DNA from: Methyloceanibacter methanicus
GTDB lineage: Bacteria; Pseudomonadota; Alphaproteobacteria; Rhizobiales; Methyloligellaceae
Assembly (NCBI RefSeq): GCF_001723285.1
Contig: NZ_LPWG01000014.1
Location: forward strand, 186,001 to 250,000
Direction: 5' to 3'
DNA: 64,000 bases
Below are positions 1 to 64,000 of the stretch, piece after piece. The notes beneath the pieces are model-generated. The model was not told where the DNA came from. It worked only from the letters and a program-made list of their open reading frames with translations, and made no database searches. A program made the position numbers and the translations under genes. Position 1 is the first letter of the stretch. Each line of letters starts with the position of its first letter.

Positions 1-81
1 CTGAATGGCGTCGATCGAGAGGGTCCGGATCGTATTGATCGCGAGCTCGTCGATCTTGTCTTGCGTCTGCGCCACCGCCAC
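1..81 (-). CDS. Transketolase, N-terminal fragment (runs off the window)
   Basis: Only about 27 codons are visible. Read on the minus strand they give a start followed by QTQDKIDELAINTIRTLSID, which resembles the beginning of transketolases (the segment that precedes the conserved SGHPG motif). A GGAGG lies just upstream; the start is a GTG, either at 79-81 or at 73-75, and the second has the better spacing to the GGAGG. Transketolase acts in the pentose phosphate/C1 sugar pathways. The rest of the gene lies outside the window, so the call rests on a short match and could be another thiamine-diphosphate enzyme. Confidence 0.5.
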   Translation of the reverse strand, partial: MAVAQTQDKIDELAINTIRTLSIDAIQ

Positions 82-401
82 CGAACCTCCCGGAATTCCC
101 GTGCCTTCGTCGTTAGGAGCCCAAAGGCTTGCGCCAAAATCACAAACGCGGATGACACGCGGGTGAAGCCCACAGTCACCGCCCGTTCCAAGTCTTTGCG
201 CCGATGACGGCCCCGAGACGACCGGAGCCGATACGCACAGTGTCCGCCAATGGCGTTTCGATCAAGTCTTAGAACTGACGTATGAGTTTTGTACGCGATT
301 AATTTGCATAAGGCGGCAGGAAGCCTGGAGCGTGGTAAGCGGATCGCGCATCATGGCGCTTCTTCGGTCGATCAGGCAGGCTTGGACCAGAGGGATGCCC
401 A

Positions 402-2924
402 ATGGCTGACGCGACATCCGGCGCCAACACGCATTTGGAAACGACGCAATCGGGAAAGACGCAACCGGACCTGTCGAAACTCGACCTCGGCAAGCTCGAG
501 ACGGCGCTCGGTACCGCGCCTAAGACGGGGCTGACCGGGGCCGAAGCGGAGAAGCGCCTGGCGCAATACGGCCCCAACGAGATCGCCGAGAAGTCCACCA
601 GCCCGATCCTGAAGTTCCTGTCCTATTTCTGGGGGCCGATCCCCTGGATGATCGAAGCCGCCGCCATCCTTTCCGGTATCGTTCATCATTGGTCTGACTT
701 CATCATCATCATGGTGCTGCTCCTGGCCAACGCCATTGTCGGCTTCTGGGAGGAGTTCCAGGCCGGCAACGCCATCGCTGCGCTGAAAGCCAAGCTTGCG
801 CCCCATGCGCGGGTGAAGCGCGGCGGCGCCTGGTCCGACATGCCCGCGCGCCTCCTCGTGCCGGGCGACATCGTCCGTTTGCGCCTCGGCGACATCGTTC
901 CGGCCGATTCCCGCTCGCTCGGCCCCGACGCCGTCGAGGTCGACCAAGCCGCGCTGACCGGCGAGTCGCTGCCCGTCTCGAAGGGAACCGGCGAGGTCCT
1001 CTATTCGGGCGCCATTTTGCGCCAGGGCGAGACGGATGCGCTCGTTTACGCCACGGGCGGCGACACGTTCTTCGGCAAGACCGCCGCGCTCGTGCAGGAG
1101 GCCCACACGACGAGCCACTTCCAGAAAGCGGTGATGAAGATCGGCGACTATCTGATCGTCATCGCCATCGCGCTGGTTACGCTGATTTTCGCGGTCGCCC
1201 TGTTCCGGGGCGACGCCGTGATGGAGACGCTGCAATTCGCGCTTGTCCTGACGGTCGCGGCCATCCCCGTGGCCATGCCGGCCGTGCTCTCCGTGACCAT
1301 GGCCGTCGGCGCGCGGCGGCTTGCGGCCCGTCAGGCCATCGTCAGCCGGCTCGCGGCCATCGAGGAACTCGCGGGTGTCGACGTTCTGTGCTCGGACAAG
1401 ACGGGCACGCTGACCCAGAACAAGCTCACCCTCGGCGATCCCATCTCCGTCGGGGGCGCCAGCCAGGACGATCTGGTGTTGGATGGCGCGCTCGCCTCCC
1501 GGGCCGAGGATCAGGACACGATCGACATGGCGGTCATCGACGGCGTGAAGGACAAGGCCGCGCTCGGGGCCTTTTCCGTCACCCACTATCAGCCTTTCGA
1601 CCCCGTCCACAAACGCACCGAGGCCACGGTCACGGACAAGGCCGGCAACGCCTTCAAAGTCACCAAGGGCGCGGTCCAGGTGGTCCTGGCCCTGTCGAAG
1701 AATGCGGACGCCGTCAAAGCCGATGTCGACAAGGCGACCGAAGCGCTGGCGAAGCGCGGCTACCGCGCGCTCGGCGTGGCGAAGGCCTCGGGCGATGGGG
1801 ACTGGGAGTTCCTCGGCGTGCTGCCGCTCTACGATCCGCCGCGCCCGTCGTCCAAGGACATGATCGCGCAAGCCGAGGCGCTCGGCATCGACGTGAAGAT
1901 GATCACGGGCGACCAGCTTGCCATCGCCAAGGAGATCGCGAGCCAGCTCGGGCTCGGCACGGATATTCTCGATGCCAGCCAGTTCGGCGACACCAAGGCC
2001 CATGAGACCTCCAAGCTCGACCACGACATCGAGACGGCGGACGGCTTCGCGCAAGTGTTCCCCGAGCACAAATTCCACATCATCGACGTGTTGCAGAAGC
2101 ACGGTCACATCGTCGGCATGACGGGCGACGGCGTGAACGACGCGCCGTCGCTCAAGAAGGCCGATTGCGGCATCGCCGTGTCGGGCGCCACCGACGCGGC
2201 GCGCGCGGCCGCGGCGATCGTGCTGCTGACGCCGGGGCTCACCGTGATTGTCGATGCGGTCAAGGAAGCGCGTAAGATCTTCCAGCGCATGAACAGCTAC
2301 GCGATCTATCGCATCGCCGAGACGATCCGCGTGCTGCTGTTCATGACGCTCTCGATCATCGTCTTCAACTTCTACCCGGTCACCGCGATCATGATCGTCC
2401 TGCTCGCTCTCCTGAACGACGGCGCGATCCTGTCCATCGCCTATGACAACGTGAAGCCGTCGCCGAAACCGGAGGCGTGGAATATGCGGCGCGTTCTGGG
2501 CGTTTCGACCTTGCTCGGTCTCGCCGGCGTCGCCGCGTCCTTCGGCATGTTCTATATCGGCGAGGAAGTGCTGAAGCTGGACCGGGAAGTGGTCCAGACG
2601 CTGATGTATCTGAAGCTCTCGGTGGCGGGACACCTCAACATCTTCGTCACGCGCACGCGCGGGCCGTTCTGGTCCATCGCGCCGGCAAAGATCCTGCTGA
2701 TCGCCGTGTTCGGGACCCAGGCCCTGGCAACGATCATCGCGGTCTCGGGACTGTTGATGCCGGCCATCTCCTGGAAGCTCGCGGGCATGGTGTGGGGCTA
2801 TGCGATCCTTTGGTTCCTGCTCAACGACCGCGTGAAGCTCCTGGCCTATCGCATCTTCGATCCCGACCCCAACACGAAGCCGGTGATCGATCAGCGCAAG
2901 ACGGCCATGGCAGCGGCGGCGTAG
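402..2924 (+). CDS. Proton-exporting P-type ATPase (plasma-membrane H+-ATPase type)
   Basis: The 840-residue protein has all landmarks of a P-type ATPase: TGES at about residue 186, the phosphorylated Asp in SDKTGTLTQN (Asp332), a nucleotide-binding region, and MTGDGVNDAP at about residue 570, with paired membrane helices before, between and after these domains. The short N-terminus and the order of helices fit the type IIIA proton-efflux group rather than metal-exporting P1B pumps, since no CPC or N-terminal metal-binding motif is present. It probably exports protons for pH homeostasis. An AGAGGG lies a few bases before the ATG. It is convergent with the DUF4405 gene and forms no visible operon. 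Confidence 0.9.
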   Translation: MADATSGANTHLETTQSGKTQPDLSKLDLGKLETALGTAPKTGLTGAEAEKRLAQYGPNEIAEKSTSPILKFLSYFWGPIPWMIEAAAILSGIVHHWSDFIIIMVLLLANAIVGFWEEFQAGNAIAALKAKLAPHARVKRGGAWSDMPARLLVPGDIVRLRLGDIVPADSRSLGPDAVEVDQAALTGESLPVSKGTGEVLYSGAILRQGETDALVYATGGDTFFGKTAALVQEAHTTSHFQKAVMKIGDYLIVIAIALVTLIFAVALFRGDAVMETLQFALVLTVAAIPVAMPAVLSVTMAVGARRLAARQAIVSRLAAIEELAGVDVLCSDKTGTLTQNKLTLGDPISVGGASQDDLVLDGALASRAEDQDTIDMAVIDGVKDKAALGAFSVTHYQPFDPVHKRTEATVTDKAGNAFKVTKGAVQVVLALSKNADAVKADVDKATEALAKRGYRALGVAKASGDGDWEFLGVLPLYDPPRPSSKDMIAQAEALGIDVKMITGDQLAIAKEIASQLGLGTDILDASQFGDTKAHETSKLDHDIETADGFAQVFPEHKFHIIDVLQKHGHIVGMTGDGVNDAPSLKKADCGIAVSGATDAARAAAAIVLLTPGLTVIVDAVKEARKIFQRMNSYAIYRIAETIRVLLFMTLSIIVFNFYPVTAIMIVLLALLNDGAILSIAYDNVKPSPKPEAWNMRRVLGVSTLLGLAGVAASFGMFYIGEEVLKLDREVVQTLMYLKLSVAGHLNIFVTRTRGPFWSIAPAKILLIAVFGTQALATIIAVSGLLMPAISWKLAGMVWGYAILWFLLNDRVKLLAYRIFDPDPNTKPVIDQRKTAMAAAA

Positions 2925-2953
2925 ACACCGAACCGGTCGACCGGTGGCGCTTG

Positions 2954-3454
2954 TTATTGACGCTTGGCCTGGAGGACGGTCATCAGCGCGGCCATTGGGG
3001 GCCGGCCGGATTCGGCCGCGATCTCCGAGATGCTGAGATCGGTCGAGCCGACGACGAAGCCTTTCTGTTCGAGGACGTTGGCCATGCTCTCGGGCGCCAT
3101 GTCAAGGACGCGCCCGAGATCGTCGAGATTGGCCTTCTGTAGGGACTGGAACAGGATCGGCATCGGGTTCTCGTGCCCCGAAAGCGCGGCTGGGACAATG
3201 AAGGCCGCGGCCGCGAGGCCCGCGAGAGCGACCGGCACGACGATCGTCCGGCGCCGGATATAAGTCATCATCCCGCCCCAGTTGCGGACGATGTGCAGGC
3301 CGATGGCCACCACGAACAGGACCGCGAGCCATTCGTGCATTTCTTTGACGAGATCCTCTCCGACACCGAAAAACATCGCGAGGCCGGAACCGGCCACCAC
3401 GAGGAACAGAGCTGCGGAGACCGCGGTGATATACTTCTTCAAGGTTTCGTTCAT
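2954..3454 (-). CDS. DUF4405-type membrane protein
   Basis: A 166-residue protein starting MNETLKKYITAV. Helices are visible near residues 10-30, 40-58 and 72-92; the second carries His residues in a HEWLA...GLHIVRNWGG context, the typical DUF4405 pattern, which resembles small di-haem cytochrome b membrane proteins and may bind haem. The C-terminal soluble part (SMANVLEQKGF... SISEIA) looks like a short helical domain. The start was chosen at 3454 because AAGGA precedes it and the longer open frame upstream has no membrane or family signal. Its ATG overlaps the stop of a small upstream ORF (ATGA), so the two are probably translated together. Substrate or electron partner is unknown. Confidence 0.75.
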   Translation of the reverse strand: MNETLKKYITAVSAALFLVVAGSGLAMFFGVGEDLVKEMHEWLAVLFVVAIGLHIVRNWGGMMTYIRRRTIVVPVALAGLAAAAFIVPAALSGHENPMPILFQSLQKANLDDLGRVLDMAPESMANVLEQKGFVVGSTDLSISEIAAESGRPPMAALMTVLQAKRQ

Positions 3455-3612
3455 CTCATCCTTCTCGCGCTGTGATGCGTTTGCTTCGAAGCGCCTTCCG
3501 CCCAGGTCCGGCGCGTCCGCTGCCAGATCGGAGAGAGGATCGGCCAAAGCACGCCGATCGTCAGCGCGGCGGCGAAGACGCGCAGGGCGGCAACCATGAA
3601 CTCGATCTGCAT
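3451..3612 (-). CDS. Small membrane protein, 53 residues, coupled to the DUF4405 gene
   Basis: The frame begins MQIEFMVAALRVFAAALTIG and continues through a hydrophobic stretch ending near LWPILSPIWQ, followed by a basic tail, so it would be a single-span membrane peptide. Its TGA stop overlaps the ATG of the DUF4405 gene by the ATGA arrangement, which argues for real translation and coupling. No family is recognised. A second Met at residue 6 could be the true start. Because short ORFs in GC-rich DNA can be fortuitous, confidence is moderate. Confidence 0.45.
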   Translation of the reverse strand: MQIEFMVAALRVFAAALTIGVLWPILSPIWQRTRRTWAEGASKQTHHSARRMR

Positions 3613-3785
3613 CGTCGGTCTCCCCGATTTGCATGGCGAGACTAGGGGCCGATCATTGCCGGGATGGGGCCGGTGCGTTTCGGAACGTTGCCGAGCTGCG
3701 ATTTTTGTGTCGAAACATTGCTGCGTGCCGAGGGGCTTGGTTTTGTTACAAATTTTTCCTGCGGCCCACGTCCCGGCGAGTTATT

Positions 3786-3799
3786 TTGACGTTCGTCAA
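3786..3799. promoter_or_regulatory. Inverted repeat TTGACG-TT-CGTCAA upstream of macA
   Basis: A perfect 6-bp inverted repeat with a 2-bp centre lies about 47 bp before the macA ATG, inside an AT-richer stretch. The position fits an operator overlapping the promoter of the efflux operon. The regulator is not identified. Confidence 0.45.
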
Positions 3800-3846
3800 C
3801 TGAGGGCGCGGTGCCCATATGTAAGGTCTGGACTGCAGAGAACGCC

Positions 3847-5141
3847 ATGAACGAAGTCGTGCCGTCAGAGAAGATCACGCCCGACGAGACGCGGGCCGAA
3901 CTCGAGGCCGTCCTGGGCGCCGGCAAATCCGCGTCACGGTTTCGGCTATTGAAACCGCTCTTGCTGGTGGGGCTCGCTGCCGGAGCTGCCGCGCTGGCCT
4001 ATATGTTTTTCGGCGGCGGCGGCTCCGCCGACGGCACGCGCTACGTCACCGAGTCCGTCACGCGCGGCGACCTGACGGTAACCGTGACCGCCACGGGCAC
4101 GGTTCAGCCGACCAACGACGTCGAGATTTCATCCGAGTTGTCGGGCATCGTGCGCAACGTGCTCGTCGACTACAACAGTCCCGTCACCACGGGCCAGACG
4201 CTGGCCGAGCTCGACACCGACAAACTCCAATCCGCGGTGGACAGTTCGCGGGCAAAGCTCCAAGCCGCCCAAGCGAAGGTCAGCGAGGCTGAAGCGAGCG
4301 TGTTGGAAGCGCGGCTCGACCATGAGCGCAAGGCCAGGCTGGCCGAGCGTCACGCCGGTTCGATTCTGGATTTGGAGGTGGCCGAGGCCAAGCTCAAGCG
4401 GGCCCTGGCCACCGAGGAGAGCGCCAAGGCCGATGTCGCCGCGGCGAGCGCCGACCTTGCCCAGGCCGAGACCGATCTGGAGAAGGCGCTGATCCGTTCG
4501 CCCATCACCGGCGTCGTGTTGAGCCGCAATGTGGAGCCGGGGCAGACCGTGGCCTCGTCGCTCCAGGCGCCCATTCTGTTCACCATCGCTGAGGACCTCA
4601 CCAAGATGGAGGTGCAGGTCGACGTGGACGAAGCCGATGTCGGCAAGGTGCATGAAGGGCAGAACGCCCATTTCAGCGTCGACGCCTATCCCGGCAAGAA
4701 GTTCGACGCGCAGATTCGCGAGCTCCGCTACGGCTCGGAAGTGGTCCAGGGTGTCGTGACCTACAAGGCCGTGCTGACCACCGATAACACCGAGCTGCTG
4801 CTGCGGCCCGGCATGACGGCCACCGCCGAGATCATCGTGGCGGAGGTGGATAACGCGCTGACCGTGCCCAACGCGCCTTGCGCTTTTCTCCGCCCAGCAG
4901 CGAACCGGTCGACCAACGTAGTTTTCTGCAGAAGCTGATGCCCGGACCGCCGCGTTTGCGCAAACCCAGCACTGCGGCGGACGCCACGGGCCCCGACAGG
5001 ACGGTGTGGACCTTGCGTAACGGCGTCCCGGAGGCGGTCTCCATCACGACGGGTGCGACCGACGGCAAACGCACCGAGATCGTCGAGGGCGCGCTCGCGC
5101 CCGGACAAGCGGTCGTCGTGGACATGGAGAGCGCGCGGTAA
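3847..5141 (+). CDS. macA: MacA-like periplasmic adaptor (HlyD/RND membrane fusion family), frame broken
   Basis: The N-terminal part has a cytoplasmic tail, one membrane anchor (about residues 36-57), a biotinyl-lipoyl-like half motif, a long coiled-coil hairpin (about residues 130-225, rich in Ala, Glu, Lys), then a beta-barrel domain ending LTVPNA. The frame then breaks near 4876: the continuation ALRFSPPSSEPVDQ and a C-terminal domain to the TAA at 5139-5141 lie in the next frame, consistent with one missing base. The true start is taken at MNEVVPSEK (3847). The stop overlaps the macB start (TAATG). With MacB it would form an ABC-driven tripartite efflux pump; no TolC gene is in the window. 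Confidence 0.8.
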
Positions 5142-7057
5142 TGTCGCCGCCAGCCCCCCGCCCGCTGATCGAACTGCGCAACGTCACCAAGGTCTACGGA
5201 CAAGGCGAGGCGGAGGTTCGCGCGCTCGACGGCGTCGACTTGACGATCGGCCAGGGCGAGTTCACCGCCGTTATGGGCCCGTCCGGGTCGGGGAAGTCGA
5301 CTGCGATGAATATCATCGGCTGTCTCGATCAGCCGACCAGCGGCAGCTATCTCTTCAACGGCGTCGAGGTCGGGCGCCTCGACCGCAAGCAGCGCGCGCT
5401 TCTGCGCCGCCATTATCTCGGCTTCGTGTTCCAGGGGTTCAACCTGCTCGCCCGCACCTCGGCGGTGGAGAATGTCGAGCTGCCGCTCATCTATCGCGGC
5501 ATGCGCCAGGCGGAGCGCCGTCCGCTGGCGATGGAAGCTTTGGACCGGGTGGGCCTTGGGGGTCGGGCCGCCCACACGCCTGCGGAGCTCTCCGGCGGAC
5601 AGCAGCAACGCGTCGCCATCGCCCGCGCCATCGTCACGAAGCCCGCCGTTCTGCTGGCGGATGAGCCGACGGGAAATCTCGACACCAAGACCAGCGAGGA
5701 GATCATGGAGCTCCTGGTCGATCTCAACCGATCCCAGAACATCACCGTCCTCATGGTCACCCACGAGCCCGAGATGGTCGCCTATGCCAGCCGGGTCGTG
5801 CACTTTCTCGATGGGCGTATTGCGAGCGACTCGCGCGTTCAGGTGGCGGCCTGTTCTACGGAAACCTTGAAACTGGCGGTGCAGGCGATCCGGCGCAATG
5901 CCTTACGCTCGTTCCTGACCCCGCTCGGCATCATGATTGGCGTCAGCGCCGTCATCGCCATGGTGACGATCGGCAACGGCACGACCGCCAAGGTCAAGGA
6001 AGAGATGGCCAAGCTCGGCACCAATGTCCTGTTCGTCCGTCCGGGCCAATGGGGGCCGGGGCGTTCGAGCTCGACGGCGAAACCGTTCAACGCCCGCGAC
6101 GTGGCGGCGATGCGCGAACAACTGCGCGGCATCCGCGCCGTCGCGCCGCTGGGACAGCAATCAGTCACGGTCGTCTACGGGAACGAGAGCCGGAGCACGG
6201 GCACGATCGGAACCGACGCGAGCTATATGATCGCGCAGGATTGGGACATCGCCCAAGGGCGTAATTTCCTCGAAAGCGAGACGCGCAGCGGACAGGCCGT
6301 GTGCATTCTCGGCGACACGGTGCGCAAGGAGCTCTTCGGCAGCGTCGATCCGCTCGGCAAACGCATTCGCCTGAGCAATGTGTCCTGCCAGGTGATCGGT
6401 GTTCTCGAGCCCAAGGGCGAATCCGGATTCGGCAACGACCGCGACGATGTCGTCCTGATCCCCTTGCGCACCTATCAACGCCGGATCGCCGGCAATTCGG
6501 ACATCGGCCGGATCACGATCTCGGCTCAAGACGGGGTGGATACGTCCAAGGTTCAAGCGGATATCGAGCGTCTGCTCCGGGAGCGGCGCGGAATCTCCGC
6601 CGGCGAAGAGGACGATTTTCGCGTCGCCGACATGAAGCAGATCGCCGATACCCAGACGGCCACCACCGGTGTGCTCACGACGCTGCTCGGCGCCGTGGCG
6701 GGCGTCAGCCTGCTGGTGGGCGGTATCGGCATCATGAACATCATGCTCGTCTCTGTCACCGAGCGCACGCGCGAGATCGGCATTCGCCTGGCCATTGGCG
6801 CGCAAGAGAGCCAGGTCCTGATGCAGTTCCTGGTCGAGGCGGTGGTCCTATCGCTCCTCGGCGGCACCATCGGCGTCGCGCTCGGTCTCGGGCTCGCGAG
6901 CGCCGCTTCGGCGGGCATGCAAATCCCCTTCGTGTTCGATCCGGGGATCGTGCTGATCGCCTTTGCCTTCTCGGCTTTGATCGGCGTGGTGTTCGGCTAT
7001 TTTCCGGCGCGCCGCGCGGCGCAGCTCGATCCCATCGACGCGCTCCGCCACGAGTAG
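5141..7057 (+). CDS. macB: MacB-like ABC transporter, ATPase fused to permease
   Basis: The 638-residue protein starts with an ABC ATPase: Walker A GPSGSGKST (about residue 47), signature LSGGQQQR (about residue 149), Walker B VLLADEPTGNLD (about residue 170) and the switch His in THE. It continues into an FtsX-type permease: a first helix near ITFLTPLGIMIGVSAVIAM, a large periplasmic domain, then three C-terminal helices beginning GVSLLVGGIGIMNIMLVSVT. Length and order match MacB. It overlaps the stop of macA by one base, so the pair is translationally linked. Such pumps export macrolides, peptides, siderophores or lipids; the cargo here is not evident. Confidence 0.9.
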   Translation: MSPPAPRPLIELRNVTKVYGQGEAEVRALDGVDLTIGQGEFTAVMGPSGSGKSTAMNIIGCLDQPTSGSYLFNGVEVGRLDRKQRALLRRHYLGFVFQGFNLLARTSAVENVELPLIYRGMRQAERRPLAMEALDRVGLGGRAAHTPAELSGGQQQRVAIARAIVTKPAVLLADEPTGNLDTKTSEEIMELLVDLNRSQNITVLMVTHEPEMVAYASRVVHFLDGRIASDSRVQVAACSTETLKLAVQAIRRNALRSFLTPLGIMIGVSAVIAMVTIGNGTTAKVKEEMAKLGTNVLFVRPGQWGPGRSSSTAKPFNARDVAAMREQLRGIRAVAPLGQQSVTVVYGNESRSTGTIGTDASYMIAQDWDIAQGRNFLESETRSGQAVCILGDTVRKELFGSVDPLGKRIRLSNVSCQVIGVLEPKGESGFGNDRDDVVLIPLRTYQRRIAGNSDIGRITISAQDGVDTSKVQADIERLLRERRGISAGEEDDFRVADMKQIADTQTATTGVLTTLLGAVAGVSLLVGGIGIMNIMLVSVTERTREIGIRLAIGAQESQVLMQFLVEAVVLSLLGGTIGVALGLGLASAASAGMQIPFVFDPGIVLIAFAFSALIGVVFGYFPARRAAQLDPIDALRHE

Positions 7058-7061
7058 CAGC

Positions 7062-7430
7062 TCACGCCGCTTGCGTGATCCAGAGCCGCGCCTGGGCCGC
7101 ATCGGCGAGCGGATAGACGCGGATCGTGGCGGGCATGAACACGCCGAAGATCTTCACCGACGCCGAGATCCAATCGATGTCGGTGATGACGGCGATGCGC
7201 TCCCATTTGGAGAAGTGCTCCATGCCGGTCTTGAAGTCTTCCCACGCCGCGCCCGCATCGTAGCCGGTGAAGTCGGGCGCGACCTCGTACAGCATACGGA
7301 CTTTATCGTGCTCCTGGAGTGCCTTGTCCACCGCGGGGATCAGCACGTCGTCGTAGTCCTTTTTCGACACGTCGCCGTGGCAGGCAATCGCCACGACATT
7401 ACTGGGAAAGCCTTTGAGAAGTTCGATCAT
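7062..7430 (-). CDS. SpoIIAA-like (STAS-type) protein
   Basis: A 122-residue soluble protein, start MIELLKGFPSNVVA, with the segment GDVSKKDYDDVLIPAVDKAL and the later EDFKTGMEHFSKWERIAVITD, which is the typical layout of the SpoIIAA-like fold found in many proteobacteria. Function in these bacteria is not established; some members bind membranes or lipids. The start was chosen at 7430 with GGGAG upstream; the longer upstream frame lacks any family match. It ends 5 bp from the convergent macB stop. Confidence 0.7.
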   Translation of the reverse strand: MIELLKGFPSNVVAIACHGDVSKKDYDDVLIPAVDKALQEHDKVRMLYEVAPDFTGYDAGAAWEDFKTGMEHFSKWERIAVITDIDWISASVKIFGVFMPATIRVYPLADAAQARLWITQAA

Positions 7431-7469
7431 GCGCCGCTCCCTATCATTGAATCGACAACCCTCGAGGAA

Positions 7470-7494
7470 CCTTGCCTCATGGTGCCTTGCCTCA
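7470..7494 (+). repeat. Short tandem duplication, CCTTGCCTCA twice, period 15
   Basis: CCTTGCCTCA occurs at 7470-7479 and again at 7485-7494, where it reaches the stop codon of the Cys-rich gene. It is one of several 14-16 bp tandem duplications in this window. Confidence 0.6.
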
Positions 7495-7788
7495 AGGAGC
7501 TTTGGAAACGCACGCTTCGGCGTCCGTGTTCCATGCACAGCCGAAACTGCTGGTGTTGCAGGTCGATTCGCCCTGGTGAGAGGCGCAAGGGTCCACCGCC
7601 GGCGCAGGCCCGTCGAGGCAGCCTTTGCCGTTTGCGGCATCGTACCAGCAGTCCGGCCGCGCCGCGCACTGGGCGGAATCGCGGACAGCGCTGCAACGGA
7701 CGGTGTCCATGTCCGGTTCCGCGGCGAAGGCGCCTGTCGAAATCAGGGCCGCCAAAGCAAGGCCGGAAGCAATGAAGCCAGAGCGCAT
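7492..7788 (-). CDS. Small Cys-rich exported protein
   Basis: The 98-residue product has a clear signal peptide (MRSGFIASGLALAALISTGAFA) and a mature part with eight cysteines spaced in two similar blocks (C..C....C.Y..and C....C...F.C.W), suggesting disulfide-bonded modules. The two CxW/CAW motifs look like a duplicated small fold. GGAGG stands 5 bp before the ATG. No family is recognised and no enzymatic motif is visible. Its neighbours (SpoIIAA-like protein, antiporter) give no clear hint. Confidence 0.65.
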   Translation of the reverse strand: MRSGFIASGLALAALISTGAFAAEPDMDTVRCSAVRDSAQCAARPDCWYDAANGKGCLDGPAPAVDPCASHQGESTCNTSSFGCAWNTDAEACVSKAP

Positions 7789-7869
7789 AGGTCCTCCATT
7801 TGAATTTTGTTGGGGCGTCCGTTCCTGGTTTTAGCCGAAACGAACGGGCGGTGAACAGTCCCGGCGCTG

Positions 7870-9141
7870 CTATTCGTCAGTCCGCTTGGTCTCCGGCGCG
7901 AAACGCCGGACCACGGCCGGAAGCGTCAGGCTCTGGACCACAAGCGAGAATAGGACGACCGCGTAGGTCGCGGCTAGAATTTGCGGGCGCGAATCGATAT
8001 GCGGAATCGTCAGGGCCAGGGCCACGCAGACGCCGCCCCGCACGCCGCCCCAGGTGAGGATGGGAACGGTGCCCTTCACGTAGTGCTGCTTGAACCCGAC
8101 AAAGGCCATGGGCAGCGCCACCGCGAAGAAGCGGGCGGCGAGAACGATCGGAATGGCGGCGAGCGCGAGCGGCAGGAGCGACACGTCGAACTGGACCACG
8201 ATCACCTCCAGTCCGATCAAGAGGAACAGGATCGCGTTGAGGACCTCGTCCACCAGGCCCCAGAACGCATAGATGTAGCGCTCCGTATCGCCGTCCATCG
8301 CCAGCCTGCGGCCGCGATTGCCGATAAGGACACCGGCCACGACCACGGCGATCGGGCCGCTGAACCCGTGGACCTGCGCGAAGGAATAGGTGCCCGTCAC
8401 GAGGGCGAGCAGGATCAGGATCTCGGTCGGATAGTCCTTGATGCTCCGGAGGCCGAGATAGGCCAGATAGCCGGCGAACAGACCGAGCGCAGCGCCACCC
8501 AAAGCTTCGACGAAGAACAGTTCCGCGATCCGGCCGAAGTCGATGCCGCTGTCGCCCGCCCCGCTCACGGCGGCGCTGAGCAGGACGGTAAAGAGCACCA
8601 CGCTGACGCCGTCGTTGAACAAGGACTCCCCGGCCATGTCCATCTCCAGCGTCTTGTCGACCTTGGCCTGTTTCAGCACGTTCAGCACCGCGACGGGGTC
8701 CGTCGGGCTGATCAGGGCGCCGAAGACGAGCGCCCAGGCGAAAGGGATGGGCTGGGGAAGAACCTGGGACGCCCCCCAGATGAGGCCGCCCACCAGCACC
8801 GTGGAGATGATGACGCCCAGCGTCGCCATGGCCCCGACGGTCCAGGCCCGCTCGCGCAGCAAGGACAGGTCGATCTGGATCGCGCCGGCGAACAGGAGGA
8901 AGGCGAGCATCCCGTGCAGCAGGGCATAGGAGAAATCCATCGTGCGCAGATGGCCCTCGATCTGGCCGAACAAGGCGATCTGCGGCACGGCGACCTCGAG
9001 GGCGATCAGGATGAGCGAGGCGCAGATCCCCATCGCCATGATCCCGACCGTGTTGGGCAGGCGCAGATAGCGCTGGTTGATCCAGGCGAAAAGCGCCGTG
9101 ATCACCAGGAGCCTGGCGATGAACTCGTAGATTGTCGGCAC
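7870..9141 (-). CDS. Sodium/proton antiporter, CPA1 family
   Basis: A 423-residue integral membrane protein with about 12 helices. The central motif ALISPTDPVAVL with the nearby MAGESLFNDGVSVVLF is the signature of bacterial CPA1 exchangers (the ND pair is the ion-binding site). It should exchange cytoplasmic Na+ or K+ for H+. There is no long cytoplasmic C-terminal domain such as TrkA_C. The start at 9141 gives a membrane-embedded N-terminus, as usual for the family. It stands alone on the minus strand. Confidence 0.9.
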   Translation of the reverse strand: MPTIYEFIARLLVITALFAWINQRYLRLPNTVGIMAMGICASLILIALEVAVPQIALFGQIEGHLRTMDFSYALLHGMLAFLLFAGAIQIDLSLLRERAWTVGAMATLGVIISTVLVGGLIWGASQVLPQPIPFAWALVFGALISPTDPVAVLNVLKQAKVDKTLEMDMAGESLFNDGVSVVLFTVLLSAAVSGAGDSGIDFGRIAELFFVEALGGAALGLFAGYLAYLGLRSIKDYPTEILILLALVTGTYSFAQVHGFSGPIAVVVAGVLIGNRGRRLAMDGDTERYIYAFWGLVDEVLNAILFLLIGLEVIVVQFDVSLLPLALAAIPIVLAARFFAVALPMAFVGFKQHYVKGTVPILTWGGVRGGVCVALALTIPHIDSRPQILAATYAVVLFSLVVQSLTLPAVVRRFAPETKRTDE

Positions 9142-9551
9142 GTCGCGCGGTCCGGTGCTGTTGCAAGGCTTGAGGGGAGGTTACGGGCCCCGGCAGTCGG
9201 GGAAAATAGGCGGCGTCCTACTTTTGGCTTCTAGACCCGCGGGCCCGGTCCAGGGTAAGCGATGGGGCGAAGAGACGAGATTCTCACAGATCGGGCTGCC
9301 GATTTCATGACGCTCGCGACCTCATTTCGGTGCCATTTGGGCATGGTGCGCAAGACCCTCCACGAAGAGCGCCGGAGAGGGTGCGACTCGTTATCAGGTT
9401 TCCCGATATGGCCCTGGCAACCCGGTCGGGACGTGATATCAGCATGCCGAATTCATTCGCCGGCATAGGGAGGGGCGTCGCCCCGCGCACTGGGCCTGCC
9501 GCCGGCAGTCTCGGCACCGGTTGCTGCAAGAGCTGAGGAGGCTGAGTTTTC
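9142..9551. other. Intergenic region between antiporter and pyrophosphatase genes
   Basis: About 410 bp between two divergent genes. It must hold both promoters. Only short open frames without family signal are present. A GAGGAGG ribosome binding site for the pyrophosphatase gene lies at its right end. I see no strong repeat or hairpin. Confidence 0.5.
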
Positions 9552-10082
9552 ATGGATATCCCGCACATTTCGGTTGGCGACAATCCGCCCCACGAAGTCA
9601 ATGTGATCATCGAAATTCCGCAAGGCGGATCGCCGGTGAAATACGAAGTCGACAAGAAGTCCGGCGCGCTCTTCGTCGATCGCTTCCTGCACACGGCCAT
9701 GTTCTATCCGGCCAACTACGGGTTCATCCCGCACACGCTGTCGGAAGACGGCGATCCGGTGGACTGTATCGTGATCACGCCGACGCCGGTCGCCTCGGGC
9801 GCTGTCATCCGCGCACGGCCCGTCGGCGCGCTGCTGATGGAAGACGAAGCCGGGATCGACGAGAAGATCATCGCCGTCCCGATCGACGAACTGCATCCCT
9901 ACTACAAGCGCGTGACGAGCTACCGCGATCTTCCCGAAATTCTCGTCGAGCAGATCGGGCACTTCTTCGAGCACTACAAGGACCTGGAGCCCGGCAAATG
10001 GGTGAAGGTCGTGCGTTGGGCCGAGGTCGGCGAGGCCGGAGAGCTCATTCGCGCCGGCATCGAGCGGAACGGACAATCTTGA
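9552..10082 (+). CDS. ppa: Inorganic pyrophosphatase, family I
   Basis: The 176-residue protein has the family I signature [10 protein letters not shown] (about residues 65-74) with the three metal-binding Asp residues, the preceding [11 protein letters not shown], and [15 protein letters not shown] near the N-terminus. It hydrolyses PPi to two phosphates in the cytoplasm and pulls biosynthetic reactions forward. Length is normal for bacterial family I enzymes. GAGGAGG precedes the ATG at good spacing. Confidence 0.96.
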
Positions 10083-10182
10083 GGCACCCGAAGCGCTTGA
10101 TCCAGCTCAAGGCTCTCTCGTCCCAACCGGCGTTCAGTGAAGCCACGCGCGAAAACAATCCGCGCGGCCCAAGGGAACGCCC

Positions 10183-10434
10183 ATGACCGACCAAAGACCA
10201 GACCTCGCCGATTTCCATCGACAGGTCCTCATGGAGGACATGATGGAAACAGTCGGCGTGGCCCATTTCGACGTCGTCGACCTAGACGGCGGCAAGTCCT
10301 ACGTTCGCGCGCGCGTCAATTGCCACGCCTGCCGGAGCAAGGACGAGTGCCGCAAATGGCTCGCCGGCAACGCCGAAGGCGAACCGCAGTCCTTCTGCCC
10401 GAACGCGAACCTGTTTCAGGTGGTGAAGGGCTAG
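10183..10434 (+). CDS. DUF6455-type small Cys protein
   Basis: An 83-residue cytoplasmic protein with the pattern VNCHACRSKDECRKWL followed by FCPNA, i.e. CxxC, a further Cys and a late Cys, which is characteristic of the DUF6455 group of alphaproteobacteria. The four cysteines may bind metal or a cluster; the role is unknown. It lies 100 bp after ppa and is likely expressed on its own or from read-through. Confidence 0.7.
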   Translation: MTDQRPDLADFHRQVLMEDMMETVGVAHFDVVDLDGGKSYVRARVNCHACRSKDECRKWLAGNAEGEPQSFCPNANLFQVVKG

Positions 10435-10616
10435 GACGGAAGGCTCGGAGCGACGCGCCGAAGCGTCAAACGCACCGTCTGCCTCGCGCCGGCGCGCGGT
10501 CTTCTAGCGCGCGGTCCTTCCAATTCTCCGAAAACTTTCGTCCCGCGGAAACCACGCGGTGATGTCGCACCGCTAGGACTCCTCGCGGGCAGACGAATCT
10601 CGCAGAGCGCACAAGC

Positions 10617-11886
10617 ATGCATCTCGATTTGGTAACGATGTCGGCCGCCGATATAGCGGTGGCGCGGTCTTGGCTGGGATGTTGATCCTGACCTGGGGTC
10701 GCGACGGCTGGTCGCTGGAGACAGCGCCGTGCTTCGTCGGATCCTGGGGCATCGCGATCATCGTCTTCAGTGCCGGAGGCGCCGCGATGCTCGCCTCGGC
10801 GCTGATGGGAAGCGCCGGCGGGATCGTGCTCGGCGCCAGTCTCGTCGTTCTGGCAAGCGCATTGAGCTGGGACGCCGCGCGCCGCTTCGCGGGACGGGCT
10901 TCGTCACGGATCGGGATTGTGCTCGGTCCGGCCGGTTTTCTCCTCCTCGTCTACACGGGACTGGCATCGTCGCTGGACGAGCGCTTCGTCGCCGCTTGCT
11001 CGCTCCTCGCCGCTTATGGCGTTGCCACGGGACTGGAGCTCAGGCGGATGCCGGATGCCTCCCAGTCCTGGCCTGCCATCGCTCTGCTGTTCCTCGGCAG
11101 CGGGTCCTATCTCCTTTGGATCCCGGTTGCCGTCGCCTCGCCGCTGGGAACCGTCACCGCCGCACTGAACAACGATTGGCTCCCCTTTGTGGTGCTCGCC
11201 GCGACGTTGCTGCGCGTCGCCCTGGCGTTCGTGGTCCTATCCATGGCGAAGGAGCGCGACGAGGAGCAGCAGCGGCGCTATGCGCTCACGGACAGTCTCA
11301 CCGGATTGCCGAATCGAAGGGCCTTGTTCGAAGTGGCGGATTCGGTAGTGCAACGCCGAGTTCATGGCGGCGGGACCCCGGTCTCGCTTTTGATTATCGA
11401 TCTCGATTGCTTCAAGGAAACGAACGATACGTTCGGACATACGGTCGGAGACGAGGTCCTACGCCTCTTCGCCAAGATCGCGACCCGGACCTCAAGGTGA
11501 CCAATGTCGTTGGCCGTCTGGGCGGCGAGGAGTTCGCGGCCATCCTCCCGGGTGTCGATGCCGAAATGGCCGTCGAAGAGGCCGAAGCTCTGCGCGAGGC
11601 GTTCGCGAAGGAGGCGGAATTCGTGAACGGCCTTCCGGTTGGCGCGACTCTGAGCATCGGTGTCGCCGCCGACAACCAAGTCGACCCCGGCCTGACCAGC
11701 CTGTTTCGTCGGGCCGACGCGGCGCTCTACGCCGCCAAGAGTGCGGGACGGAACCGCGTGGTCTTCATCGGCGCGGACGACTGCACGGCGTTGCCTGCGC
11801 TGCCGGGCACGGTCCGCACCTCTCCCACGCGTGTGGACGATGAGCCAGTCTATCTGATGCAGTGCAAACAGGTCCCGTCCATGTGA
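10617..11886 (+). CDS. Membrane-bound diguanylate cyclase (GGDEF), two frame breaks
   Basis: The pieces MHLDLVTMSAADIAVARS (from ATG 10617), a multi-helix membrane region to about 11240, and a GGDEF domain read together as one protein of about 420 residues. The frame shifts near 10669 and again between 11481 and 11500; each is repaired by adding one base. The GGDEF domain starts ALTDSLTGLPNRRALF, contains IDLDCFKETNDTFGHTVGDEVL and the active-site GGEEF (in the third segment), so the protein should make cyclic di-GMP if intact. The RxxD inhibitory site just before GGEEF is not clear because the frame break is there. The C-terminal extension after the GGDEF domain is short. Confidence 0.75.
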
Positions 11887-12026
11887 CGCGCACACGGGGC
11901 GAGCCGGACGCGGGTCGGTCACGATAGGGCCGCCGACGAGATGTACCTTCCATTTCCGCAAGGCTAGAATGGTGGTGCTGGACGCCGCGGGCAAAGCGTG
12001 CCGCCAGATCGTGTTGGGAGGAGACC

Positions 12027-13584
12027 GTGTCCGCAGAGGCACCGGAGAGTGAGGCCAAGGAGATCGAGCTCAAGCTCGTCTTCGACCCCGAGCAGGCCGC
12101 GGCCTTGTGTGCGCATCCTCTCTTCGAGGCGGGCAGCGACACCGCTGTGGGTCCGCGCGTCCTCGAAAGGAAGGAGCGCGCGCTCATCTCCATCTATTAC
12201 GACACGCCGGACGATGTTTTGCGCAAAGCGGGCGTATTCCTGCGCGTGCGCAACACCGGCGCGGGCTTTGTCCAGACGATCAAGACCGCGCGCGCCGAGA
12301 GCGAGTTTCTGGAGCGGCGCGAGTGGGAATGCAAACTGCCGTCGGATGCCTTCGATCTATCCAGGGCGGAAGGGACCGCGCTCGCACCACTTCTAAGCGA
12401 TGCGGTACGGGCGGCGCTCGGGCCACGGTTCGAAACCCGGTTCGCGCGGCAAACTTACCTCATCGACGACGACGGGACCTTGGTCGAGGTCGCCGTCGAT
12501 CAAGGCGACATCGTCGCGGGGGACAAGAGCACCCGGGTCTGCGAGCTCGAGCTGGAGCTCAAATCCGGGAAAAGCGCCGCGTTGTTTTCGCTGGCGAAGC
12601 GTTTGGCCGAAACCGTGCCGTTGACCCTGAGCGTGAAGACCAAGGCGGAGCGCGGGTTCGATCTGCTCGACGGCGGCGAGCCCGAGTTCGAAAAGGCCCT
12701 GCCTGTTGAAATCGCGCCGGACGAGACCTGTGCGGACGCTTTCCGCATCGCCGCGCGCAACTGCCTGCGCCAGGTGCTGGTGAACCTGCCGGGTACGCGC
12801 GCCGGCCGTGCCGAGTCGCTGCATCAGATGCGCGTCGGCTCCGGCGCTTGCGGGCGGCGGTCACGCTCTTTGGTGACGTGGTCGACGGTCCCCACCGGGC
12901 GCAAGTCGCCACGGAGTTGAAATGGATCGCCGGTCAGCTCGGACCCGCCCGCGATCTCGACGTGTTCATCTCGGACATCGTCGAGCCCCATCGCGCGGAC
13001 TATCCGGACGATCCGGGCTGGAAGGCCGTCGAGGGACGCGTTCGCGCGCCCGGGAGGAGGCGTACAAGGCCGCCGTTGCGGCGACGGGCTCGGCGCGCTT
13101 CCGCCTCGCGTTGCTGGACGTCGGCGCCTGGATCGAGTTCGGCGATTGGACGGAGGACGGCAATCGCCTGGCCCGGGCGCCTGTCGAGGGCTACGCGTCG
13201 GCGAAACTTTCGCAACTGCGCCGCAGTGTCGTGAAGAACGGGAAGGACCTCCATAAGCTCAGCGTGCCCAAACGCCACCGGCTGCGCATTCTTGCAAAGC
13301 GTATGCGCTACGGAAGCGAGTTTTTCGGCGCGACGTTTCCGGGAAAGCGGAGCGCCAAGCGGTGCCAGAAATCGCTCGCGGCGCTCGAGGAGCTTCAGGA
13401 TTCGCTTGGCATGCTGAACGATATCGCCAACCGGCAGACCCTTTTCGATCTCGGCGAGGACGGTCCCGACCCGGCGACGCTGCCCATGCCGAAGGTCGGC
13501 CCGACCGAAGAGAAGTCGCTGATGAAGACGGCGAGGAACGCCTATGCGCGCTTCGCCAAAGTCGGACCGTTTTGGAGGGCGTAG
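12027..13584 (+). CDS. CYTH-CHAD domain protein, two frame breaks
   Basis: The N-terminal part begins EIELKLVFDPEQAAALC, the ExExK start of the CYTH (triphosphate tunnel) fold, with later ERKERALISIYYDTPD, ELELELKSG and KTKAERG. The C-terminal half is a CHAD domain: ESLHQMRVG then LRRLRAAVTLF, GPARDLDVF and KLSVPKRHRLRILAKRMRYGSEFF, rich in conserved His/Arg/Lys for polyphosphate binding. Frame changes near 12838 and 13049 each need one extra base. The family cleaves triphosphates or binds polyphosphate granules. A GTG start after GGGAGGAG was chosen. Confidence 0.8.
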
Positions 13585-13590
13585 CCGCCG

Positions 13591-13959
13591 TTATTCCGCC
13601 GGTGGCGGGGTGGTCGCGTTGTGGTTCTTCACGTCCCCGCGCATGCGCCGCGCGTGGTCTTCCAGTCGCCGTCCGGCAGCGTTGAACGCATCCCGCACGG
13701 CGACATAGACGTCCTCATGCGCGTGGTCGAGCGGCTTGGCCCGGTCCACGACCAGGTCCTTGCCGGGAACGCTGAGGTCGATGTGAACGCTATAGAGCTT
13801 GCCCTTGTGTTGGTGCCTGTGCGGCGCTTCGACGACAACGCTGCAACCGATGATGCGGTTGTAGAGTCGGCCGAGTTTGGCCGCTTTCTCACGGATTCGA
13901 GTCTCGACTGCAGGGGACGGATCCATGTTGCGGAAGCTGATATCCAAGGGAAAGTCCAT
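13591..13959 (-). CDS. Ribosome hibernation factor (HPF/RaiA family), short form
   Basis: The 122-residue protein begins MDFPLDISFRNMDPSPAVET and carries the beta-alpha-beta-beta-beta-alpha fold pattern with VHIDLSVPGKDLVVDR and DVYVAVRDAFNAAGRRLED, typical of HPF/YfiA proteins. It lacks the C-terminal dimerisation domain of long HPF, so it is the short form, which acts on the ribosome during slow growth. GGAGG precedes the ATG. It is divergent from the universal stress protein gene, and both suggest a stress or stationary-phase locus. Confidence 0.8.
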   Translation of the reverse strand: MDFPLDISFRNMDPSPAVETRIREKAAKLGRLYNRIIGCSVVVEAPHRHQHKGKLYSVHIDLSVPGKDLVVDRAKPLDHAHEDVYVAVRDAFNAAGRRLEDHARRMRGDVKNHNATTPPPAE

Positions 13960-14120
13960 AAAGTGCCTCCTAACTGCGTCTCAATTTCGCAAACAGCGTC
14001 CGTTATTCTGCGCCAAAATGTGGAGAAAAGGCGAGTGCCTTCTTTGCGTTGCGTCAAGGCGCCCCGGCGGGCCATAAGAGAGCCTGAAGGACGGACGAGA
14101 CAGGTTCTGGGAGGCGTTTC

Positions 14121-14945
14121 ATGAAACCGACAAGAGTACTGCTTCCCATCAACGCAAAAGGGACGACTTCGGCCTGTGCGGACGTGGCTTTCGGCCTCGC
14201 CCGGCGCTTCGAAGCCGAACTCGAAGTTCTGCATCCCTGTCCTCCGCCCTCCCAGCGGTTGCCTTACGCGACGGAGCTCAGCCCGATTTATTTCGAGGCC
14301 TATCTGGACGTCTCTCGAAAACAGGTCGCGTACGAGGAAAAAGAGGCCATCGCCTGGTTCGAGAAGGCCTCGGCCAATTGGGGCGAGGTGGAGTCGCAAT
14401 TGCTCACCGTCGAGGCCTGGTCGGGCCCGCCGTGGCCCAACGGGCCAAGACCGCGGATTGCGTGCTGCCGACCGTCACCGCGGCGGACGACGAGATGTTC
14501 GACGAAGGCGCGGGATGCCGCGCTGTTCTCATCGGGCCGGCCGGTGCTGTTCGTTCCCGACGAGGCGAGCGGTCATGTCGGGGAGACCGTCGTCATTGCC
14601 TGGAAGGACTCGGTCGAGTCGGCGCGCGCGGTCGCGGCCGCTGGCCCGTTTCTCGATGGCGCGCGGCGCGTCCGTCTGATCAGTCTCATCGAGGAAGGCG
14701 AACCCGAGGACGAGACGGCCGTGGCGATGGCCAACTATCTGACCGCGGCCTGCCTTCCGGTCGAGTTGAAATCCGTCGAGCTCGGCGACCGGGAGGTCGG
14801 CGATGCGATTCTCGAGGAAGCCGGTTCCGGTGTGCTGCTCGTCATGGGCGGCTACGGCCGCTGGCGCTGGCACGAATGGATCTTCGGCGGCGCCACGGAC
14901 CACGTCCTCCGGCACACCGACGTGGCCGTCCTGATGAGCCACTAG
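14121..14945 (+). CDS. Universal stress protein (UspA family), locally out of frame
   Basis: The frame starts MKPTRVLLPINAKGTTSACA and ends VLLVMGGYGRWRWHEWIFGG followed by VLRHTDVAVLMSH, the G-x(2)-G-x(9)-G(S/T)-like end of a Usp domain. The middle (14427-14508) is garbled in this frame, while the next frame reads AVAQRAKTADCVLPTV and DDEMFDE, as expected. One missing base near 14427 and two near 14508 would explain this. The protein is long enough for two Usp half-domains. It is probably a cytoplasmic stress protein; the ligand is unknown. Confidence 0.7.
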   Translation: MKPTRVLLPINAKGTTSACADVAFGLARRFEAELEVLHPCPPPSQRLPYATELSPIYFEAYLDVSRKQVAYEEKEAIAWFEKASANWGEVESQLLTVEAWSGPPWPNGPRPRIACCRPSPRRTTRCSTKARDAALFSSGRPVLFVPDEASGHVGETVVIAWKDSVESARAVAAAGPFLDGARRVRLISLIEEGEPEDETAVAMANYLTAACLPVELKSVELGDREVGDAILEEAGSGVLLVMGGYGRWRWHEWIFGGATDHVLRHTDVAVLMSH

Positions 14946-14959
14946 CCTGATGAGCCACT
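14930..14959 (+). repeat. Tandem duplication CCTGATGAGCCACT, period 16
   Basis: The 14-base word occurs at 14930-14943 and 14946-14959, spanning the stop codon of the universal stress protein gene. The second copy is outside the gene. Confidence 0.7.
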
Positions 14960-14991
14960 TGGGCGCATCCAGCCGCCCACCGGGCACGAAA

Positions 14992-15009
14992 AAGGGCGCG
15001 CGCGCCCTT
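14992..15009 (-). terminator. Palindromic terminator after the 15.1-15.5 kb gene
   Basis: AAGGGCGCG-CGCGCCCTT is a perfect 18-bp palindrome. On the minus strand it is followed by TTTC, fitting a rho-independent terminator for the repeat-protein gene; it could also serve the plus-strand gene. Confidence 0.55.
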
Positions 15010-15025
15010 CGGCATCGCGCACCCC

Positions 15026-15055
15026 AAGTCTTCTTAAGATCAAGTCTTCTTAAGA
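15026..15055 (+). repeat. Tandem duplication AAGTCTTCTTAAGA, period 16
   Basis: The 14-base word occurs at 15026-15039 and 15042-15055 in the short gap between convergent genes. Each copy contains the palindrome TCTTAAGA. Confidence 0.7.
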
Positions 15056-15074
15056 CCGAGAAGGGGAGGGCCGT

Positions 15075-15523
15075 CTACTGGCCGTCCTCGCCCATGCCCA
15101 TGGCGTCCTTGGTCATGTCCTTGCCCATGTCCACTGCGGCGTCGGAACCTTCCTTCGCCATGCCGGCCGCGCCTTCGACCAGCGCTTCGATATGCCGCCG
15201 GCCGCGTCGCCCATGCCCGTGGCGTCCTTGGTCATTTCCTTGCCCATGTCGACGGCGCCACGGCCTGCCTCCTTGGCCATGTCGGCGGCGCCTTCGACGG
15301 CACTCTCGGCAGCGCTCGTCGCGCCTTCGACGGCCTCTTCCGTCACGTCTCCAGCCGCGTCCGTGGCCTCGCCGGCGGCTTTGCCGGCGTCATCGGCTGC
15401 ATCGTCGCCGAGGCCCAGGGCACCCTTGATGCTGTCGAACCAGCTCTCCTCGGCGTGCGCCGTGCCGAGCCCCAACCCGATCGTCAAAGCCAGCACGATG
15501 CAGGCGTTCTTGGCAATATTCAT
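15075..15523 (-). CDS. Exported Ala/Gly-rich repeat protein, frame broken
   Basis: Starts MNIAKNACIVLALTIGLGLG with a signal peptide cut near AHA. The mature part is low in complexity (Ala, Gly, Asp, Glu) and contains a near-duplicate unit: VEGAADMAKEAGRGAVDMGK followed by EMTKDATGMG, then VEGAAGMAKEGSDAAVDMGK and DMTKDAMGMG. The second unit is out of frame with the first by one base near 15192; with that base restored the gene ends at the TAG at 15075-15077. No family is recognised. The amphipathic repeats with period about 11 recall proteins that coat surfaces or protect during drying, but that is inference. Confidence 0.6.
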
Positions 15524-15596
15524 TTGTTTTCGTCTCCCTGTTGTGAGGTCCCGTTGTGCCATTAGGGCTGACAATCCCGTTCAGTCGCACCTGTAG

Positions 15597-15630
15597 GGTG
15601 TGTGTGTGCCCGATGGCATCACACACCCCG
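15597..15630. other. GT-rich hairpin between the two repeat-protein genes
   Basis: GGGTGTGTG and CACACACCC are paired about 14 bp apart on the plus strand. There is no T-run, so it is a weak terminator candidate for the 15.7 kb gene or an RNA structure upstream of the 15.1 kb gene. Confidence 0.35.
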
Positions 15631-15658
15631 GTTGCGCTTTGCAAGGTGAATCGGCGCG

Positions 15659-16071
15659 CTAGTTGCCGCCGACCACGCCTTCGACGGCACCCTTGGTCAC
15701 CTTTGCGGCACCACCGACGATATCGGCGCGCCTCCAACCACGTTCTTGCCGGCCTTGACCGCGCCTTCGCCAACGCCCTTGGCAACGCCGACCGTGCCTT
15801 TCACGGCGCTCTTACCCATGTCGCCGGCACCCTTGACCGGAGCCGAGGGGATTTCCGCGGCGCCCTTGGCCATGCCGCCGACACCCTCGACGGCGCTCTT
15901 GCCCGCATCCACGGCGCCTTCGCCGGCACCCTTGGCCGCGCCGACCGTGCCTTGCGCCGCGCCGTCGGTTATTTCCTCAGCGCCTTCCTTCACGTCGCCG
16001 GCCTGTGCGGCGGTAACGCCCAAGACGAGCATCAGGGTCGCCGCCGCGCTGGTGATTTTCATACGAGTCAT
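15659..16071 (-). CDS. Exported Ala/Gly/Lys-rich repeat protein, frame broken
   Basis: MTRMKITSAAATLMLVLGVT begins a signal peptide ending AQA. The mature part has imperfect 11-residue units of the type KGAGEGAVDAGKSAVEGVGG, with Gly, Ala, Val and Lys at fixed places. Near 15722 the frame shifts; with one base added the protein continues DIVGGAAKVTKGAVEGVVGG and stops at 15659. It resembles its downstream neighbour in style and gene layout, so the two are probable paralogues. The 11-mer pattern recalls LEA-like or amphipathic surface proteins. No firm function can be given. Confidence 0.6.
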
Positions 16072-16280
16072 TGGTTTTCGCTCCTGTTGTGGCAGGCCAT
16101 CAGGGGCCAGTTCTGCCGTCTGGTTCCACCCGGCTCCATAGGGGAACCGGAGACGCTCTTTCCGCCGGGGCCGCTTGCGACGTCAACGCGTCACACTGTG
16201 TTCCGGCGGAATTGTCGCGGGACCTACGCCGAGAAAACGGCGAAATGGCGCTTGGGTTCCGAGCGCCTGGCGTACGCCGC

Positions 16281-16312
16281 AAAAAAAGGGAGCGGGTCCT
16301 GGACCCGCTCCC
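16281..16312 (-). terminator. Rho-independent terminator of the EF-hand gene
   Basis: On the minus strand GGGAGCGGGTCC and GGACCCGCTCCC form a near-perfect 12-bp stem, followed by seven T. It lies about 30 bp after the stop of the EF-hand gene. Confidence 0.9.
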
Positions 16313-16344
16313 ATCATGTCTTGGGGCTCAGGGGTGCCGTACGG

Positions 16345-16632
16345 CTAGTTCATGTCCTTGACGGTAGCGGCGTCGGCCTTGACCTCGCCCTTCGCACAAG
16401 CCGCGCTGAACTCGTCGGCATCGATCATGGCGTCCTTGTTGCTGTCGACCATCGTGAAGTTCAGCACATAGTCGGTGGCCTTGTCCTTCGAGAGCGTTTC
16501 TCCGTCCGGGGAAGCCATGCTCCAGGCCCGCTTGCAGGCGTCTGCATCCATCTTGTCGTCGGCATGGGCAGCGGCGAGGCCAAGTCCGAAGGTCAGAGCA
16601 ATCGCCGAGCACGTCAGTTTCACGAGCGTCAT
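16345..16632 (-). CDS. Small exported EF-hand protein
   Basis: A 95-residue protein with a signal peptide (MTLVKLTCSAIALTFGLGLA ending AHA). The mature domain of about 70 residues has one good EF-hand loop, DSNKDAMIDADEF, with Asp/Asn/Asp at loop positions 1, 3 and 5 and Glu at position 12. An earlier helix-loop region (SPDGETLSKDKATDYV) is degenerate. It has two Cys. It would bind Ca2+ or a similar ion in the periplasm. It is not lanmodulin: that family has several loops with Pro at position 2. It lies 570 bp from the methanol dehydrogenase regulators, divergently. Confidence 0.7.
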   Translation of the reverse strand: MTLVKLTCSAIALTFGLGLAAAHADDKMDADACKRAWSMASPDGETLSKDKATDYVLNFTMVDSNKDAMIDADEFSAACAKGEVKADAATVKDMN

Positions 16633-17205
16633 TGGTCGTACTCCTCTCTAGATAGGCTCAGGACCTCACAGGCCCTGCGGCCCGGTTGAAAATTCTGCAT
16701 TGTTATCGTTGTCGTGGCGTCATAGGCGCCTCGACCACCCGGACGATGGCGTCGGATTCATTAAGAGACGTTAACGGCCCGGTTCGCCTTGCGCGTGGAC
16801 AACGATTGGCCTTTGCGAGAGTTCCCTGAAATTCCGGGAAATTCGGAATCGCCCCAAGGGAAGCCTTGAGGGAACTGCAAGGACGCCGCTGGGACGCCGG
16901 GGTAGGTCTGAAGCGCCACCGAACCGGACAAACCGCGCCTCCGACATCGTTTTTCCCGGTCTTTGCCGGGATAATTCGGTAATGCTATTACCACGATTGG
17001 CATTGCTATTTGGCGACTTCGGGCGTGGACTGCGTTTGGCCTAACCGTGGAATCCCAATGCCTTACGCAATGCGCCCGCGGTAGAGCGCGATGTCCGGCA
17101 TATGTTTGCATAGACGTGGCCGATGAGTGCAGGCGTGCCCGATGACAAGCGACCCAGGTTCATTGCCTGCCTGCAAGGTCCGTTCGCTTTGGAGACGTTC
17201 TGAGA
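16633..17205. promoter_or_regulatory. Regulatory region before the sensor kinase gene
   Basis: About 570 bp without a gene between two divergent units. It contains TCCCGG-N6-CCGGGA (about 16954-16971), a perfect inverted repeat GGTAAT-GCT-ATTACC (16978-16992), and TTGGCA at 16997-17002 with a second TTGGC word at 17010. These lie about 200 bp before the kinase GTG start. They probably form a control region; the first part (16640-16940) shows nothing clear. Confidence 0.5.
16978..16992. promoter_or_regulatory. Inverted repeat GGTAAT-GCT-ATTACC
   Basis: A perfect 6-bp inverted repeat with a 3-bp centre, directly before the TTGGCA words at 16997-17014. It is a likely operator for the kinase/regulator operon. 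Confidence 0.45.
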
Positions 17206-18642
17206 GTGCTGCAGAAGCTCTGGTACGATCAGCCCGTTCGCACGCAACTCATTGTTGTCGTGGCGACAATCAATCTTATTGCGGCCCTGATCGCGGGCGC
17301 CGTGGCGATTTACAACACCCGTACGGCGACTAAGGTTGAAATGGATGCTTCGCTCGAAGTGGCCGAGCGTTTCGTCGACGTGACGCTCAGGGACCTTGCC
17401 GCGCAAGGCAAACTCGACACTCTCGACGATGAGTTGCCGCCGTTGTTGCGGCACTTGCGCCACGTCCGGATCATGTTCATGAGCAATTCTGGCCAGTTGG
17501 CGATCATTTCGCCCAAAGGGGAGGCCGGCGGGGTCAACCCATCGCACGCCCCCGAATGGTTCGTGTCGCTCGTCCATCCCGAGGTGGCACAGCGGAAGGT
17601 ACGGCTGCTGCCCGACGGGTCGCATCCCGTCATCATTCTCGGGGAACCGTCGGACGAAATCACCGAGGCCTGGCAGGACTTCCTGTCGCTCGCCGTGATC
17701 TGGATCGCAATCAACACGATCGTGCTCGTGGTGCTCTATATTGTCCTCGGGCGTATCCTCAATCCGATAGCGAGCTTGTCCAGAGGCATGCATCAGCTCG
17801 AAGGTGGCGAGTACGGAGCCCGGGTTCCGGGTTCGAAGGTCAAGGAACTGGCCGTCATCACGGATCGGTTCAACACGCTCGCGAGTGCGCTCGACGTGAC
17901 CCGAAAAGAGAACGAGGATCTTTACCGCCAGCTCATCAACGTTCAGGAAGCCGAGCGCCGCGAGATCGCCAACGAGCTTCACGACGAGGCGGGGCCTTGC
18001 CTTTTTGGCATCGCCGCGAATGCCTCGTCGATCCAGACCACGGCCGGCCAGTTGTCGGGCGAGCGTGCCGCGAGAATTGCCAACCGCGCCGGTGAAATTC
18101 TGTCGATCGCCGAGCGCCTGAAAGCCATGAATCGGGCGCTTCTGAAGAAGCTGCGCCCGGGTCCGCTCGGCCAGGTCAAACTGGCCGATCTCATCGTCGA
18201 GCTCACCGCAGGCCTCCAGGGCCGGCACCCCGATACGCAGGTTCACACAACCGTGCGGTCAATCGAGAAGTCCTACGGGGAGCCGGTCGACCTTGCGGTC
18301 TACCGCTGTATCCAGGAAGCGATCACCAATGCGATTCGCCACGGTCACGCGGAGAACGTCTACGTGGACCTCGACCAGCGGCACCGGGCAAATGGACGTG
18401 GTGGCGACCATAAGGAAGTTTGGCTGACGGTCTCGGACGACGGAAAAGGTATGCCAAAGGTCTCCAAGGGCTTCGGGCTCACAACCATGACGGAGCGCGT
18501 GCGGTCGGTCGGCGGTGAGTGCACCATCGAGAGCGTACCGTTCAAGGGCACGACCGTCAGGGTCGAAATTCCAATCAAGCAGACAAGAAAACAAACGACC
18601 GCGCGCGCGCAGGCGCCTCAATCGGTCAGGGAGCTAACATGA
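17206..18642 (+). CDS. NarL-type sensor histidine kinase of the methanol island
   Basis: 478 residues. A first helix at about 14-36, a periplasmic sensor region of about 120 residues, a second helix at about 161-182, a HAMP domain (GRILNPIASLSRGMHQLEGG), then a HisKA_3 dimerisation domain with the phospho-acceptor His in EIANELHDEAGPCLFGI (His259) and a C-terminal ATPase domain with the N box EAITNAIRHG and G box SDDGKGMPK. Its GTG start has GGAGA about 10 bp upstream. The stop overlaps the response regulator start (ATGA). By position it resembles the MoxY/MxaY kinases that control methanol dehydrogenase genes in Paracoccus and Methylobacterium. The ligand is unknown. Confidence 0.85.
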   Translation: MLQKLWYDQPVRTQLIVVVATINLIAALIAGAVAIYNTRTATKVEMDASLEVAERFVDVTLRDLAAQGKLDTLDDELPPLLRHLRHVRIMFMSNSGQLAIISPKGEAGGVNPSHAPEWFVSLVHPEVAQRKVRLLPDGSHPVIILGEPSDEITEAWQDFLSLAVIWIAINTIVLVVLYIVLGRILNPIASLSRGMHQLEGGEYGARVPGSKVKELAVITDRFNTLASALDVTRKENEDLYRQLINVQEAERREIANELHDEAGPCLFGIAANASSIQTTAGQLSGERAARIANRAGEILSIAERLKAMNRALLKKLRPGPLGQVKLADLIVELTAGLQGRHPDTQVHTTVRSIEKSYGEPVDLAVYRCIQEAITNAIRHGHAENVYVDLDQRHRANGRGGDHKEVWLTVSDDGKGMPKVSKGFGLTTMTERVRSVGGECTIESVPFKGTTVRVEIPIKQTRKQTTARAQAPQSVRELT

Positions 18643-19289
18643 CTAGAGTGCTTGTCATCGACGATCATCCGATCGTTCTGCAAGGAACCCAGCAATTGCT
18701 GGAGGATGTCGGCGTGAAACACGTTCATCAGGCGCAGAGCCTGGCGGACGGCTTTCGCGCCTACCGCACCCAGAAGCCGGACGCAATCATCGTCGATCTT
18801 GCCATGCATAGCGGCTCGCTCGGAGGCTTGTCCTTCATCCGGCGATTGCGGTTGCACGATCAGAACACGCCGATCTTGGTCTTCACCATGCACTCCGATC
18901 CCGTGATCGTTTCGCGTGCCCTCGAAGTCGGGGCCACGGGCTACGTCCTCAAGGACACGCCGCCCGAGGAGGTGCAGACCGCGTTTCAGCGCGTGCGTGA
19001 GAATCGTCCCTATCTCAGCCACGACCTCGCCTCGGAGGTCGCCTTCATGGAGGCGCGCGGCACGACGAATCCTCTGCGCCGCATGACCGTCCGCGAGTTG
19101 CAGACGCTCGCGCTTGTCGCGGAAGGCAAGCCCTACGGCGTCATCGCCGAGCATTTGCATGTGAGCTACAAGACCGTGGCGAACACCTGTACGCAGCTGA
19201 AAGCAAAACTCGGCGTGCGGACGCTGCCCGAGCTGATGCGCATCGCCATTCAGCATCTTCCGGCGGCTAACGGAAAGATGCAGCGCTAA
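18639..19289 (+). CDS. NarL/LuxR-family response regulator
   Basis: 216 residues. A receiver domain (MTRVLVIDDHPIVLQGTQQL; phospho-acceptor Asp53 in IIVDLAMHSG; Lys in GYVLKDTPPEE) is followed by a LuxR-type helix-turn-helix (LTVRELQTLALVAEGK-like start, HLHVSYKTVANTCTQLKAKLG). It overlaps the kinase gene by ATGA. The pair fits a MoxX/MxaB-type role and may bind the TTGGCA palindromes near the xox genes; that link is inference from position. The start was set at 18639 because the overlap is typical and the family start MTRVLVIDDHP is there. Confidence 0.87.
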   Translation: MTRVLVIDDHPIVLQGTQQLLEDVGVKHVHQAQSLADGFRAYRTQKPDAIIVDLAMHSGSLGGLSFIRRLRLHDQNTPILVFTMHSDPVIVSRALEVGATGYVLKDTPPEEVQTAFQRVRENRPYLSHDLASEVAFMEARGTTNPLRRMTVRELQTLALVAEGKPYGVIAEHLHVSYKTVANTCTQLKAKLGVRTLPELMRIAIQHLPAANGKMQR

Positions 19290-19760
19290 GCACGTCCTAC
19301 GTCTCCCATTCCGCCATGTGCGTCTTCGCACCGTGCCGATGAGTCGTATGCCAATGTTCGTTCCAGCAAACGGCAGACGCGCGGAATAGTGTGTCATCTC
19401 CCGCAGACTGATTTGCAAAGTTGCAGGTGCAAATTGGCAACCTGTGCGCTGCAATCTTCCAATCACTATGGCGAAAGTGGTCCCGGCATTCTGCGCTAAC
19501 TTGGAAGTCGCGAATGCGCGAGATGACATGAGAGATATCGTGAATGGGTAGCCGGCCAAGCGCCGCTCCGCCCGTTTCGATCCTCCCAAGTCCTTCAAGC
19601 CGGCATTCCGAATTTGGGGCCGGGGAAGGCACGACGATTGCTTGAATGACATCCAGTTCACGCAAGTGTTTCTCGGGCTATCGAATGCTTGGTCTCTTCG
19701 AGAAGAGTCTCTTCGAGACGAATTCTCTTCGAGCCGAGTAGCTAGGGAGAGGAGAAAGAC
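19290..19760. promoter_or_regulatory. Leader and promoter region of the first xoxF gene
   Basis: 470 bp without a credible gene. Around 19412-19440 there is a cluster of TTGC/GCAA words (TTTGCA-N10-TGCAAA, then TTGGCAA), about 330 bp before the xoxF start; this is the same distance at which the palindrome of the second xoxF gene lies. The last 70 bp hold three CTCTTCGAG repeats and the strong site GGGAGAGGAG. Confidence 0.5.
19694..19733 (+). repeat. Three CTCTTCGAG repeats in the xoxF leader
   Basis: CTCTTCGAG occurs at 19694-19702, 19709-19717 and 19725-19733 (periods 15 and 16), ending 28 bp before the xoxF ATG. The flanks allow small hairpins such as CTCTT-CGAG-AAGAG and GTCTC-TTC-GAGAC in the mRNA leader. 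Confidence 0.65.
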
Positions 19761-21650
19761 ATGAAATTCAAGTTTGGTGTCCTGACCGGCACGATCGTCG
19801 CGGTGACGATGGGCCTTGCAGGTCAGGCGTCGGCTATGAATACCGACGAAGAGCAACTGAAGCGCATGGCCGATCCCGATCAGTGGCCCGCCCCTGGTCG
19901 TGATTTTTCGCTGACGCGTCACAGCGCTCTTTCGGACATCAACACCGACAATATCAACAAGCTGCAGATGGCCTGGATGCAGGGCTCCAATGCCCTTCGC
20001 GGTCACGAAGGCCAGCCGCTCGTGATCAAGGACGTGGGCGGCAAGACCATGCTGTTCATGATTTCGGGTTGTCCGTCCATGGCCAACTGTAACGTGGTTC
20101 AGGGTCTGGATCTGACGGACTCCGACAATCCGAAGCAGGTTTGGTCCTATGTGAAGAAGACCGATCGTGACGAGTCGGCCGTGCCGCGCGCTTGCTGCGA
20201 CACCGTCAACCGCGGCGGCTCCTATGCCGACGGCAAGTTCGTGTTCGGCACGCTCGATGGCTTCCTCATTGCCCTCGATGCTCAGACCGGCAAGGAAGTC
20301 TGGGTCGTGAAATGGGCCTATCCCGAGAAGGGCGAGACCATCACGCCGGCGCCCTTGATCGCCGACAACAAGGTGTTCATCGGCTTCGGCGGCAGTGAGT
20401 TCGCCGCGCGCGGCCGTGTCGGCGCCTTCAATCTGTCGGACGGTTCCGAGGCTTGGGTGTGCCATACGACGGGTTCCGACAAGGACGTGTGCCTGACGCC
20501 GGACACCAACAAGGCCAATCCGCATTACGGTCAGGCTGGCGAGGATCTTGGTATCAAGACCTTCCCCGGCGAGGACTGGAAGATCGGCGGCGGCACGGCG
20601 TGGGGCTGGTACTCCTACGATCCGGACACGAAACTGGTTTACTATTCGACCGCCAATCCCGGTCTGTGGAGCCCGCAATATCGTTGCCCGGGCAAGACCC
20701 ACGAAGAGTGCAACACCGGCGCGTTCGACAACAAGTGGACGCTTAGCATGTTCGCTCGGAAGATCGAGACCGGTGAGGCCGTCTGGGTGTACCAGATCAC
20801 GCCTTTCGATCAGTGGGACTATGACGGCATCAACGAGAACATCATCACCGAGATGGAAGTCGACGGTAAGAAGCGGAAGGTGCTCTCCCACTTCGACCGC
20901 AACGGCTTCGCTTATGTGTGGGATGCCGCCGACGGCACGCTTCTCCGCGCCACGAAATACGTGACCGTGGATTGGGCCGAGAAGATCGACCTGAAGACCG
21001 GCCGTCCGATCAAGGTACGTGACCACTCGCCGCTCGAAGTTGGCCGCAACGTCTCTGCCTGCCCGTCCGCGATGGGTGGTAAGGACCAGCAGCCCGCGTC
21101 CGTCGATCCGAAGGAGCCGAACCTCTTCTATGTGCCGACAAACAACTGGTGCATGGAACTGGAACCCCAGGAGCGCACGCACACGAACCAGGGCACGGTC
21201 TATGTGTTCGCGAACGTGTACATGTATCCTGAGAAACCCGGCACCACCGGCAAGATCAAGAAGTACGACGTCCTGACGGGTAAGACGGTCTGGGAGATTC
21301 CGGATCCGTTTCCGAACTGGAGCGGCACGATGGTCACCGACGGTGGTCTGATGTTCTACGGTTCGCTTGGCGGCGACTTCCGCGCGGTCGATCGGAGTTC
21401 CGGCAAGATCCTGTGGAGCCGCAAGCTGGGGTCGGGCATCATCGGCAACCCGATCACCTGGAAGACCGGCGGCAAGCAGTATGTCGGCGTGTACTCCGGC
21501 ATCGGCGGGTGGATCGGTCTTCCGGTCACCGCTGGTCTGGACCTGAACGACAAGTTCGGCGCCATCGGTGCCACGGCCATGACCAAGGCCGCCGGCCTGC
21601 AGCATGTCCCGCAGGGCGGTACACTGAACGTCTTCCGCGTCTACGACTGA
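19761..21650 (+). CDS. xoxF: PQQ methanol dehydrogenase, XoxF type, first copy
   Basis: 629 residues. A 25-residue signal peptide (cut after GQASA) leads to an eight-bladed quinoprotein propeller with several W motifs. The vicinal Cys pair near PQQ is present (ACCDTVNRG, Cys145-Cys146). The catalytic Asp lies in QWDYDGINEN (Asp353), and the residue two positions later is Asp355, the extra ligand that marks lanthanide-using XoxF enzymes (MxaF has Ala there). Glu213 and Asn299 are the other expected metal ligands. It oxidises methanol to formaldehyde or formate in the periplasm and passes electrons to a cytochrome c. No mxaI small-subunit gene is near. GGGAGAGGAG precedes the ATG. It is about 88% identical by eye to the next copy. 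Confidence 0.93.
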   Translation: MKFKFGVLTGTIVAVTMGLAGQASAMNTDEEQLKRMADPDQWPAPGRDFSLTRHSALSDINTDNINKLQMAWMQGSNALRGHEGQPLVIKDVGGKTMLFMISGCPSMANCNVVQGLDLTDSDNPKQVWSYVKKTDRDESAVPRACCDTVNRGGSYADGKFVFGTLDGFLIALDAQTGKEVWVVKWAYPEKGETITPAPLIADNKVFIGFGGSEFAARGRVGAFNLSDGSEAWVCHTTGSDKDVCLTPDTNKANPHYGQAGEDLGIKTFPGEDWKIGGGTAWGWYSYDPDTKLVYYSTANPGLWSPQYRCPGKTHEECNTGAFDNKWTLSMFARKIETGEAVWVYQITPFDQWDYDGINENIITEMEVDGKKRKVLSHFDRNGFAYVWDAADGTLLRATKYVTVDWAEKIDLKTGRPIKVRDHSPLEVGRNVSACPSAMGGKDQQPASVDPKEPNLFYVPTNNWCMELEPQERTHTNQGTVYVFANVYMYPEKPGTTGKIKKYDVLTGKTVWEIPDPFPNWSGTMVTDGGLMFYGSLGGDFRAVDRSSGKILWSRKLGSGIIGNPITWKTGGKQYVGVYSGIGGWIGLPVTAGLDLNDKFGAIGATAMTKAAGLQHVPQGGTLNVFRVYD

Positions 21651-21675
21651 CGCTGACAGGCTCTTGAAACGAATG

Positions 21676-21704
21676 GCGCTCGATGCCCACGCGGCATCGG
21701 GCGC
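21676..21704 (+). terminator. Rho-independent terminator after first xoxF
   Basis: GCGCTCGATGCC-CACGC-GGCATCGGGCGC forms a 12-bp stem with one T-G pair, followed by TTCTTCGTTT. The stem is nearly the same as the one after the second xoxF copy. Confidence 0.85.
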
Positions 21705-21778
21705 TTCTTCGTTTCGGGACGGCCTCAGAATGAGAGGGGAGGGCCGCGCCCGGGCGCCTGCGCCCAGCCCGTGCCGCG

Positions 21779-21805
21779 GATCGGCTCTTCTGAAGATCGG
21801 CTCTT
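21779..21805 (+). repeat. Tandem duplication GATCGGCTCTT, period 16
   Basis: The word occurs at 21779-21789 and 21795-21805, each followed by a GAAGATC-like tail. Confidence 0.6.
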
Positions 21806-21972
21806 GCCGAAGATCCTGGGCGCCCTGAGGCCAAGATGGTCGTCGGAGAACGGCGCGGGGCATGCTTGGGTGCACCGGTCTTGCGGGTCCCGGATCGCGG
21901 GCCGGCGCCGAAATCGCTGCCTCCGTGCCTCGCCGCCGGGCTGTGGTGCAGCGCAACAAATGAAAAACCCAT

Positions 21973-21992
21973 TTGGCAGATTTCGTTGCCAA
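21973..21992. promoter_or_regulatory. Palindrome TTGGCA-N8-TGCCAA upstream of second xoxF
   Basis: Perfect 6-bp half sites separated by 8 bp, in an AT-rich stretch about 370 bp before the xoxF ATG. The same 6-8-6 geometry is found at 28304-28323 and 29892-29911. It may be the operator of the adjacent NarL-type regulator. Confidence 0.55.
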
Positions 21993-22270
21993 GGCCACAT
22001 TTCACTTGCAATGGCATTACATTTGGCAATTATGGGGATGTTGCTCGGCAATGAGTGAGAAGCGAAGTTCCACAGTTAAGAACGGATACAACGTGACTTA
22101 CAAAGCGTCGGGCTCAATTTCCTCGTGAGGTGTCAACGCGTCTTGTGTTCATCGGAGAACCCGCAGCCAGGAGCGGGCGCGAGGCGGTTTTTTGCTTCTG
22201 CGTTTTTCTGGCAGCCTCCAATTTCCACAAACACGATGACAGCTTGGAATTTTGCCTAAGGGCTCGGAGA

Positions 22271-22289
22271 CCTTGAGCGCCGCTCAAGG
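22271..22289 (+). promoter_or_regulatory. Inverted repeat CCTTGAGC-GCC-GCTCAAGG in the xoxF leader
   Basis: A perfect 8-bp inverted repeat with a 3-bp centre, 75 bp before the ATG. It may be an mRNA hairpin or a protein site. Confidence 0.45.
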
Positions 22290-22364
22290 CTGCGGGAACC
22301 GAGGCACACAGAATTACTCAGAGTTCGTTTTGGTGAACTGAGTAGCTAGGGAGAGGAGAAAGAT

Positions 22365-24254
22365 ATGAAACTCAAGTATGGTGTCCTGACTGGCACCATC
22401 GTCGCGGTGACGATGGGTCTTGCTGGCCAGGCGTCGGCTATGAATACCGACGAGGAGCAGCTGAAGCGTATGGCTGATCCCGACCAGTGGCCTGCCCCTG
22501 GTCGTGACTTTGCTTTGACGCGTCACAGCACGCTCTCTGACATTACGACCGACAATGTGAACAAGCTGCAGATGTCTTGGGCCCAGGGCACGAACGCCCT
22601 TCGCGGTCACGAGGGTCAGCCGCTTGTGATCAAGGACGTCGGCGGCAAGACCATGCTGTTCATGGTTTCGGGTTGCCCGTCCATGGCCAACTGTAACGTG
22701 GTTCAGGCTCTCGATCTTTCGGATCCTGACAATCCGAAGCAGGTCTGGTCGTATGTGAAGAAGACCGACCGTGACGAGTCGGCTGTGCCGCGCGCTTGTT
22801 GCGACACCGTCAACCGTGGCGGCTCCTATGCCGATGGCAAGTTCGTGTATGGCACGCTCGACGGGTTCGTGATTGCCCTCGATGGCCAGACCGGCAAGGA
22901 AGTCTGGGTCGTCAAGTACGCTTACCCTGAGAAGGGTGAAACCATTACCCCCGCTCCGTTGATCGCCGACAACAAGGTGTTCATGGGCTTTGGTGGTGAT
23001 GAGTTCGCCGCTCGTGGCCGCGTTGCCGCCTTCAATCTGTCGGACGGTTCCGAGGCTTGGGTTTGCCACAGCACGGGTTCCGACAAGGACGTGTGCCTGA
23101 CGCCTGAGACCAACAAGGCCAACCCCCAATTCGGTCAGGCTGGTGAGGATCTTGGTATCAAGACCTTCCCCGGTGAGGACTACAAGATTGGTGGTGGTGC
23201 TGCTTGGGGTTGGTATTCCTATGACCCCGAGCTGAAGCTGGTCTACTACTCGACCGGTAACCCCGGCCTGTGGAGCCCTTCTTATCGTTGCCCCGATAAG
23301 ACCCATGAGGAGTGCAACACTGGTGAGTTCGACAACAAGTGGTCGATGACGATCTTCGCTCGCAAGATCGAAAACGGCGACGCTGTCTGGGCTTATCAGA
23401 TGACTCCGTTCGACCAGTGGGACTATGACGGCATCAACGAGAACTTCCTTACCGACATGGATATCGACGGTAAGAAGGTGAAGGCCCTCACTCACTTTGA
23501 CCGTAACGGCTTTGCCTATGTCATGGACCGTACCGACGGCACGCTTCTCCGCGCCACGAAGTACGTCACCACGGACTGGGCCGAGAAGGTCGACATGAAG
23601 ACCGGCCGTCCGATCAAGGTTCGTGACCACTCGCCGCTCGAAGTTGGCCGCAACGTCTCTGCCTGCCCGTCTGCTATGGGTGGCAAGGACCAGCAGCCTG
23701 GTTCGGTCGATCCGAAGGAGCCGAACCTCTTCTACATGCCCACCAACAACTGGTGCATGGAGCTGGAGCCTCAGGAGCGCACGCACACGAACCAGGGCAC
23801 GGTCTACGTGTTCGCGAACGTGTACATGTATCCTGAGAAGCCCGGCACCACCGGCAAGATCAAGAAGTACGACGTCCTGAGCGGCAAGACCGTTTGGGAG
23901 ATCCCGGATCCGTATCCGAACTGGGGTGGTACGATGGTCACCGACGGTGGTCTGATGTTCTACGGCTCGCTTGGTGGCGACTTCCGCGCGGTCGACCGGA
24001 GTTCCGGTAAGGTCCTGTGGAGCCGCAAGCTGGGTTCGGGCATCATCGGCAACCCGGTCACGTACAAGGTCGGTGGCAAGCAGTACGTTGGTGTCTATTC
24101 GGGCATCGGCGGCTGGATTGGCCTCCCGGTCACCGCTGGTCTGGACCTGAACGACAAGTTCGGCGCCATCGGTGCTACCGCCATGACCAAGGCCGCTGGC
24201 CTGCAGCATATCCCGCAGGGCGGTACGCTGAACGTCTTCCGCATTTACGAGTAA
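22365..24254 (+). CDS. xoxF: PQQ methanol dehydrogenase, XoxF type, second copy
   Basis: 629 residues, collinear with the first copy: signal peptide MKLKYGVLTGTIVAVTMGLA, Cys145-Cys146, Glu213, Asn299, catalytic Asp353 and lanthanide-type Asp355 are all kept. Codon use differs strongly from the first copy and from neighbours: GGT, GCT, CGT and GTT are frequent where copy one uses GGC, GCC, CGC and GTC, the pattern of very highly expressed genes. The 3' third shares long identical stretches with copy one. The last 25 bp of leader including GGGAGAGGAG and the terminator stem are also shared. This is probably the main methanol dehydrogenase; copy one may serve another condition. Confidence 0.94.
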   Translation: MKLKYGVLTGTIVAVTMGLAGQASAMNTDEEQLKRMADPDQWPAPGRDFALTRHSTLSDITTDNVNKLQMSWAQGTNALRGHEGQPLVIKDVGGKTMLFMVSGCPSMANCNVVQALDLSDPDNPKQVWSYVKKTDRDESAVPRACCDTVNRGGSYADGKFVYGTLDGFVIALDGQTGKEVWVVKYAYPEKGETITPAPLIADNKVFMGFGGDEFAARGRVAAFNLSDGSEAWVCHSTGSDKDVCLTPETNKANPQFGQAGEDLGIKTFPGEDYKIGGGAAWGWYSYDPELKLVYYSTGNPGLWSPSYRCPDKTHEECNTGEFDNKWSMTIFARKIENGDAVWAYQMTPFDQWDYDGINENFLTDMDIDGKKVKALTHFDRNGFAYVMDRTDGTLLRATKYVTTDWAEKVDMKTGRPIKVRDHSPLEVGRNVSACPSAMGGKDQQPGSVDPKEPNLFYMPTNNWCMELEPQERTHTNQGTVYVFANVYMYPEKPGTTGKIKKYDVLSGKTVWEIPDPYPNWGGTMVTDGGLMFYGSLGGDFRAVDRSSGKVLWSRKLGSGIIGNPVTYKVGGKQYVGVYSGIGGWIGLPVTAGLDLNDKFGAIGATAMTKAAGLQHIPQGGTLNVFRIYE

Positions 24255-24279
24255 GTCTCTCGTAAACGTGTAGATTAAT

Positions 24280-24310
24280 GGCGCCCGATGCCCTTGTGGC
24301 ATCGGGCGCC
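24280..24310 (+). terminator. Rho-independent terminator after second xoxF
   Basis: GGCGCCCGATGCC-CTTGT-GGCATCGGGCGCC is a perfect 13-bp stem with a 5-base loop, followed by TCTTCCTTAT. It separates the xoxF transcript from xoxJ. Confidence 0.9.
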
Positions 24311-24413
24311 TCTTCCTTATATATCTCGGGACGATATGGACCCCCACGGCGGGTACGCCTGGCGGGAAAACCTCCCGCAGACCGGCCCGCCTTACCAGTT
24401 GAGGCGATTGCCC

Positions 24414-26245
24414 GTGTTAATCCGTTTTTCCACCATCACCGCGACGATTGCCGTCGCAGCGCTCTCTATCGGCATTGTTTCCGCCCATGCCGACGACAAG
24501 ACCCCGATCCGGCGCGATCTGAACAAGACCTACGAGGAGCTTACGCCGAGCGAGCACATCGCGATTCGTGCCGCCGCAAAGGCCGCCTACAAGGGTAAGA
24601 AGCTCAAGACCCTCAATATCTGCGCCGACCCCGGCAACATGCCGCTCTCGAACATTCAAAGAGAGGCTTCCAGAACAAGATTGCCAAATTGCTGGCCGAC
24701 GCGACCGGCGCCGAGATCAAATATCATTGGCAGCCCTTCATCGAACGCGGTCTCACCCGCTCGACCTTCGACGAGCGCCTTTGCGACGTGATGTTCGACA
24801 TTCCGAGGACCTATGAGCGGCTCCTCACGACCGAGCCGATCTACAAGACCCCGTACGTCTTGGTGTACCGGAACGACGAAGGGTTGAAGCTGTCGGGCCT
24901 GGACGATCCCAAGCTGAAGGATCTGACCATCGGCGTGTTCCAGACATCGGGCGTGCGCCTGGCGCTCACGAAGCGCGGCATCATCGACAACGTGAAGCTG
25001 CAGCTTCAGACCCATGACGGCGATCTCGTTCCGGAGAATCAGCCTTGGTATGTGATCCAGAAGATGCTGGACGGCGAGGTGGACGTCGCCTCGGTCTTCG
25101 GGCCGTTCGCGGGCTGGGTCAAGACGATGAAGAACGAGCCGATCGACATCGTGCCGATCAACCTGGACGACGATACGGTGCCGATGGAATTCGAAATGTC
25201 CCTCGGCGTGCGGAAGACCGACGTCTTCCTCAAATACCTGCTCGAATGGGCCATGGACGACCACGCCGAGGAAATTGCGGCGATCCTGAACGAATTTGGC
25301 GTCCCGCTGGTCCAGTGCAGCAAGTGCTATGTCCCGGGCGATCTGCCGGCCCATGGCAGCTACATCAAGCTCGCGGATCAGAAGTTCGAAGCGCGCCCGG
25401 ATCTGGCGTCTCCCGATCAGGTGGTGACCCAGGAGAAGCTTGAAGGCTGGCTCGAAGAGGGCGCCGACCCGAATCAGGAATTGAGCAATGCCCTGCTGTC
25501 CGGAGACAAGGATCGGATCAAGTTCCTGGTCTCCAAGGGTGCCGACGTCAACAAGCCCGATCTCCAGGGCTGGACGCCCCTGACGGCCGCGGCCCGCCAG
25601 CGCCGGAACGAGACGATCGATCTTCTGGTGGAACTGGGCGCCGATCCCAGCAAGGCCGACGGCAACGGGTTGACCCCGTTGGCGGCCGCGCTGATGCGCG
25701 ATCACGTACCCTCGATCACGGCGCTGATCGAGCATGGTGCGAACGTGGAGGAGCCTGGCCAGGAGGATTACCGGCCACTCGCTCTGGCCCTTGCGGAAAA
25801 GAAGTATGAATCCGCGAAGGCGCTGATGGCCGGCAACGCCGATGTCAGCGTGCCCTCTGGCAGCCAGGGTCTGACCCCGCTCATGATCGTGGCGGCCCAA
25901 ACGGGCCCGGCGGAAGGGTCGATCTTCCTGCCCGGCAGCGCCCGGCCGACGGACATTGCCAAGGCCTTGGTGGACGCCGGCGCGGACGTGGATGCGCAGG
26001 CGGCGAACGGCATGACCGCGCTGATGATCGCGGCCGCGAACAACAGTGCGCCGATGATCGGCCTGCTGATGGATGCCGGCGCCGATCCGAGCCTGAAAAA
26101 CGCGCAAGGCCAGACGGCGGAGGATGTCGCCAATCTCAACGACAACAAGGAAGCGTCTCAGGCCATCCGGGTCCTGTCCTTGTCGCGGGCGAGCGTTCCC
26201 AAACAGGCGGGCAGCAGCAGCAGCGGCGAGACCGCGAAGCAATGA
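24414..26245 (+). CDS. xoxJ: XoxJ/MxaJ-like periplasmic binding protein fused to ankyrin repeats, one frame break
   Basis: Signal peptide (LIRFSTITATIAVAALSIGI ending SAHA), then a type 2 substrate-binding fold of the MxaJ group: LNICADPGNMPLSN, KIAKLLADATGAEIKYHW, RLCDVMFDIP, VASVFGPFAGW. The frame breaks near 24664 (one base missing in what should read EGFQNKI). After the binding domain, with a Cys pair in VQCSKCYVPGDL, come about 250 residues of ankyrin repeats with the marks DLQGWTPLTAAAR, DGNGLTPLAAAL, GLTPLMIVAA and ANGMTALMIAAA. MxaJ and XoxJ normally stop after the binding domain at about 270-300 residues, so this 610-residue fusion is unusual. XoxJ is thought to help mature or activate XoxF. 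A GTG start follows TTGAGGCG. The stop overlaps the next gene. Confidence 0.85.
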
Positions 26246-27084
26246 TGACCTGGGTTGCACAGGGACTGAATAAATGGGGGGCCGCGGCAATCGCCGTGGC
26301 CTTCTGTTTAGGTGCGGCCAGTCCAGGAACGGCGGCGGACTACCCGGACTTCGACGATGCCTCGGTGACCGCGCGGACCGAAGAGGTCATCAAGGAGCGT
26401 TCGCAGGATGGGGTGTTCGTCTTTCACGATCCCAAGCTCAACCAGGACCTCAACCTCGTCTACGAGAAGATGCGGGTCGTGCGCGGCATGAAGGGATATG
26501 GCTGGTTCGCCAACGCGATCTTCCACGACGAGGACGAGCCGAAGAAACAATACGCGATCGACTTCTGGTTCAAGCCCCAGCGCGACGGCGACAGCCTCGA
26601 TCTGATCGATATCCGCGTCCAGAAGGGCCCCAAGCGCGATGGCGACGGTTACATCATGGTCACGCGTTTGCCCGTGGCTTGGTGGTGGTTGCCCGTGCAG
26701 GAGCATCCAGGCGACATGGAAGTCGTGCGGGCGTGGCATGTGATGAGCGCGATCCACAATTACATCGCCGAGAACAAGAACGAGGACGGGGCACTCGAGC
26801 TGACCGACGAGAAGACCGGAGAGACGATCCCGCTCGAGTTCGTCGAGATGCACCAGCCGGTCCGTTATCTGAAGAAGGACGGCCACTATTTCGCGTGCAC
26901 CGATTTCCGGCGCGCGGGCAGCAAGGACGAGTACTACGACGTCGACTTTTGGGTGGACGAGAAGACCGGCCGGCTGACGGTCACCGACGCGAAGATCCAC
27001 AAAGTGCCCGTGAAGGAAGACGGTGTTTGGATCCAGGTGCCGCGCTATACGTTCGAGGACATGGACTTCGAGATCACCCAGTAG
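26242..27084 (+). CDS. Unknown exported protein of the xox island
   Basis: 280 residues, with a signal peptide (AAIAVAFCLGAASPGTAA). The mature protein is rich in Trp, Tyr, Asp and Lys and has two similar halves with beta-strand character: YAIDFWFKPQRDGDSLDLID with IRVQKGPKRDGDGYIMVTR, and YDVDFWVDEKTGRLTVTDAK with IHKVPVKEDGVWIQVPRYTF. The internal repeat suggests a duplicated beta domain. No family is recognised. It is translationally coupled to xoxJ-ankyrin (ATGATGA overlap), so it probably works with it, for example in XoxF maturation or metal supply. That role is inference. Confidence 0.75.
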   Translation: MMTWVAQGLNKWGAAAIAVAFCLGAASPGTAADYPDFDDASVTARTEEVIKERSQDGVFVFHDPKLNQDLNLVYEKMRVVRGMKGYGWFANAIFHDEDEPKKQYAIDFWFKPQRDGDSLDLIDIRVQKGPKRDGDGYIMVTRLPVAWWWLPVQEHPGDMEVVRAWHVMSAIHNYIAENKNEDGALELTDEKTGETIPLEFVEMHQPVRYLKKDGHYFACTDFRRAGSKDEYYDVDFWVDEKTGRLTVTDAKIHKVPVKEDGVWIQVPRYTFEDMDFEITQ

Positions 27085-27594
27085 GCAGCCTTCGCCCAAG
27101 GCCGGCAGGGCAGGGGCGTCCCCGGGGCGCAGCGGTTTGCCGCACATCGCTGCCTCTTGCGCTTCCCGTCATTTCGACTATGACGTTTGCAAAACGGCCA
27201 AAGTGCCCAAAAAAGCAAAGAACAAATTCCTATTGTTCCTAAGCTAGAGATGGCGCCCCGCCGAAAGGGGCGGCGGAGGACAACGCCATTACGACCGTGG
27301 CGAAGAAGCGAACGGGCCGCGCCGTAAGCGGCGCGGCTGGGCAGAACGGGGCCGTTGGGGCAAGGGCGTTTCGTCCCGCTCCGGGCAGCCTCTGGCATGC
27401 TCGAATGCCGCGTAAGCCCTCTGCCAGCAGGCGAATTTCCGACTTTTTTCTGACTCAATCGCCTTCGAAGCGTTAGTGTTGCTCGGCATGCCCTCAGGCG
27501 AAGGCATGGCACCTCAACGCCAGAGGAAGGTCGGACCGGACTTTGATTTCGATAGGCTCAACCAAAACTGAAACTAGGGTAAGGAAGACGTACC
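27085..27594. promoter_or_regulatory. Leader region of the cytochrome gene
   Basis: 510 bp without a credible gene. It holds an AT-rich block with TTTGCAAAACGGCCAAAGTG (about 27187-27206), the inverted repeat GAACAA-N7-TTGTTC (27220-27238), and a strong hairpin GCCGCGCCG-TAAG-CGGCGCGGC (27316-27337) without T-run. The promoter probably lies near the AT-rich block, giving a long leader. Confidence 0.45.
27220..27238. promoter_or_regulatory. Inverted repeat GAACAA-N7-TTGTTC
   Basis: A perfect 6-bp inverted repeat in the AT-rich block about 360 bp before the cytochrome ATG; a possible operator. Confidence 0.4.
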
Positions 27595-28122
27595 GTGCGC
27601 AAGATTATCACTGGAGTACTGACAGTTGCCTTCGTGGGCGCCATGAGCGCGTTCGCGTTGGGCGCCAAGGCGGAAGAGTGCTGTGCCAAGGACGACAAGA
27701 CCCCGCCGCTGGAGCTCATTGAGAAGACCCCGATTGGCGGTCTGCACAACCCCTACAATGACGACGTGACGGGCATGGAAGAGGTCGGCCACAAGAAATA
27801 CCTTTCCTACAGCTGCAATGGCTGCCATGGCGGCGGCGGCGGCGGCGGCATGTGCCCGCCCCTGACGAACGATACCTTCGTGTATGGCGCTGACGACGAC
27901 ACGCTGTTCCGCCTGATCGCGCTGGGCTCCGACGAGCTGCAGAAGGACGGTTACACGCGCGTCCGCAAAGAGATCGTGACGGGGCCGATGCCGCCGTTCG
28001 GCAACATCATCAAGACCTCCGACGAACTGTGGCGAGTCATCGCCTTCATCCGCGCCAAGAATCCGAGCTCCATGAAGGACGTGTCCAACCCGGCGCAGAC
28101 GCCCGGTGGCGCCGCCGAGTAA
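27595..28122 (+). CDS. xoxG: Cytochrome c of the XoxG/cytochrome cL role
   Basis: 175 residues. The signal peptide is MRKIITGVLTVAFVGAMSAF, ending near AKA. One haem site is present: SCNGCHGG (Cys74, Cys77, His78), followed by a remarkable run of Gly; the axial Met is probably in GPMPPFG (about residue 132). The last part WRVIAFIRAKNPSS is a typical cytochrome c end. Cytochromes of this kind take electrons from XoxF to the oxidase chain. It has its own leader and terminator, so it is a separate transcript. An extra Cys pair (EECCAKDDK) just after the signal peptide is unusual. Confidence 0.85.
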   Translation: MRKIITGVLTVAFVGAMSAFALGAKAEECCAKDDKTPPLELIEKTPIGGLHNPYNDDVTGMEEVGHKKYLSYSCNGCHGGGGGGGMCPPLTNDTFVYGADDDTLFRLIALGSDELQKDGYTRVRKEIVTGPMPPFGNIIKTSDELWRVIAFIRAKNPSSMKDVSNPAQTPGGAAE

Positions 28123-28156
28123 CAAGGCTCAAAACTCTTTCACCAAGACGAGATTG

Positions 28157-28189
28157 AAAGGCCGCCACTCCCTCGGGACGGCGGCCTTT
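28157..28189 (+). terminator. Rho-independent terminator after the cytochrome gene
   Basis: AAAGGCCGCC and GGCGGCCTTT pair in a perfect 10-bp stem around a 13-base loop, with T residues at the end. Confidence 0.85.
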
Positions 28190-28204
28190 CTGCATCCTGA
28201 AACC

Positions 28205-28223
28205 TTGGTAATGTTTTTGCCAA
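28205..28223. promoter_or_regulatory. TTGGTA-N7-TGCCAA element
   Basis: Imperfect relative of the TTGGCA-N8-TGCCAA palindrome, in the promoter region of the first binding-protein gene. A second arm GTTGGCGAA follows at 28237. It aligns with the perfect element before the second binding-protein gene, including the preceding GGCGGCCTTTC. Confidence 0.45.
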
Positions 28224-28303
28224 CATCTGGAAGGCAGTTGGCGAAATCCATATACTCTGCGTCGGAATTCCGTGTCAGCACACGGGCAATTGTCCTGCCG
28301 CAT

Positions 28304-28323
28304 TTGGCAGGTCAGATTGCCGA
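28304..28323. promoter_or_regulatory. Palindrome TTGGCA-N8-TGCCGA
   Basis: Half sites match in five of six bases with the same 8-bp spacing as the other elements; it lies 87 bp before the start of the first binding-protein gene. Confidence 0.5.
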
Positions 28324-28409
28324 ACGTGAGCGGGCGCGGAACAGGAGTCAGACGCGACGGAGCGCGCTTGAGAATGCTCCGCGCTGGATTGGGAACGCCA
28401 AGGAAAGTG

Positions 28410-29731
28410 ATGCAACTGTTGCGCTCGAAATTTCCAGCCTTGATCGGTGTGTGTTTGCTCGCTGGCGTCGCCACGCCGGTGCCTGCTGCCGCGGAGGAGA
28501 CGGCCGAGACGCCGTCCGCGGAGACACCGGCCCCGGACGCTCCGTCTTCGAGGGCCCCGGCGGCAAAGCCTGCCGCCGCGACCAAGAAGACCGCCGCCCC
28601 CGCCGCCGATAAGAAGTTGTTGCGGATCGTCTATCTCGGCAAGGAGTACGACGAGCCGCTCCCGCTCTCCTACGCGGAGAAGGAGATCACCGACAAAGGC
28701 ATTCAAGGCGCGCGCCTCATGCTGAAAGAGGCCAATCAAGCCGGCAATTTCGTCGGCTATGCCTTTGAGATGGACGAGGTCATCGTGCCCGAGGACGGGG
28801 ACGTCGTCGCCAAGGCCAAGGAGAGGCTGGCCGCGGGCGATCGCTTTTTTATCGCCGACCTGGAGCCCGACGATCTCTTGGCCGTGGCCGACCTGCCGGA
28901 GGCCAAGGACGCGCTCTTCATGAACATCCGCTCCAGTGCCACGAAGCTGCGTCAGGAGGAGTGCCGCCAGAACGTCTTCCACATCATTCCCGACTACGCG
29001 ATGCGCGCGGACGCCATTGCCCAATATCTGATCTGGAAGAAGTGGCCCAAATGGTACGTCGTGCGCCGCGATACGCCGGAGGATCAGGATTACGTTGCGC
29101 AAGTGGAGCGCTCCGCCAAGCGGTTTGGCGGCAAGGTCGTGGAGGATCATCTGTACGATCTGCCGCCCGGCGCCCGGAACCTCGATTCCGGTCACCAGCA
29201 AATTCAACAGCAGATGGCGCAGGAGACCGAACGCGCGCCCGAGCATGACGTCGTTTGGGCGATCAACAGCGACGACGATTTCGGCGACTACCTGATGTAT
29301 CGCACCACGTTGCCGCGACCCGTGGTCGGTACCCAAGGGCTTCAGGCGACCGCGTGGGACAAGTCCTATACGGAGTCCGGCGGCATGCATTTTCAGAACG
29401 CCATTCCGAAGCTTGCCAATCGCGCGCCGGTGGAACGCGACTACACGGCCTGGCTGGGTTTCCGGTCGCTGGCCGACGCGGCGATGAAGTCGGGCACGGT
29501 CGATCCCAAGGGCGTGAAGGACTACATGCTCTCCGATCAGTTCCGGCTCGAAGCGTTCAAGGGGCAGGCCCTGAGCTTCCGGCCATGGGATCACCAGATG
29601 CGGCAACCGGTCATCCTTGGCGGCGCACGCGCGTGCCTGTCACGACGTCGCCGCAGGAAGGCTTCCTGCACCCGACCAACATCACCGACACGCTCGGTTT
29701 CGATCAGCCCGAATCCAAGTGCAAGTTCTAA
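28410..29731 (+). CDS. PQQ-dehydrogenase-associated ABC-type binding protein, first copy, frame broken near the end
   Basis: About 440 residues. The signal peptide ends VPAAAEE and is followed by an Ala/Pro/Lys linker, then LLRIVYLGKEYDEPLPLSYA and a type 1 periplasmic binding fold (FFIADLEPDDLLAVADLP, HIIPDYAMRADAIAQYLIWK, EHDVVWAINSDDDFGDYL). This is the substrate-binding family that accompanies PQQ alcohol dehydrogenase systems (TIGR03863-like). Near 29625 one base is missing; the true end reads SPQEGFLHPTNITDTLGFDQ and stops at 29731. AAGGA precedes the ATG at 28410. No ABC ATPase or permease gene is near, so it may act as a periplasmic chaperone or sensor instead of an importer part. Confidence 0.8.
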
Positions 29732-29891
29732 ACGCGATCTCCGGCTAAGGGGATCCGGTGATGCGCGCGGCGTGTTCCCGCCGGCGCTATGGCGGCTGCC
29801 CATCTTGCAGCACTCGCGCCAAGGACCGAAGACCAAGTTCCTGAGCGGCGCTGCTCGCTTGGGAATGGCGGCCTTTCCGCGTCCTGCAACA

Positions 29892-29911
29892 GTGGCAACA
29901 AAGATTGCCAC
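29892..29911. promoter_or_regulatory. Palindrome GTGGCA-N8-TGCCAC
   Basis: Perfect 6-bp arms with the 8-bp spacing seen at the other elements, about 195 bp before the second binding-protein gene. TTGGCATTGG follows directly. Confidence 0.5.
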
Positions 29912-30105
29912 CACTTGGCATTGGTCGGACGAAGCCCCTGTACCATTTTGGGAACTGAGCCTTCGCTCTTGGCGGAACAATGCTCCAAGCGGGTGGACAA
30001 TTGATCCGTCCGTGCGGTGCGCATTGTCGAGGGCGAGACGGCCCGAGACCGAAGGGCGCGAAAAGCCCTCTGACAACAACAACCAAACTTGGAAACGTTC
30101 GAGAC

Positions 30106-31434
30106 ATGAAACTGAGTTTACGTGTTTCCCCGCCGCCGCGTGCCCTCTGCTCTGGGATGGCGATCGCGGCCTTCCTTTTCTCATCGATAGCGATTGGATC
30201 TTTGCCGGCAGGCGCCGAAGACGCGGAGGCGCCGGCGGAAGCCAAGACGCCGCCGGAACCCAAGTCCAAGAGCGCTGCGCCGGCCGCGGCCATGCCGGGT
30301 GTCAAAGAGAAGAAGCTGATGCGCGTCTTCTACCTCGGCAAGAAATATGAAGAGCCGCTCCCGCTCTCCTATGCCGAAGCAGTCATCGAGGACAAAGGCA
30401 TCCAAGGGGCCCGTCTTGCCGAGAAGGACGCCAACAAGGCCGGCTCCTTCCTCGGCAATACCTTCGAGCTGGAGGAGGGCGTCGTTCCCGAAGACGGCGA
30501 TGTGGTGGCGAAGGCCAAGGAGGCGCTGGCAGCCGGTCAACGCTTCTTCCTCACCGACCTCGAGCCCGACGATCTGCTGGCCGTGGCCGATCTGCCCGAG
30601 GCCGAGGACGCCATCTTCATGAATATCCGCTCCAGCGCCACGAAGCTGCGCCAGGAGGAGTGCCGCCAGAACGTCTTCCATATCGCGCCCGACTATGCCC
30701 AGCGCGCGGACGCCATTGCCCAGTACATGATCTGGAAGAAATGGCCGCGCTGGTTCCTGATCCGGCGCGACACCGTGGAGGATCAGGACTATGCTGAGCA
30801 GGTGAAGCGGGCGGCGGGCCGGTTCGGCGGCAAGGTGGTCGAGGACCATCTCTACAACCTGCCCCCGGGTGCCCGGAACCTGGACTCGGGCCACCAGCAA
30901 ATCCAGAAGCAAATGGCCGAGGAAACCCAACGTGCGCCCGAGCACGACGTCGTCTGGGTCGTCAACAGCGACGACGATTTCGGCGACTACCTGGCCTACC
31001 GCACCTATAGCCCGCGGCCCGTCGTCGGCACGCAAGGCCTGCAGGCGCTTGCCTGGGACCCGTCCTACACCGAATATGGCGCGATGCGGTTCCAGAACGC
31101 GCTTCCCAAGCTGGCGAACCGGAACCCCGTCGAGCGGGACTATCTGGCGTGGATCGCCTTCCGCTCCCTGTCAGACACCCTGAAGAACACCGGGAGCGTG
31201 GATCCGGAAGAAGTGAAAGCCTATATGCTCTCGGACGATTTCAAGCTCGCCGCCTACAAGGGGCAAGCCATGAACTTCCGGGACTGGGACCACCAGCTTC
31301 GCCAGCCTATTATCCTTGGTGGCGGTCCGCGTGTTCCCGTCTCGACGTCGCCGCAGGAGGGCTTCCTGCATCCAAAATACGTGACCGACACGCTTGGTTT
31401 TGATAAGCCTGAATCCAAATGCAAGTTCAAATAA
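30106..31434 (+). CDS. PQQ-dehydrogenase-associated ABC-type binding protein, second copy
   Basis: 442 residues, intact and collinear with the first copy: signal peptide, Ala/Pro/Lys linker, LMRVFYLGKKYEEPLPLSYA, FFLTDLEPDDLLAVADLPEA, DYLAWIAFRSLSD and the end SPQEGFLHPKYVTDTLGFDK. The copies are roughly 75% identical by eye, so they are an old tandem duplication. The upstream DNA is also partly duplicated (GGCGGCCTTTC plus the palindrome). Only 20 bp separate it from the beta-propeller gene, so these two form an operon. The ligand is unknown; neighbours point to methanol dehydrogenase assembly or PQQ or metal handling. Confidence 0.85.
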   Translation: MKLSLRVSPPPRALCSGMAIAAFLFSSIAIGSLPAGAEDAEAPAEAKTPPEPKSKSAAPAAAMPGVKEKKLMRVFYLGKKYEEPLPLSYAEAVIEDKGIQGARLAEKDANKAGSFLGNTFELEEGVVPEDGDVVAKAKEALAAGQRFFLTDLEPDDLLAVADLPEAEDAIFMNIRSSATKLRQEECRQNVFHIAPDYAQRADAIAQYMIWKKWPRWFLIRRDTVEDQDYAEQVKRAAGRFGGKVVEDHLYNLPPGARNLDSGHQQIQKQMAEETQRAPEHDVVWVVNSDDDFGDYLAYRTYSPRPVVGTQGLQALAWDPSYTEYGAMRFQNALPKLANRNPVERDYLAWIAFRSLSDTLKNTGSVDPEEVKAYMLSDDFKLAAYKGQAMNFRDWDHQLRQPIILGGGPRVPVSTSPQEGFLHPKYVTDTLGFDKPESKCKFK

Positions 31435-31454
31435 GCATACGTAAAGGGACGCTC

Positions 31455-32444
31455 ATGAAACGCACCAACCTTGCCATTACTTGCGCGACGACCCTGTTTT
31501 TGGGCGCCGCGGGTGTAGCCCATGCTGAGACGATCTTCGTCTCCAACGAGAAGGACAATACGATCACGGTCCTGGACGGCGACACGATGGAGGTGATTAA
31601 GACGATCGAGACGGCGCGGCGTCCGCGCGGCATCATTCTGGGCCCGGACTTCAAGGAATTGTTCGTGGCCGCCGGCGATGGCGACATCATCGATGTCATC
31701 GACACCAACACCCTGGAGATCACGCGGCAGCTCGAGAGCGGTCCCGATCCGGAGCTGATGGACGTCGACCCGGATGGCAAGATCATCTACATCGCCAACG
31801 AAGACGACAGCATGGTCACCATCATGGACGTCGCCAGCGGCGACGTGCTGGCCGAAGTGCCGGTGGGCGTCGAGCCCGAAGGCATGGCCGTGAGCCCGGA
31901 CAACAAGTACACCGCGGCCACCTCCGAGAGCACGAGCATGGCGCATATCATCGAGAATGCGTCCCAGCAGCTCGTGGCCAATGTCCTGGTCGACTCCCGG
32001 CCGCGCGAGGCCAAGTGGACCAAGGACGGCAAGGAGCTGTGGGTCTCCTCGGAGGTCGGCGGTACGGTCGCCGTGATCGACCCGGAGACTTGGGAGATCA
32101 CTAAGAAGATCACCTTCGAGGTCCCCGGCGTCCGCCCCGAGCAGCTTCAGCCGGTCGGCATGGACTTCGTGAAGGACGGCACGCTGATGATGGTGCCGCT
32201 TGGGCCGTCGAACCGCGTGGCGGTCATCGACACCGCCAAGAAGGAGGTCGTCGACTATATCCTGGTCGGACAGCGTCCCTGGCACGGTGAGCCGAGCGCC
32301 GACGGCAAGAGCTACTACGTCGCCAACGGCCTGACCAACGACATGACCATCATCGACCTCGACTCGCTGAAGGCAACGAAGTCCGTCCCCGTGGGACGTC
32401 TTCCCTGGGGCGTCGCCGTGATGCCCGGCAAGCCTGGCGCGTAG
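31455..32444 (+). CDS. PQQ-system-associated YVTN-type beta-propeller protein
   Basis: 329 residues, signal peptide MKRTNLAITCATTLFLGAAG ending AHA. The mature part consists of about seven YVTN-like repeats: IFVSNEKDNTITVLDGDT, LFVAAGDGDIIDVIDTNT, IYIANEDDSMVTIMDVAS, LWVSSEVGGTVAVIDPET, YYVANGLTNDMTIIDLDS. This is the propeller family that travels with the PQQ-associated binding protein (TIGR03866-like). It has no catalytic motif and is probably an assembly or interaction factor in the periplasm. The start is at 31455 with AGGGA upstream, 20 bp after the preceding gene. Confidence 0.87.
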   Translation: MKRTNLAITCATTLFLGAAGVAHAETIFVSNEKDNTITVLDGDTMEVIKTIETARRPRGIILGPDFKELFVAAGDGDIIDVIDTNTLEITRQLESGPDPELMDVDPDGKIIYIANEDDSMVTIMDVASGDVLAEVPVGVEPEGMAVSPDNKYTAATSESTSMAHIIENASQQLVANVLVDSRPREAKWTKDGKELWVSSEVGGTVAVIDPETWEITKKITFEVPGVRPEQLQPVGMDFVKDGTLMMVPLGPSNRVAVIDTAKKEVVDYILVGQRPWHGEPSADGKSYYVANGLTNDMTIIDLDSLKATKSVPVGRLPWGVAVMPGKPGA

Positions 32445-32478
32445 AGGCTTACGCCCAACAGATTAGAAACGCTGTGAG

Positions 32479-32509
32479 CGGCCGTCCCATCGCCTGGGGC
32501 GGCCGTTTT
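32479..32509 (+). terminator. Rho-independent terminator closing the xox island
   Basis: CGGCCGTCCC and GGGGCGGCCG pair in a 10-bp stem with one T-G pair and a 7-base loop, followed by TTTT. Confidence 0.85.
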
Positions 32510-32645
32510 CTCATGGCGGCGTTTGCCACCATGCTGGCGCGACGCTGCGCAGGCACCGCAACGCTGGATGAGGGAAGGGGTGGTACCGCCCGTCTCGGCG
32601 GACCGATAAGGAGACCGCCGGCTCGGGGCCCTAGCGCCCGGCGCG

Positions 32646-32891
32646 CTAGGTGCCCTGGAAGCTCGTTTCCGCTGGGTTCTTGACTTCCTTCAGGTGAAGG
32701 ATCGCCTCTTTCACGTACGGGTCGAGCCCGTCTCCGCCTTGATCGATATAGGCGAAGATCGCCTCGCGCATGCGCGGGTCCCAGAACTTCTTGATATGAC
32801 TAGCAATTCCCGGAACGATTTCGTCCTTCTTCTGATACTGGAAGAACTTACCGATCTGGTTCGCCATGTAGACGAGATTTTCGGGCTTCAT
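32646..32891 (-). CDS. fdsD: NAD-dependent formate dehydrogenase, delta subunit
   Basis: An 81-residue protein (MKPENLVYMANQIGKFFQYQ; HIKKFWDPRMREAIFAYIDQ) with the typical pattern of FdsD, the small subunit of the soluble molybdenum formate dehydrogenase that helps assembly or stability. It is the last gene of the fds operon, 41 bp after fdsA. In many bacteria fdsC (an FdhD-like sulfurtransferase) stands between fdsA and fdsD; it is absent here. Confidence 0.9.
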   Translation of the reverse strand: MKPENLVYMANQIGKFFQYQKKDEIVPGIASHIKKFWDPRMREAIFAYIDQGGDGLDPYVKEAILHLKEVKNPAETSFQGT

Positions 32892-32932
32892 GAACGCAAG
32901 GCTTTCCGTTGTGCGTGGCGAGGCGCGGACGA

Positions 32933-35779
32933 CTACTCCGCTGCCACCAAAGGTTCGGCGATACGGCGTGCCGCCTTCGACAGCTCCTCATACTCTTCCT
33001 GCCACTCGGACGGCCCGTTGCTCGGCGCGACCTGAACGGCCGTGACCTTGTATTCGGGGCAGTTCGTAGCCCAGTCGGAGTACTCGGTCGTCACCACGTT
33101 CACCTGCGTCGTCGGATGGTGGAACGTGGTGTAGACCACGCCCGGCGCCACACGCTCGGTGATCAGCGCCCGCAAGCTCGTCTCGCCGGCCCGGCTCGTG
33201 ATCTTCACGAAGTCGCCGTCGCGGACACCGCGGGTCTCGGCGTCGAAGGGATGGATCTCCAGCCGGTCCTCTTCGTGCCAGACCACGTTCTCGGTGCGCC
33301 GCGTCTGCGCGCCGACATTGTATTGGGACAGGATGCGGCCCGTGGTGAGAAGCAGCGGGAAGCGCGGGCCCGTCTTCTCGTCGGTCGCCACGTATTCGGT
33401 GACGACGAACTTGCCCTTGCCGCGCGTGAAGGTCTCGGTGTGCATGATCGGGGTGCCTTCCGGCGCCTCGTCGTTGCAGGGCCACTGCACCGAACCCAGC
33501 TCGTCGAGCTTCTCGTAGGAGACGCCCGTGAAGGTCGGGGTCAGGCGTGCGATCTCGTCCATGATCTGGGACGGATGATCGTAGTGCATGGGGTAGCCCA
33601 GCGCATTGGACAGCATCTGGGTGATCTCCCAGTCCTCGTAGCCGTTCATCGGCGCCATCACCTTACGCACGCGCTGGATACGGCGCTCCGCGTTGGTGAA
33701 GGTGCCGTTCTTCTCGAGGAAGGTCGAACCCGGCAGGAACACGTGAGCGTAGTTGGCGGTCTCGACCAGGAACAGATCCTGCACCACCACGCATTCCATC
33801 GCGGCAAGCCCCGCGGCCATGTGCTGGGTGTTGGGATCGGACTGCAGGATGTCCTCGCCCTGAATGTAGATGCCCTTGAACGACCCATCCAGCGCGGCAT
33901 CGATCATGTTGGGAATGCGCAGGCCCGGCTCGTTGAGGAGCGGACGGCCCCAAAGCGACTCGAACAGCTCCAGCGTCGCGGTTTCGGACACGTGCCGGTA
34001 ACCGGGCAGTTCGTGCGGGAAGGAGCCCATGTCGCAGGAGCCCTGCACATTGTTCTGACCGCGCAAGGGATTCACGCCCACGCCCTTGCGGCCGATATTG
34101 CCGGTCGCCATGGCGAGGTTGGCGATGGCCATGACCGTGGTCGAGCCTTGGCTGTGCTCGGTGACGCCGAGGCCGTAATAGATGGCCGCGTTGCCGCCCG
34201 TCGCGTAGAGCCGCGCGGCCTTGCGGATAAGGTCTGCGGGAACGCCCGACAGTTTCTCGACTTCTTCTGGCGCGTGACGCGGGTCGGCGACGAAGCGGGC
34301 CCAGTCCTCGAACTCGTCCCACTCGCAGCGCTCGCGGACGAATTGCTCGTTCACCAGGCCCTCGGTGACGATGACATGTGCCAGCGAGGTGAGCACGGCG
34401 ACGTTCGTGCCGGGCCTCAAGGGCAGATGGTAATTGGCCTTCACGTTCGGCGACTCGACCAGGTCGATCCTGCGGGGATCGACGACGATCAGCTTCGCGC
34501 CCTCGCGCAGGCGCTTCTTCATGCGCGAGGCGAAGACCGGATGGCCGTCGGTCGGGTTCGCCCCGATCACCAGGATCACGTCGGTGTCCTCGACGGAGTC
34601 GAAGTCCTGGGTGCCGGCGCTCTCGCCGTAGGTGGTCTTCAGGCCGTATCCCGTCGGCGAGTGGCATACGCGGGCGCAGGTATCGACATTGTTGTTGCCG
34701 AACCCGGCGCGGATCAGCTTCTGCACCAGGAAGGTCTCTTCATTGGTGCAGCGGGACGAGGTGATGCCGCCGATCGAGCTCTGGCCGTATTTGGCCTGGA
34801 TGCGCTTGAACTCCGACACGGTGTGCTGGATGGCTTCTTCCCAGGAGACCTCCCGCCACGGATCGGTGATCTTCTCGCGGATCATCGGTTTGGTGATGCG
34901 GTCCTTGTGGTGCGCGTAGCCATAGGCGAAGCGGCCCTTCACGCAGGAATGGCCGCGATTGGCCTTGCCTTCCTTTTGCGGGATCATGCGCACCAGCTCA
35001 TCGCCGCGCATCTCGGCCCGGAAGGAGCAGCCCACGCCGCAATAGGCACAGGTCGTCACGGTGGCCGTGTCGGGCGTGCCGATCTCGATCACCGATTTCT
35101 CGTTCAGCGTCGCCGTCGGGCAGGCCTGGACACAGGCGCCGCAGGACACGCATTCGGAGTCCAGGAAGCTCTCTTCCATCGAAGGCGACACCACCGACCC
35201 GAAGCCGCGATTGGCGATCGTCAGGGCGAAGGTGCCTTGCACCTCCTCGCAGGCGCGCACGCAGCGCGAGCACACGATGCACTTGGCGGGTTCGTAGGTG
35301 AAATAGGGGTTCGAGGCGTCGATGCCCGGATTCGGGTGCTTCTTACCGTCATAACCGTAGCGCACGTCGCGCAGGCCCACGGCGCCCGCCATGTCCTGCA
35401 ATTCGCAATCGCCATTGGCCGAGCAGGTGAGGCAGTCCAGCGGATGCTCGGAGATATAGAGCTCCATCACGCCTTTGCGGAGCCGCTTCAAGCGGTCCGT
35501 CTGCGTCTTGACCACCATGCCCTCGCCGACCGGCGTGGTGCAGGAGGCCGGCGTTCCGTTGCGGCCCTCGATCTCGATGAGGCAGAGCCGGCAGGAGCCG
35601 AACGAGTCCAGCATGTCCGTGGCGCAGAGTTTGGGGATCTGCGTGCCGAGCTCCATCGCCGCGCGCATGATGGAGGTTCCCTCCGGAACGGTTACTTCGG
35701 TTCCGTCGATGGTCAGGGTGACAAGCTTCTCTGACTTCGATTGGGGGGTTCCGTAGTCGATTTCCGGGTTCAAAGGCAT
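32933..35779 (-). CDS. fdsA: NAD-dependent formate dehydrogenase, catalytic alpha subunit
   Basis: 948 residues. A 2Fe-2S domain (Cys52, 63, 66, 80), a His-Cys3 cluster site (HPLDCLTCSANGDC), two 4Fe-4S ferredoxin sites (CIVCSRCVRAC and CVSCGACVQAC), another 4Fe-4S site (CAYCGVGC with Cys279) and the molybdopterin domain. The molybdenum ligand is Cys372 with His373 in VDTCARVCHSPTGYGL. The C-terminal pterin-binding domain is complete. It oxidises formate to CO2 in the cytoplasm and passes electrons through FdsB to NAD+. In a methylotroph this is the last energy-yielding step of C1 oxidation. No frame break is seen in 2.8 kb. Confidence 0.96.
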   Translation of the reverse strand: MPLNPEIDYGTPQSKSEKLVTLTIDGTEVTVPEGTSIMRAAMELGTQIPKLCATDMLDSFGSCRLCLIEIEGRNGTPASCTTPVGEGMVVKTQTDRLKRLRKGVMELYISEHPLDCLTCSANGDCELQDMAGAVGLRDVRYGYDGKKHPNPGIDASNPYFTYEPAKCIVCSRCVRACEEVQGTFALTIANRGFGSVVSPSMEESFLDSECVSCGACVQACPTATLNEKSVIEIGTPDTATVTTCAYCGVGCSFRAEMRGDELVRMIPQKEGKANRGHSCVKGRFAYGYAHHKDRITKPMIREKITDPWREVSWEEAIQHTVSEFKRIQAKYGQSSIGGITSSRCTNEETFLVQKLIRAGFGNNNVDTCARVCHSPTGYGLKTTYGESAGTQDFDSVEDTDVILVIGANPTDGHPVFASRMKKRLREGAKLIVVDPRRIDLVESPNVKANYHLPLRPGTNVAVLTSLAHVIVTEGLVNEQFVRERCEWDEFEDWARFVADPRHAPEEVEKLSGVPADLIRKAARLYATGGNAAIYYGLGVTEHSQGSTTVMAIANLAMATGNIGRKGVGVNPLRGQNNVQGSCDMGSFPHELPGYRHVSETATLELFESLWGRPLLNEPGLRIPNMIDAALDGSFKGIYIQGEDILQSDPNTQHMAAGLAAMECVVVQDLFLVETANYAHVFLPGSTFLEKNGTFTNAERRIQRVRKVMAPMNGYEDWEITQMLSNALGYPMHYDHPSQIMDEIARLTPTFTGVSYEKLDELGSVQWPCNDEAPEGTPIMHTETFTRGKGKFVVTEYVATDEKTGPRFPLLLTTGRILSQYNVGAQTRRTENVVWHEEDRLEIHPFDAETRGVRDGDFVKITSRAGETSLRALITERVAPGVVYTTFHHPTTQVNVVTTEYSDWATNCPEYKVTAVQVAPSNGPSEWQEEYEELSKAARRIAEPLVAAE

Positions 35780-35789
35780 CGGATATTCC

Positions 35790-37343
35790 TCACTCAGCGG
35801 CCTCGAGGCGCTTCTTGTCGGCGCCGAAATCTTCGGGGAAATGGGTTAAGGCGCTCATCACGGGATAGGGGGCAAACCCTCCGAGCGCGCAGAGGGAGCC
35901 AAGCTTCATCGTATTGCAGAGATCTTCCAGGATCTCCAAGTTTTCCGCCCGGTCCTCGTCGGCGACGATCTTGTCGATCACCTCCATGCCGCGGGCCGAA
36001 CCGATCCGGCAGGGCGTGCACTTGCCGCACGATTCGATGGCGCAGAACTCCATGGCGAAATGCGCCTGCTTGGCCATGTCGACCGTGTCGTCGAACACGA
36101 CCACGCCAGCGTGGCCGATCAGCCCGTCGCGCGCTGCGAAGGCTTCGTAGTCGAACGGCGTGTCGAACAGGTCGCGCGGGAAATAGGCGCCGAGCGGGCC
36201 GCCGACCTGAACCGCGCGTACCGGACGGCCCGAATAGGTGCCGCCGCCGATGTCGTCCACGAGTTCGCCGAGCGTAATGCCGAAGGCCGTCTCGTAGAGG
36301 CCGCCATGCTTGATGTTGCCGGCGAGCTGGATTCGCATCGTGCCGCGAGAACGGCCCATGCCGAAGTCATGATAATACTGACCGCCCTTGTCCATGATGA
36401 TCGGCACGGTCGCGAGCGACAGCACGTTGTTGATGATGGTGGGCTGGCCGAACAGGCCGACATGAGCGGGAAGCGGCGGCTTGGCGCGCACTTCGCCCCG
36501 CTTGCCTTCGAGGCTGTCGAGCAGCGAGGTCTCCTCGCCGCAGACATAGCGCCCCGCCGTCGCGGACCTCCATGTCGAAGGCGTAGCCCGAGCCCGCCAC
36601 GTTGTCGCCGAGAGGCCCGCGTTGCGCGCCGCATCGATCGCCGCGCGCAGGGCGACGCTGGCATGGGGATACTCGGAGCGCAGGTAGATGTAGCCGTAGG
36701 TCGCGCCCACGGCGATGCCGGCGATGGTCATGCCCTCGATCAGCACGAAGGGATCGCCTTCCATGATCATGCGGTCCGCGAAGGTGCCGCTGTCGCCCTC
36801 GTCGGCGTTGCAGACGATGTATTTCTGCTGGGGCGGGCAATCGGCGACCGTGCGCCACTTGATTCCGGTGGGGAAGCCGGCGCCGCCGCGGCCGCGCAGG
36901 CCGGAGGCCAGAACCTCCTCGATAATGCCGTCGGGGCCCACTTCGAGGGCCTTCTTGAGGCCCGCGTAACCGCCATGGGCCTGGTAATCCTCCAGGGACC
37001 GCGGATCGGTCGTGCCGACCCGGGCGAAGGTGAGGCGCGTCTGGTTCTTGAACCAGGGATAGTCGTCCACGACACCGATGCATTTCTTGTGCGGCTTGCC
37101 CTCGAGCATGCCGGCATCGATCAAATCGTCGACCTTGGAGGCCCGCACCGGGCCGTAGCCCACGCGGCCCTGGTCGGTTTCGACCTCGACCAGCGGCTCC
37201 AGCCAATACATGCCGCGCGATCCGTTCCGCACGATCTCAAGGTCCAGGCCGCGCTCCTTGGCCTCTTTCTCGAAGCGCTTGACGACGGCTTCCGCGCCGA
37301 GAGCCAGCGCGCCGGAATCGCGGGAAATATAGATGCGAGTCAC
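35790..37343 (-). CDS. fdsB: NAD-dependent formate dehydrogenase, beta (FMN/NAD) subunit, locally out of frame
   Basis: 517 residues. An N-terminal thioredoxin-like 2Fe-2S-type domain is followed by the NuoF-like part: GLRGRGGAGFPTGIKW (FMN/NAD), IVCNADEGDSGTFADR, YVCGEETSLLDSLEG and the 4Fe-4S site ESCGKCTPCRIG. Between about 36556 and 36607 the frame reads TTWRARATPSTWRS, while the next frame gives the expected GDNVAGSGYAFDMEVRDG. One base missing at one end and two at the other restore the sequence, so this is probably a reading error and not a dead gene. The GTG start overlaps the fdsG stop (GTGA). Confidence 0.9.
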   Translation of the reverse strand: MTRIYISRDSGALALGAEAVVKRFEKEAKERGLDLEIVRNGSRGMYWLEPLVEVETDQGRVGYGPVRASKVDDLIDAGMLEGKPHKKCIGVVDDYPWFKNQTRLTFARVGTTDPRSLEDYQAHGGYAGLKKALEVGPDGIIEEVLASGLRGRGGAGFPTGIKWRTVADCPPQQKYIVCNADEGDSGTFADRMIMEGDPFVLIEGMTIAGIAVGATYGYIYLRSEYPHASVALRAAIDAARNAGLSATTWRARATPSTWRSATAGRYVCGEETSLLDSLEGKRGEVRAKPPLPAHVGLFGQPTIINNVLSLATVPIIMDKGGQYYHDFGMGRSRGTMRIQLAGNIKHGGLYETAFGITLGELVDDIGGGTYSGRPVRAVQVGGPLGAYFPRDLFDTPFDYEAFAARDGLIGHAGVVVFDDTVDMAKQAHFAMEFCAIESCGKCTPCRIGSARGMEVIDKIVADEDRAENLEILEDLCNTMKLGSLCALGGFAPYPVMSALTHFPEDFGADKKRLEAAE

Positions 37344-37813
37344 GACTGGGCCTCCTTGAGCAGCTCGTCGAGCCGCTCCTCGTCAAGGCCTGCGTAGACG
37401 TCCTTGTCCAGCATCACAGCCGGAGACGAATGGCAAAGCCCCAAGCAATAAACGGGCTCCAGGGTCACGCGGGCGTCGGCTGTGGTCCCGCCCATCTCGA
37501 CCCCGAGCTTCTCTTTGGCGCGGCTCTCCAGCGCACGCACGCCGGCGGCCTGACAGGACTCCGCAAGGCATATCTTGAGAGTGCGGCGTCCGGGCGGTTC
37601 GCGCCGGAAGTCGTGGTAAAATGTCACGCAGCCATGCACTTCGGCCCGTGTGATATTGAGGGCGTCGGCAATCAAGGGTTCCGCGTCCAGCGGGACGCAC
37701 CCGAAGACCTCCTGCAGCGCATGGAGGATCGGTAGTGTCGCGCCTCTTTGATCCTGATGCTCCGCGATGATTTCTACCGCGCGCTCAGGGTTCCATGTTT
37801 CGTATTTTGGCAT
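37340..37813 (-). CDS. fdsG: NAD-dependent formate dehydrogenase, gamma subunit
   Basis: 157 residues, start MPKYETWNPERAVEIIAEHQ. The NuoE-like 2Fe-2S thioredoxin fold has its ligands in CLAESCQAAG and CLGLCHSSPAVMLD. It passes electrons between FdsA and FdsB. The start at 37813 gives the normal family length, while the longer upstream frame runs through the operator palindrome. It is the first gene of fdsGBAD. Confidence 0.92.
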   Translation of the reverse strand: MPKYETWNPERAVEIIAEHQDQRGATLPILHALQEVFGCVPLDAEPLIADALNITRAEVHGCVTFYHDFRREPPGRRTLKICLAESCQAAGVRALESRAKEKLGVEMGGTTADARVTLEPVYCLGLCHSSPAVMLDKDVYAGLDEERLDELLKEAQS

Positions 37814-37836
37814 TGCCCAGCAACGTTTTTTGAGCC

Positions 37837-37853
37837 ATGTCCAAGATGGACAT
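37837..37853. promoter_or_regulatory. Operator-like palindrome ATGTCCA-AGA-TGGACAT before fdsG
   Basis: A perfect 7-bp inverted repeat with a 3-bp centre, 24 bp before the fdsG ATG. It has the T-N11-A frame of LysR-type sites, and a LysR gene lies immediately upstream. Confidence 0.65.
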
Positions 37854-37962
37854 ATCCCCATATGAAATCAATAAAGGAAGTCCGTTGGGGGATCGGGATT
37901 CCTGATTGAGCTCATGGGTATAGCCGTCCGCGATGCAGTTGTCCCGGTGGTTTTCTCAATCG

Positions 37963-38895
37963 CTAGACCTCGAGGGTCTCGGGCGGCGTTTTCACCGCGG
38001 CAATGCCCTCCAGGACGGGCGCCAGCTGCTTGGCCTCCACCACGAGGGCATTTATCAGCGGAGTCAGCGGGTTGCGGTGTGGTACCACCAACCCGATCGA
38101 GTGTGTGACAACCGGATCGACGATCGGGATGGCACGCACGTTCTTGGTGACCCCCAGCACCTCCGCCAGCCGCGCCGGCATGACGCTCGTCCATTTTCCG
38201 GTGCGGACATGGGCAATGAGGACGATGACCGAGTCCGATTCCAGCCTCGGGACGATATCGACGCCCGCCTCGTGCAGTTGAGCATCGATGATCCGGCGAT
38301 TCTGCATGTCGGGCGTCAGGAGGCAGAGGGGCATGTGGCCGACCTCCTGCCAGGTGACGCTCTCCCGGTCCGCCAACGGGCCCTCGCTTGAAGCGAGCAG
38401 GCGGTAGTACTCGGTGTAGAGCGGAACGGACTGCACGCGGCCCAACGGTTCGTTGTCCAGATAGGTCAGGCCGGCGTCCACCTCGAGATTTTCCAGCATG
38501 CTCAAGACCTCGATCGAGGTCCGGGAGTGAATGGTGAAGCGCACGTCCGGATGATGGGCCTGGTAGGGCGTGGTCAGCATGGCCACGATGGGCAGGGCCG
38601 TCGGGATCGCTGCGATCCGCAAATGTCCCGCAAGACCATGCTTGAGAGCGTCGATTTCCTGCCGCATGGCCCGTGTGTCGGATACGATCCGCCGGGCCCA
38701 GTCCAGCACGCGCTCTCCCTCGGGCGTGAACCCGCGAAAGCGCGACCCGCGTTCGACCAGAAGCACGCCGAGCGTGTCCTCCAGCTGCTTGATTCCGGCG
38801 GAAAACGTGGGTTGGCTCACGCCGCAGCTTTCCGCGGCGTGCCCAAAATGCCGCTCCCGCGAGAGCGTGATGAGAAACTCGAGCTTATCGATCAT
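37963..38895 (-). CDS. LysR-family regulator of the formate dehydrogenase operon
   Basis: 310 residues. The N-terminal winged helix-turn-helix (FLITLSRERHFGHAAESCGV then SQPTFSAGIKQLEDTLG) is followed by the two-lobed effector-binding domain. It lies directly upstream of fdsG on the same strand with a 150-bp gap that contains the ATGTCCA palindrome. By position it should control fdsGBAD, as FdsR-type regulators do elsewhere. The effector (formate or related) is inferred only from the context. Confidence 0.85.
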   Translation of the reverse strand: MIDKLEFLITLSRERHFGHAAESCGVSQPTFSAGIKQLEDTLGVLLVERGSRFRGFTPEGERVLDWARRIVSDTRAMRQEIDALKHGLAGHLRIAAIPTALPIVAMLTTPYQAHHPDVRFTIHSRTSIEVLSMLENLEVDAGLTYLDNEPLGRVQSVPLYTEYYRLLASSEGPLADRESVTWQEVGHMPLCLLTPDMQNRRIIDAQLHEAGVDIVPRLESDSVIVLIAHVRTGKWTSVMPARLAEVLGVTKNVRAIPIVDPVVTHSIGLVVPHRNPLTPLINALVVEAKQLAPVLEGIAAVKTPPETLEV

Positions 38896-38988
38896 GCCGT
38901 GCCGGGGGCGGGCCCCAATTCTCGTTCCGCAGCCAAGGCCGATAGTGGGGCCAGCACGCCGTCACAGCAACCTTTGAAGTGGCTTGCC

Positions 38989-39450
38989 CTACTTCTTCTT
39001 CTTTTCGGCCCGGAACGTCTTGTGGCAGGTCTTGCAGGCATCGACCACGCCCTTGAATTTGGCCTGCCATTCCGGCGCGTCGCCCTCCAACGCGGTCTTC
39101 AGCGCCGCGGCCGCCGTTTCCAGCCCCTCCGCATCGCCGGTGAACTTGTCCCATTGGGTCCAGATTTCAGGCTTGGCTTCGCTCGGGTGTCCGACCGTGC
39201 CTTCCGGAAAGAGCTCGGGGATCTTGGCCGCCGTGGTCTCGATCTCCGCTGCCGCGGCGGCTGCCTTTGCCGCGTCGAACGGCACCTTGCCCTTGGCCAT
39301 GTCGCCGAGGACCTTCATTGCGTCCTTCTGGGTGTCCATCACGTCCATGCGTTCCTTGACGACGCCCGTCGCTTCCTCGTGGGCCGCGAGCGCGAAGGGC
39401 AGGAACACCAAAGAGAAAACCGCAACGATTTGAGCCAGCTTCGAAATCAT
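38989..39450 (-). CDS. Cytochrome c' family protein
   Basis: 153 residues. A signal peptide (MISKLAQIVAVFSLVFLPFA, ending ALA) leads to a four-helix-bundle cytochrome with the haem site near the C-terminus, DACKTCHKTF, as in class II cytochromes c', and a Lys tail. Such proteins bind NO or serve as electron carriers in the periplasm. It is a single gene between the LysR regulator and an outer-membrane protein. Confidence 0.88.
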   Translation of the reverse strand: MISKLAQIVAVFSLVFLPFALAAHEEATGVVKERMDVMDTQKDAMKVLGDMAKGKVPFDAAKAAAAAAEIETTAAKIPELFPEGTVGHPSEAKPEIWTQWDKFTGDAEGLETAAAALKTALEGDAPEWQAKFKGVVDACKTCHKTFRAEKKKK

Positions 39451-39617
39451 GAATCACTCCCGAGCAAGTGTAAGGGTTGGCGACGGTCCCAGCGAACACG
39501 CACGCCGGGTAAGCGTCACCCAAAAAGGGTCCCTGAGACTCCCACTCGCCAGACTAGGGAAAGTGAAGGGTCTCAGGAAGATTGCACGACGTCACGCCTG
39601 TGTGATCGGGACCCGTA

Positions 39618-40796
39618 TCAGCAGTCCCCGAGCGTCTTCTGCCAGCCCACCGTGAAGGTGTAGTCGGTCTCCAATTGCGGACCGTTGAGCCGCTGGTAGA
39701 AGGGCACGCCGAACTCCGCCGCGAGGCGGTGGCCGCACGTGATGCCCTTCTGGCCGATCAGGTTGACGCCGAGCAGAAGGTCCGCCCGGTCCCCGCCATA
39801 GAAGTCGGGATTGGCGGTCTGCACGGGCGCCACGATGTCGAGGTCTATGCCGTCGATTTCTCCGAGGCTTTGATACGCTACCCGGAGCGATGTGCTGACC
39901 CAGGGAGCCCATTCATAGGCGGCCCAACCGGTCGCCTGGTGCAGATTGCCCAGCCGGTAGCCCTCGGCGTTCTCGTCTTCCAGGCGGAAATTGCCCCGGT
40001 ACTGGGCCCCGAACGACAGATTGCCCGTGCGGGTCGTGTAGACGATCCCCGGCAGCAGGTCCCACGTGCCCGACCCGAGCTGCATGGCATAGGGCAGGCG
40101 CACGATCGGCGTCGCACCCATCGGGGTCAGGATGCGGCCCTTTTCAGTGATGGACCCGGTCGGCGCGCTGAGGCTCATGAGCAGGTTCAAATGCTGCTCG
40201 CTGTCCTCGGTCTTCGAGTCGTAAAGACCGATGATGCCGCCGAACGACAGATCGCCGACGCCGTCGGTGCTGGTACTGAACCGGCCGAGCTGCGTCGTTC
40301 CCATGCCGCCCTTGTAGGTGATGTGAGTCATGTCCTTGTCGATATAGGGCAGCATCACGTTGAGCGTCACCCGGTCCGTCAGACCGTACATGGCCCCGAA
40401 CATGTTCATGTTCATGTTCATTTCGGTCGGGACCACCCGCAGCGTCGGGGGCTGCATGGGCAGACCGGCGAACCGGTTCGGTACGGTCGTCACGATCTTG
40501 TCGGGCGAGACATCGTCCAAGCCGATCTTGTTCCCTTCCATCCACATATTCATGTAGCGGTAGGAGAGCATGAGCTCGCCTTGATGGTGGCGGTGGTCGC
40601 CCATGACGCCGATCGGGCCGTGGGCATCGGCGCGCGGAGCATGTTTGAACGTGCCGTCCTCGTAGATCATGTCGTAGCTGGTGCCGGCGGGCAGGGTGGA
40701 ATCGGCTGCCGCGGTGAAGGCCAGCGTCTGAACGGCGGTGGCCGCGGCGAGCGCCAGCCACGTATGGCGCTTTCGCGCGTGAGCGTGGTCGAACAT
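39618..40796 (-). CDS. Outer-membrane MetA-pathway-like beta-barrel protein
   Basis: 392 residues from MFDHAHARKRHTWLALAAAT. Signal peptide, then many alternating beta strands, with His-rich DAHGPIGVMGDHRHHQGELM, a MNMNMNMFGAMYGLTDRVTL segment and a C-terminal strand ending in an aromatic-rich TDYTFTVGWQKT. These features match the MetA-pathway-of-phenol-degradation group, whose members are often found with copper genes. The His/Met-rich part suggests copper. It lies just after the DUF2946 gene on the same strand, so the two are likely co-transcribed. Confidence 0.7.
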   Translation of the reverse strand: MFDHAHARKRHTWLALAAATAVQTLAFTAAADSTLPAGTSYDMIYEDGTFKHAPRADAHGPIGVMGDHRHHQGELMLSYRYMNMWMEGNKIGLDDVSPDKIVTTVPNRFAGLPMQPPTLRVVPTEMNMNMNMFGAMYGLTDRVTLNVMLPYIDKDMTHITYKGGMGTTQLGRFSTSTDGVGDLSFGGIIGLYDSKTEDSEQHLNLLMSLSAPTGSITEKGRILTPMGATPIVRLPYAMQLGSGTWDLLPGIVYTTRTGNLSFGAQYRGNFRLEDENAEGYRLGNLHQATGWAAYEWAPWVSTSLRVAYQSLGEIDGIDLDIVAPVQTANPDFYGGDRADLLLGVNLIGQKGITCGHRLAAEFGVPFYQRLNGPQLETDYTFTVGWQKTLGDC

Positions 40797-40890
40797 TGTT
40801 TCGAAGTCCTCTGTTGAATCGATGCGATCCAGTGGCCCCGGCACAGGGCCCCCTTAGGGGCCGGTGCAACGGCGCTGGAAAATCAAGTCG

Positions 40891-41283
40891 TCAGAGGAGG
40901 GTGGGCGGGCCGCGGCTCTTGGTGTGTTTGGCAACCTGCCGGACCGCGCCCTCGTTCATCGCCCAGGTGGCGATGCGGACGCGTTCGGCGTCGATCATGG
41001 CGGTGACCGGCGCGGCGGCCAGCGCGACCATGAAGGCCGCATAGCCCTTACAGAACGGGCATTTCTTCTGCGGGGTGTCGGGGGTGTCCGGGCGGTGCCC
41101 GGCGTCCTGCATGGCCGCGCCCCGGTGGCAGGACATTTCGAAGGTCAGGCCGTCGTCGCCGAACGCGAACGCCGTCGCCTGCGACACGACGTGGCCGGGC
41201 ACCAGCGCCGTAAACAGCAAAACGCCCAGGAGCGCCAAGGCGCCCGCAAATCGGCGAGTCCTATGGAAATCCCCCAATCCCAT
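40891..41283 (-). CDS. DUF2946-like membrane or periplasmic protein
   Basis: 130 residues. One hydrophobic N-terminal segment, then CHRGAAMQDAGHRPDTPDTP and the motif KCPFCKGYAAF, typical of the DUF2946 family (CPFC), followed by a second hydrophobic region. The family is commonly located in copper operons. With the downstream beta-barrel gene it forms a probable copper-handling pair. Confidence 0.6.
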   Translation of the reverse strand: MGLGDFHRTRRFAGALALLGVLLFTALVPGHVVSQATAFAFGDDGLTFEMSCHRGAAMQDAGHRPDTPDTPQKKCPFCKGYAAFMVALAAAPVTAMIDAERVRIATWAMNEGAVRQVAKHTKSRGPPTLL

Positions 41284-41436
41284 GCCGCATTATTAATCAT
41301 ATCCTAACGTGGGGAAAAGGCATAAGAGCGGGGGAACATCTCGCGGGCCCGCGCTAAAAGGACTAGCGCGGCGTGCCGCGATCGCCGTTTCCACGACCCC
41401 GATCTCAATTCGCAGACGTCTCGAGTGCCCAACGCC

Positions 41437-42414
41437 ATGACGAAGACCAGCCCGACGCACGCTCTTGTCGCCGATATCGGCGGCACCAACGCGCGCTTCG
41501 CCATCGCCGATCTGGCCACGCTCAAGCTGGCGGACATCCGGACCTTTCCGACGGCCGAGCACGCCACCCTCGCGGCTGCCATGCGGGCCTATCTCAAGGA
41601 CGCGCCGGAGAAAATTGCGCATGCGGGCCTCGCCGTGGCAGCGCCGTTGCGGGAAGACACCGTCAAGTTCACGAACGCGGTCTGGACCTTCAAGCAAAGC
41701 ACGCTCGCCCAAGAGGCGGGGCTCGACGCCGCCTATGTGTTCAACGACTTCGAGGCGCAGCCTTACGCGCTTCCCGTTCTGGGTGACGACGAACTCCACG
41801 CGCTTGGCGGCGGGGCAGCTGTAGATCGGGCCCCCAAAGTCGTGCTCGGGCCCGGGACGGGCCTCGGCGTTGCGGGCCTCGTCTGGTCGCCGTCCGGCTG
41901 GGTGCCGGTACCGGGCGAGGGGGGACATCAGACCTTTCCGGCCGAAAACGAGCGCGAACTGGCGATCCTTGAGCGCATGCGCAAGGGCCTCGAGCGCCTT
42001 TCGGTGGAGCGTGCGCTGTCGGGACCGGGCCTTGCCGACATCTATCAGGCGATTGCCGCGTCTTACGGCTTCAGCGACATGGCGTTTTCGCCCAAGGAGG
42101 TCGAGCAGATGGCCATCGGCGGCGAGGACGACATGGCCACGGAAGCCCTGGACTTCTTCGTGCGCTGGCTCGGACGCTTCGCCGGCGACATGGCGCTGGC
42201 CTTCGGCGCCCGCGGCGGGGTCTATATCGGTGGTGGCATCGCGCCGAAAATGCTGCCCCGGCTTGAGCAGGCCGATTTTCGGGAGGAGTTCGAGCGCAAG
42301 GGCCGCATGAAGCCTTATGTGGAGGCGATCCCGATCCACGTGATCGTCAGCGACTACCCGGGCTTGAAGGGCGCGGCGGCCGGCCTGCGGACCAAGCTCG
42401 CCAACGCCGCCTAG
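41437..42414 (+). CDS. glk: Glucokinase
   Basis: 325 residues from MTKTSPTHALVADIGGTNAR. The phosphate-1 motif DIGGTNARF, the substrate Asp in FNDFEAQ, GPGTGLGVAGLV, PGEGGHQTF and GGIAPKMLP are all characteristic of bacterial Glk-type glucokinases. It phosphorylates glucose with ATP in the cytoplasm. A GTG twelve bases upstream is an alternative start. Its presence in a methylotroph suggests sugar or glycogen turnover. Confidence 0.93.
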   Translation: MTKTSPTHALVADIGGTNARFAIADLATLKLADIRTFPTAEHATLAAAMRAYLKDAPEKIAHAGLAVAAPLREDTVKFTNAVWTFKQSTLAQEAGLDAAYVFNDFEAQPYALPVLGDDELHALGGGAAVDRAPKVVLGPGTGLGVAGLVWSPSGWVPVPGEGGHQTFPAENERELAILERMRKGLERLSVERALSGPGLADIYQAIAASYGFSDMAFSPKEVEQMAIGGEDDMATEALDFFVRWLGRFAGDMALAFGARGGVYIGGGIAPKMLPRLEQADFREEFERKGRMKPYVEAIPIHVIVSDYPGLKGAAAGLRTKLANAA

Positions 42415-42432
42415 CGTTCGGCTCGGCGGCGT

Positions 42433-43329
42433 TCAGCTCACAGCGGACGCGATCGCCTCGCCCACATCGGCCAGGGCCGCATCGCGTTCCGTTTCGTCGG
42501 CCTTGGAGCCGGTGAGGAAGGCGGCGATCAGAATGGGATCGGGCCCGGTCGGCCAGGCCACGGCCACATCGTTGCTCGTGCCGTGCGGGCCGGTTCCCGT
42601 CCGGTCGCCCACGCGCCAGGTCTCCGGAAGTCCCGCCCTCAGGCGCGCCGTGCCCGTCTTGCAGCCGACGAACCATTCGGTCAGCAGGTCCCGGGAGAGG
42701 GGCGAAAGCGCATCGCCCACGAAGAGCTTGTCGAGATTGCCCAGCATGGCGTTGGGTGTCGTGGTGTCTCGGACCTCGCCGGGGCCGACATCGTTGAGCG
42801 CCGGCTCCATGCGGTCCATCCGCGTGACGTCGTCGCCGAGGGAGCGCACATACGCGGTTGCCGCCTCGGGCCCGCCGACCGTCTCGAGCACGAGATTGGC
42901 CGCCGTGTTGTCGCTCCAAACCATCGCCGCCGCGCACAGATCCGACAGGGATAGGACGCCCCCGGCATGTTTCTCGGTGACCGGCGCATAGGACAGGATC
43001 GCGCTTTTCGGCACGGGCACCTCGCGCGAGAGAGTCTCCTCGCCCTTGTCCACCCGGTTCAAGACTGCGGCGACCGCAAGCAGCTTGAACGTGCTGCACA
43101 TGGGAAAACGCTCATCGCCGTGGAGCTCTGCCGCAAGGCCGGTTCCGGGATCCGAAACCGCGACGCCCAGCCGGCCACCCACCGCCGTCTCGATCTCCGA
43201 GAACCGGCGTGTCAGCGCGGCGCCGGGCGTGGCGTCCGCGCGAACGGGCCGGCCACCTGGCAGCAAGGCATAGGTCAAGGCCGCGGAGGCGCCCGCGACA
43301 AACATGCGGCGCGAGAACATAGGGTTCAC
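42433..43329 (-). CDS. bla: Class A beta-lactamase
   Basis: 298 residues with a Tat-like signal (FSRRMFVAGASAALTYALLP). The class A motifs are present: STFK with Ser79, SDN at 139-141, EPALN with Glu175, and RTG at 243-245 in place of the common KTG. An Arg at that site is known in the carbenicillinase branch, so the enzyme may still be active. It should hydrolyse penicillins in the periplasm. It is a chromosomal single gene next to greA, with no resistance mobile element near. Confidence 0.92.
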   Translation of the reverse strand: MNPMFSRRMFVAGASAALTYALLPGGRPVRADATPGAALTRRFSEIETAVGGRLGVAVSDPGTGLAAELHGDERFPMCSTFKLLAVAAVLNRVDKGEETLSREVPVPKSAILSYAPVTEKHAGGVLSLSDLCAAAMVWSDNTAANLVLETVGGPEAATAYVRSLGDDVTRMDRMEPALNDVGPGEVRDTTTPNAMLGNLDKLFVGDALSPLSRDLLTEWFVGCKTGTARLRAGLPETWRVGDRTGTGPHGTSNDVAVAWPTGPDPILIAAFLTGSKADETERDAALADVGEAIASAVS

Positions 43330-43388
43330 TTACGTGCACATATCGGCAGAAGAAAGATTCCGGCCGTGCGAGCCCCGGATCGGTCGGT

Positions 43389-43862
43389 CTATTTGTACTC
43401 GACCTTGACGATCTCGTAGGACTTGCCGCCGCCGGGCGTCGACACTTCGACCACGTCGTTCTTGCGCTTGCCGAGCAGGGCGCGTGCGATCGGGGAGGTG
43501 ATGGAGATCTTGCCCTCCTTCACGTTACCCTCGATCTCGCCAACGATGCGGTACTTGACCTTGTCCTCGGTATCTTCGTCGATCAGCGTCACCGTGGCGC
43601 CAAACTTGACCTGATCGCCCTTGAGCTTGGACACATCGATGATGTCGGCGCGGCTGAGCTTGTCCTCAAGGTCGGCGATGCGCGCTTCGGTAATGCCCTG
43701 CAGCTCCTTGGCCGCATGGTACTCCGCGTTCTCCGACAGATCTCCGTGGGAGCGCGCTTCGGCGATCAACTTGATGATCCGCGGCCGCTCGGCGGTCTTG
43801 AGATTCTTGATCTCGGCCTCGAGGGACGTATAGCCCTCTGCGGTCATCGGCACCTTTTCCAT
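43389..43862 (-). CDS. greA: Transcription elongation factor GreA
   Basis: 157 residues. The N-terminal coiled coil ([35 protein letters not shown] with the acidic tip DLSENAEY) and the FKBP-like C-terminal domain ([20 protein letters not shown]) are complete. It rescues backtracked RNA polymerase by stimulating transcript cleavage. It lies 91 bp after carB on the same strand. Confidence 0.96.
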
Positions 43863-43953
43863 ATCCGTTCAAACTCCTTAGGGGGTCCCCCATGACAATA
43901 CTGTCAAGGAAGTGACCCGGCGAAGTCAAGAATCTGTTGATTTTGACCGTTTT

Positions 43954-46900
43954 CTAAAGCTCTTGGGCGGGCTCTTCAGGGCCCTGGCCAACATAGCTTT
44001 GGAGCGGGGCGACGGTCAGGCTGCCTGCGCGCAAGGCTCTAATCGCCTCGGTAGCGGCCAACGCGCCGGCGAGGGTTGTATAGTAAGGAATGTGGTTCAG
44101 CAAGGCCGAGCGGCGGATCGACATGGAGTCCGCCAGCGCCTTGGCCCCCTCCGTCGTGTTGAAGACGATGTCGATTTCGCCATTGGTAATGGCATCGACG
44201 ATGTGCGGGCGCCCTTCCAGGACCTTGTTGACCCTCTGGCAGTCGATCCCATGTGCGGCAAGATGGCGCTGGGTGCCCCGTGTCGCGACGATCCGAAAAC
44301 CCATGTCGATCATGGTGCGCACCGGTACGAGAAGCTTGTCCTTGTCGAGATCCTTCACCGACACGAACACGGTTCCCGCCAGCGGCAGTTTCGCGCCCCC
44401 GCCGAGCTGGCTCTTGGCGAAGGCGACGGCGAAGTCGCGGTCGATCCCCATGACCTCACCGGTCGAGCGCATCTCCGGTCCCAGCACCGGATCGACGCCC
44501 GGGAACCGCGCGAAGGGGAAGACCGCCTCCTTCACGGCGATATGGTCGAGTTTGGCCGGGGTCAGGCCGAAGGCTTCGACCGGCTTCCCCGCCATCACCT
44601 CGGAGGCGATACCCGCGATCGGTCTGCCGATCACCTTGGCGACGAAGGGCACCGTGCGCGAGGCGCGCGGATTGACTTCCAGGATGTAGATGTCGTCGTT
44701 CTGGATGGCGAACTGGATGTTCATCAGGCCGACCACGTTGAGCGCGCGCGCCAGCTCCCCGGCTTGCCGCTCCAGCTCCGTGACGATGGCCGGCTTCAAG
44801 GAATGGGGCGGGAGCGAGCAGGCGCTGTCGCCGGAATGGACGCCCGCTTCCTCGATATGCTCCATCACGCCGCAGACGAAGACGTCTTTGCCGTCGGCCA
44901 GCGCATCCACGTCCACTTCGATCGCATCGCGCAAATAAGAATCGAGCAGCACGGGGCTCTTGCCTGAGACCACCACAGCCTCGGCGATGTAGCGTTCGAG
45001 CTGCGCCTCGTCGTGGACGATCTCCATGGCCCGTCCACCCAGCACATAGGAGGGGCGGATCACGACCGGGAAACCGATCTGCTTGGCGATCGCGATGGCC
45101 TCTGTTTCCGAGCGTGCGATGCCGTTGTTCGGCTGCCGCAGACCGAGCCGCTCGATCAACGCCTTGAAGCGGTCGCGGTCTTCCGCCAGATCGATGGCGT
45201 CGGGCGAGGTGCCGAGAATGGGGACGTTGGCCTCTTCGAGCGCCGCTGCGAGCTTCAGTGGGGTCTGCCCGCCGAACTGCACGATGACGCCTTTGACCGT
45301 GCCGTTGGTCTGCTCCTTCCGCACGATCTCCAGCACGTCCTCTTCCGTGAGCGGTTCGAAATAGAGCCGGTCGGAGGTGTCGTAGTCGGTGGAGACGGTT
45401 TCCGGATTGCAGTTGACCATGATGGTCTCGAAGCCGGCATCGGATAGCGCGAAGGCGGCGTGACAGCAGCAATAGTCGAACTCGATGCCCTGGCCGATCC
45501 GGTTCGGGCCGCCGCCGAGAATGATGATCTTGTCCTTGTCCGACGGCCGGGCCTCGCACGACTCGCCGCCCGGGAATCCGGTCTCGTAGGTCGAGTACAT
45601 ATAGGCCGTCGGGGACGCGAACTCGGCCGCGCAGGTGTCGATGCGCTTATAGACCGGATGCACTTGAAGCGCGTTCCGCGCGCGCAGCACCTCGCCCGGA
45701 GTCACGCCCGCAAGCGTCGCAAGCCGTTCGTCCGAGAAGCCCATGGCCTTCAGTGTACGGAACGATGCGGAACTTGTCGGCAGTCCGTGCTCGCGCACCC
45801 GGTTCTCGGTATCGATGATGTCCTGAAGCTGGCGGATGAACCACGGATCGATGCGGCAGCTGTCGTAGATCTGTTCGTGATCGACGCCGAGCCGCAGCGC
45901 TTGCGCAACCTTCAGCAGGCGGTCGGGCGAGGGCGTGCCGAGCGCCTCGCGGATCACGTTCTTGTCCTCGCCTTGGCCGAGCCCTTCGAAATGGAACTCG
46001 TCGAGGCCAGTGAGGCCTGTTTCGAGCGAGCGCAACGCCTTCTGCAGCGACTCCGGAAAAGTGCGGCCGATGGCCATGGCTTCGCCGACCGACTTCATCG
46101 ACGTGGTCAGCGTCGGGGTCGAGCCCGGGAATTTCTCGAAAGCGAAGCGCGGGATCTTCGTCACCACGTAGTCGATCGTGGGTTCGAAGGAGGCCGGCGT
46201 CGCCCCCCCCGTGATGTCGTTGGCGAGCTCGTCCAGCGTGTAGCCCACTGCGAGCTTGGCGGCGATCTTGGCGATCGGGAAGCCGGTCGCCTTCGAAGCC
46301 AGCGCGGAGGAGCGCGACACGCGCGGGTTCATCTCGATGACGATCAGCCGTCCGTCGTCCGGGTTCACGGCGAACTGGACGTTGGAGCCGCCGGTCTCGA
46401 CGCCGATCTCGCGCAGCACCGCAATCGAGGCGTCGCGCATGATCTGGTATTCCTTGTCGGTGAGCGTGAGCGCTGGCGCGACGGTGATCGAGTCGCCCGT
46501 ATGCACACCCATCGGATCGATGTTCTCGATGGAGCAGATGATGATGCAGTTGTCGTCCTTGTCGCGGACGACCTCCATCTCGTATTCCTTCCAGCCCAGC
46601 ACCGACTCTTCGATCAGCACTTCGCAGGTGGGCGAGGCATCGAGGCCGCGTTCGACGATCTCCAGGAACTCTTCGCGGTTATAGGCGACGCCGCCGCCGG
46701 TGCCGCCGAGCGTGAAGGATGGACGGATGATGGCGGGCAGGCCCACGTCCTGCATCGCCTCCAGCGCCTCGATCAGCCCCCGCTCCACATAGCGCCGCCG
46801 CCGTTCGGAGTCGTTCCGGGCCCAGTCGGCCTCGACCGCGCGCATCGCTTCGGCACGGGCGTCCGGATCTGGATGCTCCGCCTCGATGCGCGCCACCTCG

Positions 46901-47391
46901 GCCGCATGGGTTTCGCGGTCGGCGCGCTTGAGAGTGCCGGCATCGGCGAGACGCGACTTGGGCGATTCGAGGCCGATCTTGTCCATGGCCTTGCGGAACA
47001 GTTCGCGGTCTTCGGCCTTGTCGATGACCTCGGCCTTGGCGCCGATCATCTCCACGCCGAACTCGTCCAACACGCCCGAGCGTTGCAGGCTCAGCGCCGT
47101 GTTGAGCGCGGTCTGGCCGCCCATGGTGGGCAGCAGCGCGTCCGGGCGTTCGCGTTCGATAATGCGCGCGACGAACTCTGGCGTGATCGGTTCGATATAG
47201 GTGGCGTCGGCCAGGTCCGGATCCGTCATGATCGTGGCCGGGTTCGAGTTGACGAGGATGATGCGGTAGCCCTCGTCCTTCAGGGCCTTGCAGGCTTGCG
47301 TGCCCGAATAGTCGAACTCGCAGGCCTGGCCGATCACGATCGGACCGGCGCCGACGATCAGGATGGACTCGATGTCTTCGCGTTTCGGCAT
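43954..47391 (-). CDS. carB: Carbamoyl phosphate synthase, large subunit
   Basis: 1145 residues with two homologous ATP-grasp halves: [20 protein letters not shown] and [19 protein letters not shown] in the first, [20 protein letters not shown] in the second, and a C-terminal MGS-like allosteric domain ([17 protein letters not shown]). It makes carbamoyl phosphate for arginine and pyrimidines with CarA. The length is at the upper end, as in other alphaproteobacteria. No frame break is found. CarA lies upstream on the same strand, but a DoxX gene on the other strand stands between them. Confidence 0.97.
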
Positions 47392-47541
47392 GACAGGAAA
47401 TGCTCTCGGCTGTGCGCTTATAGCGGAAGTTGGTCGGCTCGCAAGCGGCGCATCACAAGCCGGTGAGGGCCGGTTCCAATGGCGCGTGCGGGCGCGTACA
47501 TGGTGCCCATTCCAGCGGCGGGACTACAATCGAGGGAAAAC

Positions 47542-47961
47542 GTGCCACGCGACACCAAGCTAGAAGTCTGTCTTCTCATTATGCGGCTGACCTTCGCTGC
47601 ATTCATCATGGTATGGGCGGTGGACAAGGTCATTGCGCCCGATCACGCGCAACGGGTCTTCTCCACCTATTACTTCACCGAGCTCGCGGCCTCGCCGCTC
47701 GTGATCGCCGGTGTCGTGCAGATCGTCATCATCCTCGCCTTCGCGGTTGGCTTCATGCGGTTCTGGACCTATGGCGCCATGCTCGTGATGCACGCGGTGT
47801 CGACGCTCTCGACCTGGGACAAGCTCCTGTTTCCTTGGGACGCCGGCCCGCGCGGTCTGTTGTTCTGGGCGGCGGTGCCGGTGCTCGGGTCCATCTTGGC
47901 GCTCTTCGTGCTGCGCGATCGCGATCGGCTTTTCTCGGTCGATGCCGCGCGGTCGCGGTAG
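47542..47961 (+). CDS. DoxX-like small membrane protein
   Basis: About 139 residues with four hydrophobic helices (LLIMRLTFAAFIMVWAVDKV, PLVIAGVVQIVIILAFAVGF, FWTYGAMLVMHAVSTL, FWAAVPVLGSILALFVL). The architecture matches the DoxX/SURF4-like family of unknown function, sometimes linked to quinone-dependent oxidation. A GTG at 47542 with GAGGG upstream is the preferred start; an ATG at 47581 is possible. It is inserted on the plus strand between carA and carB. Confidence 0.7.
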   Translation: MPRDTKLEVCLLIMRLTFAAFIMVWAVDKVIAPDHAQRVFSTYYFTELAASPLVIAGVVQIVIILAFAVGFMRFWTYGAMLVMHAVSTLSTWDKLLFPWDAGPRGLLFWAAVPVLGSILALFVLRDRDRLFSVDAARSR

Positions 47962-47987
47962 GCGCGTAAGCAGCATCGGAGCGCGCA

Positions 47988-49238
47988 CTAAGCCTTCGCC
48001 TTGTGGGCGGCCATCAGGTCGACGAAGCGCGTGAAGAGGTAGTGACTGTCTTGGGGACCGGGCGAGGCCTCCGGATGGTACTGCACCGAGAAGACGGGCT
48101 TGTCCTTGGCCTTGAGGCCGGCGTTGGATCCGTCGAACAGAGAAATGTGGGTCTCGGCGACCGTGTCGGGCAGGCTCTCGCGCGTCACCGCGAAGCCGTG
48201 GTTCATCGAGGTGATCTCGACCTTATCCGTCGCGTAGTCCTTCACCGGGTGGTTGGCGCCGTGGTGGCCCTGATGCATCTTCGCCGTTTCGGCGCCCAGC
48301 GTCAGGCCCAGCATCTGATGGCCGAGGCAGATGCCGAACGTGGGAACGCCGCTCTCGACGATCTTCTTCAATTCGGGGACGGCGTATGCGCCGGTCGCGG
48401 CCGGATCGCCCGGGCCGTTCGAGACGAACACGCCGTCGGGATCGCGCGCGAGGACCGCTTCGGCGCTGGTGTCGGCCGGGACCACGGTGATCTTGCAGCC
48501 GGCGGTGGCCAGCTCGCGCAGGATGTTGCGCTTCAGTCCGAAGTCGATGGCGACCACGTGGAAGCGCGGTTCCTCTTGCCGCCCGAAGCCGCGGCCCCAT
48601 TGCCAGGAGGTTTCGTCCCAGGTGTAGCTTTGGCCGCAGGTGACGTCCTTGGCGAGATCGAGCCCCACCATGCCGGACCAGGCGGCGGCTTCGCGCTTCA
48701 ACGCCTCCACATCGAAGATGCCGTCCGGGGCATGCGCGATGACGGCGTTCTGCATGCCGTTCTCGCGGATCAGCGCGGTCAGCGCCCGCGTGTCGACGCC
48801 GGTGATGGCGATGATGCCGCGCGCCTTCAGCCAGGCATCGAAGTCCTGAGCGGCGCGCCAGTTGGATGGCGCGGTGATCGACGTGCGCAGCACGCAGCCT
48901 TTCACGCCGGAAGAGGCCGCAAGGTTCGAGGTCTCGATGTCTTCGGTGTTCGCGCCCACATTGCCGATATGGGGGAAGGTGAAGGTGATGATCTGCCCGG
49001 CATAGGACGGATCGGTGAGGATCTCCTGGTAGCCGGTCATGGCCGTGTTGAAGCAGACCTCGCCCACGGCGCTGCCGGTCGCGCCCGCGCCGCGCCCCTC
49101 GATCACCGTGCCGTTGGCCAGAACGAGCAGGGCCGTCGGCGCTTCGTCCGTCCAGGGTTCGGTCCGGGGCGGTGCCGCCGGCGCGCTCGCATGCGTCGGC
49201 GCGGCCGTGGTCGGCCCTGTGTCGTGCTCGTCAGTCAT
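47988..49238 (-). CDS. carA: Carbamoyl phosphate synthase, small (glutaminase) subunit
   Basis: 416 residues from MTDEHDTGPT. An N-terminal extension rich in Ala/Pro is followed by the CarA domain (LLVLANGTVIEGRGAGATGS) and a class I glutamine amidotransferase with the nucleophile Cys in GICLGHQMLG, and the His/Glu pair in YHPEASPGPQDS. It supplies ammonia from glutamine to CarB. The start was set at the ATG 49238; a longer frame exists but lacks support. Confidence 0.95.
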   Translation of the reverse strand: MTDEHDTGPTTAAPTHASAPAAPPRTEPWTDEAPTALLVLANGTVIEGRGAGATGSAVGEVCFNTAMTGYQEILTDPSYAGQIITFTFPHIGNVGANTEDIETSNLAASSGVKGCVLRTSITAPSNWRAAQDFDAWLKARGIIAITGVDTRALTALIRENGMQNAVIAHAPDGIFDVEALKREAAAWSGMVGLDLAKDVTCGQSYTWDETSWQWGRGFGRQEEPRFHVVAIDFGLKRNILRELATAGCKITVVPADTSAEAVLARDPDGVFVSNGPGDPAATGAYAVPELKKIVESGVPTFGICLGHQMLGLTLGAETAKMHQGHHGANHPVKDYATDKVEITSMNHGFAVTRESLPDTVAETHISLFDGSNAGLKAKDKPVFSVQYHPEASPGPQDSHYLFTRFVDLMAAHKAKA

Positions 49239-49531
49239 CCGCGAATATCTATGTCCGGCCGGTGTCGGTGGTGGTCGCCAAGTCGGTTGCCAAGTCGAAA
49301 GCTGCAAACGGGGGCGTTGCGCTCGGGTCGGTCAGGCTCATGAACCACGAATCTTAAGGAGCGCGCGTCCTTAAGATGCGTTGTTTACGTCAGCTTTGTG
49401 ACGCGGTCAATCCATGGCGTCAAAAAATTTCTTGTGAAAACAATGCGTTAGATGCGCAAATTCGCTTGCGTGTGTCCGTGCCGTCGATTAGGTTGGGGGC
49501 TTCCTTCCAAAAGCAGCCCAACGCGAGATCG

Positions 49532-49981
49532 ATGCGCGAGACCATCACCGCCGCCCTGAAAGAGGCGACCAAAGCGCGCGAGGCGCGCCGTGTCTCCACG
49601 CTTCGGCTTGTGAGCGCCGCCATCAAGGATCGTGATATCGCCGCGCGCACCGCCGGGGCCGAACGGGCGAGCGACGCCGACTTGCTCGAGCTGCTCGCCA
49701 AGATGATCAAGCAGCGCGAAGAGTCCCAAAAGATCTATGCCGAGGCGGGACGCACAGAGCTCGCGGAGCAGGAGGCCGAGGAGGCCGCGATCATCCGCGA
49801 CTTTCTCCCCAAGCAATTGTCCGACGCGGACATGGCCAAAGCCATCGACGAGGCCATCGCGGAAACGGGCGCGAGCGGCATGCGCGACATGGGCAAGGTC
49901 ATGGGTGTGCTCAAAGGTCGCTATGCCGGCCAGATGGACTTCGGCAAGGCGAGCGGCGCGGTGAAGGCGAAGCTCGGCTAG
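49532..49981 (+). CDS. GatB/YqeY domain protein
   Basis: 149 residues, start MRETITAALKEATKAREARR. The helical pattern SAAIKDRDIAAR, KMIKQREESQKIYAEAGR, EEAAIIRDFLPKQLSD and GMRDMGKVMGVLKGRYAGQM is that of the stand-alone GatB/YqeY family, related to the tail of amidotransferase GatB. Function is not firmly known (possibly tRNA-dependent amidation). In alphaproteobacteria it is regularly found divergent from carA, as here. Confidence 0.88.
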   Translation: MRETITAALKEATKAREARRVSTLRLVSAAIKDRDIAARTAGAERASDADLLELLAKMIKQREESQKIYAEAGRTELAEQEAEEAAIIRDFLPKQLSDADMAKAIDEAIAETGASGMRDMGKVMGVLKGRYAGQMDFGKASGAVKAKLG

Positions 49982-50432
49982 TCATCCCGCGACTTGGACG
50001 CTGTAACGGACGCCGCGGGCAAAGCACACACGGCGTGAGCGCCGCACACACGCGCGCCAAACCGACGCCCCGACAAGACCACAATCGAGACGCGTGCCGC
50101 TTGTTTGTGCGTGGCGCGTGCGCACGCGCACGGGGCTGATGGAGCATTGTGCACCTGCACAATTTTGACTCGAAAACGGGCGCTTGGAGCGCGCGCGCAT
50201 CGCCACACATTGGCCTGCCATTAACCGTTTCTTTACCTTAATAAGCCCGCGACTCGCCTTGTTTTTTCGATCAGAAATGCTGATCGAGTCATTCGGAAAT
50301 TCCTGCGGCAGCCGGCCACGCGGCAGTATGTCATTGCGTTGCACCATAGACATATCGCGATGCAGCATTACCTATCGAGTCAACGGGGCGCGGAATCAGT
50401 TCGTGTCCGACTCGGAAATTGGAGGCCTACTG
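49982..50432. other. Intergenic region with a 16-bp palindrome
   Basis: 450 bp with no credible gene. It contains the perfect palindrome GCGCGTGCGCACGCGC (50114-50129) amid other alternating CG/CA runs, and an AT-richer stretch at 50217-50300 that probably holds the promoter of the next gene. GGAGG lies 8 bp before that ATG. Confidence 0.45.
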
Positions 50433-50819
50433 ATGTTCAAGAACATCCTTCCTTTGGCAGCGGCGGTCATGCTGTCGCTGTTCGCCGTTACCGGTCTTGC
50501 CGGTGCCGGTGAATCGAACCACACGAATCTTGGGCCGGTCGGTCCGTACGAGCCGATCCTGACGACGGTCGGCAAGTCGCGTCTTGTTGCCTATTACGAG
50601 CCGGACGACGGCCGGTGCGCGGTGAGCGTGGTCATGTCCGACGACGGTGGCGTCAAGCCCATGCGCGTCCGTGTGGTGCTACACCCTGGCGAGCTGTTCC
50701 ACCTCGACAGCGTTGCGGACGAGCGTGTCGTGATCACGTGCGCGCCGAACGCCAGGGGAATGGCCGTGCTCAACAAGGGCGAGATCCTCACCCGGTCGGC
50801 GAGCAACGTTCTCTACTAA
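50433..50819 (+). CDS. Small exported protein of unknown function
   Basis: 128 residues, signal peptide MFKNILPLAAAVMLSLFAVT ending AGA. The mature part (LVAYYEPDDGRCAVSVVMSD, PMRVRVVLHPGELFHLDSVA, VVITCAPNARGMAVLNKGEI) looks like a small beta-sandwich with two Cys that could form a disulfide. Similar small exported proteins are common in Hyphomicrobiales, but no function is known. It has a strong ribosome binding site (GGAGG) and its own terminator. Confidence 0.7.
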   Translation: MFKNILPLAAAVMLSLFAVTGLAGAGESNHTNLGPVGPYEPILTTVGKSRLVAYYEPDDGRCAVSVVMSDDGGVKPMRVRVVLHPGELFHLDSVADERVVITCAPNARGMAVLNKGEILTRSASNVLY

Positions 50820-50863
50820 GACAGACTCTGTCAGACGGCCCTAGCTGCGAGCGGGGACGAAAG

Positions 50864-50897
50864 CCGGGCGGCACTTCGGTGCCGCCCGGTTCTTTTT
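50864..50897 (+). terminator. Rho-independent terminator
   Basis: CCGGGCGGCAC-TTCG-GTGCCGCCCGG: a perfect 11-bp stem with a stable TTCG loop, followed by TTCTTTTTT. Confidence 0.95.
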
Positions 50898-50990
50898 TGA
50901 CGGGGTCTTTGCATCACTTTTCCTTGTGGCTTCGGTGCAACCGGGGCAGCATGCGCGGCGATTTCCACCACTCGAGACAAGGATGATGTG

Positions 50991-51392
50991 ATGAGACTTC
51001 TGAAGTTGGCGGCCTTGGCGCCGCTCGCGGCTTTTGCTCTTTCGCCTGTGACCGCGCACGCGGCGCCGAAATATGCTTGCGCCGTACACGAAGTGTTCGA
51101 ATGCACGGCCGTTTCGGGCTGCAAGCGGGTCAAGCACAGCGAAGCCGGAATCCCGCCCATGGTGACGCTCAACGTCAAGGAGAAGGGTCTTTTCTCGGGT
51201 CTCTTTGGCGGTGTCAATCTCTTGGAGAAGGGCGACGTCTACGAGGACGAGAAGGTGCTCATCATGCGTGGGCGCAAGGGCCTCCAGACCTGGACGGCGG
51301 TCGTCGAGAAGCCGAGTGGCGCCATGTCCGGAACGATCGCCCAAGCGGGACGCGCTTACACCCAGTTCGGTAGCTGCGTCGAAGCCCAATAG
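50991..51392 (+). CDS. Small exported protein of unknown function
   Basis: 133 residues from MRLLKLAALAPLAAFALSPV, with cleavage near AHA. The mature part has Cys residues in YACAVHEVFECTAVSGCKRV and a late SCVEA, likely two disulfides, and a beta-rich middle. No family is recognised. AAGGA lies before the start; a GTG one codon upstream is an alternative. It is followed by its own terminator. Confidence 0.65.
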   Translation: MRLLKLAALAPLAAFALSPVTAHAAPKYACAVHEVFECTAVSGCKRVKHSEAGIPPMVTLNVKEKGLFSGLFGGVNLLEKGDVYEDEKVLIMRGRKGLQTWTAVVEKPSGAMSGTIAQAGRAYTQFGSCVEAQ

Positions 51393-51451
51393 GCATCGGC
51401 AGATAGGCATTGGCGCGCAATGCGAACACCGTGCGCGCACTGCATGGAACG

Positions 51452-51489
51452 GGGCCGGGAGGCGAAAGCCTGCCCGGCCCTTTGTGTTT
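51452..51489 (+). terminator. Rho-independent terminator
   Basis: GGGCCGGGAGGC-GAAA-GCCTGCCCGGCCC forms a 12-bp stem with one bulged base and a GAAA loop, followed by TTTGTGTTT. Confidence 0.85.
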
Positions 51490-51496
51490 GGGCTGG

Positions 51497-51754
51497 CTAT
51501 TGTGCGTTGGGATAATGGCCGCGCCGCGTGCGCCGCGTCATCAGGTAGAAGAGGGCGAAGGCGCCGATCGCGAGCAGCACAAGTCCGCCGGCCCAGGCCA
51601 GGGGCGTGCCATAGGCGTAGATGAGCCCGAAGCCGATCGCCGGCGTGACGCTCGAAGCCACGATGTCGGCCACGTCGATGTCGAAGCGCCACCACACGAA
51701 CAGGGCGACCGCGGCGAACAGCGCCAGCAGCACGACCAGTACGATTTCGACCAT
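51497..51754 (-). CDS. Small two-helix membrane protein
   Basis: 85 residues with a helix at the N-terminus (VEIVLVVLLALFAAVALFVW), a middle segment and a second and third hydrophobic stretch, ending in a basic tail TRRTRRGHYPN. No family is recognised. It is convergent with the preceding gene. Confidence 0.5.
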   Translation of the reverse strand: MVEIVLVVLLALFAAVALFVWWRFDIDVADIVASSVTPAIGFGLIYAYGTPLAWAGGLVLLAIGAFALFYLMTRRTRRGHYPNAQ

Positions 51755-51852
51755 CACCTGTCCCCAAAACGCCGTAGCATTGAGATATCACATTTTCCGA
51801 CCGCGGGCAGGGGCTACGCACACGGTGCACGGCCTCGCTCGGGCCCCGGCGG

Positions 51853-53046
51853 CTAAAGGCCCCGTTCGATCGCCTTGAGGACCTGATAGCGTAGACGGCC
51901 GCCGCCCCTGAGGGCGATCACGAAGCGGACGCGGCCGTGATTGGCCGTATCGGCGTAGCCGGCCAGGGTCCGGATTCCCGACATCGTGCCCGTCTTGTTC
52001 GTGCCGCCGTCGTGGCCCTGCATCAGTTCGGCATAGGTCACGAACAGATTGAGCACCTGGGCCAGGCCGCGCGCCGTGAACCGGTTGCCGCGGCTGAGGC
52101 CCGAGCCCTCCTCGAGATAGATGTCATCCTGGAGCCCATGCGCCGCCAGCATCTCGTTGGCGACCTGGAGCGACTTCTCGAGGCTCACTGGCCCGCCATA
52201 GCGCTGCGCCCCGATCTCCAGGAACACCTGATTGGCCATGTAATTGTTCGACCCGATCAGCAGCAGGTTGATGATCGCTGCAAGGCTTCGCGATTGCTGG
52301 TGAATGTAGACGGGCTCGAGGCCTTCGGGCACCGGCCCGACGGTGATGTCGCCTTCGACCTTGCCGCCGGACTTTGCGATGAATGCCGACAGCAACTCGC
52401 CCGCATAGAGCAGGCTGAGCTTAGGATCCTTGGCGAGGCTGATGCGGCCGCGGCCCTTCGGCCCTCGCGCCTTGAACTGGCTGATCGCCAGCGGCGTAAT
52501 CGGTGTCTGCTCCTCGCCGGGGGCGACCGTGTTGCCGCGTCGCACCGCGGCGATTGTATTGAAATTCACCGCCAGCGCGGAGTTCAGCGCGTTGTAGGAC
52601 CGGCTATTGTCTTCGATGCCCGGAATGCTGACTTTTTCGGGATAGTAGCTGGGGTCCAGCACCATCCCGGCAACTGGCTCGGTGCCGATGGCCGCGACCA
52701 GTTCGGGTGCGAGCAATGCCAGTTCCTCGGAAACCAGCATCGGGTCGCCGCCGCCGCGCACATAGAGCACGCGATTTTCGTCCAGATAGAAGTGCGTCTT
52801 GAAGCGGTAGTCGGGACCCAGCACTTCCATGGCGAGCCACGCCGTCACGACTTTTGCGACCGAGGCCGGCACGAACGGTTTGTCGACGTTCTGCGCGACG
52901 AGTTCGTTGCCCTGCTCGTCCATCACGAAGACGATGCCGTCTGGCGCCAGGGCCCTGACGCTCTCCTTGGCACCGGCCAGAGCCGCTTTGGGGAGTCCCG
53001 GCGCGGACAGAAGCAACAGGACGAGAATGAGCAGGCGGGACCGCAT
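51853..53046 (-). CDS. dacB: D-alanyl-D-alanine carboxypeptidase/endopeptidase, S13 (PBP4) family
   Basis: 397 residues with a signal peptide (MRSRLLILVLLLLSAPGLPK). The three penicillin-binding motifs are in order: SVAK in FVPASVAKVV, SNN in IGSNNYMANQ and KTGT in NKTGTMSG. The family trims or cleaves peptidoglycan cross-links in the periplasm. Its size is slightly shorter than E. coli PBP4 because the inserted domain is smaller. Confidence 0.9.
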   Translation of the reverse strand: MRSRLLILVLLLLSAPGLPKAALAGAKESVRALAPDGIVFVMDEQGNELVAQNVDKPFVPASVAKVVTAWLAMEVLGPDYRFKTHFYLDENRVLYVRGGGDPMLVSEELALLAPELVAAIGTEPVAGMVLDPSYYPEKVSIPGIEDNSRSYNALNSALAVNFNTIAAVRRGNTVAPGEEQTPITPLAISQFKARGPKGRGRISLAKDPKLSLLYAGELLSAFIAKSGGKVEGDITVGPVPEGLEPVYIHQQSRSLAAIINLLLIGSNNYMANQVFLEIGAQRYGGPVSLEKSLQVANEMLAAHGLQDDIYLEEGSGLSRGNRFTARGLAQVLNLFVTYAELMQGHDGGTNKTGTMSGIRTLAGYADTANHGRVRFVIALRGGGRLRYQVLKAIERGL

Positions 53047-53238
53047 GGCAGCTCTCTTTTACAGGCCGATATGCGCGCATGGCTACAGTGAACTCGGCCT
53101 CTTGGCACGGCGGTTCCCACCCGCGATAGGGTTAAGCAATAATTGAACAATAGCTGTAACGGTACCAAAGCGCGTGTTCCAGTCGGAGTGCCGGCCTCAA
53201 GATCATTTAAACCATGCCCCAGCGTACGGAGAGTCACT

Positions 53239-54045
53239 ATGGGCCAAACGCCAATGACTGGCGCGGCCAGCAAGACAGATCAGTACGGGCTTGGCTCGTA
53301 TCCAGCCATTATTCGCGAACCGCTCGTCGCCATGCGGATGCTCGCCAGTGCCGGCGTTGCGGCGACGTTCGATCACGTGCGCACGATCTCCTTGTTGCGG
53401 CTGCATAACCGGTTCGTCGACCGTCGGCGCCGCGAAAAATTCGTGGCCTCCCTGGAGCAGGCGACCAACGCCGATGCGCCGCGCGTTCGCACAACGATGC
53501 CCGAGGAAGTCGCCGAGGCCGTGCATTGCGCGCCCTTGCCGTCGAAGACCGTCAAGTGGGCCATCGACGCCGCGGGGCTCGATCCGGCCGAGTATCATCT
53601 CGTGGATGTGGGGTCCGGCTGGGGCTTCGCGCTCGAGGTCGCCTCGGAACTGCCGTTCCGGAGTCTGACCGGGGTGGAATTCGACGGCGGGTTCCATGAG
53701 ATGGCCGTGCGGAATTTCGAGGACTTCGCGGCGCGCGGAACGGTCGCGCCCGGCCGGGTCACGCTCAAGCATGAAAGCGCGCTGGAAACGGACTTGCCGG
53801 CGGAGCCTCTGGTCGTCCTTCTGGCCAATCCGTTCGGCGAGCAGATCATGGCCCGCTTCCTGGACCGTCTGGCCGCAAGCCTGAAGGCGCATCCGAGGCC
53901 CGTGTGCATCCTCTATGTCAATCCGACCCAGGCTCACCTGTTCGACCGGCCCGGTCTCGACGAGATCGCGCTCCAGGGCGCTTCGGCGAGGCTCCTGCGG
54001 CTGTTCAGTCCCTACCGGGTGCGCGCCTATCGTTGGCATGGGTAA
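53239..54045 (+). CDS. Class I SAM-dependent methyltransferase
   Basis: 268 residues from MGQTPMTGAASKTD. The SAM-binding motif is LVDVGSGWGFALEVAS, with a likely motif II in TGVEFDGGFHEMA and a late VVLLANPFGEQ. The rest has no strong substrate hint. The stop is overlapped by the flippase start, suggesting an envelope or glycan modification operon. GGAGAG is near the ATG. Confidence 0.75.
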   Translation: MGQTPMTGAASKTDQYGLGSYPAIIREPLVAMRMLASAGVAATFDHVRTISLLRLHNRFVDRRRREKFVASLEQATNADAPRVRTTMPEEVAEAVHCAPLPSKTVKWAIDAAGLDPAEYHLVDVGSGWGFALEVASELPFRSLTGVEFDGGFHEMAVRNFEDFAARGTVAPGRVTLKHESALETDLPAEPLVVLLANPFGEQIMARFLDRLAASLKAHPRPVCILYVNPTQAHLFDRPGLDEIALQGASARLLRLFSPYRVRAYRWHG

Positions 54046-55392
54046 GGCCGGCGGCGCGATCGCTCCGGCGTTCAAGAGAGCGCTTCCGGACGCCTCCGCC
54101 GCGGTCATTACCGGAGTAAGGCTTCTTGGCGCCGGCGCGGCTTCGTCGCGCAGCTTCTGCTTGCACGTTTGCTCGGCGCCTCCGAACTCGGCCTGTTCTA
54201 CGCGGTCACCAGTCTCGTCGCGGTCGCTGGTTTGATCGTCGTCCAGGGCTATCCGGTCATCATGATCCGCTTCGCCGCCCGCTACCGGGCTGCGATCCCG
54301 AAATTTCTCGCCTTCCTGCGCGGCTCAGCGCGTCAGAGCGCGCTGGCCGTGTTGCTCGCCTGTGCTGCGCTCGTGCTCGCCGCGCTTCTGTATCCGTTCG
54401 AGCACACGGAGACGCGCTGGGCGCTCCTCGTGGGCGCGGCCATGCTGCCATTCGTGGCGCTCATCAACATGACGTCGGCGATTGCCGCCGCGGCCCGCCG
54501 GTTCGCCGTTAGCTACATCCCGGAAGTCTTCGTGCGGCCGTTGCTGTTTCTGGCCGCCATCGTGCTGCTTGCCGGGACGGGCGCCACGGACTCCGCGATG
54601 GTCTTCCTGGTCGTCTTCGCCGCGATCACCGCCGGTGTCGCACTTGTCCAGACCCGTTTGGTCTGGCCGCTCGTTCCGAAGGGACAGCCCGCGGCCGTCC
54701 CTCCGCGGTTGTCGCGCCGCTGGCGGGGCGAGGCCCATATGGCCATAGTCGTGGCGCTGTTCATGACGGCCTTCGCCGACGTGGCCATCGTCCTGTCCTC
54801 GCCGCTCATGAACCAGGCCGACATCGCGGTGTTCGGCCTGTGCTTGAAGCTCTCCTTCCTGGTGGGCTTCATCGTCCAGATCGCCCACCACGTGGCCTCG
54901 CCCGATCTCGCGGACGCCCGCAACGCGCGCGATGGGGAGGCGCTTCAGCAGGCTCTGCGCAGGGCCGTGTTCCTGCCCGCGCTCGCAACGCTCGCCGTCA
55001 TGCTGGCGGCGGTGTTCTTTGGCGACGCCATCCTGTCACTGTTCGGGCCAGACTTCGCGCGCGGCGGTCCCGTCCTCGCCGTTCTCATCGGCGCGCAGGT
55101 GCTCATGGCCTTGGCGGGTCCGAGCGTGACCATGATGACGCTGTCGGGCGCGCAACGGGACAATGCGGGTCTGTGCGGCATCGCGCTGTGTGCGCTCGCC
55201 ATCGCCGACTTCCTGTTGATCCCCGCACTCGGTGCATTCGGAGCGGCGCTGGCCGTCCTTGCCGCCATTGCGATCTGGCAGGTCGCCGTGCTCGTCACGC
55301 TGCGGCGGCGCGGCGAAGTCAGAACCGATTGTCTTGCCCTTCTACAGGCCGCGTTTGTCTCGCGCCTGGGCGGCGGCACCGGCAGGCGGTAG
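54038..55392 (+). CDS. Wzx/MurJ-like polysaccharide flippase, frame broken
   Basis: About 450 residues and 12 or more hydrophobic helices. It begins MGKAGGAIAPAFKRALPDAS (start inside the methyltransferase gene), then breaks near 54137 and continues with GFVAQLLLARLLGASELGLF; one base is missing. The first helix GVRLLGAGARGFVAQLLLAR with the ASELGLF motif is characteristic of MATE/Wzx-like membrane proteins that flip lipid-linked sugars. The cargo is unknown. Confidence 0.75.
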
Positions 55393-56382
55393 CGCCATCC
55401 GTCCCAGCGCGGCGTGATGGGGGCTCGCGAGCCAGAGCGTGCCAGTTGCGTCGCCGGCGTCATGGGATTGGGCGACGCCGGTGACGAACGAGAACCGGCG
55501 GTGCTTCATCTTGATATTGTGGACCAGCCGTCCGTCGAGATCGTAGGCCTGCACCCAGACGACGCGCCGCGGCCGTGGCCGGAGCGCCGGTGGCATCCTC
55601 AGCGCGAGGGCCCGTAAGACCGGCGGCCGGGGCAGCAGGAAATCGAGGAGGCCCATGCGCGGCGCGGGCAGGGCTACCCAGAGGAGTCCCGCCTCCGACA
55701 GGCTCATATTGTCCGGGAAGCCAGGCATCCCCGTGACGAAGTCGGACCAGTTCCCGGCGTCCAGGCCCTTGAGCTGGAACTTGCGGATCCGGTAGGCGAG
55801 CGTCTCGGCGACGAGGACAAACGACTCGTCCGGCGCGAGCGCGAGCCCGTTCGCGAAGGCGAGGCCCCGGGCCAGCACGGTGACGTCGCCGCCGGGGCCG
55901 AGGCGCACCAGGCGGCCCGAGGTCGCGTGCGCAATCGTATCCGCATCGTAGTCGTCCCAGGTCGCGGTGTCGGACGAGGTGGTGAAATAGAGCGTCCCGT
56001 CGTCGCAGAGCACGGCGTTGCTGCAAAAGCGCAAGGGCGCGCCTTCGATCTCGTCCACCACGACCGTGATCCGTCCGCTCGCGGGATCGAGGCGCAACAG
56101 ACCCTTGTCGTGGTCGCAAACCAGCAGGCTCCCGTCCGGGCAGGCCTCGATGCCGAGGGGCCGCCCGCCCGTGTTGCCGAGCACCGTGGCGCCTTCGCGC
56201 CCGAGGCGCACCACGTCCCCATTGCCAAGTCCCGTGACCACGGAGCCCGAGGGTTCGATCAGCGCGTCCTCGCCGCCGGGGCCGGGGAGCGCGTGCAGCG
56301 CGAGCGGCAGTGCGACCGCGCGGTCGCGCGATCTGGGAGGCGGGCGCCAGCGGACGGGGCGGTGTACTCGCTGCGGACACAT
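55342..56382 (-). CDS. SMP-30/strictosidine-synthase-like beta-propeller protein
   Basis: 346 residues. The propeller has segments PLGIEACPDGSLLVCDHDKG, RFCSNAVLCDDGTLYFTTSS, FANGLALAPDESFVLVAET and FPDNMSLSEAGLLWVALPAP, which match the strictosidine-synthase-like/SMP-30 group of lactonase-type hydrolases. The start is uncertain; ATG 56382 is chosen, and a missing N-terminal membrane anchor is possible. The end overlaps the convergent flippase gene by about 50 bp. Confidence 0.7.
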   Translation of the reverse strand: MCPQRVHRPVRWRPPPRSRDRAVALPLALHALPGPGGEDALIEPSGSVVTGLGNGDVVRLGREGATVLGNTGGRPLGIEACPDGSLLVCDHDKGLLRLDPASGRITVVVDEIEGAPLRFCSNAVLCDDGTLYFTTSSDTATWDDYDADTIAHATSGRLVRLGPGGDVTVLARGLAFANGLALAPDESFVLVAETLAYRIRKFQLKGLDAGNWSDFVTGMPGFPDNMSLSEAGLLWVALPAPRMGLLDFLLPRPPVLRALALRMPPALRPRPRRVVWVQAYDLDGRLVHNIKMKHRRFSFVTGVAQSHDAGDATGTLWLASPHHAALGRMALPPAGAAAQARDKRGL

Positions 56383-56452
56383 GCCTTGCGATGCCACGTC
56401 CGGCGCGCCGGGGAAAGGGCGCACCAATGGAGGGCCGTCGAGGAACCTGGCC

Positions 56453-57289
56453 TCAGTCCGCCAGCGGTCCGGGAACCAGCTCCCGGTAGGCGCGCCAGCT
56501 TGCAAGGCCCAGCCACGGGAACACGATCGTCAGCGCCAGAAAGCCCGTTGCCGCGCTGGCGAGCGTCAGGACCCCGAGGATCGCGGCCCAAAGGAGCATC
56601 GGCCAGAAATTCTCAGCCACCGCGCGCACGCTGGTGGCGATGGCGGCGAAGACACCCGTATGCCGGTCGAGCAGCATCGGGGCCGCCACGACCACCCCGC
56701 AATAGGTGAGGAAGGCGATCAGGCCGCCGGCCACCGTGCCCGTCACGAGCATGGTGTTGCCGTCCGACGTGTGGAGGGCGAAGTCGACGAAGTCGTCGAC
56801 CGTCCGGTGCAGCTGATAGGTGGAGAGCCCGTAGACGATCTGCGCGATCCGCCCCCAGAGGAGGTAGATCAGCAGCAGGAACAGGCCGAGATAGGCGAGG
56901 TCGCCGCGCACGGCGTCGCGGACATAGAGCATCTCCCCCAGCGTCGGTGTCTGCCCGTGTTCGATCTGGCGCCCGGCCTCGTAGAGCCCCATGGCGATCA
57001 TGGGCGCGACGAACACGAAGCCGCAGGTGAGCGCCAGGGCCCAGAATTCCGCGTCCGAGGCGATCAGCGCATAGGAGATTCCAAGGCTCACCAGCGCAAG
57101 AAGGAAGCCGTAGACGAGGCACGGCACGGGCGCTTTCCAAAGGTCGCGCCAGCCGCCCGCCAGCCACCGGAACGGCGCCTTCAGGTCCACAGTGGCGACG
57201 TCGGGCAATCCTCCTGAACTATCCAATTCGTTCTCCCAATATCGGTCGCGGGTGTCGCCCGCGGCATCTTTCGCAATGAATTCAAGCAA
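56453..57289 (-). CDS. DUF2189 membrane protein
   Basis: 278 residues with about six helices. The N-terminal PFRWLAGGWRDLWKAPVPCL and the central GQTPTLGEMLYVRDAVRGDL are typical of the DUF2189 family of alphaproteobacteria. Function is unknown. The start is a TTG and remains uncertain. Confidence 0.75.
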   Translation of the reverse strand: MLEFIAKDAAGDTRDRYWENELDSSGGLPDVATVDLKAPFRWLAGGWRDLWKAPVPCLVYGFLLALVSLGISYALIASDAEFWALALTCGFVFVAPMIAMGLYEAGRQIEHGQTPTLGEMLYVRDAVRGDLAYLGLFLLLIYLLWGRIAQIVYGLSTYQLHRTVDDFVDFALHTSDGNTMLVTGTVAGGLIAFLTYCGVVVAAPMLLDRHTGVFAAIATSVRAVAENFWPMLLWAAILGVLTLASAATGFLALTIVFPWLGLASWRAYRELVPGPLAD

Positions 57290-57343
57290 AGGGCATCACA
57301 AGAAGAAATGAAGCAGAAATGGCGGGGACTTGTCACCCAAGCG

Positions 57344-58168
57344 TCACCCGTAGCGGCCAGAGACGAAATCGGAGCAGCGAATGGTTTTCGGCCGGACGAA
57401 GATGTCCTTCGTGTCGCCAACCTCCACAAGAGTGCCGAGGTGAAAGAACGCGGCGCGCTGCGAGATTCGCGCAGCCTGCTGCATGTTGTGGGTGACGATG
57501 ACGATTGTGTAGTCCTTGCAGAGCTCATCCACCAGATTTTCGATCAGGGCCGTCGCGCCGGGATCGAGCGCCGAACACGGCTCGTCCATGAGGAGCACTT
57601 CGGGCTCGGTGGCGATGGCGCGGGCGATGCACAGGCGCTGTTGCTGGCCCCCGGACAGATCCGTGCCGGGCGAGCGCAAACGGTCCTTCACCTCGTCCCA
57701 CATGCCGACGGCGTGGAGGCACTTCTCCATGAGTTCGTCGCCTTCCCGCCGGTTGGTCACGAGGCCCTTGATTTTGGCCCCATAGATGACGTTCGTGCGG
57801 ATCGACCAGGGAAACGGATTGGGCTTCTGCGCGATCCAGCCGAAACGGCGGCGCAAGAGCGGCGGGTCGATCTCGGGGCGGTAAATGTCCTCGCCGTCCA
57901 GAAGGATCCGACCCTCCATGCGTACATTCGGGATGATGTCGTTGCTCCGGTTGAGGCAGCGCAGCAGCGTGGTCTTGCCGCAACCGGACGGGCCGATCAG
58001 CGCCGTGACCTCGTTGCGGTAGATGTCGAGCGAAACGTCTTTCAAGGCATGCTTGTCGCCGTACCAGAAATCCACGTGCTCGACGCGCATCTTGGCGGGA
58101 TGCGCGTCATTGTGATTGGGCGTCGGACCCAGATGGGCCAGCAACTGCGTGGTGGCGGGTTCGAGCAT
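57344..58168 (-). CDS. pstB: Phosphate ABC transporter, ATPase PstB
   Basis: 274 residues from [14 protein letters not shown]. Walker [10 protein letters not shown], the PstB-specific [12 protein letters not shown] and [10 protein letters not shown], signature [14 protein letters not shown], and Walker [13 protein letters not shown] are all present. It would energise phosphate import, but no pstS, pstC, pstA or phoU is adjacent, so it is a lone copy. It might pair with a permease elsewhere. Confidence 0.9.
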
Positions 58169-58272
58169 GTCGATCTCATCCTCAAGACAAAGGACGTATG
58201 CGGCATTGCGGCACATCAAGGGCCGGACGCCGTCCGGGGAAATTTTCCGCACTTCCCTGCCTGCGGGCGGCC

Positions 58273-58613
58273 CTAAAAGGTTTCGGGCTGGCCGCCCGGG
58301 CCCGCCGTGAAGTCGGTCCGCTTGGACGTGTTCCTATTGGGCTTGGTCTTGGCCAGGACTTTCTGCATCTGTTTGGGCAGGTAAGGCTCGGCGCGATTGA
58401 GCTGCGCATCGAGTCCGCCGTTCCGCCGGCGCAAGAGCCGGGCGTGGGCCGCGACGGTCGGGCTGCTGGCGATCAGCAGCGTCAGTCCGACAACCATCAG
58501 GATCAGACCCGTGGGGATGGCAGCCACACCGTGGCGACGCCCGCGGCCATGCAGACCCCGCCGGTGATCTTCGTGATGAGTTTGCTCAGGCCCGAGCCAG
58601 TCCTGCCGCGCAT
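58273..58613 (-). CDS. Small membrane protein, frame broken
   Basis: Begins [20 protein letters not shown], with a hydrophobic hairpin [13 protein letters not shown] then [20 protein letters not shown] after one missing base near 58521, and a basic cytoplasmic tail ending GGQPETF. The two-helix layout recalls PGPGW-type small membrane proteins, but no family is firmly recognised. Confidence 0.55.
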
Positions 58614-58696
58614 CCATCCTGCGTAGTGTTTACGCGTGACAGTACTATGGCGCGGCGACGGCGCAGTGAGGCCGATCCCCGGCATCGCACTGGCGG

Positions 58697-59173
58697 TCAG
58701 TTTGGCTCCTCGTCCTCTCCGTTTCGCTCTAGTTTGTCCAGGAGTGCCGCCATGACCCGGCGCGTGGTTTCGATGTCCTTCACGCGAAGCCCGTCCGAAA
58801 GCGCGTTGATCCAGGGCGCCTGCAGCCGCATGGCCGCCTCGAATGTCCGCCGGCCCTTCTCGGTCAGAACGACCAGTTGCGCCCGCTTGTGATGCGGGTT
58901 CGGTTCGAAAGCGACCAAGCCCTCTTTCTCCAGATCGTTGACGATCCGCTGCACGTTCTGGCGGTTGGCGCCCATGTCCCGGGCAAGCCACGCGACCGGC
59001 TGCGGCCGCGCCGCGGCGACGACGGTCCCGAGCACCTGCCAGCGTGCACTTGTCAGGCCAAGATCGGCGATCAGCCGGTCACCAGCCGCGAGCACCCGGT
59101 TGTTGAGGGTGAAGAGGTCCAGGACGAGGTCCGTCAAGGCGGCTCCGGCGGGCGTTCGCGCGAAATCCTTCAT
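58697..59173 (-). CDS. MarR-family transcription regulator
   Basis: 158 residues, start MKDFARTPAGAALTDLVLDL. The winged helix core (RLIADLGLTSARWQVLGTVV, LARDMGANRQNVQRIVNDLE, KEGLVAFEPNPHHKRAQLVV then LTEKGRRTFE) is typical of MarR. It is divergent from the monooxygenase operon, with two inverted repeats in the 100-bp gap, so it probably represses itself and that operon. Confidence 0.9.
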   Translation of the reverse strand: MKDFARTPAGAALTDLVLDLFTLNNRVLAAGDRLIADLGLTSARWQVLGTVVAAARPQPVAWLARDMGANRQNVQRIVNDLEKEGLVAFEPNPHHKRAQLVVLTEKGRRTFEAAMRLQAPWINALSDGLRVKDIETTRRVMAALLDKLERNGEDEEPN

Positions 59174-59193
59174 TGTGTCACCATGAGTTCGTA

Positions 59194-59211
59194 TTGACAT
59201 CATCATGTCAA
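59194..59211. promoter_or_regulatory. MarR-type operator TTGACAT-N4-ATGTCAA
   Basis: A perfect 7-bp inverted repeat with a 4-bp centre in the gap between the MarR gene and the monooxygenase gene. Confidence 0.75.
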
Positions 59212-59230
59212 AACACTATGTGATGTATTG

Positions 59231-59243
59231 TGTCATGTTGACA
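59231..59243. promoter_or_regulatory. Second MarR-type operator TGTCA-TGT-TGACA
   Basis: A 5-bp inverted repeat with a 3-bp centre, 20 bp after the first operator and 30 bp before the monooxygenase start. It has the same TGACA core. Confidence 0.65.
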
Positions 59244-59272
59244 TCATATAACCAAATTGAACGGAGCCCGCC

Positions 59273-59641
59273 ATGTCTTTCCTGCGCCCCCTCGACCCGG
59301 CCTTTCCCATCGACCGGCAGCTCGCGATCGAGGCCTCTCCCGTTGTGCTGGTGAACGTCTTCACGCTCGAAAAGGCGGACGAAGAGGCGTTTCTGACGGC
59401 GTGGCAGGAGGATGCGAACTTCATGAAGCGGCAGCCGGGCTTTATATCCACCCAGCTCCACCGCGCGATCGGCGACAGCCCCGCCTACCTGAACTATGCG
59501 GTCTGGGAGTCCACGGCCGCGTTCCGGGCCGCGTTCGAGAATCCGGACTTCGTCGCGACCCATGCGGCCTATCCAAAATCCGCCGTCGCCGCCCCGCACC
59601 TGTTCCAGAAGGTCGGGGTGGCCGGGATCTGCGTCGCCTAG
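59273..59641 (+). CDS. Antibiotic biosynthesis monooxygenase (ABM) domain protein
   Basis: 122 residues with the ABM fold pattern: VVLVNVFTLEKADEEAFLTA, PGFISTQLHRAIGDSPAYLN and YAVWESTAAFRAAFENPDF. The family includes small cofactor-free oxygenases and haem-degrading enzymes. The substrate is unknown. It is the first gene of a two-gene unit under the MarR regulator. A GGAG lies before the ATG. Confidence 0.83.
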   Translation: MSFLRPLDPAFPIDRQLAIEASPVVLVNVFTLEKADEEAFLTAWQEDANFMKRQPGFISTQLHRAIGDSPAYLNYAVWESTAAFRAAFENPDFVATHAAYPKSAVAAPHLFQKVGVAGICVA

Positions 59642-59673
59642 CGGCCGCGAACGCGCACGAACGGAGAGTGACG

Positions 59674-60120
59674 ATGCTCAAGATCCTTCATCCCGTGGCG
59701 GGCGCGGTCGCGCTCCTGACGATTGCGACCTTCTGGCTCTCGACGGCCTTCAGCGAGCTCTTCGGGTCCGAAGCGGCCGTGACCGCCGTCAAGACGGCCA
59801 TCCCGTGGGGCTTCCTCCTGCTGATTCCGGCCCTTGCCGCTGCGGGAGGATCGGGCTTTGCCTTGGCGCATGGGCGCCGGGCCGGGTTGATCGGCCGGAA
59901 GATCAAACGCATGCCGCTCATTGCGGCGAACGGCATCCTGGTCTTGATCCCGGCGGCCCTCTTTCTCGCCTCCAAGGCACGCGCCGGACAGTTCGATGCC
60001 GCCTTCTATCTGGTGCAAACGGTCGAACTCGTTGCCGGCGCGATGAACATCACGCTGCTCGGCCTCAATATGCGCGACGGTCTCAGGATTGCGGGGCGGT
60101 TGCGCCCCCGGCCCGCGTGA
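59674..60120 (+). CDS. Four-helix membrane protein of the MarR-controlled operon
   Basis: 148 residues, start MLKILHPVAGAVALLTIATF, with four hydrophobic helices (third near MPLIAANGILVLIPAALFLA). No family is recognised for certain; it resembles small haem or quinone-linked membrane proteins. It follows the monooxygenase gene by 33 bp with GGAGAG before the ATG, so it is part of the same operon. Confidence 0.65.
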   Translation: MLKILHPVAGAVALLTIATFWLSTAFSELFGSEAAVTAVKTAIPWGFLLLIPALAAAGGSGFALAHGRRAGLIGRKIKRMPLIAANGILVLIPAALFLASKARAGQFDAAFYLVQTVELVAGAMNITLLGLNMRDGLRIAGRLRPRPA

Positions 60121-60265
60121 CGCAGGCCCCCCGCATGCCGTCCCTTTGGCGGCGCCGCGCACCGGCGGGCTGTTTTGGTTCCCCTTTCGTTCCAAACAGT
60201 GGATAGTGGTGAAGACTGCGAATCGCGCCGCGCCTTGGCGCGCCTGAAGCCCCACTGTCACGGAA

Positions 60266-62194
60266 ATGAAGTTCTCCGATTCGTTCTTGGATGAGGTCCG
60301 TGCCCGGCTCCCCGTGAGCCAGGTCGTGTCGCGCCGCGTGCAGCTCAAGCGGGCGGGGCGCGAATGGAAGGGCTTGTCTCCCTTCAACAAGGAGAAGACC
60401 CCGTCCTTCACCGTGAACGATCAGAAGGGCTTTTATCATTGCTTCTCCTCAGGGCGGCATGGCGACATCTTCCGCTTCGTCATGGAAACCGAGGGCTTGA
60501 GCTTCCCCGAAGCCGTCGAGCGGCTGGCGGGCGAGGCGGGCGTGCCCATGCCGGCGCCCGATCCTCAATACGAGCGGACGGTGAAGGAACGGCTCGGGCT
60601 CATGGACGCGCTCGAGGCCGCCGCCAAACTGTTCGAGGAGGCCTTGCGCTCGGGCGCGGGGCGCGAAGCGCTTGGCTATGCGGAAGGGCGGGGGCTGAGC
60701 CGCGAGACCATCGCGGAATTCCGCATCGGCTATGCCCCGGGCGGCCGCGACGCGCTCAAGACCGCGCTCCTGAAGAAGGGCTTCACCGAGCCGCAGCTTC
60801 TGGACGCAGGCCTCATCATCAAGCCGGACGACGGGCGGCCGACTTATGACCGCTTCCGCAACCGGCTGACGATCCCCATCCTCGATGCGAAGTCGCGGGT
60901 CATCGCCTTCGGCGCCCGCGCGCTCTCCCCCGACGCGCAGCCGAAATATCTGAACTCGCCCGAGACGCGACTCTTCGACAAGGGCTCGATGGTGTTCAAC
61001 TTCGCCCGCGCGCGGGCCTCCGCCTTCGACAAGGGCGAACTGATCGTCACGGAAGGCTATATGGACGTGATCGCGCTCCATCAGGCGGGGTTCAAGAACG
61101 CAGTCGCCACGCTCGGGACCGCCTTCACCGCGCGCCAGATGGAGCAGCTCTGGCAACTCGCGCCCGAGCCCGTGATTTGCTTCGACGGCGACCGGGCAGG
61201 CGAGGCCGCGGCGGCACGCGCCGTGGACCGCATGCTGCCCGTGCTGCGCGAGGGCCATTCCTTCCGCTTCTCCTTTCTGCCTCAGGGCCAGGACCCGGAC
61301 GATCTCGTCCGCAGCGCTGGCCCGTCGGCCTTTTCGGCCTATCTCAAGAACGCCATGCCGTTGATCGACATGGTCTGGCGGCGCGAGATGCGGGCCGGGG
61401 CCATCGACACGCCCGAGCGCCGCGCGGCGTTCGAGGCCCGGCTCGAGGCGCTGTTGACCGAGATCGAGAACACCCGCGTGCGCGAGCACTACCGCCGCGA
61501 CATCAAGAACCGGCTGTTCGAGCTCTGGCGTCCCCAGCCGCGCGAGCGCAAAGGGGACTGGTCCGGGACCAAGGGCAACCGGTCCGGCAAACGGAACGGA
61601 ACGACGCCGCCCCGCCGCGAAGCGCTGCCGCCGCCGACCGCCTATGGGTTCGGCACCATCGTGACGCTCGCGCTCGTGAACCATCCCTGGCTGCTCGACC
61701 GCTTCGCCGAGGAGATCGCCAGCGTCGAGGTGCCCGACAGGAAGCTGGCTGCGCTGCTCGCCGCGGGCTCGCGGGCGATTTTCGATGAACCGTCGATCAC
61801 CCGCGAGACGTTAATCACGACTTTGCGCGACGGTCCGCACGGGCCGCTGCTCGACAGGCTGTTCTGGGAAAGTGCCTATTCGCGGATGGCCTTCCTGAAG
61901 CCCGAGGCCCCGCGCGAGGAGGTGGAGGATCAGTTCACCGAGATCCTGTATCGCTGGCGGGCGCTGCCCACGCTCACGCGCGAGATCGCCGAGAACGCGG
62001 AAAGCCTTGCGGACATGTCCGAGGCCGAGTTCGAGCGCTTCGCCGTGCTGCAGCAGGAGGTGGCGAGCGTGGGGCTCAAGCAGGACACGGACGATGCGGC
62101 CATGCGCGATGCCAAGCAGCGCTTCGAGGACACGCTCGCGCGCCTGAAAAAATCGCCGCTGTCCAAGGGCCGCCGCCGCGAGAGCCGGGGGTGA
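60266..62194 (+). CDS. dnaG: DNA primase DnaG
   Basis: 642 residues. The N-terminal zinc-finger-like domain reads GLSPFNKEKTPSF and YHCFSSGRHGD: of the usual Cys-His-Cys-Cys ligands only Cys59 remains, a loss I recall as common in the Rhizobiales lineage. The TOPRIM domain has LIVTEGYMDVIALHQAG and the DGD-type metal site in CFDGDRAGEAAA. The C-terminal helicase-binding part is present. It makes RNA primers at the replication fork. It stands just before rpoD, as usual. Confidence 0.95.
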   Translation: MKFSDSFLDEVRARLPVSQVVSRRVQLKRAGREWKGLSPFNKEKTPSFTVNDQKGFYHCFSSGRHGDIFRFVMETEGLSFPEAVERLAGEAGVPMPAPDPQYERTVKERLGLMDALEAAAKLFEEALRSGAGREALGYAEGRGLSRETIAEFRIGYAPGGRDALKTALLKKGFTEPQLLDAGLIIKPDDGRPTYDRFRNRLTIPILDAKSRVIAFGARALSPDAQPKYLNSPETRLFDKGSMVFNFARARASAFDKGELIVTEGYMDVIALHQAGFKNAVATLGTAFTARQMEQLWQLAPEPVICFDGDRAGEAAAARAVDRMLPVLREGHSFRFSFLPQGQDPDDLVRSAGPSAFSAYLKNAMPLIDMVWRREMRAGAIDTPERRAAFEARLEALLTEIENTRVREHYRRDIKNRLFELWRPQPRERKGDWSGTKGNRSGKRNGTTPPRREALPPPTAYGFGTIVTLALVNHPWLLDRFAEEIASVEVPDRKLAALLAAGSRAIFDEPSITRETLITTLRDGPHGPLLDRLFWESAYSRMAFLKPEAPREEVEDQFTEILYRWRALPTLTREIAENAESLADMSEAEFERFAVLQQEVASVGLKQDTDDAAMRDAKQRFEDTLARLKKSPLSKGRRRESRG

Positions 62195-62659
62195 GGCGCT
62201 TTCCGGAGCGGCCTTCCGCCAGACACCTCAGAACCACGAAAAAACCAGCCGGGTGCGCTGTTTGCGCCCTTGACAGGGGGCGCCCCGCTCGCCAAGTCAT
62301 CCTGATAACTCAGATGTCGGTTGCTTGCGAACGTGCGTTTTTTCCGCCGTGCCTGCGTCTTTGAGAAATTCCCGGATTCCCGGGCAAAAATCGGGAAAAT
62401 CCCCGGGGTTGAAAGTTTCCGGGCGGAAAGCGCCGCTCGGCTGTGGCCCATGCTTAATTGACGATTAAGGATGTGCCCGTTAATCGCTTCTGGTCCGTCT
62501 GGAGGGTTAGGCGGAACCAGAGACAACCGAAGAGGCTTTAGCCCTAAGACAGGCCTTTTAGACAGGCACGGCTGAAGCAGACGAGAGCCGAGGCGCATCG
62601 CGCGCTTCCCGTCGACATATTGGCGCCCTTATTTTCGCGCGCGCCCCGGAGTGACATGC
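62195..62659. promoter_or_regulatory. dnaG-rpoD intergenic region
   Basis: 465 bp without a gene. It has several CCCGG/CCGGG words (62370-62420) that can form alternative hairpins and a duplicated AGACAGGC word (62547-62567). It probably carries the rpoD promoter(s). Confidence 0.45.
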
Positions 62660-64000
62660 ATGGCCACCAAGACCGCCCAAGCCGAAGAACAAGAGACCGA
62701 GACCCAGTCCCAGGACGGACCGGTCCTCGACATGTCCGATGCCGCCGTCAAGAAACTGATCAAGACGGCGAAGCAGCGCGGCTTCGTCACCTATGACGAG
62801 TTGAACGAAGTGCTGCCCTCCGAGGAGGTCTCGTCCGAGCAGATCGAGGACACCATGTCCATGCTCTCCGATATGGGCATCAATGTGATCGATTCAGAAG
62901 AGGCCGAGGAAGGCGAGAACGCGGACGGCGAGGGCGGCAAGGCCGTCGTGGCGCAGTCCGCCGTGGCCAAGCCCGAGACCGCGGCCCGCGAGCCCGCAGA
63001 GCGCACGGACGATCCGGTCCGCATGTATCTGCGCGAGATGGGTTCGGTGGAACTCCTGTCCCGCGAAGGCGAAATCGCCATCGCCAAGCGCATCGAGGCC
63101 GGCCGCGAGGCCATGATCGCGGGGCTGTGCGAAAGCCCGCTCACCTTCCAGGCCATCATCATTTGGCGCGACGAGCTGAACGAGGGCAAGATTCTGCTCC
63201 GCGACATCATCGATCTCGAAGCCACCTATCAGGGCCCCGACGCCAAGCAGGTGCCCTCGCAGCCCCTGCCCGGCGAAGAGCCGGAAGCCGAAGAGGGCAA
63301 GCCCAACGGCAAGGCGGAGGCCAAGGCCGACGGCAAGGACGAGGAGGAAGACGAGGAGTCCGGCGAGGGCGAGGCCGAGGAGGACGACGACGACGATATG
63401 GAGAACTCGCTTTCGCTCGCCGCCATGGAGGCCGAGCTGAAGCCGCAGGTTCTCGAGACCTTCGACCTCGTCGCCAACAACTACAAGAAGCTCCGCAAGC
63501 TCCAGGACCAGCAGGTCGAGAAGGCGCTGAAGAACGACAGCCTCTCCACCAGCCAGGAGCGCCGCTACAAGCAGCTCAAGGACGAGATCGTCGCCGAGGT
63601 GAAATCCCTCCAGCTCAATGCCAACCGCATCGAGACCCTGGTGGAGACGCTTTACCTCATCAACAAGAAGCTCATGGGCTATGAGGGCCGGCTGCTCCGC
63701 CTCGCCGAAGGCTATGGCGTGAAGCGCGAGGACTTCCTCGGCGAATATCAGGGCAACGAGCTCGACCCCAACTGGCTGCGCCGCGTGGGCCGCCTGAAGA
63801 AGAAGGGCTGGGCCGATTTCATCCACGACGAGCGCGGGCTCGTGAAGGAGCTCCGCTCCGAGATTCACCAGCTCGCCACGGAGACCGGCCTGCAGATCGC
63901 CGAGTTCCGCCGCATCGTTTCCATCGTGCAGAAGGGCGAGCGCGAAGCGCGCCAGGCCAAGAAGGAGATGGTGGAGGCCAATTTGCGCCTCGTGATCTCC
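62660..64000 (+). CDS. rpoD: Primary sigma factor RpoD, N-terminal part (cut by window end)
   Basis: 447 codons are visible, starting MATKTAQAEEQETET. Region 1.1 (VLDMSDAAVKKLIKTAKQRG, TYDELNEVLPSEEVS), region 1.2 (DDPVRMYLREMGSVELLSRE), a non-conserved insert with a very acidic tract (EEEDEESGEGEAEEDDDDD) typical of alphaproteobacteria, and the start of region 2.1 (KKEMVEANLRLVIS) can be seen. It directs RNA polymerase to housekeeping promoters. The ATG at 62660 follows a GGAG; an out-of-frame ATG lies 4 bases earlier. Confidence 0.96.
   Translation, partial: MATKTAQAEEQETETQSQDGPVLDMSDAAVKKLIKTAKQRGFVTYDELNEVLPSEEVSSEQIEDTMSMLSDMGINVIDSEEAEEGENADGEGGKAVVAQSAVAKPETAAREPAERTDDPVRMYLREMGSVELLSREGEIAIAKRIEAGREAMIAGLCESPLTFQAIIIWRDELNEGKILLRDIIDLEATYQGPDAKQVPSQPLPGEEPEAEEGKPNGKAEAKADGKDEEEDEESGEGEAEEDDDDDMENSLSLAAMEAELKPQVLETFDLVANNYKKLRKLQDQQVEKALKNDSLSTSQERRYKQLKDEIVAEVKSLQLNANRIETLVETLYLINKKLMGYEGRLLRLAEGYGVKREDFLGEYQGNELDPNWLRRVGRLKKKGWADFIHDERGLVKELRSEIHQLATETGLQIAEFRRIVSIVQKGEREARQAKKEMVEANLRLVIS

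Follow-up and report, generated by a model that had tools for sequence, protein, structure and literature searches.

A XoxJ-type binding protein fused to ankyrin repeats lies behind XoxF1-type dehydrogenase genes in Methyloceanibacter methanicus and other bacteria

The window analyzed here, a stretch of 64,000 nucleotides from Methyloceanibacter methanicus, holds at 24414-26245 a gene whose product joins a XoxJ-type binding domain to seven C-terminal ankyrin repeats. This fusion was present in every sampled XoxF1 genome whose sequence extends far enough to show it. It may well be a dedicated maturation partner of XoxF1, with the ankyrin arm as a second docking surface that grips the enzyme. 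The gene belongs to an operon-like run on the plus strand, made up of a kinase and regulator, two xoxF genes, the fusion, a 280-residue protein, a XoxG-like cytochrome, two genes of the PQQ_ABC_bind type and a beta-propeller gene:

17206-18642, plus strand: sensor histidine kinase (profile matches)
18636-19289, plus strand: LuxR-type response regulator (profile matches)
19761-21650, plus strand: xoxF copy a, which shares 90% identity with copy b and has Ser in place of the XoxF1-diagnostic Asp (GGSEF)
21675-21705, plus strand: sister hairpin behind xoxF copy a
22365-24254, plus strand: xoxF copy b, of the XoxF1 type (GGDEF, DYD), directly 5' of the fusion
24280-24310, plus strand: GC-rich hairpin between xoxF and the fusion, terminator-like or a processing stem
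24414-24665, plus strand: 5' part of the fusion gene, with GTG start, probable signal peptide and the first ~84 codons, in a frame that differs from the remainder
24660-24670, plus strand: frame break, one G absent from a G run relative to four relatives (alignment)
24666-25312, plus strand: remaining XoxJ-type binding domain (TIGR03871), in the second frame (profile match)
25313-25402, plus strand: hinge with CxxC (CSKC, 25316-25327) and GDLPAHG (model of the ortholog L007, conservation)
25403-26194, plus strand: ankyrin domain of seven repeats, with an insertion in the fifth (profile matches, model of L007)
26242-27084, plus strand: 280-residue secreted-looking protein of no family, its start overlapping the stop of the fusion (ATGA)
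27595-28122, plus strand: XoxG-like cytochrome c, under the cytochrome cL cut-off (profile match)
28410-29731, plus strand: first PQQ_ABC_bind-type gene, with a frame break near 29605 (seen by eye on comparison with the second copy)
30100-31434, plus strand: second PQQ_ABC_bind-type gene (TIGR03863, 385.8 bits, cut-off 413.6)
31455-32444, plus strand: PQQ-dependent catabolism-associated beta-propeller (TIGR03866, 433 bits, cut-off 287.3)

The outer limits of the hinge were transferred from the model of L007, with an offset of 92 residues.

That a single gene carries both a XoxJ-type domain and ankyrin repeats, as a preliminary description of the window had proposed, is borne out by matches to TIGR03871 and Ank and by the L007 model. 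The main open frame (24689-26242) matched TIGR03871 over residues 2-208 (E 7.5e-51, 173 bits), under the cut-off of 212.15 because the N-terminus sits in another frame. The intact ortholog L007 exceeds this cut-off (223.8 bits), and all 27 rows of alignment A2, drawn from 18 of the 50 loci in named genomes and nine genus loci, match at E <= 0.001; alignment A1 comprised 16 of the 18 genus fusion references listed. The window frame also matched Ank_2 (PF12796; E 2e-28, 99.2 bits, gathering score 27.3) and Ank (PF00023; E 8e-27, 92.2 bits, gathering score 21.1). A Dot/Icm ankyrin effector (NCBIfam AnkY, AnkH and others) was rejected as an identity, the best score being 71.9 bits against a cut-off of 600 and covering the repeats only. 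Profile searches found no cytochrome family match in the fusion, the cytochrome being a separate gene at 27595-28122. A length of about 270-300 residues is customary for XoxJ and is no part of the TIGR03871 family model. With about 600 residues the fusion departs from this single-domain size, and because of this length and the ankyrin domain it was classed as a XoxJ variant and not as an ordinary XoxJ. The motif GAGG sits about 10 bases 5' of the GTG and a signal peptide was called by eye; from the sequence we infer that the protein is exported to the periplasm. Chance is excluded as an origin of the fusion by the profile matches, by both-domain matches in 14/17 genus genomes and by an ankyrin dN/dS of 0.04-0.15.

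The fusion had been taken to be in frame over the whole of 24414-26245, which is not the case. The frame that begins with the GTG at 24414 meets a stop after 125 codons, and the remainder lies in another frame that is open from 24599 and corresponds to a 518-codon ORF (24689-26245). Alignment with four relatives (L006-L009) showed that one G is absent from a run of G near 24665. All four relatives carry the fusion without an internal stop, which rules out both a separately encoded ankyrin part in relatives and a base error as the origin of the fusion; the absent G divides the N-terminus instead. Of the ORFs of the sister genome G005 (>=150 codons), 37 match the window at 70% or more. Five of these were flagged as frame-broken, of which four are convincing, including the fusion gene, and the fifth, an antisense ORF, is doubtful. 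Additional conserved genes of the window are also frame-broken, at about 4899, 12839-13042, 29605 and 59669.

The several broken genes in the window indicate an indel-prone assembly. Since the gene is unbroken in four close relatives and the assembly has other broken genes, a base error is likelier than decay, and the break in the fusion gene is probably an assembly error in a gene that is whole in life. Alternatively, the absent base could be real and the gene of this strain a true pseudogene, with the work being done by the second fusion of the same genome (L002), an unbroken gene of 630 codons behind another xoxF on contig 13. The break is indeed present in the assembly, and this paralog is intact and 48% identical. 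However, the absent base falls within a G run, the remainder of the gene is open, and the four convincing broken genes together with the first PQQ_ABC_bind gene point to indels in the assembly, so that we regard a pseudogene as unlikely and the gene as probably whole. Frame breaks in the fusion recur in other assemblies (G016/L080, G020/L077 and G015). A programmed frameshift was considered for these and rejected, as the breaks lie at differing places and most listed genus orthologs are unbroken; it is also disfavored by the breaks in other genes of some of those assemblies (xoxF in L065; in L080, PQQ_ABC_bind and the gene of the 280-residue protein). One place of breakage, at query residue 211/212, is shared by members of two genera, Methyloligella halotolerans (L077) and Methyloceanibacter superfactus (L080).

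The same domain order was found in other genomes, with both-domain matches in 14 of the 17 genus genomes and in further genera; the three genus genomes in which no fusion was found are 81-85% complete. Besides the two fusions, the M. methanicus genome encodes L003, a stand-alone XoxJ, and L005, which is MxaJ-like. A scan of the contigs of named genomes, fetched with two peptide patterns of which one was the CxxC hinge, yielded 50 fusion loci. The closest belong to Methyloceanibacter MAGs, Methyloceanibacter superfactus and Hyphomicrobiaceae MAGs, and others to Hyphomicrobium zavarzinii, Methyloligella sp. GL2, Filomicrobium, Chthonobacter, and MAGs of Oceanicola, Beijerinckiaceae and Candidatus Binataceae. 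The Binataceae MAG (L075) has a XoxF1 operon with the fusion that groups with L141 from the Beijerinckiaceae sample (support 100/100) and is a gene transfer or a misplaced contig; it was the only fusion among the 148 genomes of its phylum, that of G315. The phylum sample contained the fusion in one genome outside Alphaproteobacteria. One partial fusion (L082, Chthonobacter rhizosphaerae G296, 7950-9240) sits right behind a xoxF that has an internal stop; it keeps the hinge and the ankyrin part, the first half of its binding domain is gone, and it is a deletion or an assembly fault.

In a XoxJ/MxaJ tree of 32 fused and eleven unfused rows, the fused domains formed one side of a single branch (support 100/99, present in 200/200 bootstrap trees). 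This shows the unity of the fused domains within the sample and not a deep root, because most of the unfused rows are from a single genus and the tree contains some long branches. A stand-alone ankyrin protein (L004) is encoded elsewhere in the M. methanicus genome (contig C1, 1219-2172) in an open frame of 318 codons that, by eye, begins with a signal-like stretch, and proteins of this type occur in relatives too (L028-L030). It is a possible source of the ankyrin part of the fusion.

The AlphaFold2 model of L007, built from the 27-row alignment (mean pLDDT 82.5, pTM 0.50), comprises a binding-protein fold at about residues 65-300 and an ankyrin solenoid at about 331-594, in which seven helix pairs were counted by hand from the listed helices. 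The relative placing of the two domains is not fixed by the model because of the pTM of 0.50 and the poorly predicted hinge. The binding domain resembles MxaJ (5sv6, Z 25.9), XoxJ (6onp, Z 24.2, rmsd 1.8, 210/211 aligned) and the MxaJ chain of the MxaF/MxaJ complex (9ism_B, Z 23.4), and the second domain matches ankyrin proteins with Z up to 26.2; the list of structure matches is mostly ankyrin and carries little information on other parts. The description of TIGR03871 as a putative ABC transporter substrate-binding protein would suit a different reading, by which the binding domain takes a small ligand such as PQQ or a lanthanide carrier and is linked through the ankyrin part to a transporter or receptor. 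Nevertheless, none of the ten window proteins that were profile-scanned was a permease or transport ATPase, and the nearest binding-protein folds are those of MxaJ and XoxJ, the former solved in complex with MxaF. We therefore hold a small-ligand role to be highly improbable and retain that of a maturation partner which grips XoxF1.

At the junction of the domains, C302, C305, G309, P312 and G315 are invariant in 26/26 scored rows (the truncated L081 was dropped from the identity and entropy figures), a count that leans toward the hinge because the loci were fetched partly with the hinge pattern. CxxC was also present in 9/9 fusions that were found via xoxF and not via the hinge, four of which have K or R at the hinge proline. 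In the fusion from outside Alphaproteobacteria, CxxC and the first glycine are retained and the remaining hinge residues are not; by eye, this protein is also without the insertion in the fifth repeat that occurs in A2 rows. No CxxC was seen in the tails of four distinct stand-alone XoxJ genes (the pattern caught 5/13 loci, two of which were the same gene). Across five species, dN/dS was 0.01-0.10 for the XoxJ domain, 0.00-0.06 for the hinge and 0.04-0.15 for the ankyrin part; dS exceeded 1 in several pairs, and no value was obtained for one hinge pair. These ratios indicate that purifying selection acts on both the XoxJ and the ankyrin domains.

Such figures bear on whether the ankyrin part has a partner at all, or is a rigid spacer or stabilizer of the binding domain. 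Its conservation is lower than that of the XoxJ domain (mean pairwise identity of 0.49 versus 0.58) and many of its invariant positions are typical structural residues (G, A, L), as might be expected of a spacer. On the other hand, its dN/dS is well under 1, some of its conserved features, such as an RNHVP/RDHVP turn, are particular to it, and no XoxJ lacking ankyrin repeats was seen beside XoxF1 in the samples. Thus, a partnerless spacer seems decidedly unlikely to us, and an arm that docks on XoxF1 is preferred.

The claim that the fusion is tied to the dehydrogenase was upheld by its surroundings: a xoxF gene lies 5' of it in 54/54 loci with enough flank, out of 59 (the 50 named loci and nine from the samples). 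The structure nearest to copy b was 7o6z (868 bits; the next, 558), which we take to be the XoxF1-type enzyme of Methylacidimicrobium thermophilum AP8. Aligned with 7o6z, copy b carries the XoxF1-diagnostic Asp (GGDEF). Copy a, in tandem before copy b, was not filed as a proven XoxF1 because it has GGSEF, despite its 90% identity to copy b. A XoxF1-type enzyme is reported for strain AP8, and an Asp before the metal-binding Glu is given as diagnostic of XoxF1 (PMC8546591). The xoxF genes 5' of the fusion are 64-94% identical to copy b. Their motif has Asp in 50 of 51 readable cases and Ala in one (G1011, before a cut fusion); among the other eight of the 59 loci, the motif lay outside the flank in three and five were without enough xoxF.

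The association also held in samples that were searched by XoxF1. In the order sample, 17/297 genomes had a XoxF1-type match (E <= 1e-230), and in 16 of these the fusion is directly behind xoxF (G296 being the partial one); in the 17th (G038) xoxF lies on a contig of 3,367 bases that runs only 348 bases further. In G004 the xoxF of the first locus is cut by the contig end and the second locus is complete, and in G016 one fusion copy is frame-broken and the other intact. The Beijerinckiaceae sample had XoxF1 in 7/199 genomes, six with the fusion and a seventh whose contig ends in the hinge. Two XoxF1 genomes beyond M. methanicus itself were present in the phylum sample (398 genomes), both with the fusion, one being alphaproteobacterial (the genome of L074, by coordinates) and one from another class. 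In total, 24 of 26 sampled XoxF1-type genomes have the fusion (one partial), the contigs of the other two end first, and no ankyrin-less XoxJ adjoining XoxF1 was seen in the sampled genomes of the order, Beijerinckiaceae and phylum sets. In the class sample (385 genomes) XoxF1 was found at E <= 1e-200 in the M. methanicus genome only; together with the single occurrence among the 148 genomes of the phylum of G315, this means that XoxF1 with the fusion is rare overall. The converse fails, as there are xoxF1-like copies with no xoxJ match nearby (L144 in the M. methanicus genome and L139 in G908). Extra xoxF1-like copies vary at the diagnostic site, with Ser in copy a (and also in L080) and Asn in an orphan copy (L123/L144, contig 12 of M. 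methanicus); the copy before the fusion keeps Asp.

Other neighbors are less constant. In tblastn searches with window queries, which may miss diverged neighbors, XoxG was found near the fusion in 35/53 loci, PQQ_ABC_bind in 42/52, the beta-propeller in 47/49 and the 280-residue protein in 5/53. Ankyrin repeats are general protein-binding scaffolds, and this generality, along with the frequency of the beta-propeller and PQQ_ABC_bind genes behind the fusion, would fit an arm that docks one of these proteins or the cytochrome as an adaptor to an electron acceptor or cofactor source. Yet the fusion stays without a XoxG match in 18/53 loci and without a PQQ_ABC_bind match in 10/52, and at the locus outside Alphaproteobacteria PQQ_ABC_bind gave no match and the beta-propeller is only a distant one (29% identity). 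This alternative is, in our opinion, somewhat unlikely. Because XoxF1 is the sole neighbor found at every testable locus, it is the likeliest second target, in agreement with the docking of the arm on XoxF1 itself.

The protein at 26242-27084 had been put forward as a partner, which does not apply to the fusion in general, as it follows the fusion in only those 5/53 testable loci (seven counting two with short flank, all from the genus group of the window). Its model, for which the masked row L040 was dropped from the alignment, is of low confidence (pLDDT 61.7). The best Foldseek matches of this model were cystatins (E 4e-4 but TM 0.22), a hint of two cystatin-like halves. As for the hairpin between xoxF and the fusion, a perfect stem of at least 8 pairs was present in 11/18 other xoxF-xoxJ intergenic stretches, mostly of similar sequence. 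The hairpin behind xoxF is possibly an attenuator or a processing stem that gives more XoxF than helper.

A periplasmic surface that may grip XoxF, as first suggested, is supported by context. By analogy with the solved complex of MxaJ and MxaF (9ism), the XoxJ domain would hold XoxF1 in a similar manner. The ankyrin arm, attached through a flexible hinge marked by a CxxC that may form a disulfide, would grip XoxF1 at its other protomer or unfinished propeller, and this grip would last while PQQ and metal are loaded. Since other XoxF types have ankyrin-less XoxJ, the chemistry does not in general require the arm. A bolder form of this idea, and one we consider quite unlikely, is a two-handed XoxF1 clamp shared by two or more classes of Pseudomonadota and by a Binatota MAG, with the XoxJ hand on one face of XoxF1 and the ankyrin hand on the second protomer or the open propeller; here the CxxC disulfide would be made and broken as a switch, perhaps exchanging with the disulfide over PQQ in XoxF1.

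The fusion is like XoxJ (TIGR03871; 6onp, Methylobacterium extorquens) in its sequence, which is over the cut-off in L007, in its fold and in its place beside xoxF. Unlike XoxJ, it adds the CxxC hinge and seven ankyrin repeats after the binding domain, whereas L003, the 294-codon stand-alone XoxJ of M. methanicus, stops there. The "XoxF1" of M. extorquens is presumably a strain gene name for an enzyme of clade 5. In M. extorquens with lanthanum, loss of xoxJ or xoxG is reported to equal loss of its xoxF genes, and its XoxJ to bind and activate XoxF (PMC7391723). The fusion shares with MxaJ (TIGR03870; 5sv6, 9ism) the fold and the place next to a dehydrogenase gene, but L007 scores 107.2 bits against the TIGR03870 cut-off of 258.1, and the MxaJ-like gene of M. 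methanicus (L005) adjoins a mxaF-like gene, separate from the fusion. With L004 it has in common the ankyrin repeats (33% identity to the ankyrin part), whereas L004 is without a binding-domain match in Pfam and lies on another contig.

A XoxJ fusion already known is XoxGJ of Methylacidiphilum, in which XoxJ is likewise joined to another part; there, however, this part is reported to be the cytochrome XoxG and not an ankyrin domain (PMC8498564). The organisms with XoxGJ are described in the accessible text of PMC8546591 as having only XoxF2, and in Methylacidimicrobium, which has XoxF1, the corresponding text of PMC8498564 gives XoxG and XoxJ as separate genes. No report of a fusion of XoxJ or MxaJ with ankyrin repeats was found in the literature searched, which lacks most subscription papers, and relative to this literature the ankyrin fusion is new.

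In G923, probably Methylocella silvestris BL2, three dehydrogenase genes map to 3.460 Mb (xoxF1), 1.714 Mb (XoxF-like) and 0.522 Mb (MxaF-like), and the gene behind xoxF1 is the fusion (L134). For strain BL2, Msil_3149 is given as xoxF1, 1587 as xoxF5 and 0472-0485 as the mxa operon (PMC9291206). From these gene positions we infer that XoxJ1 of M. silvestris (Msil_3148) is the fusion. The XoxJ1 protein was reported by proteomics, with a 62-fold drop with lanthanum compared to a sevenfold drop of XoxF1 and XoxG1, and deletion of xoxF1 had little phenotype (PMC9291206). The protein is termed a solute-binding protein in that work, the main text of which, as accessible, does not contain the word "ankyrin".

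The role of XoxF1 in Methylocella has been termed unclear (PMC9291206), and the fusion would add to the annotation of the "solute-binding protein" of that organism. It may also serve as a marker for XoxF1 operons in metagenomes. Finally, a XoxF1 helper that bears an arm, which could be removed separately, offers a handle on how XoxJ and MxaJ aid methanol dehydrogenases.
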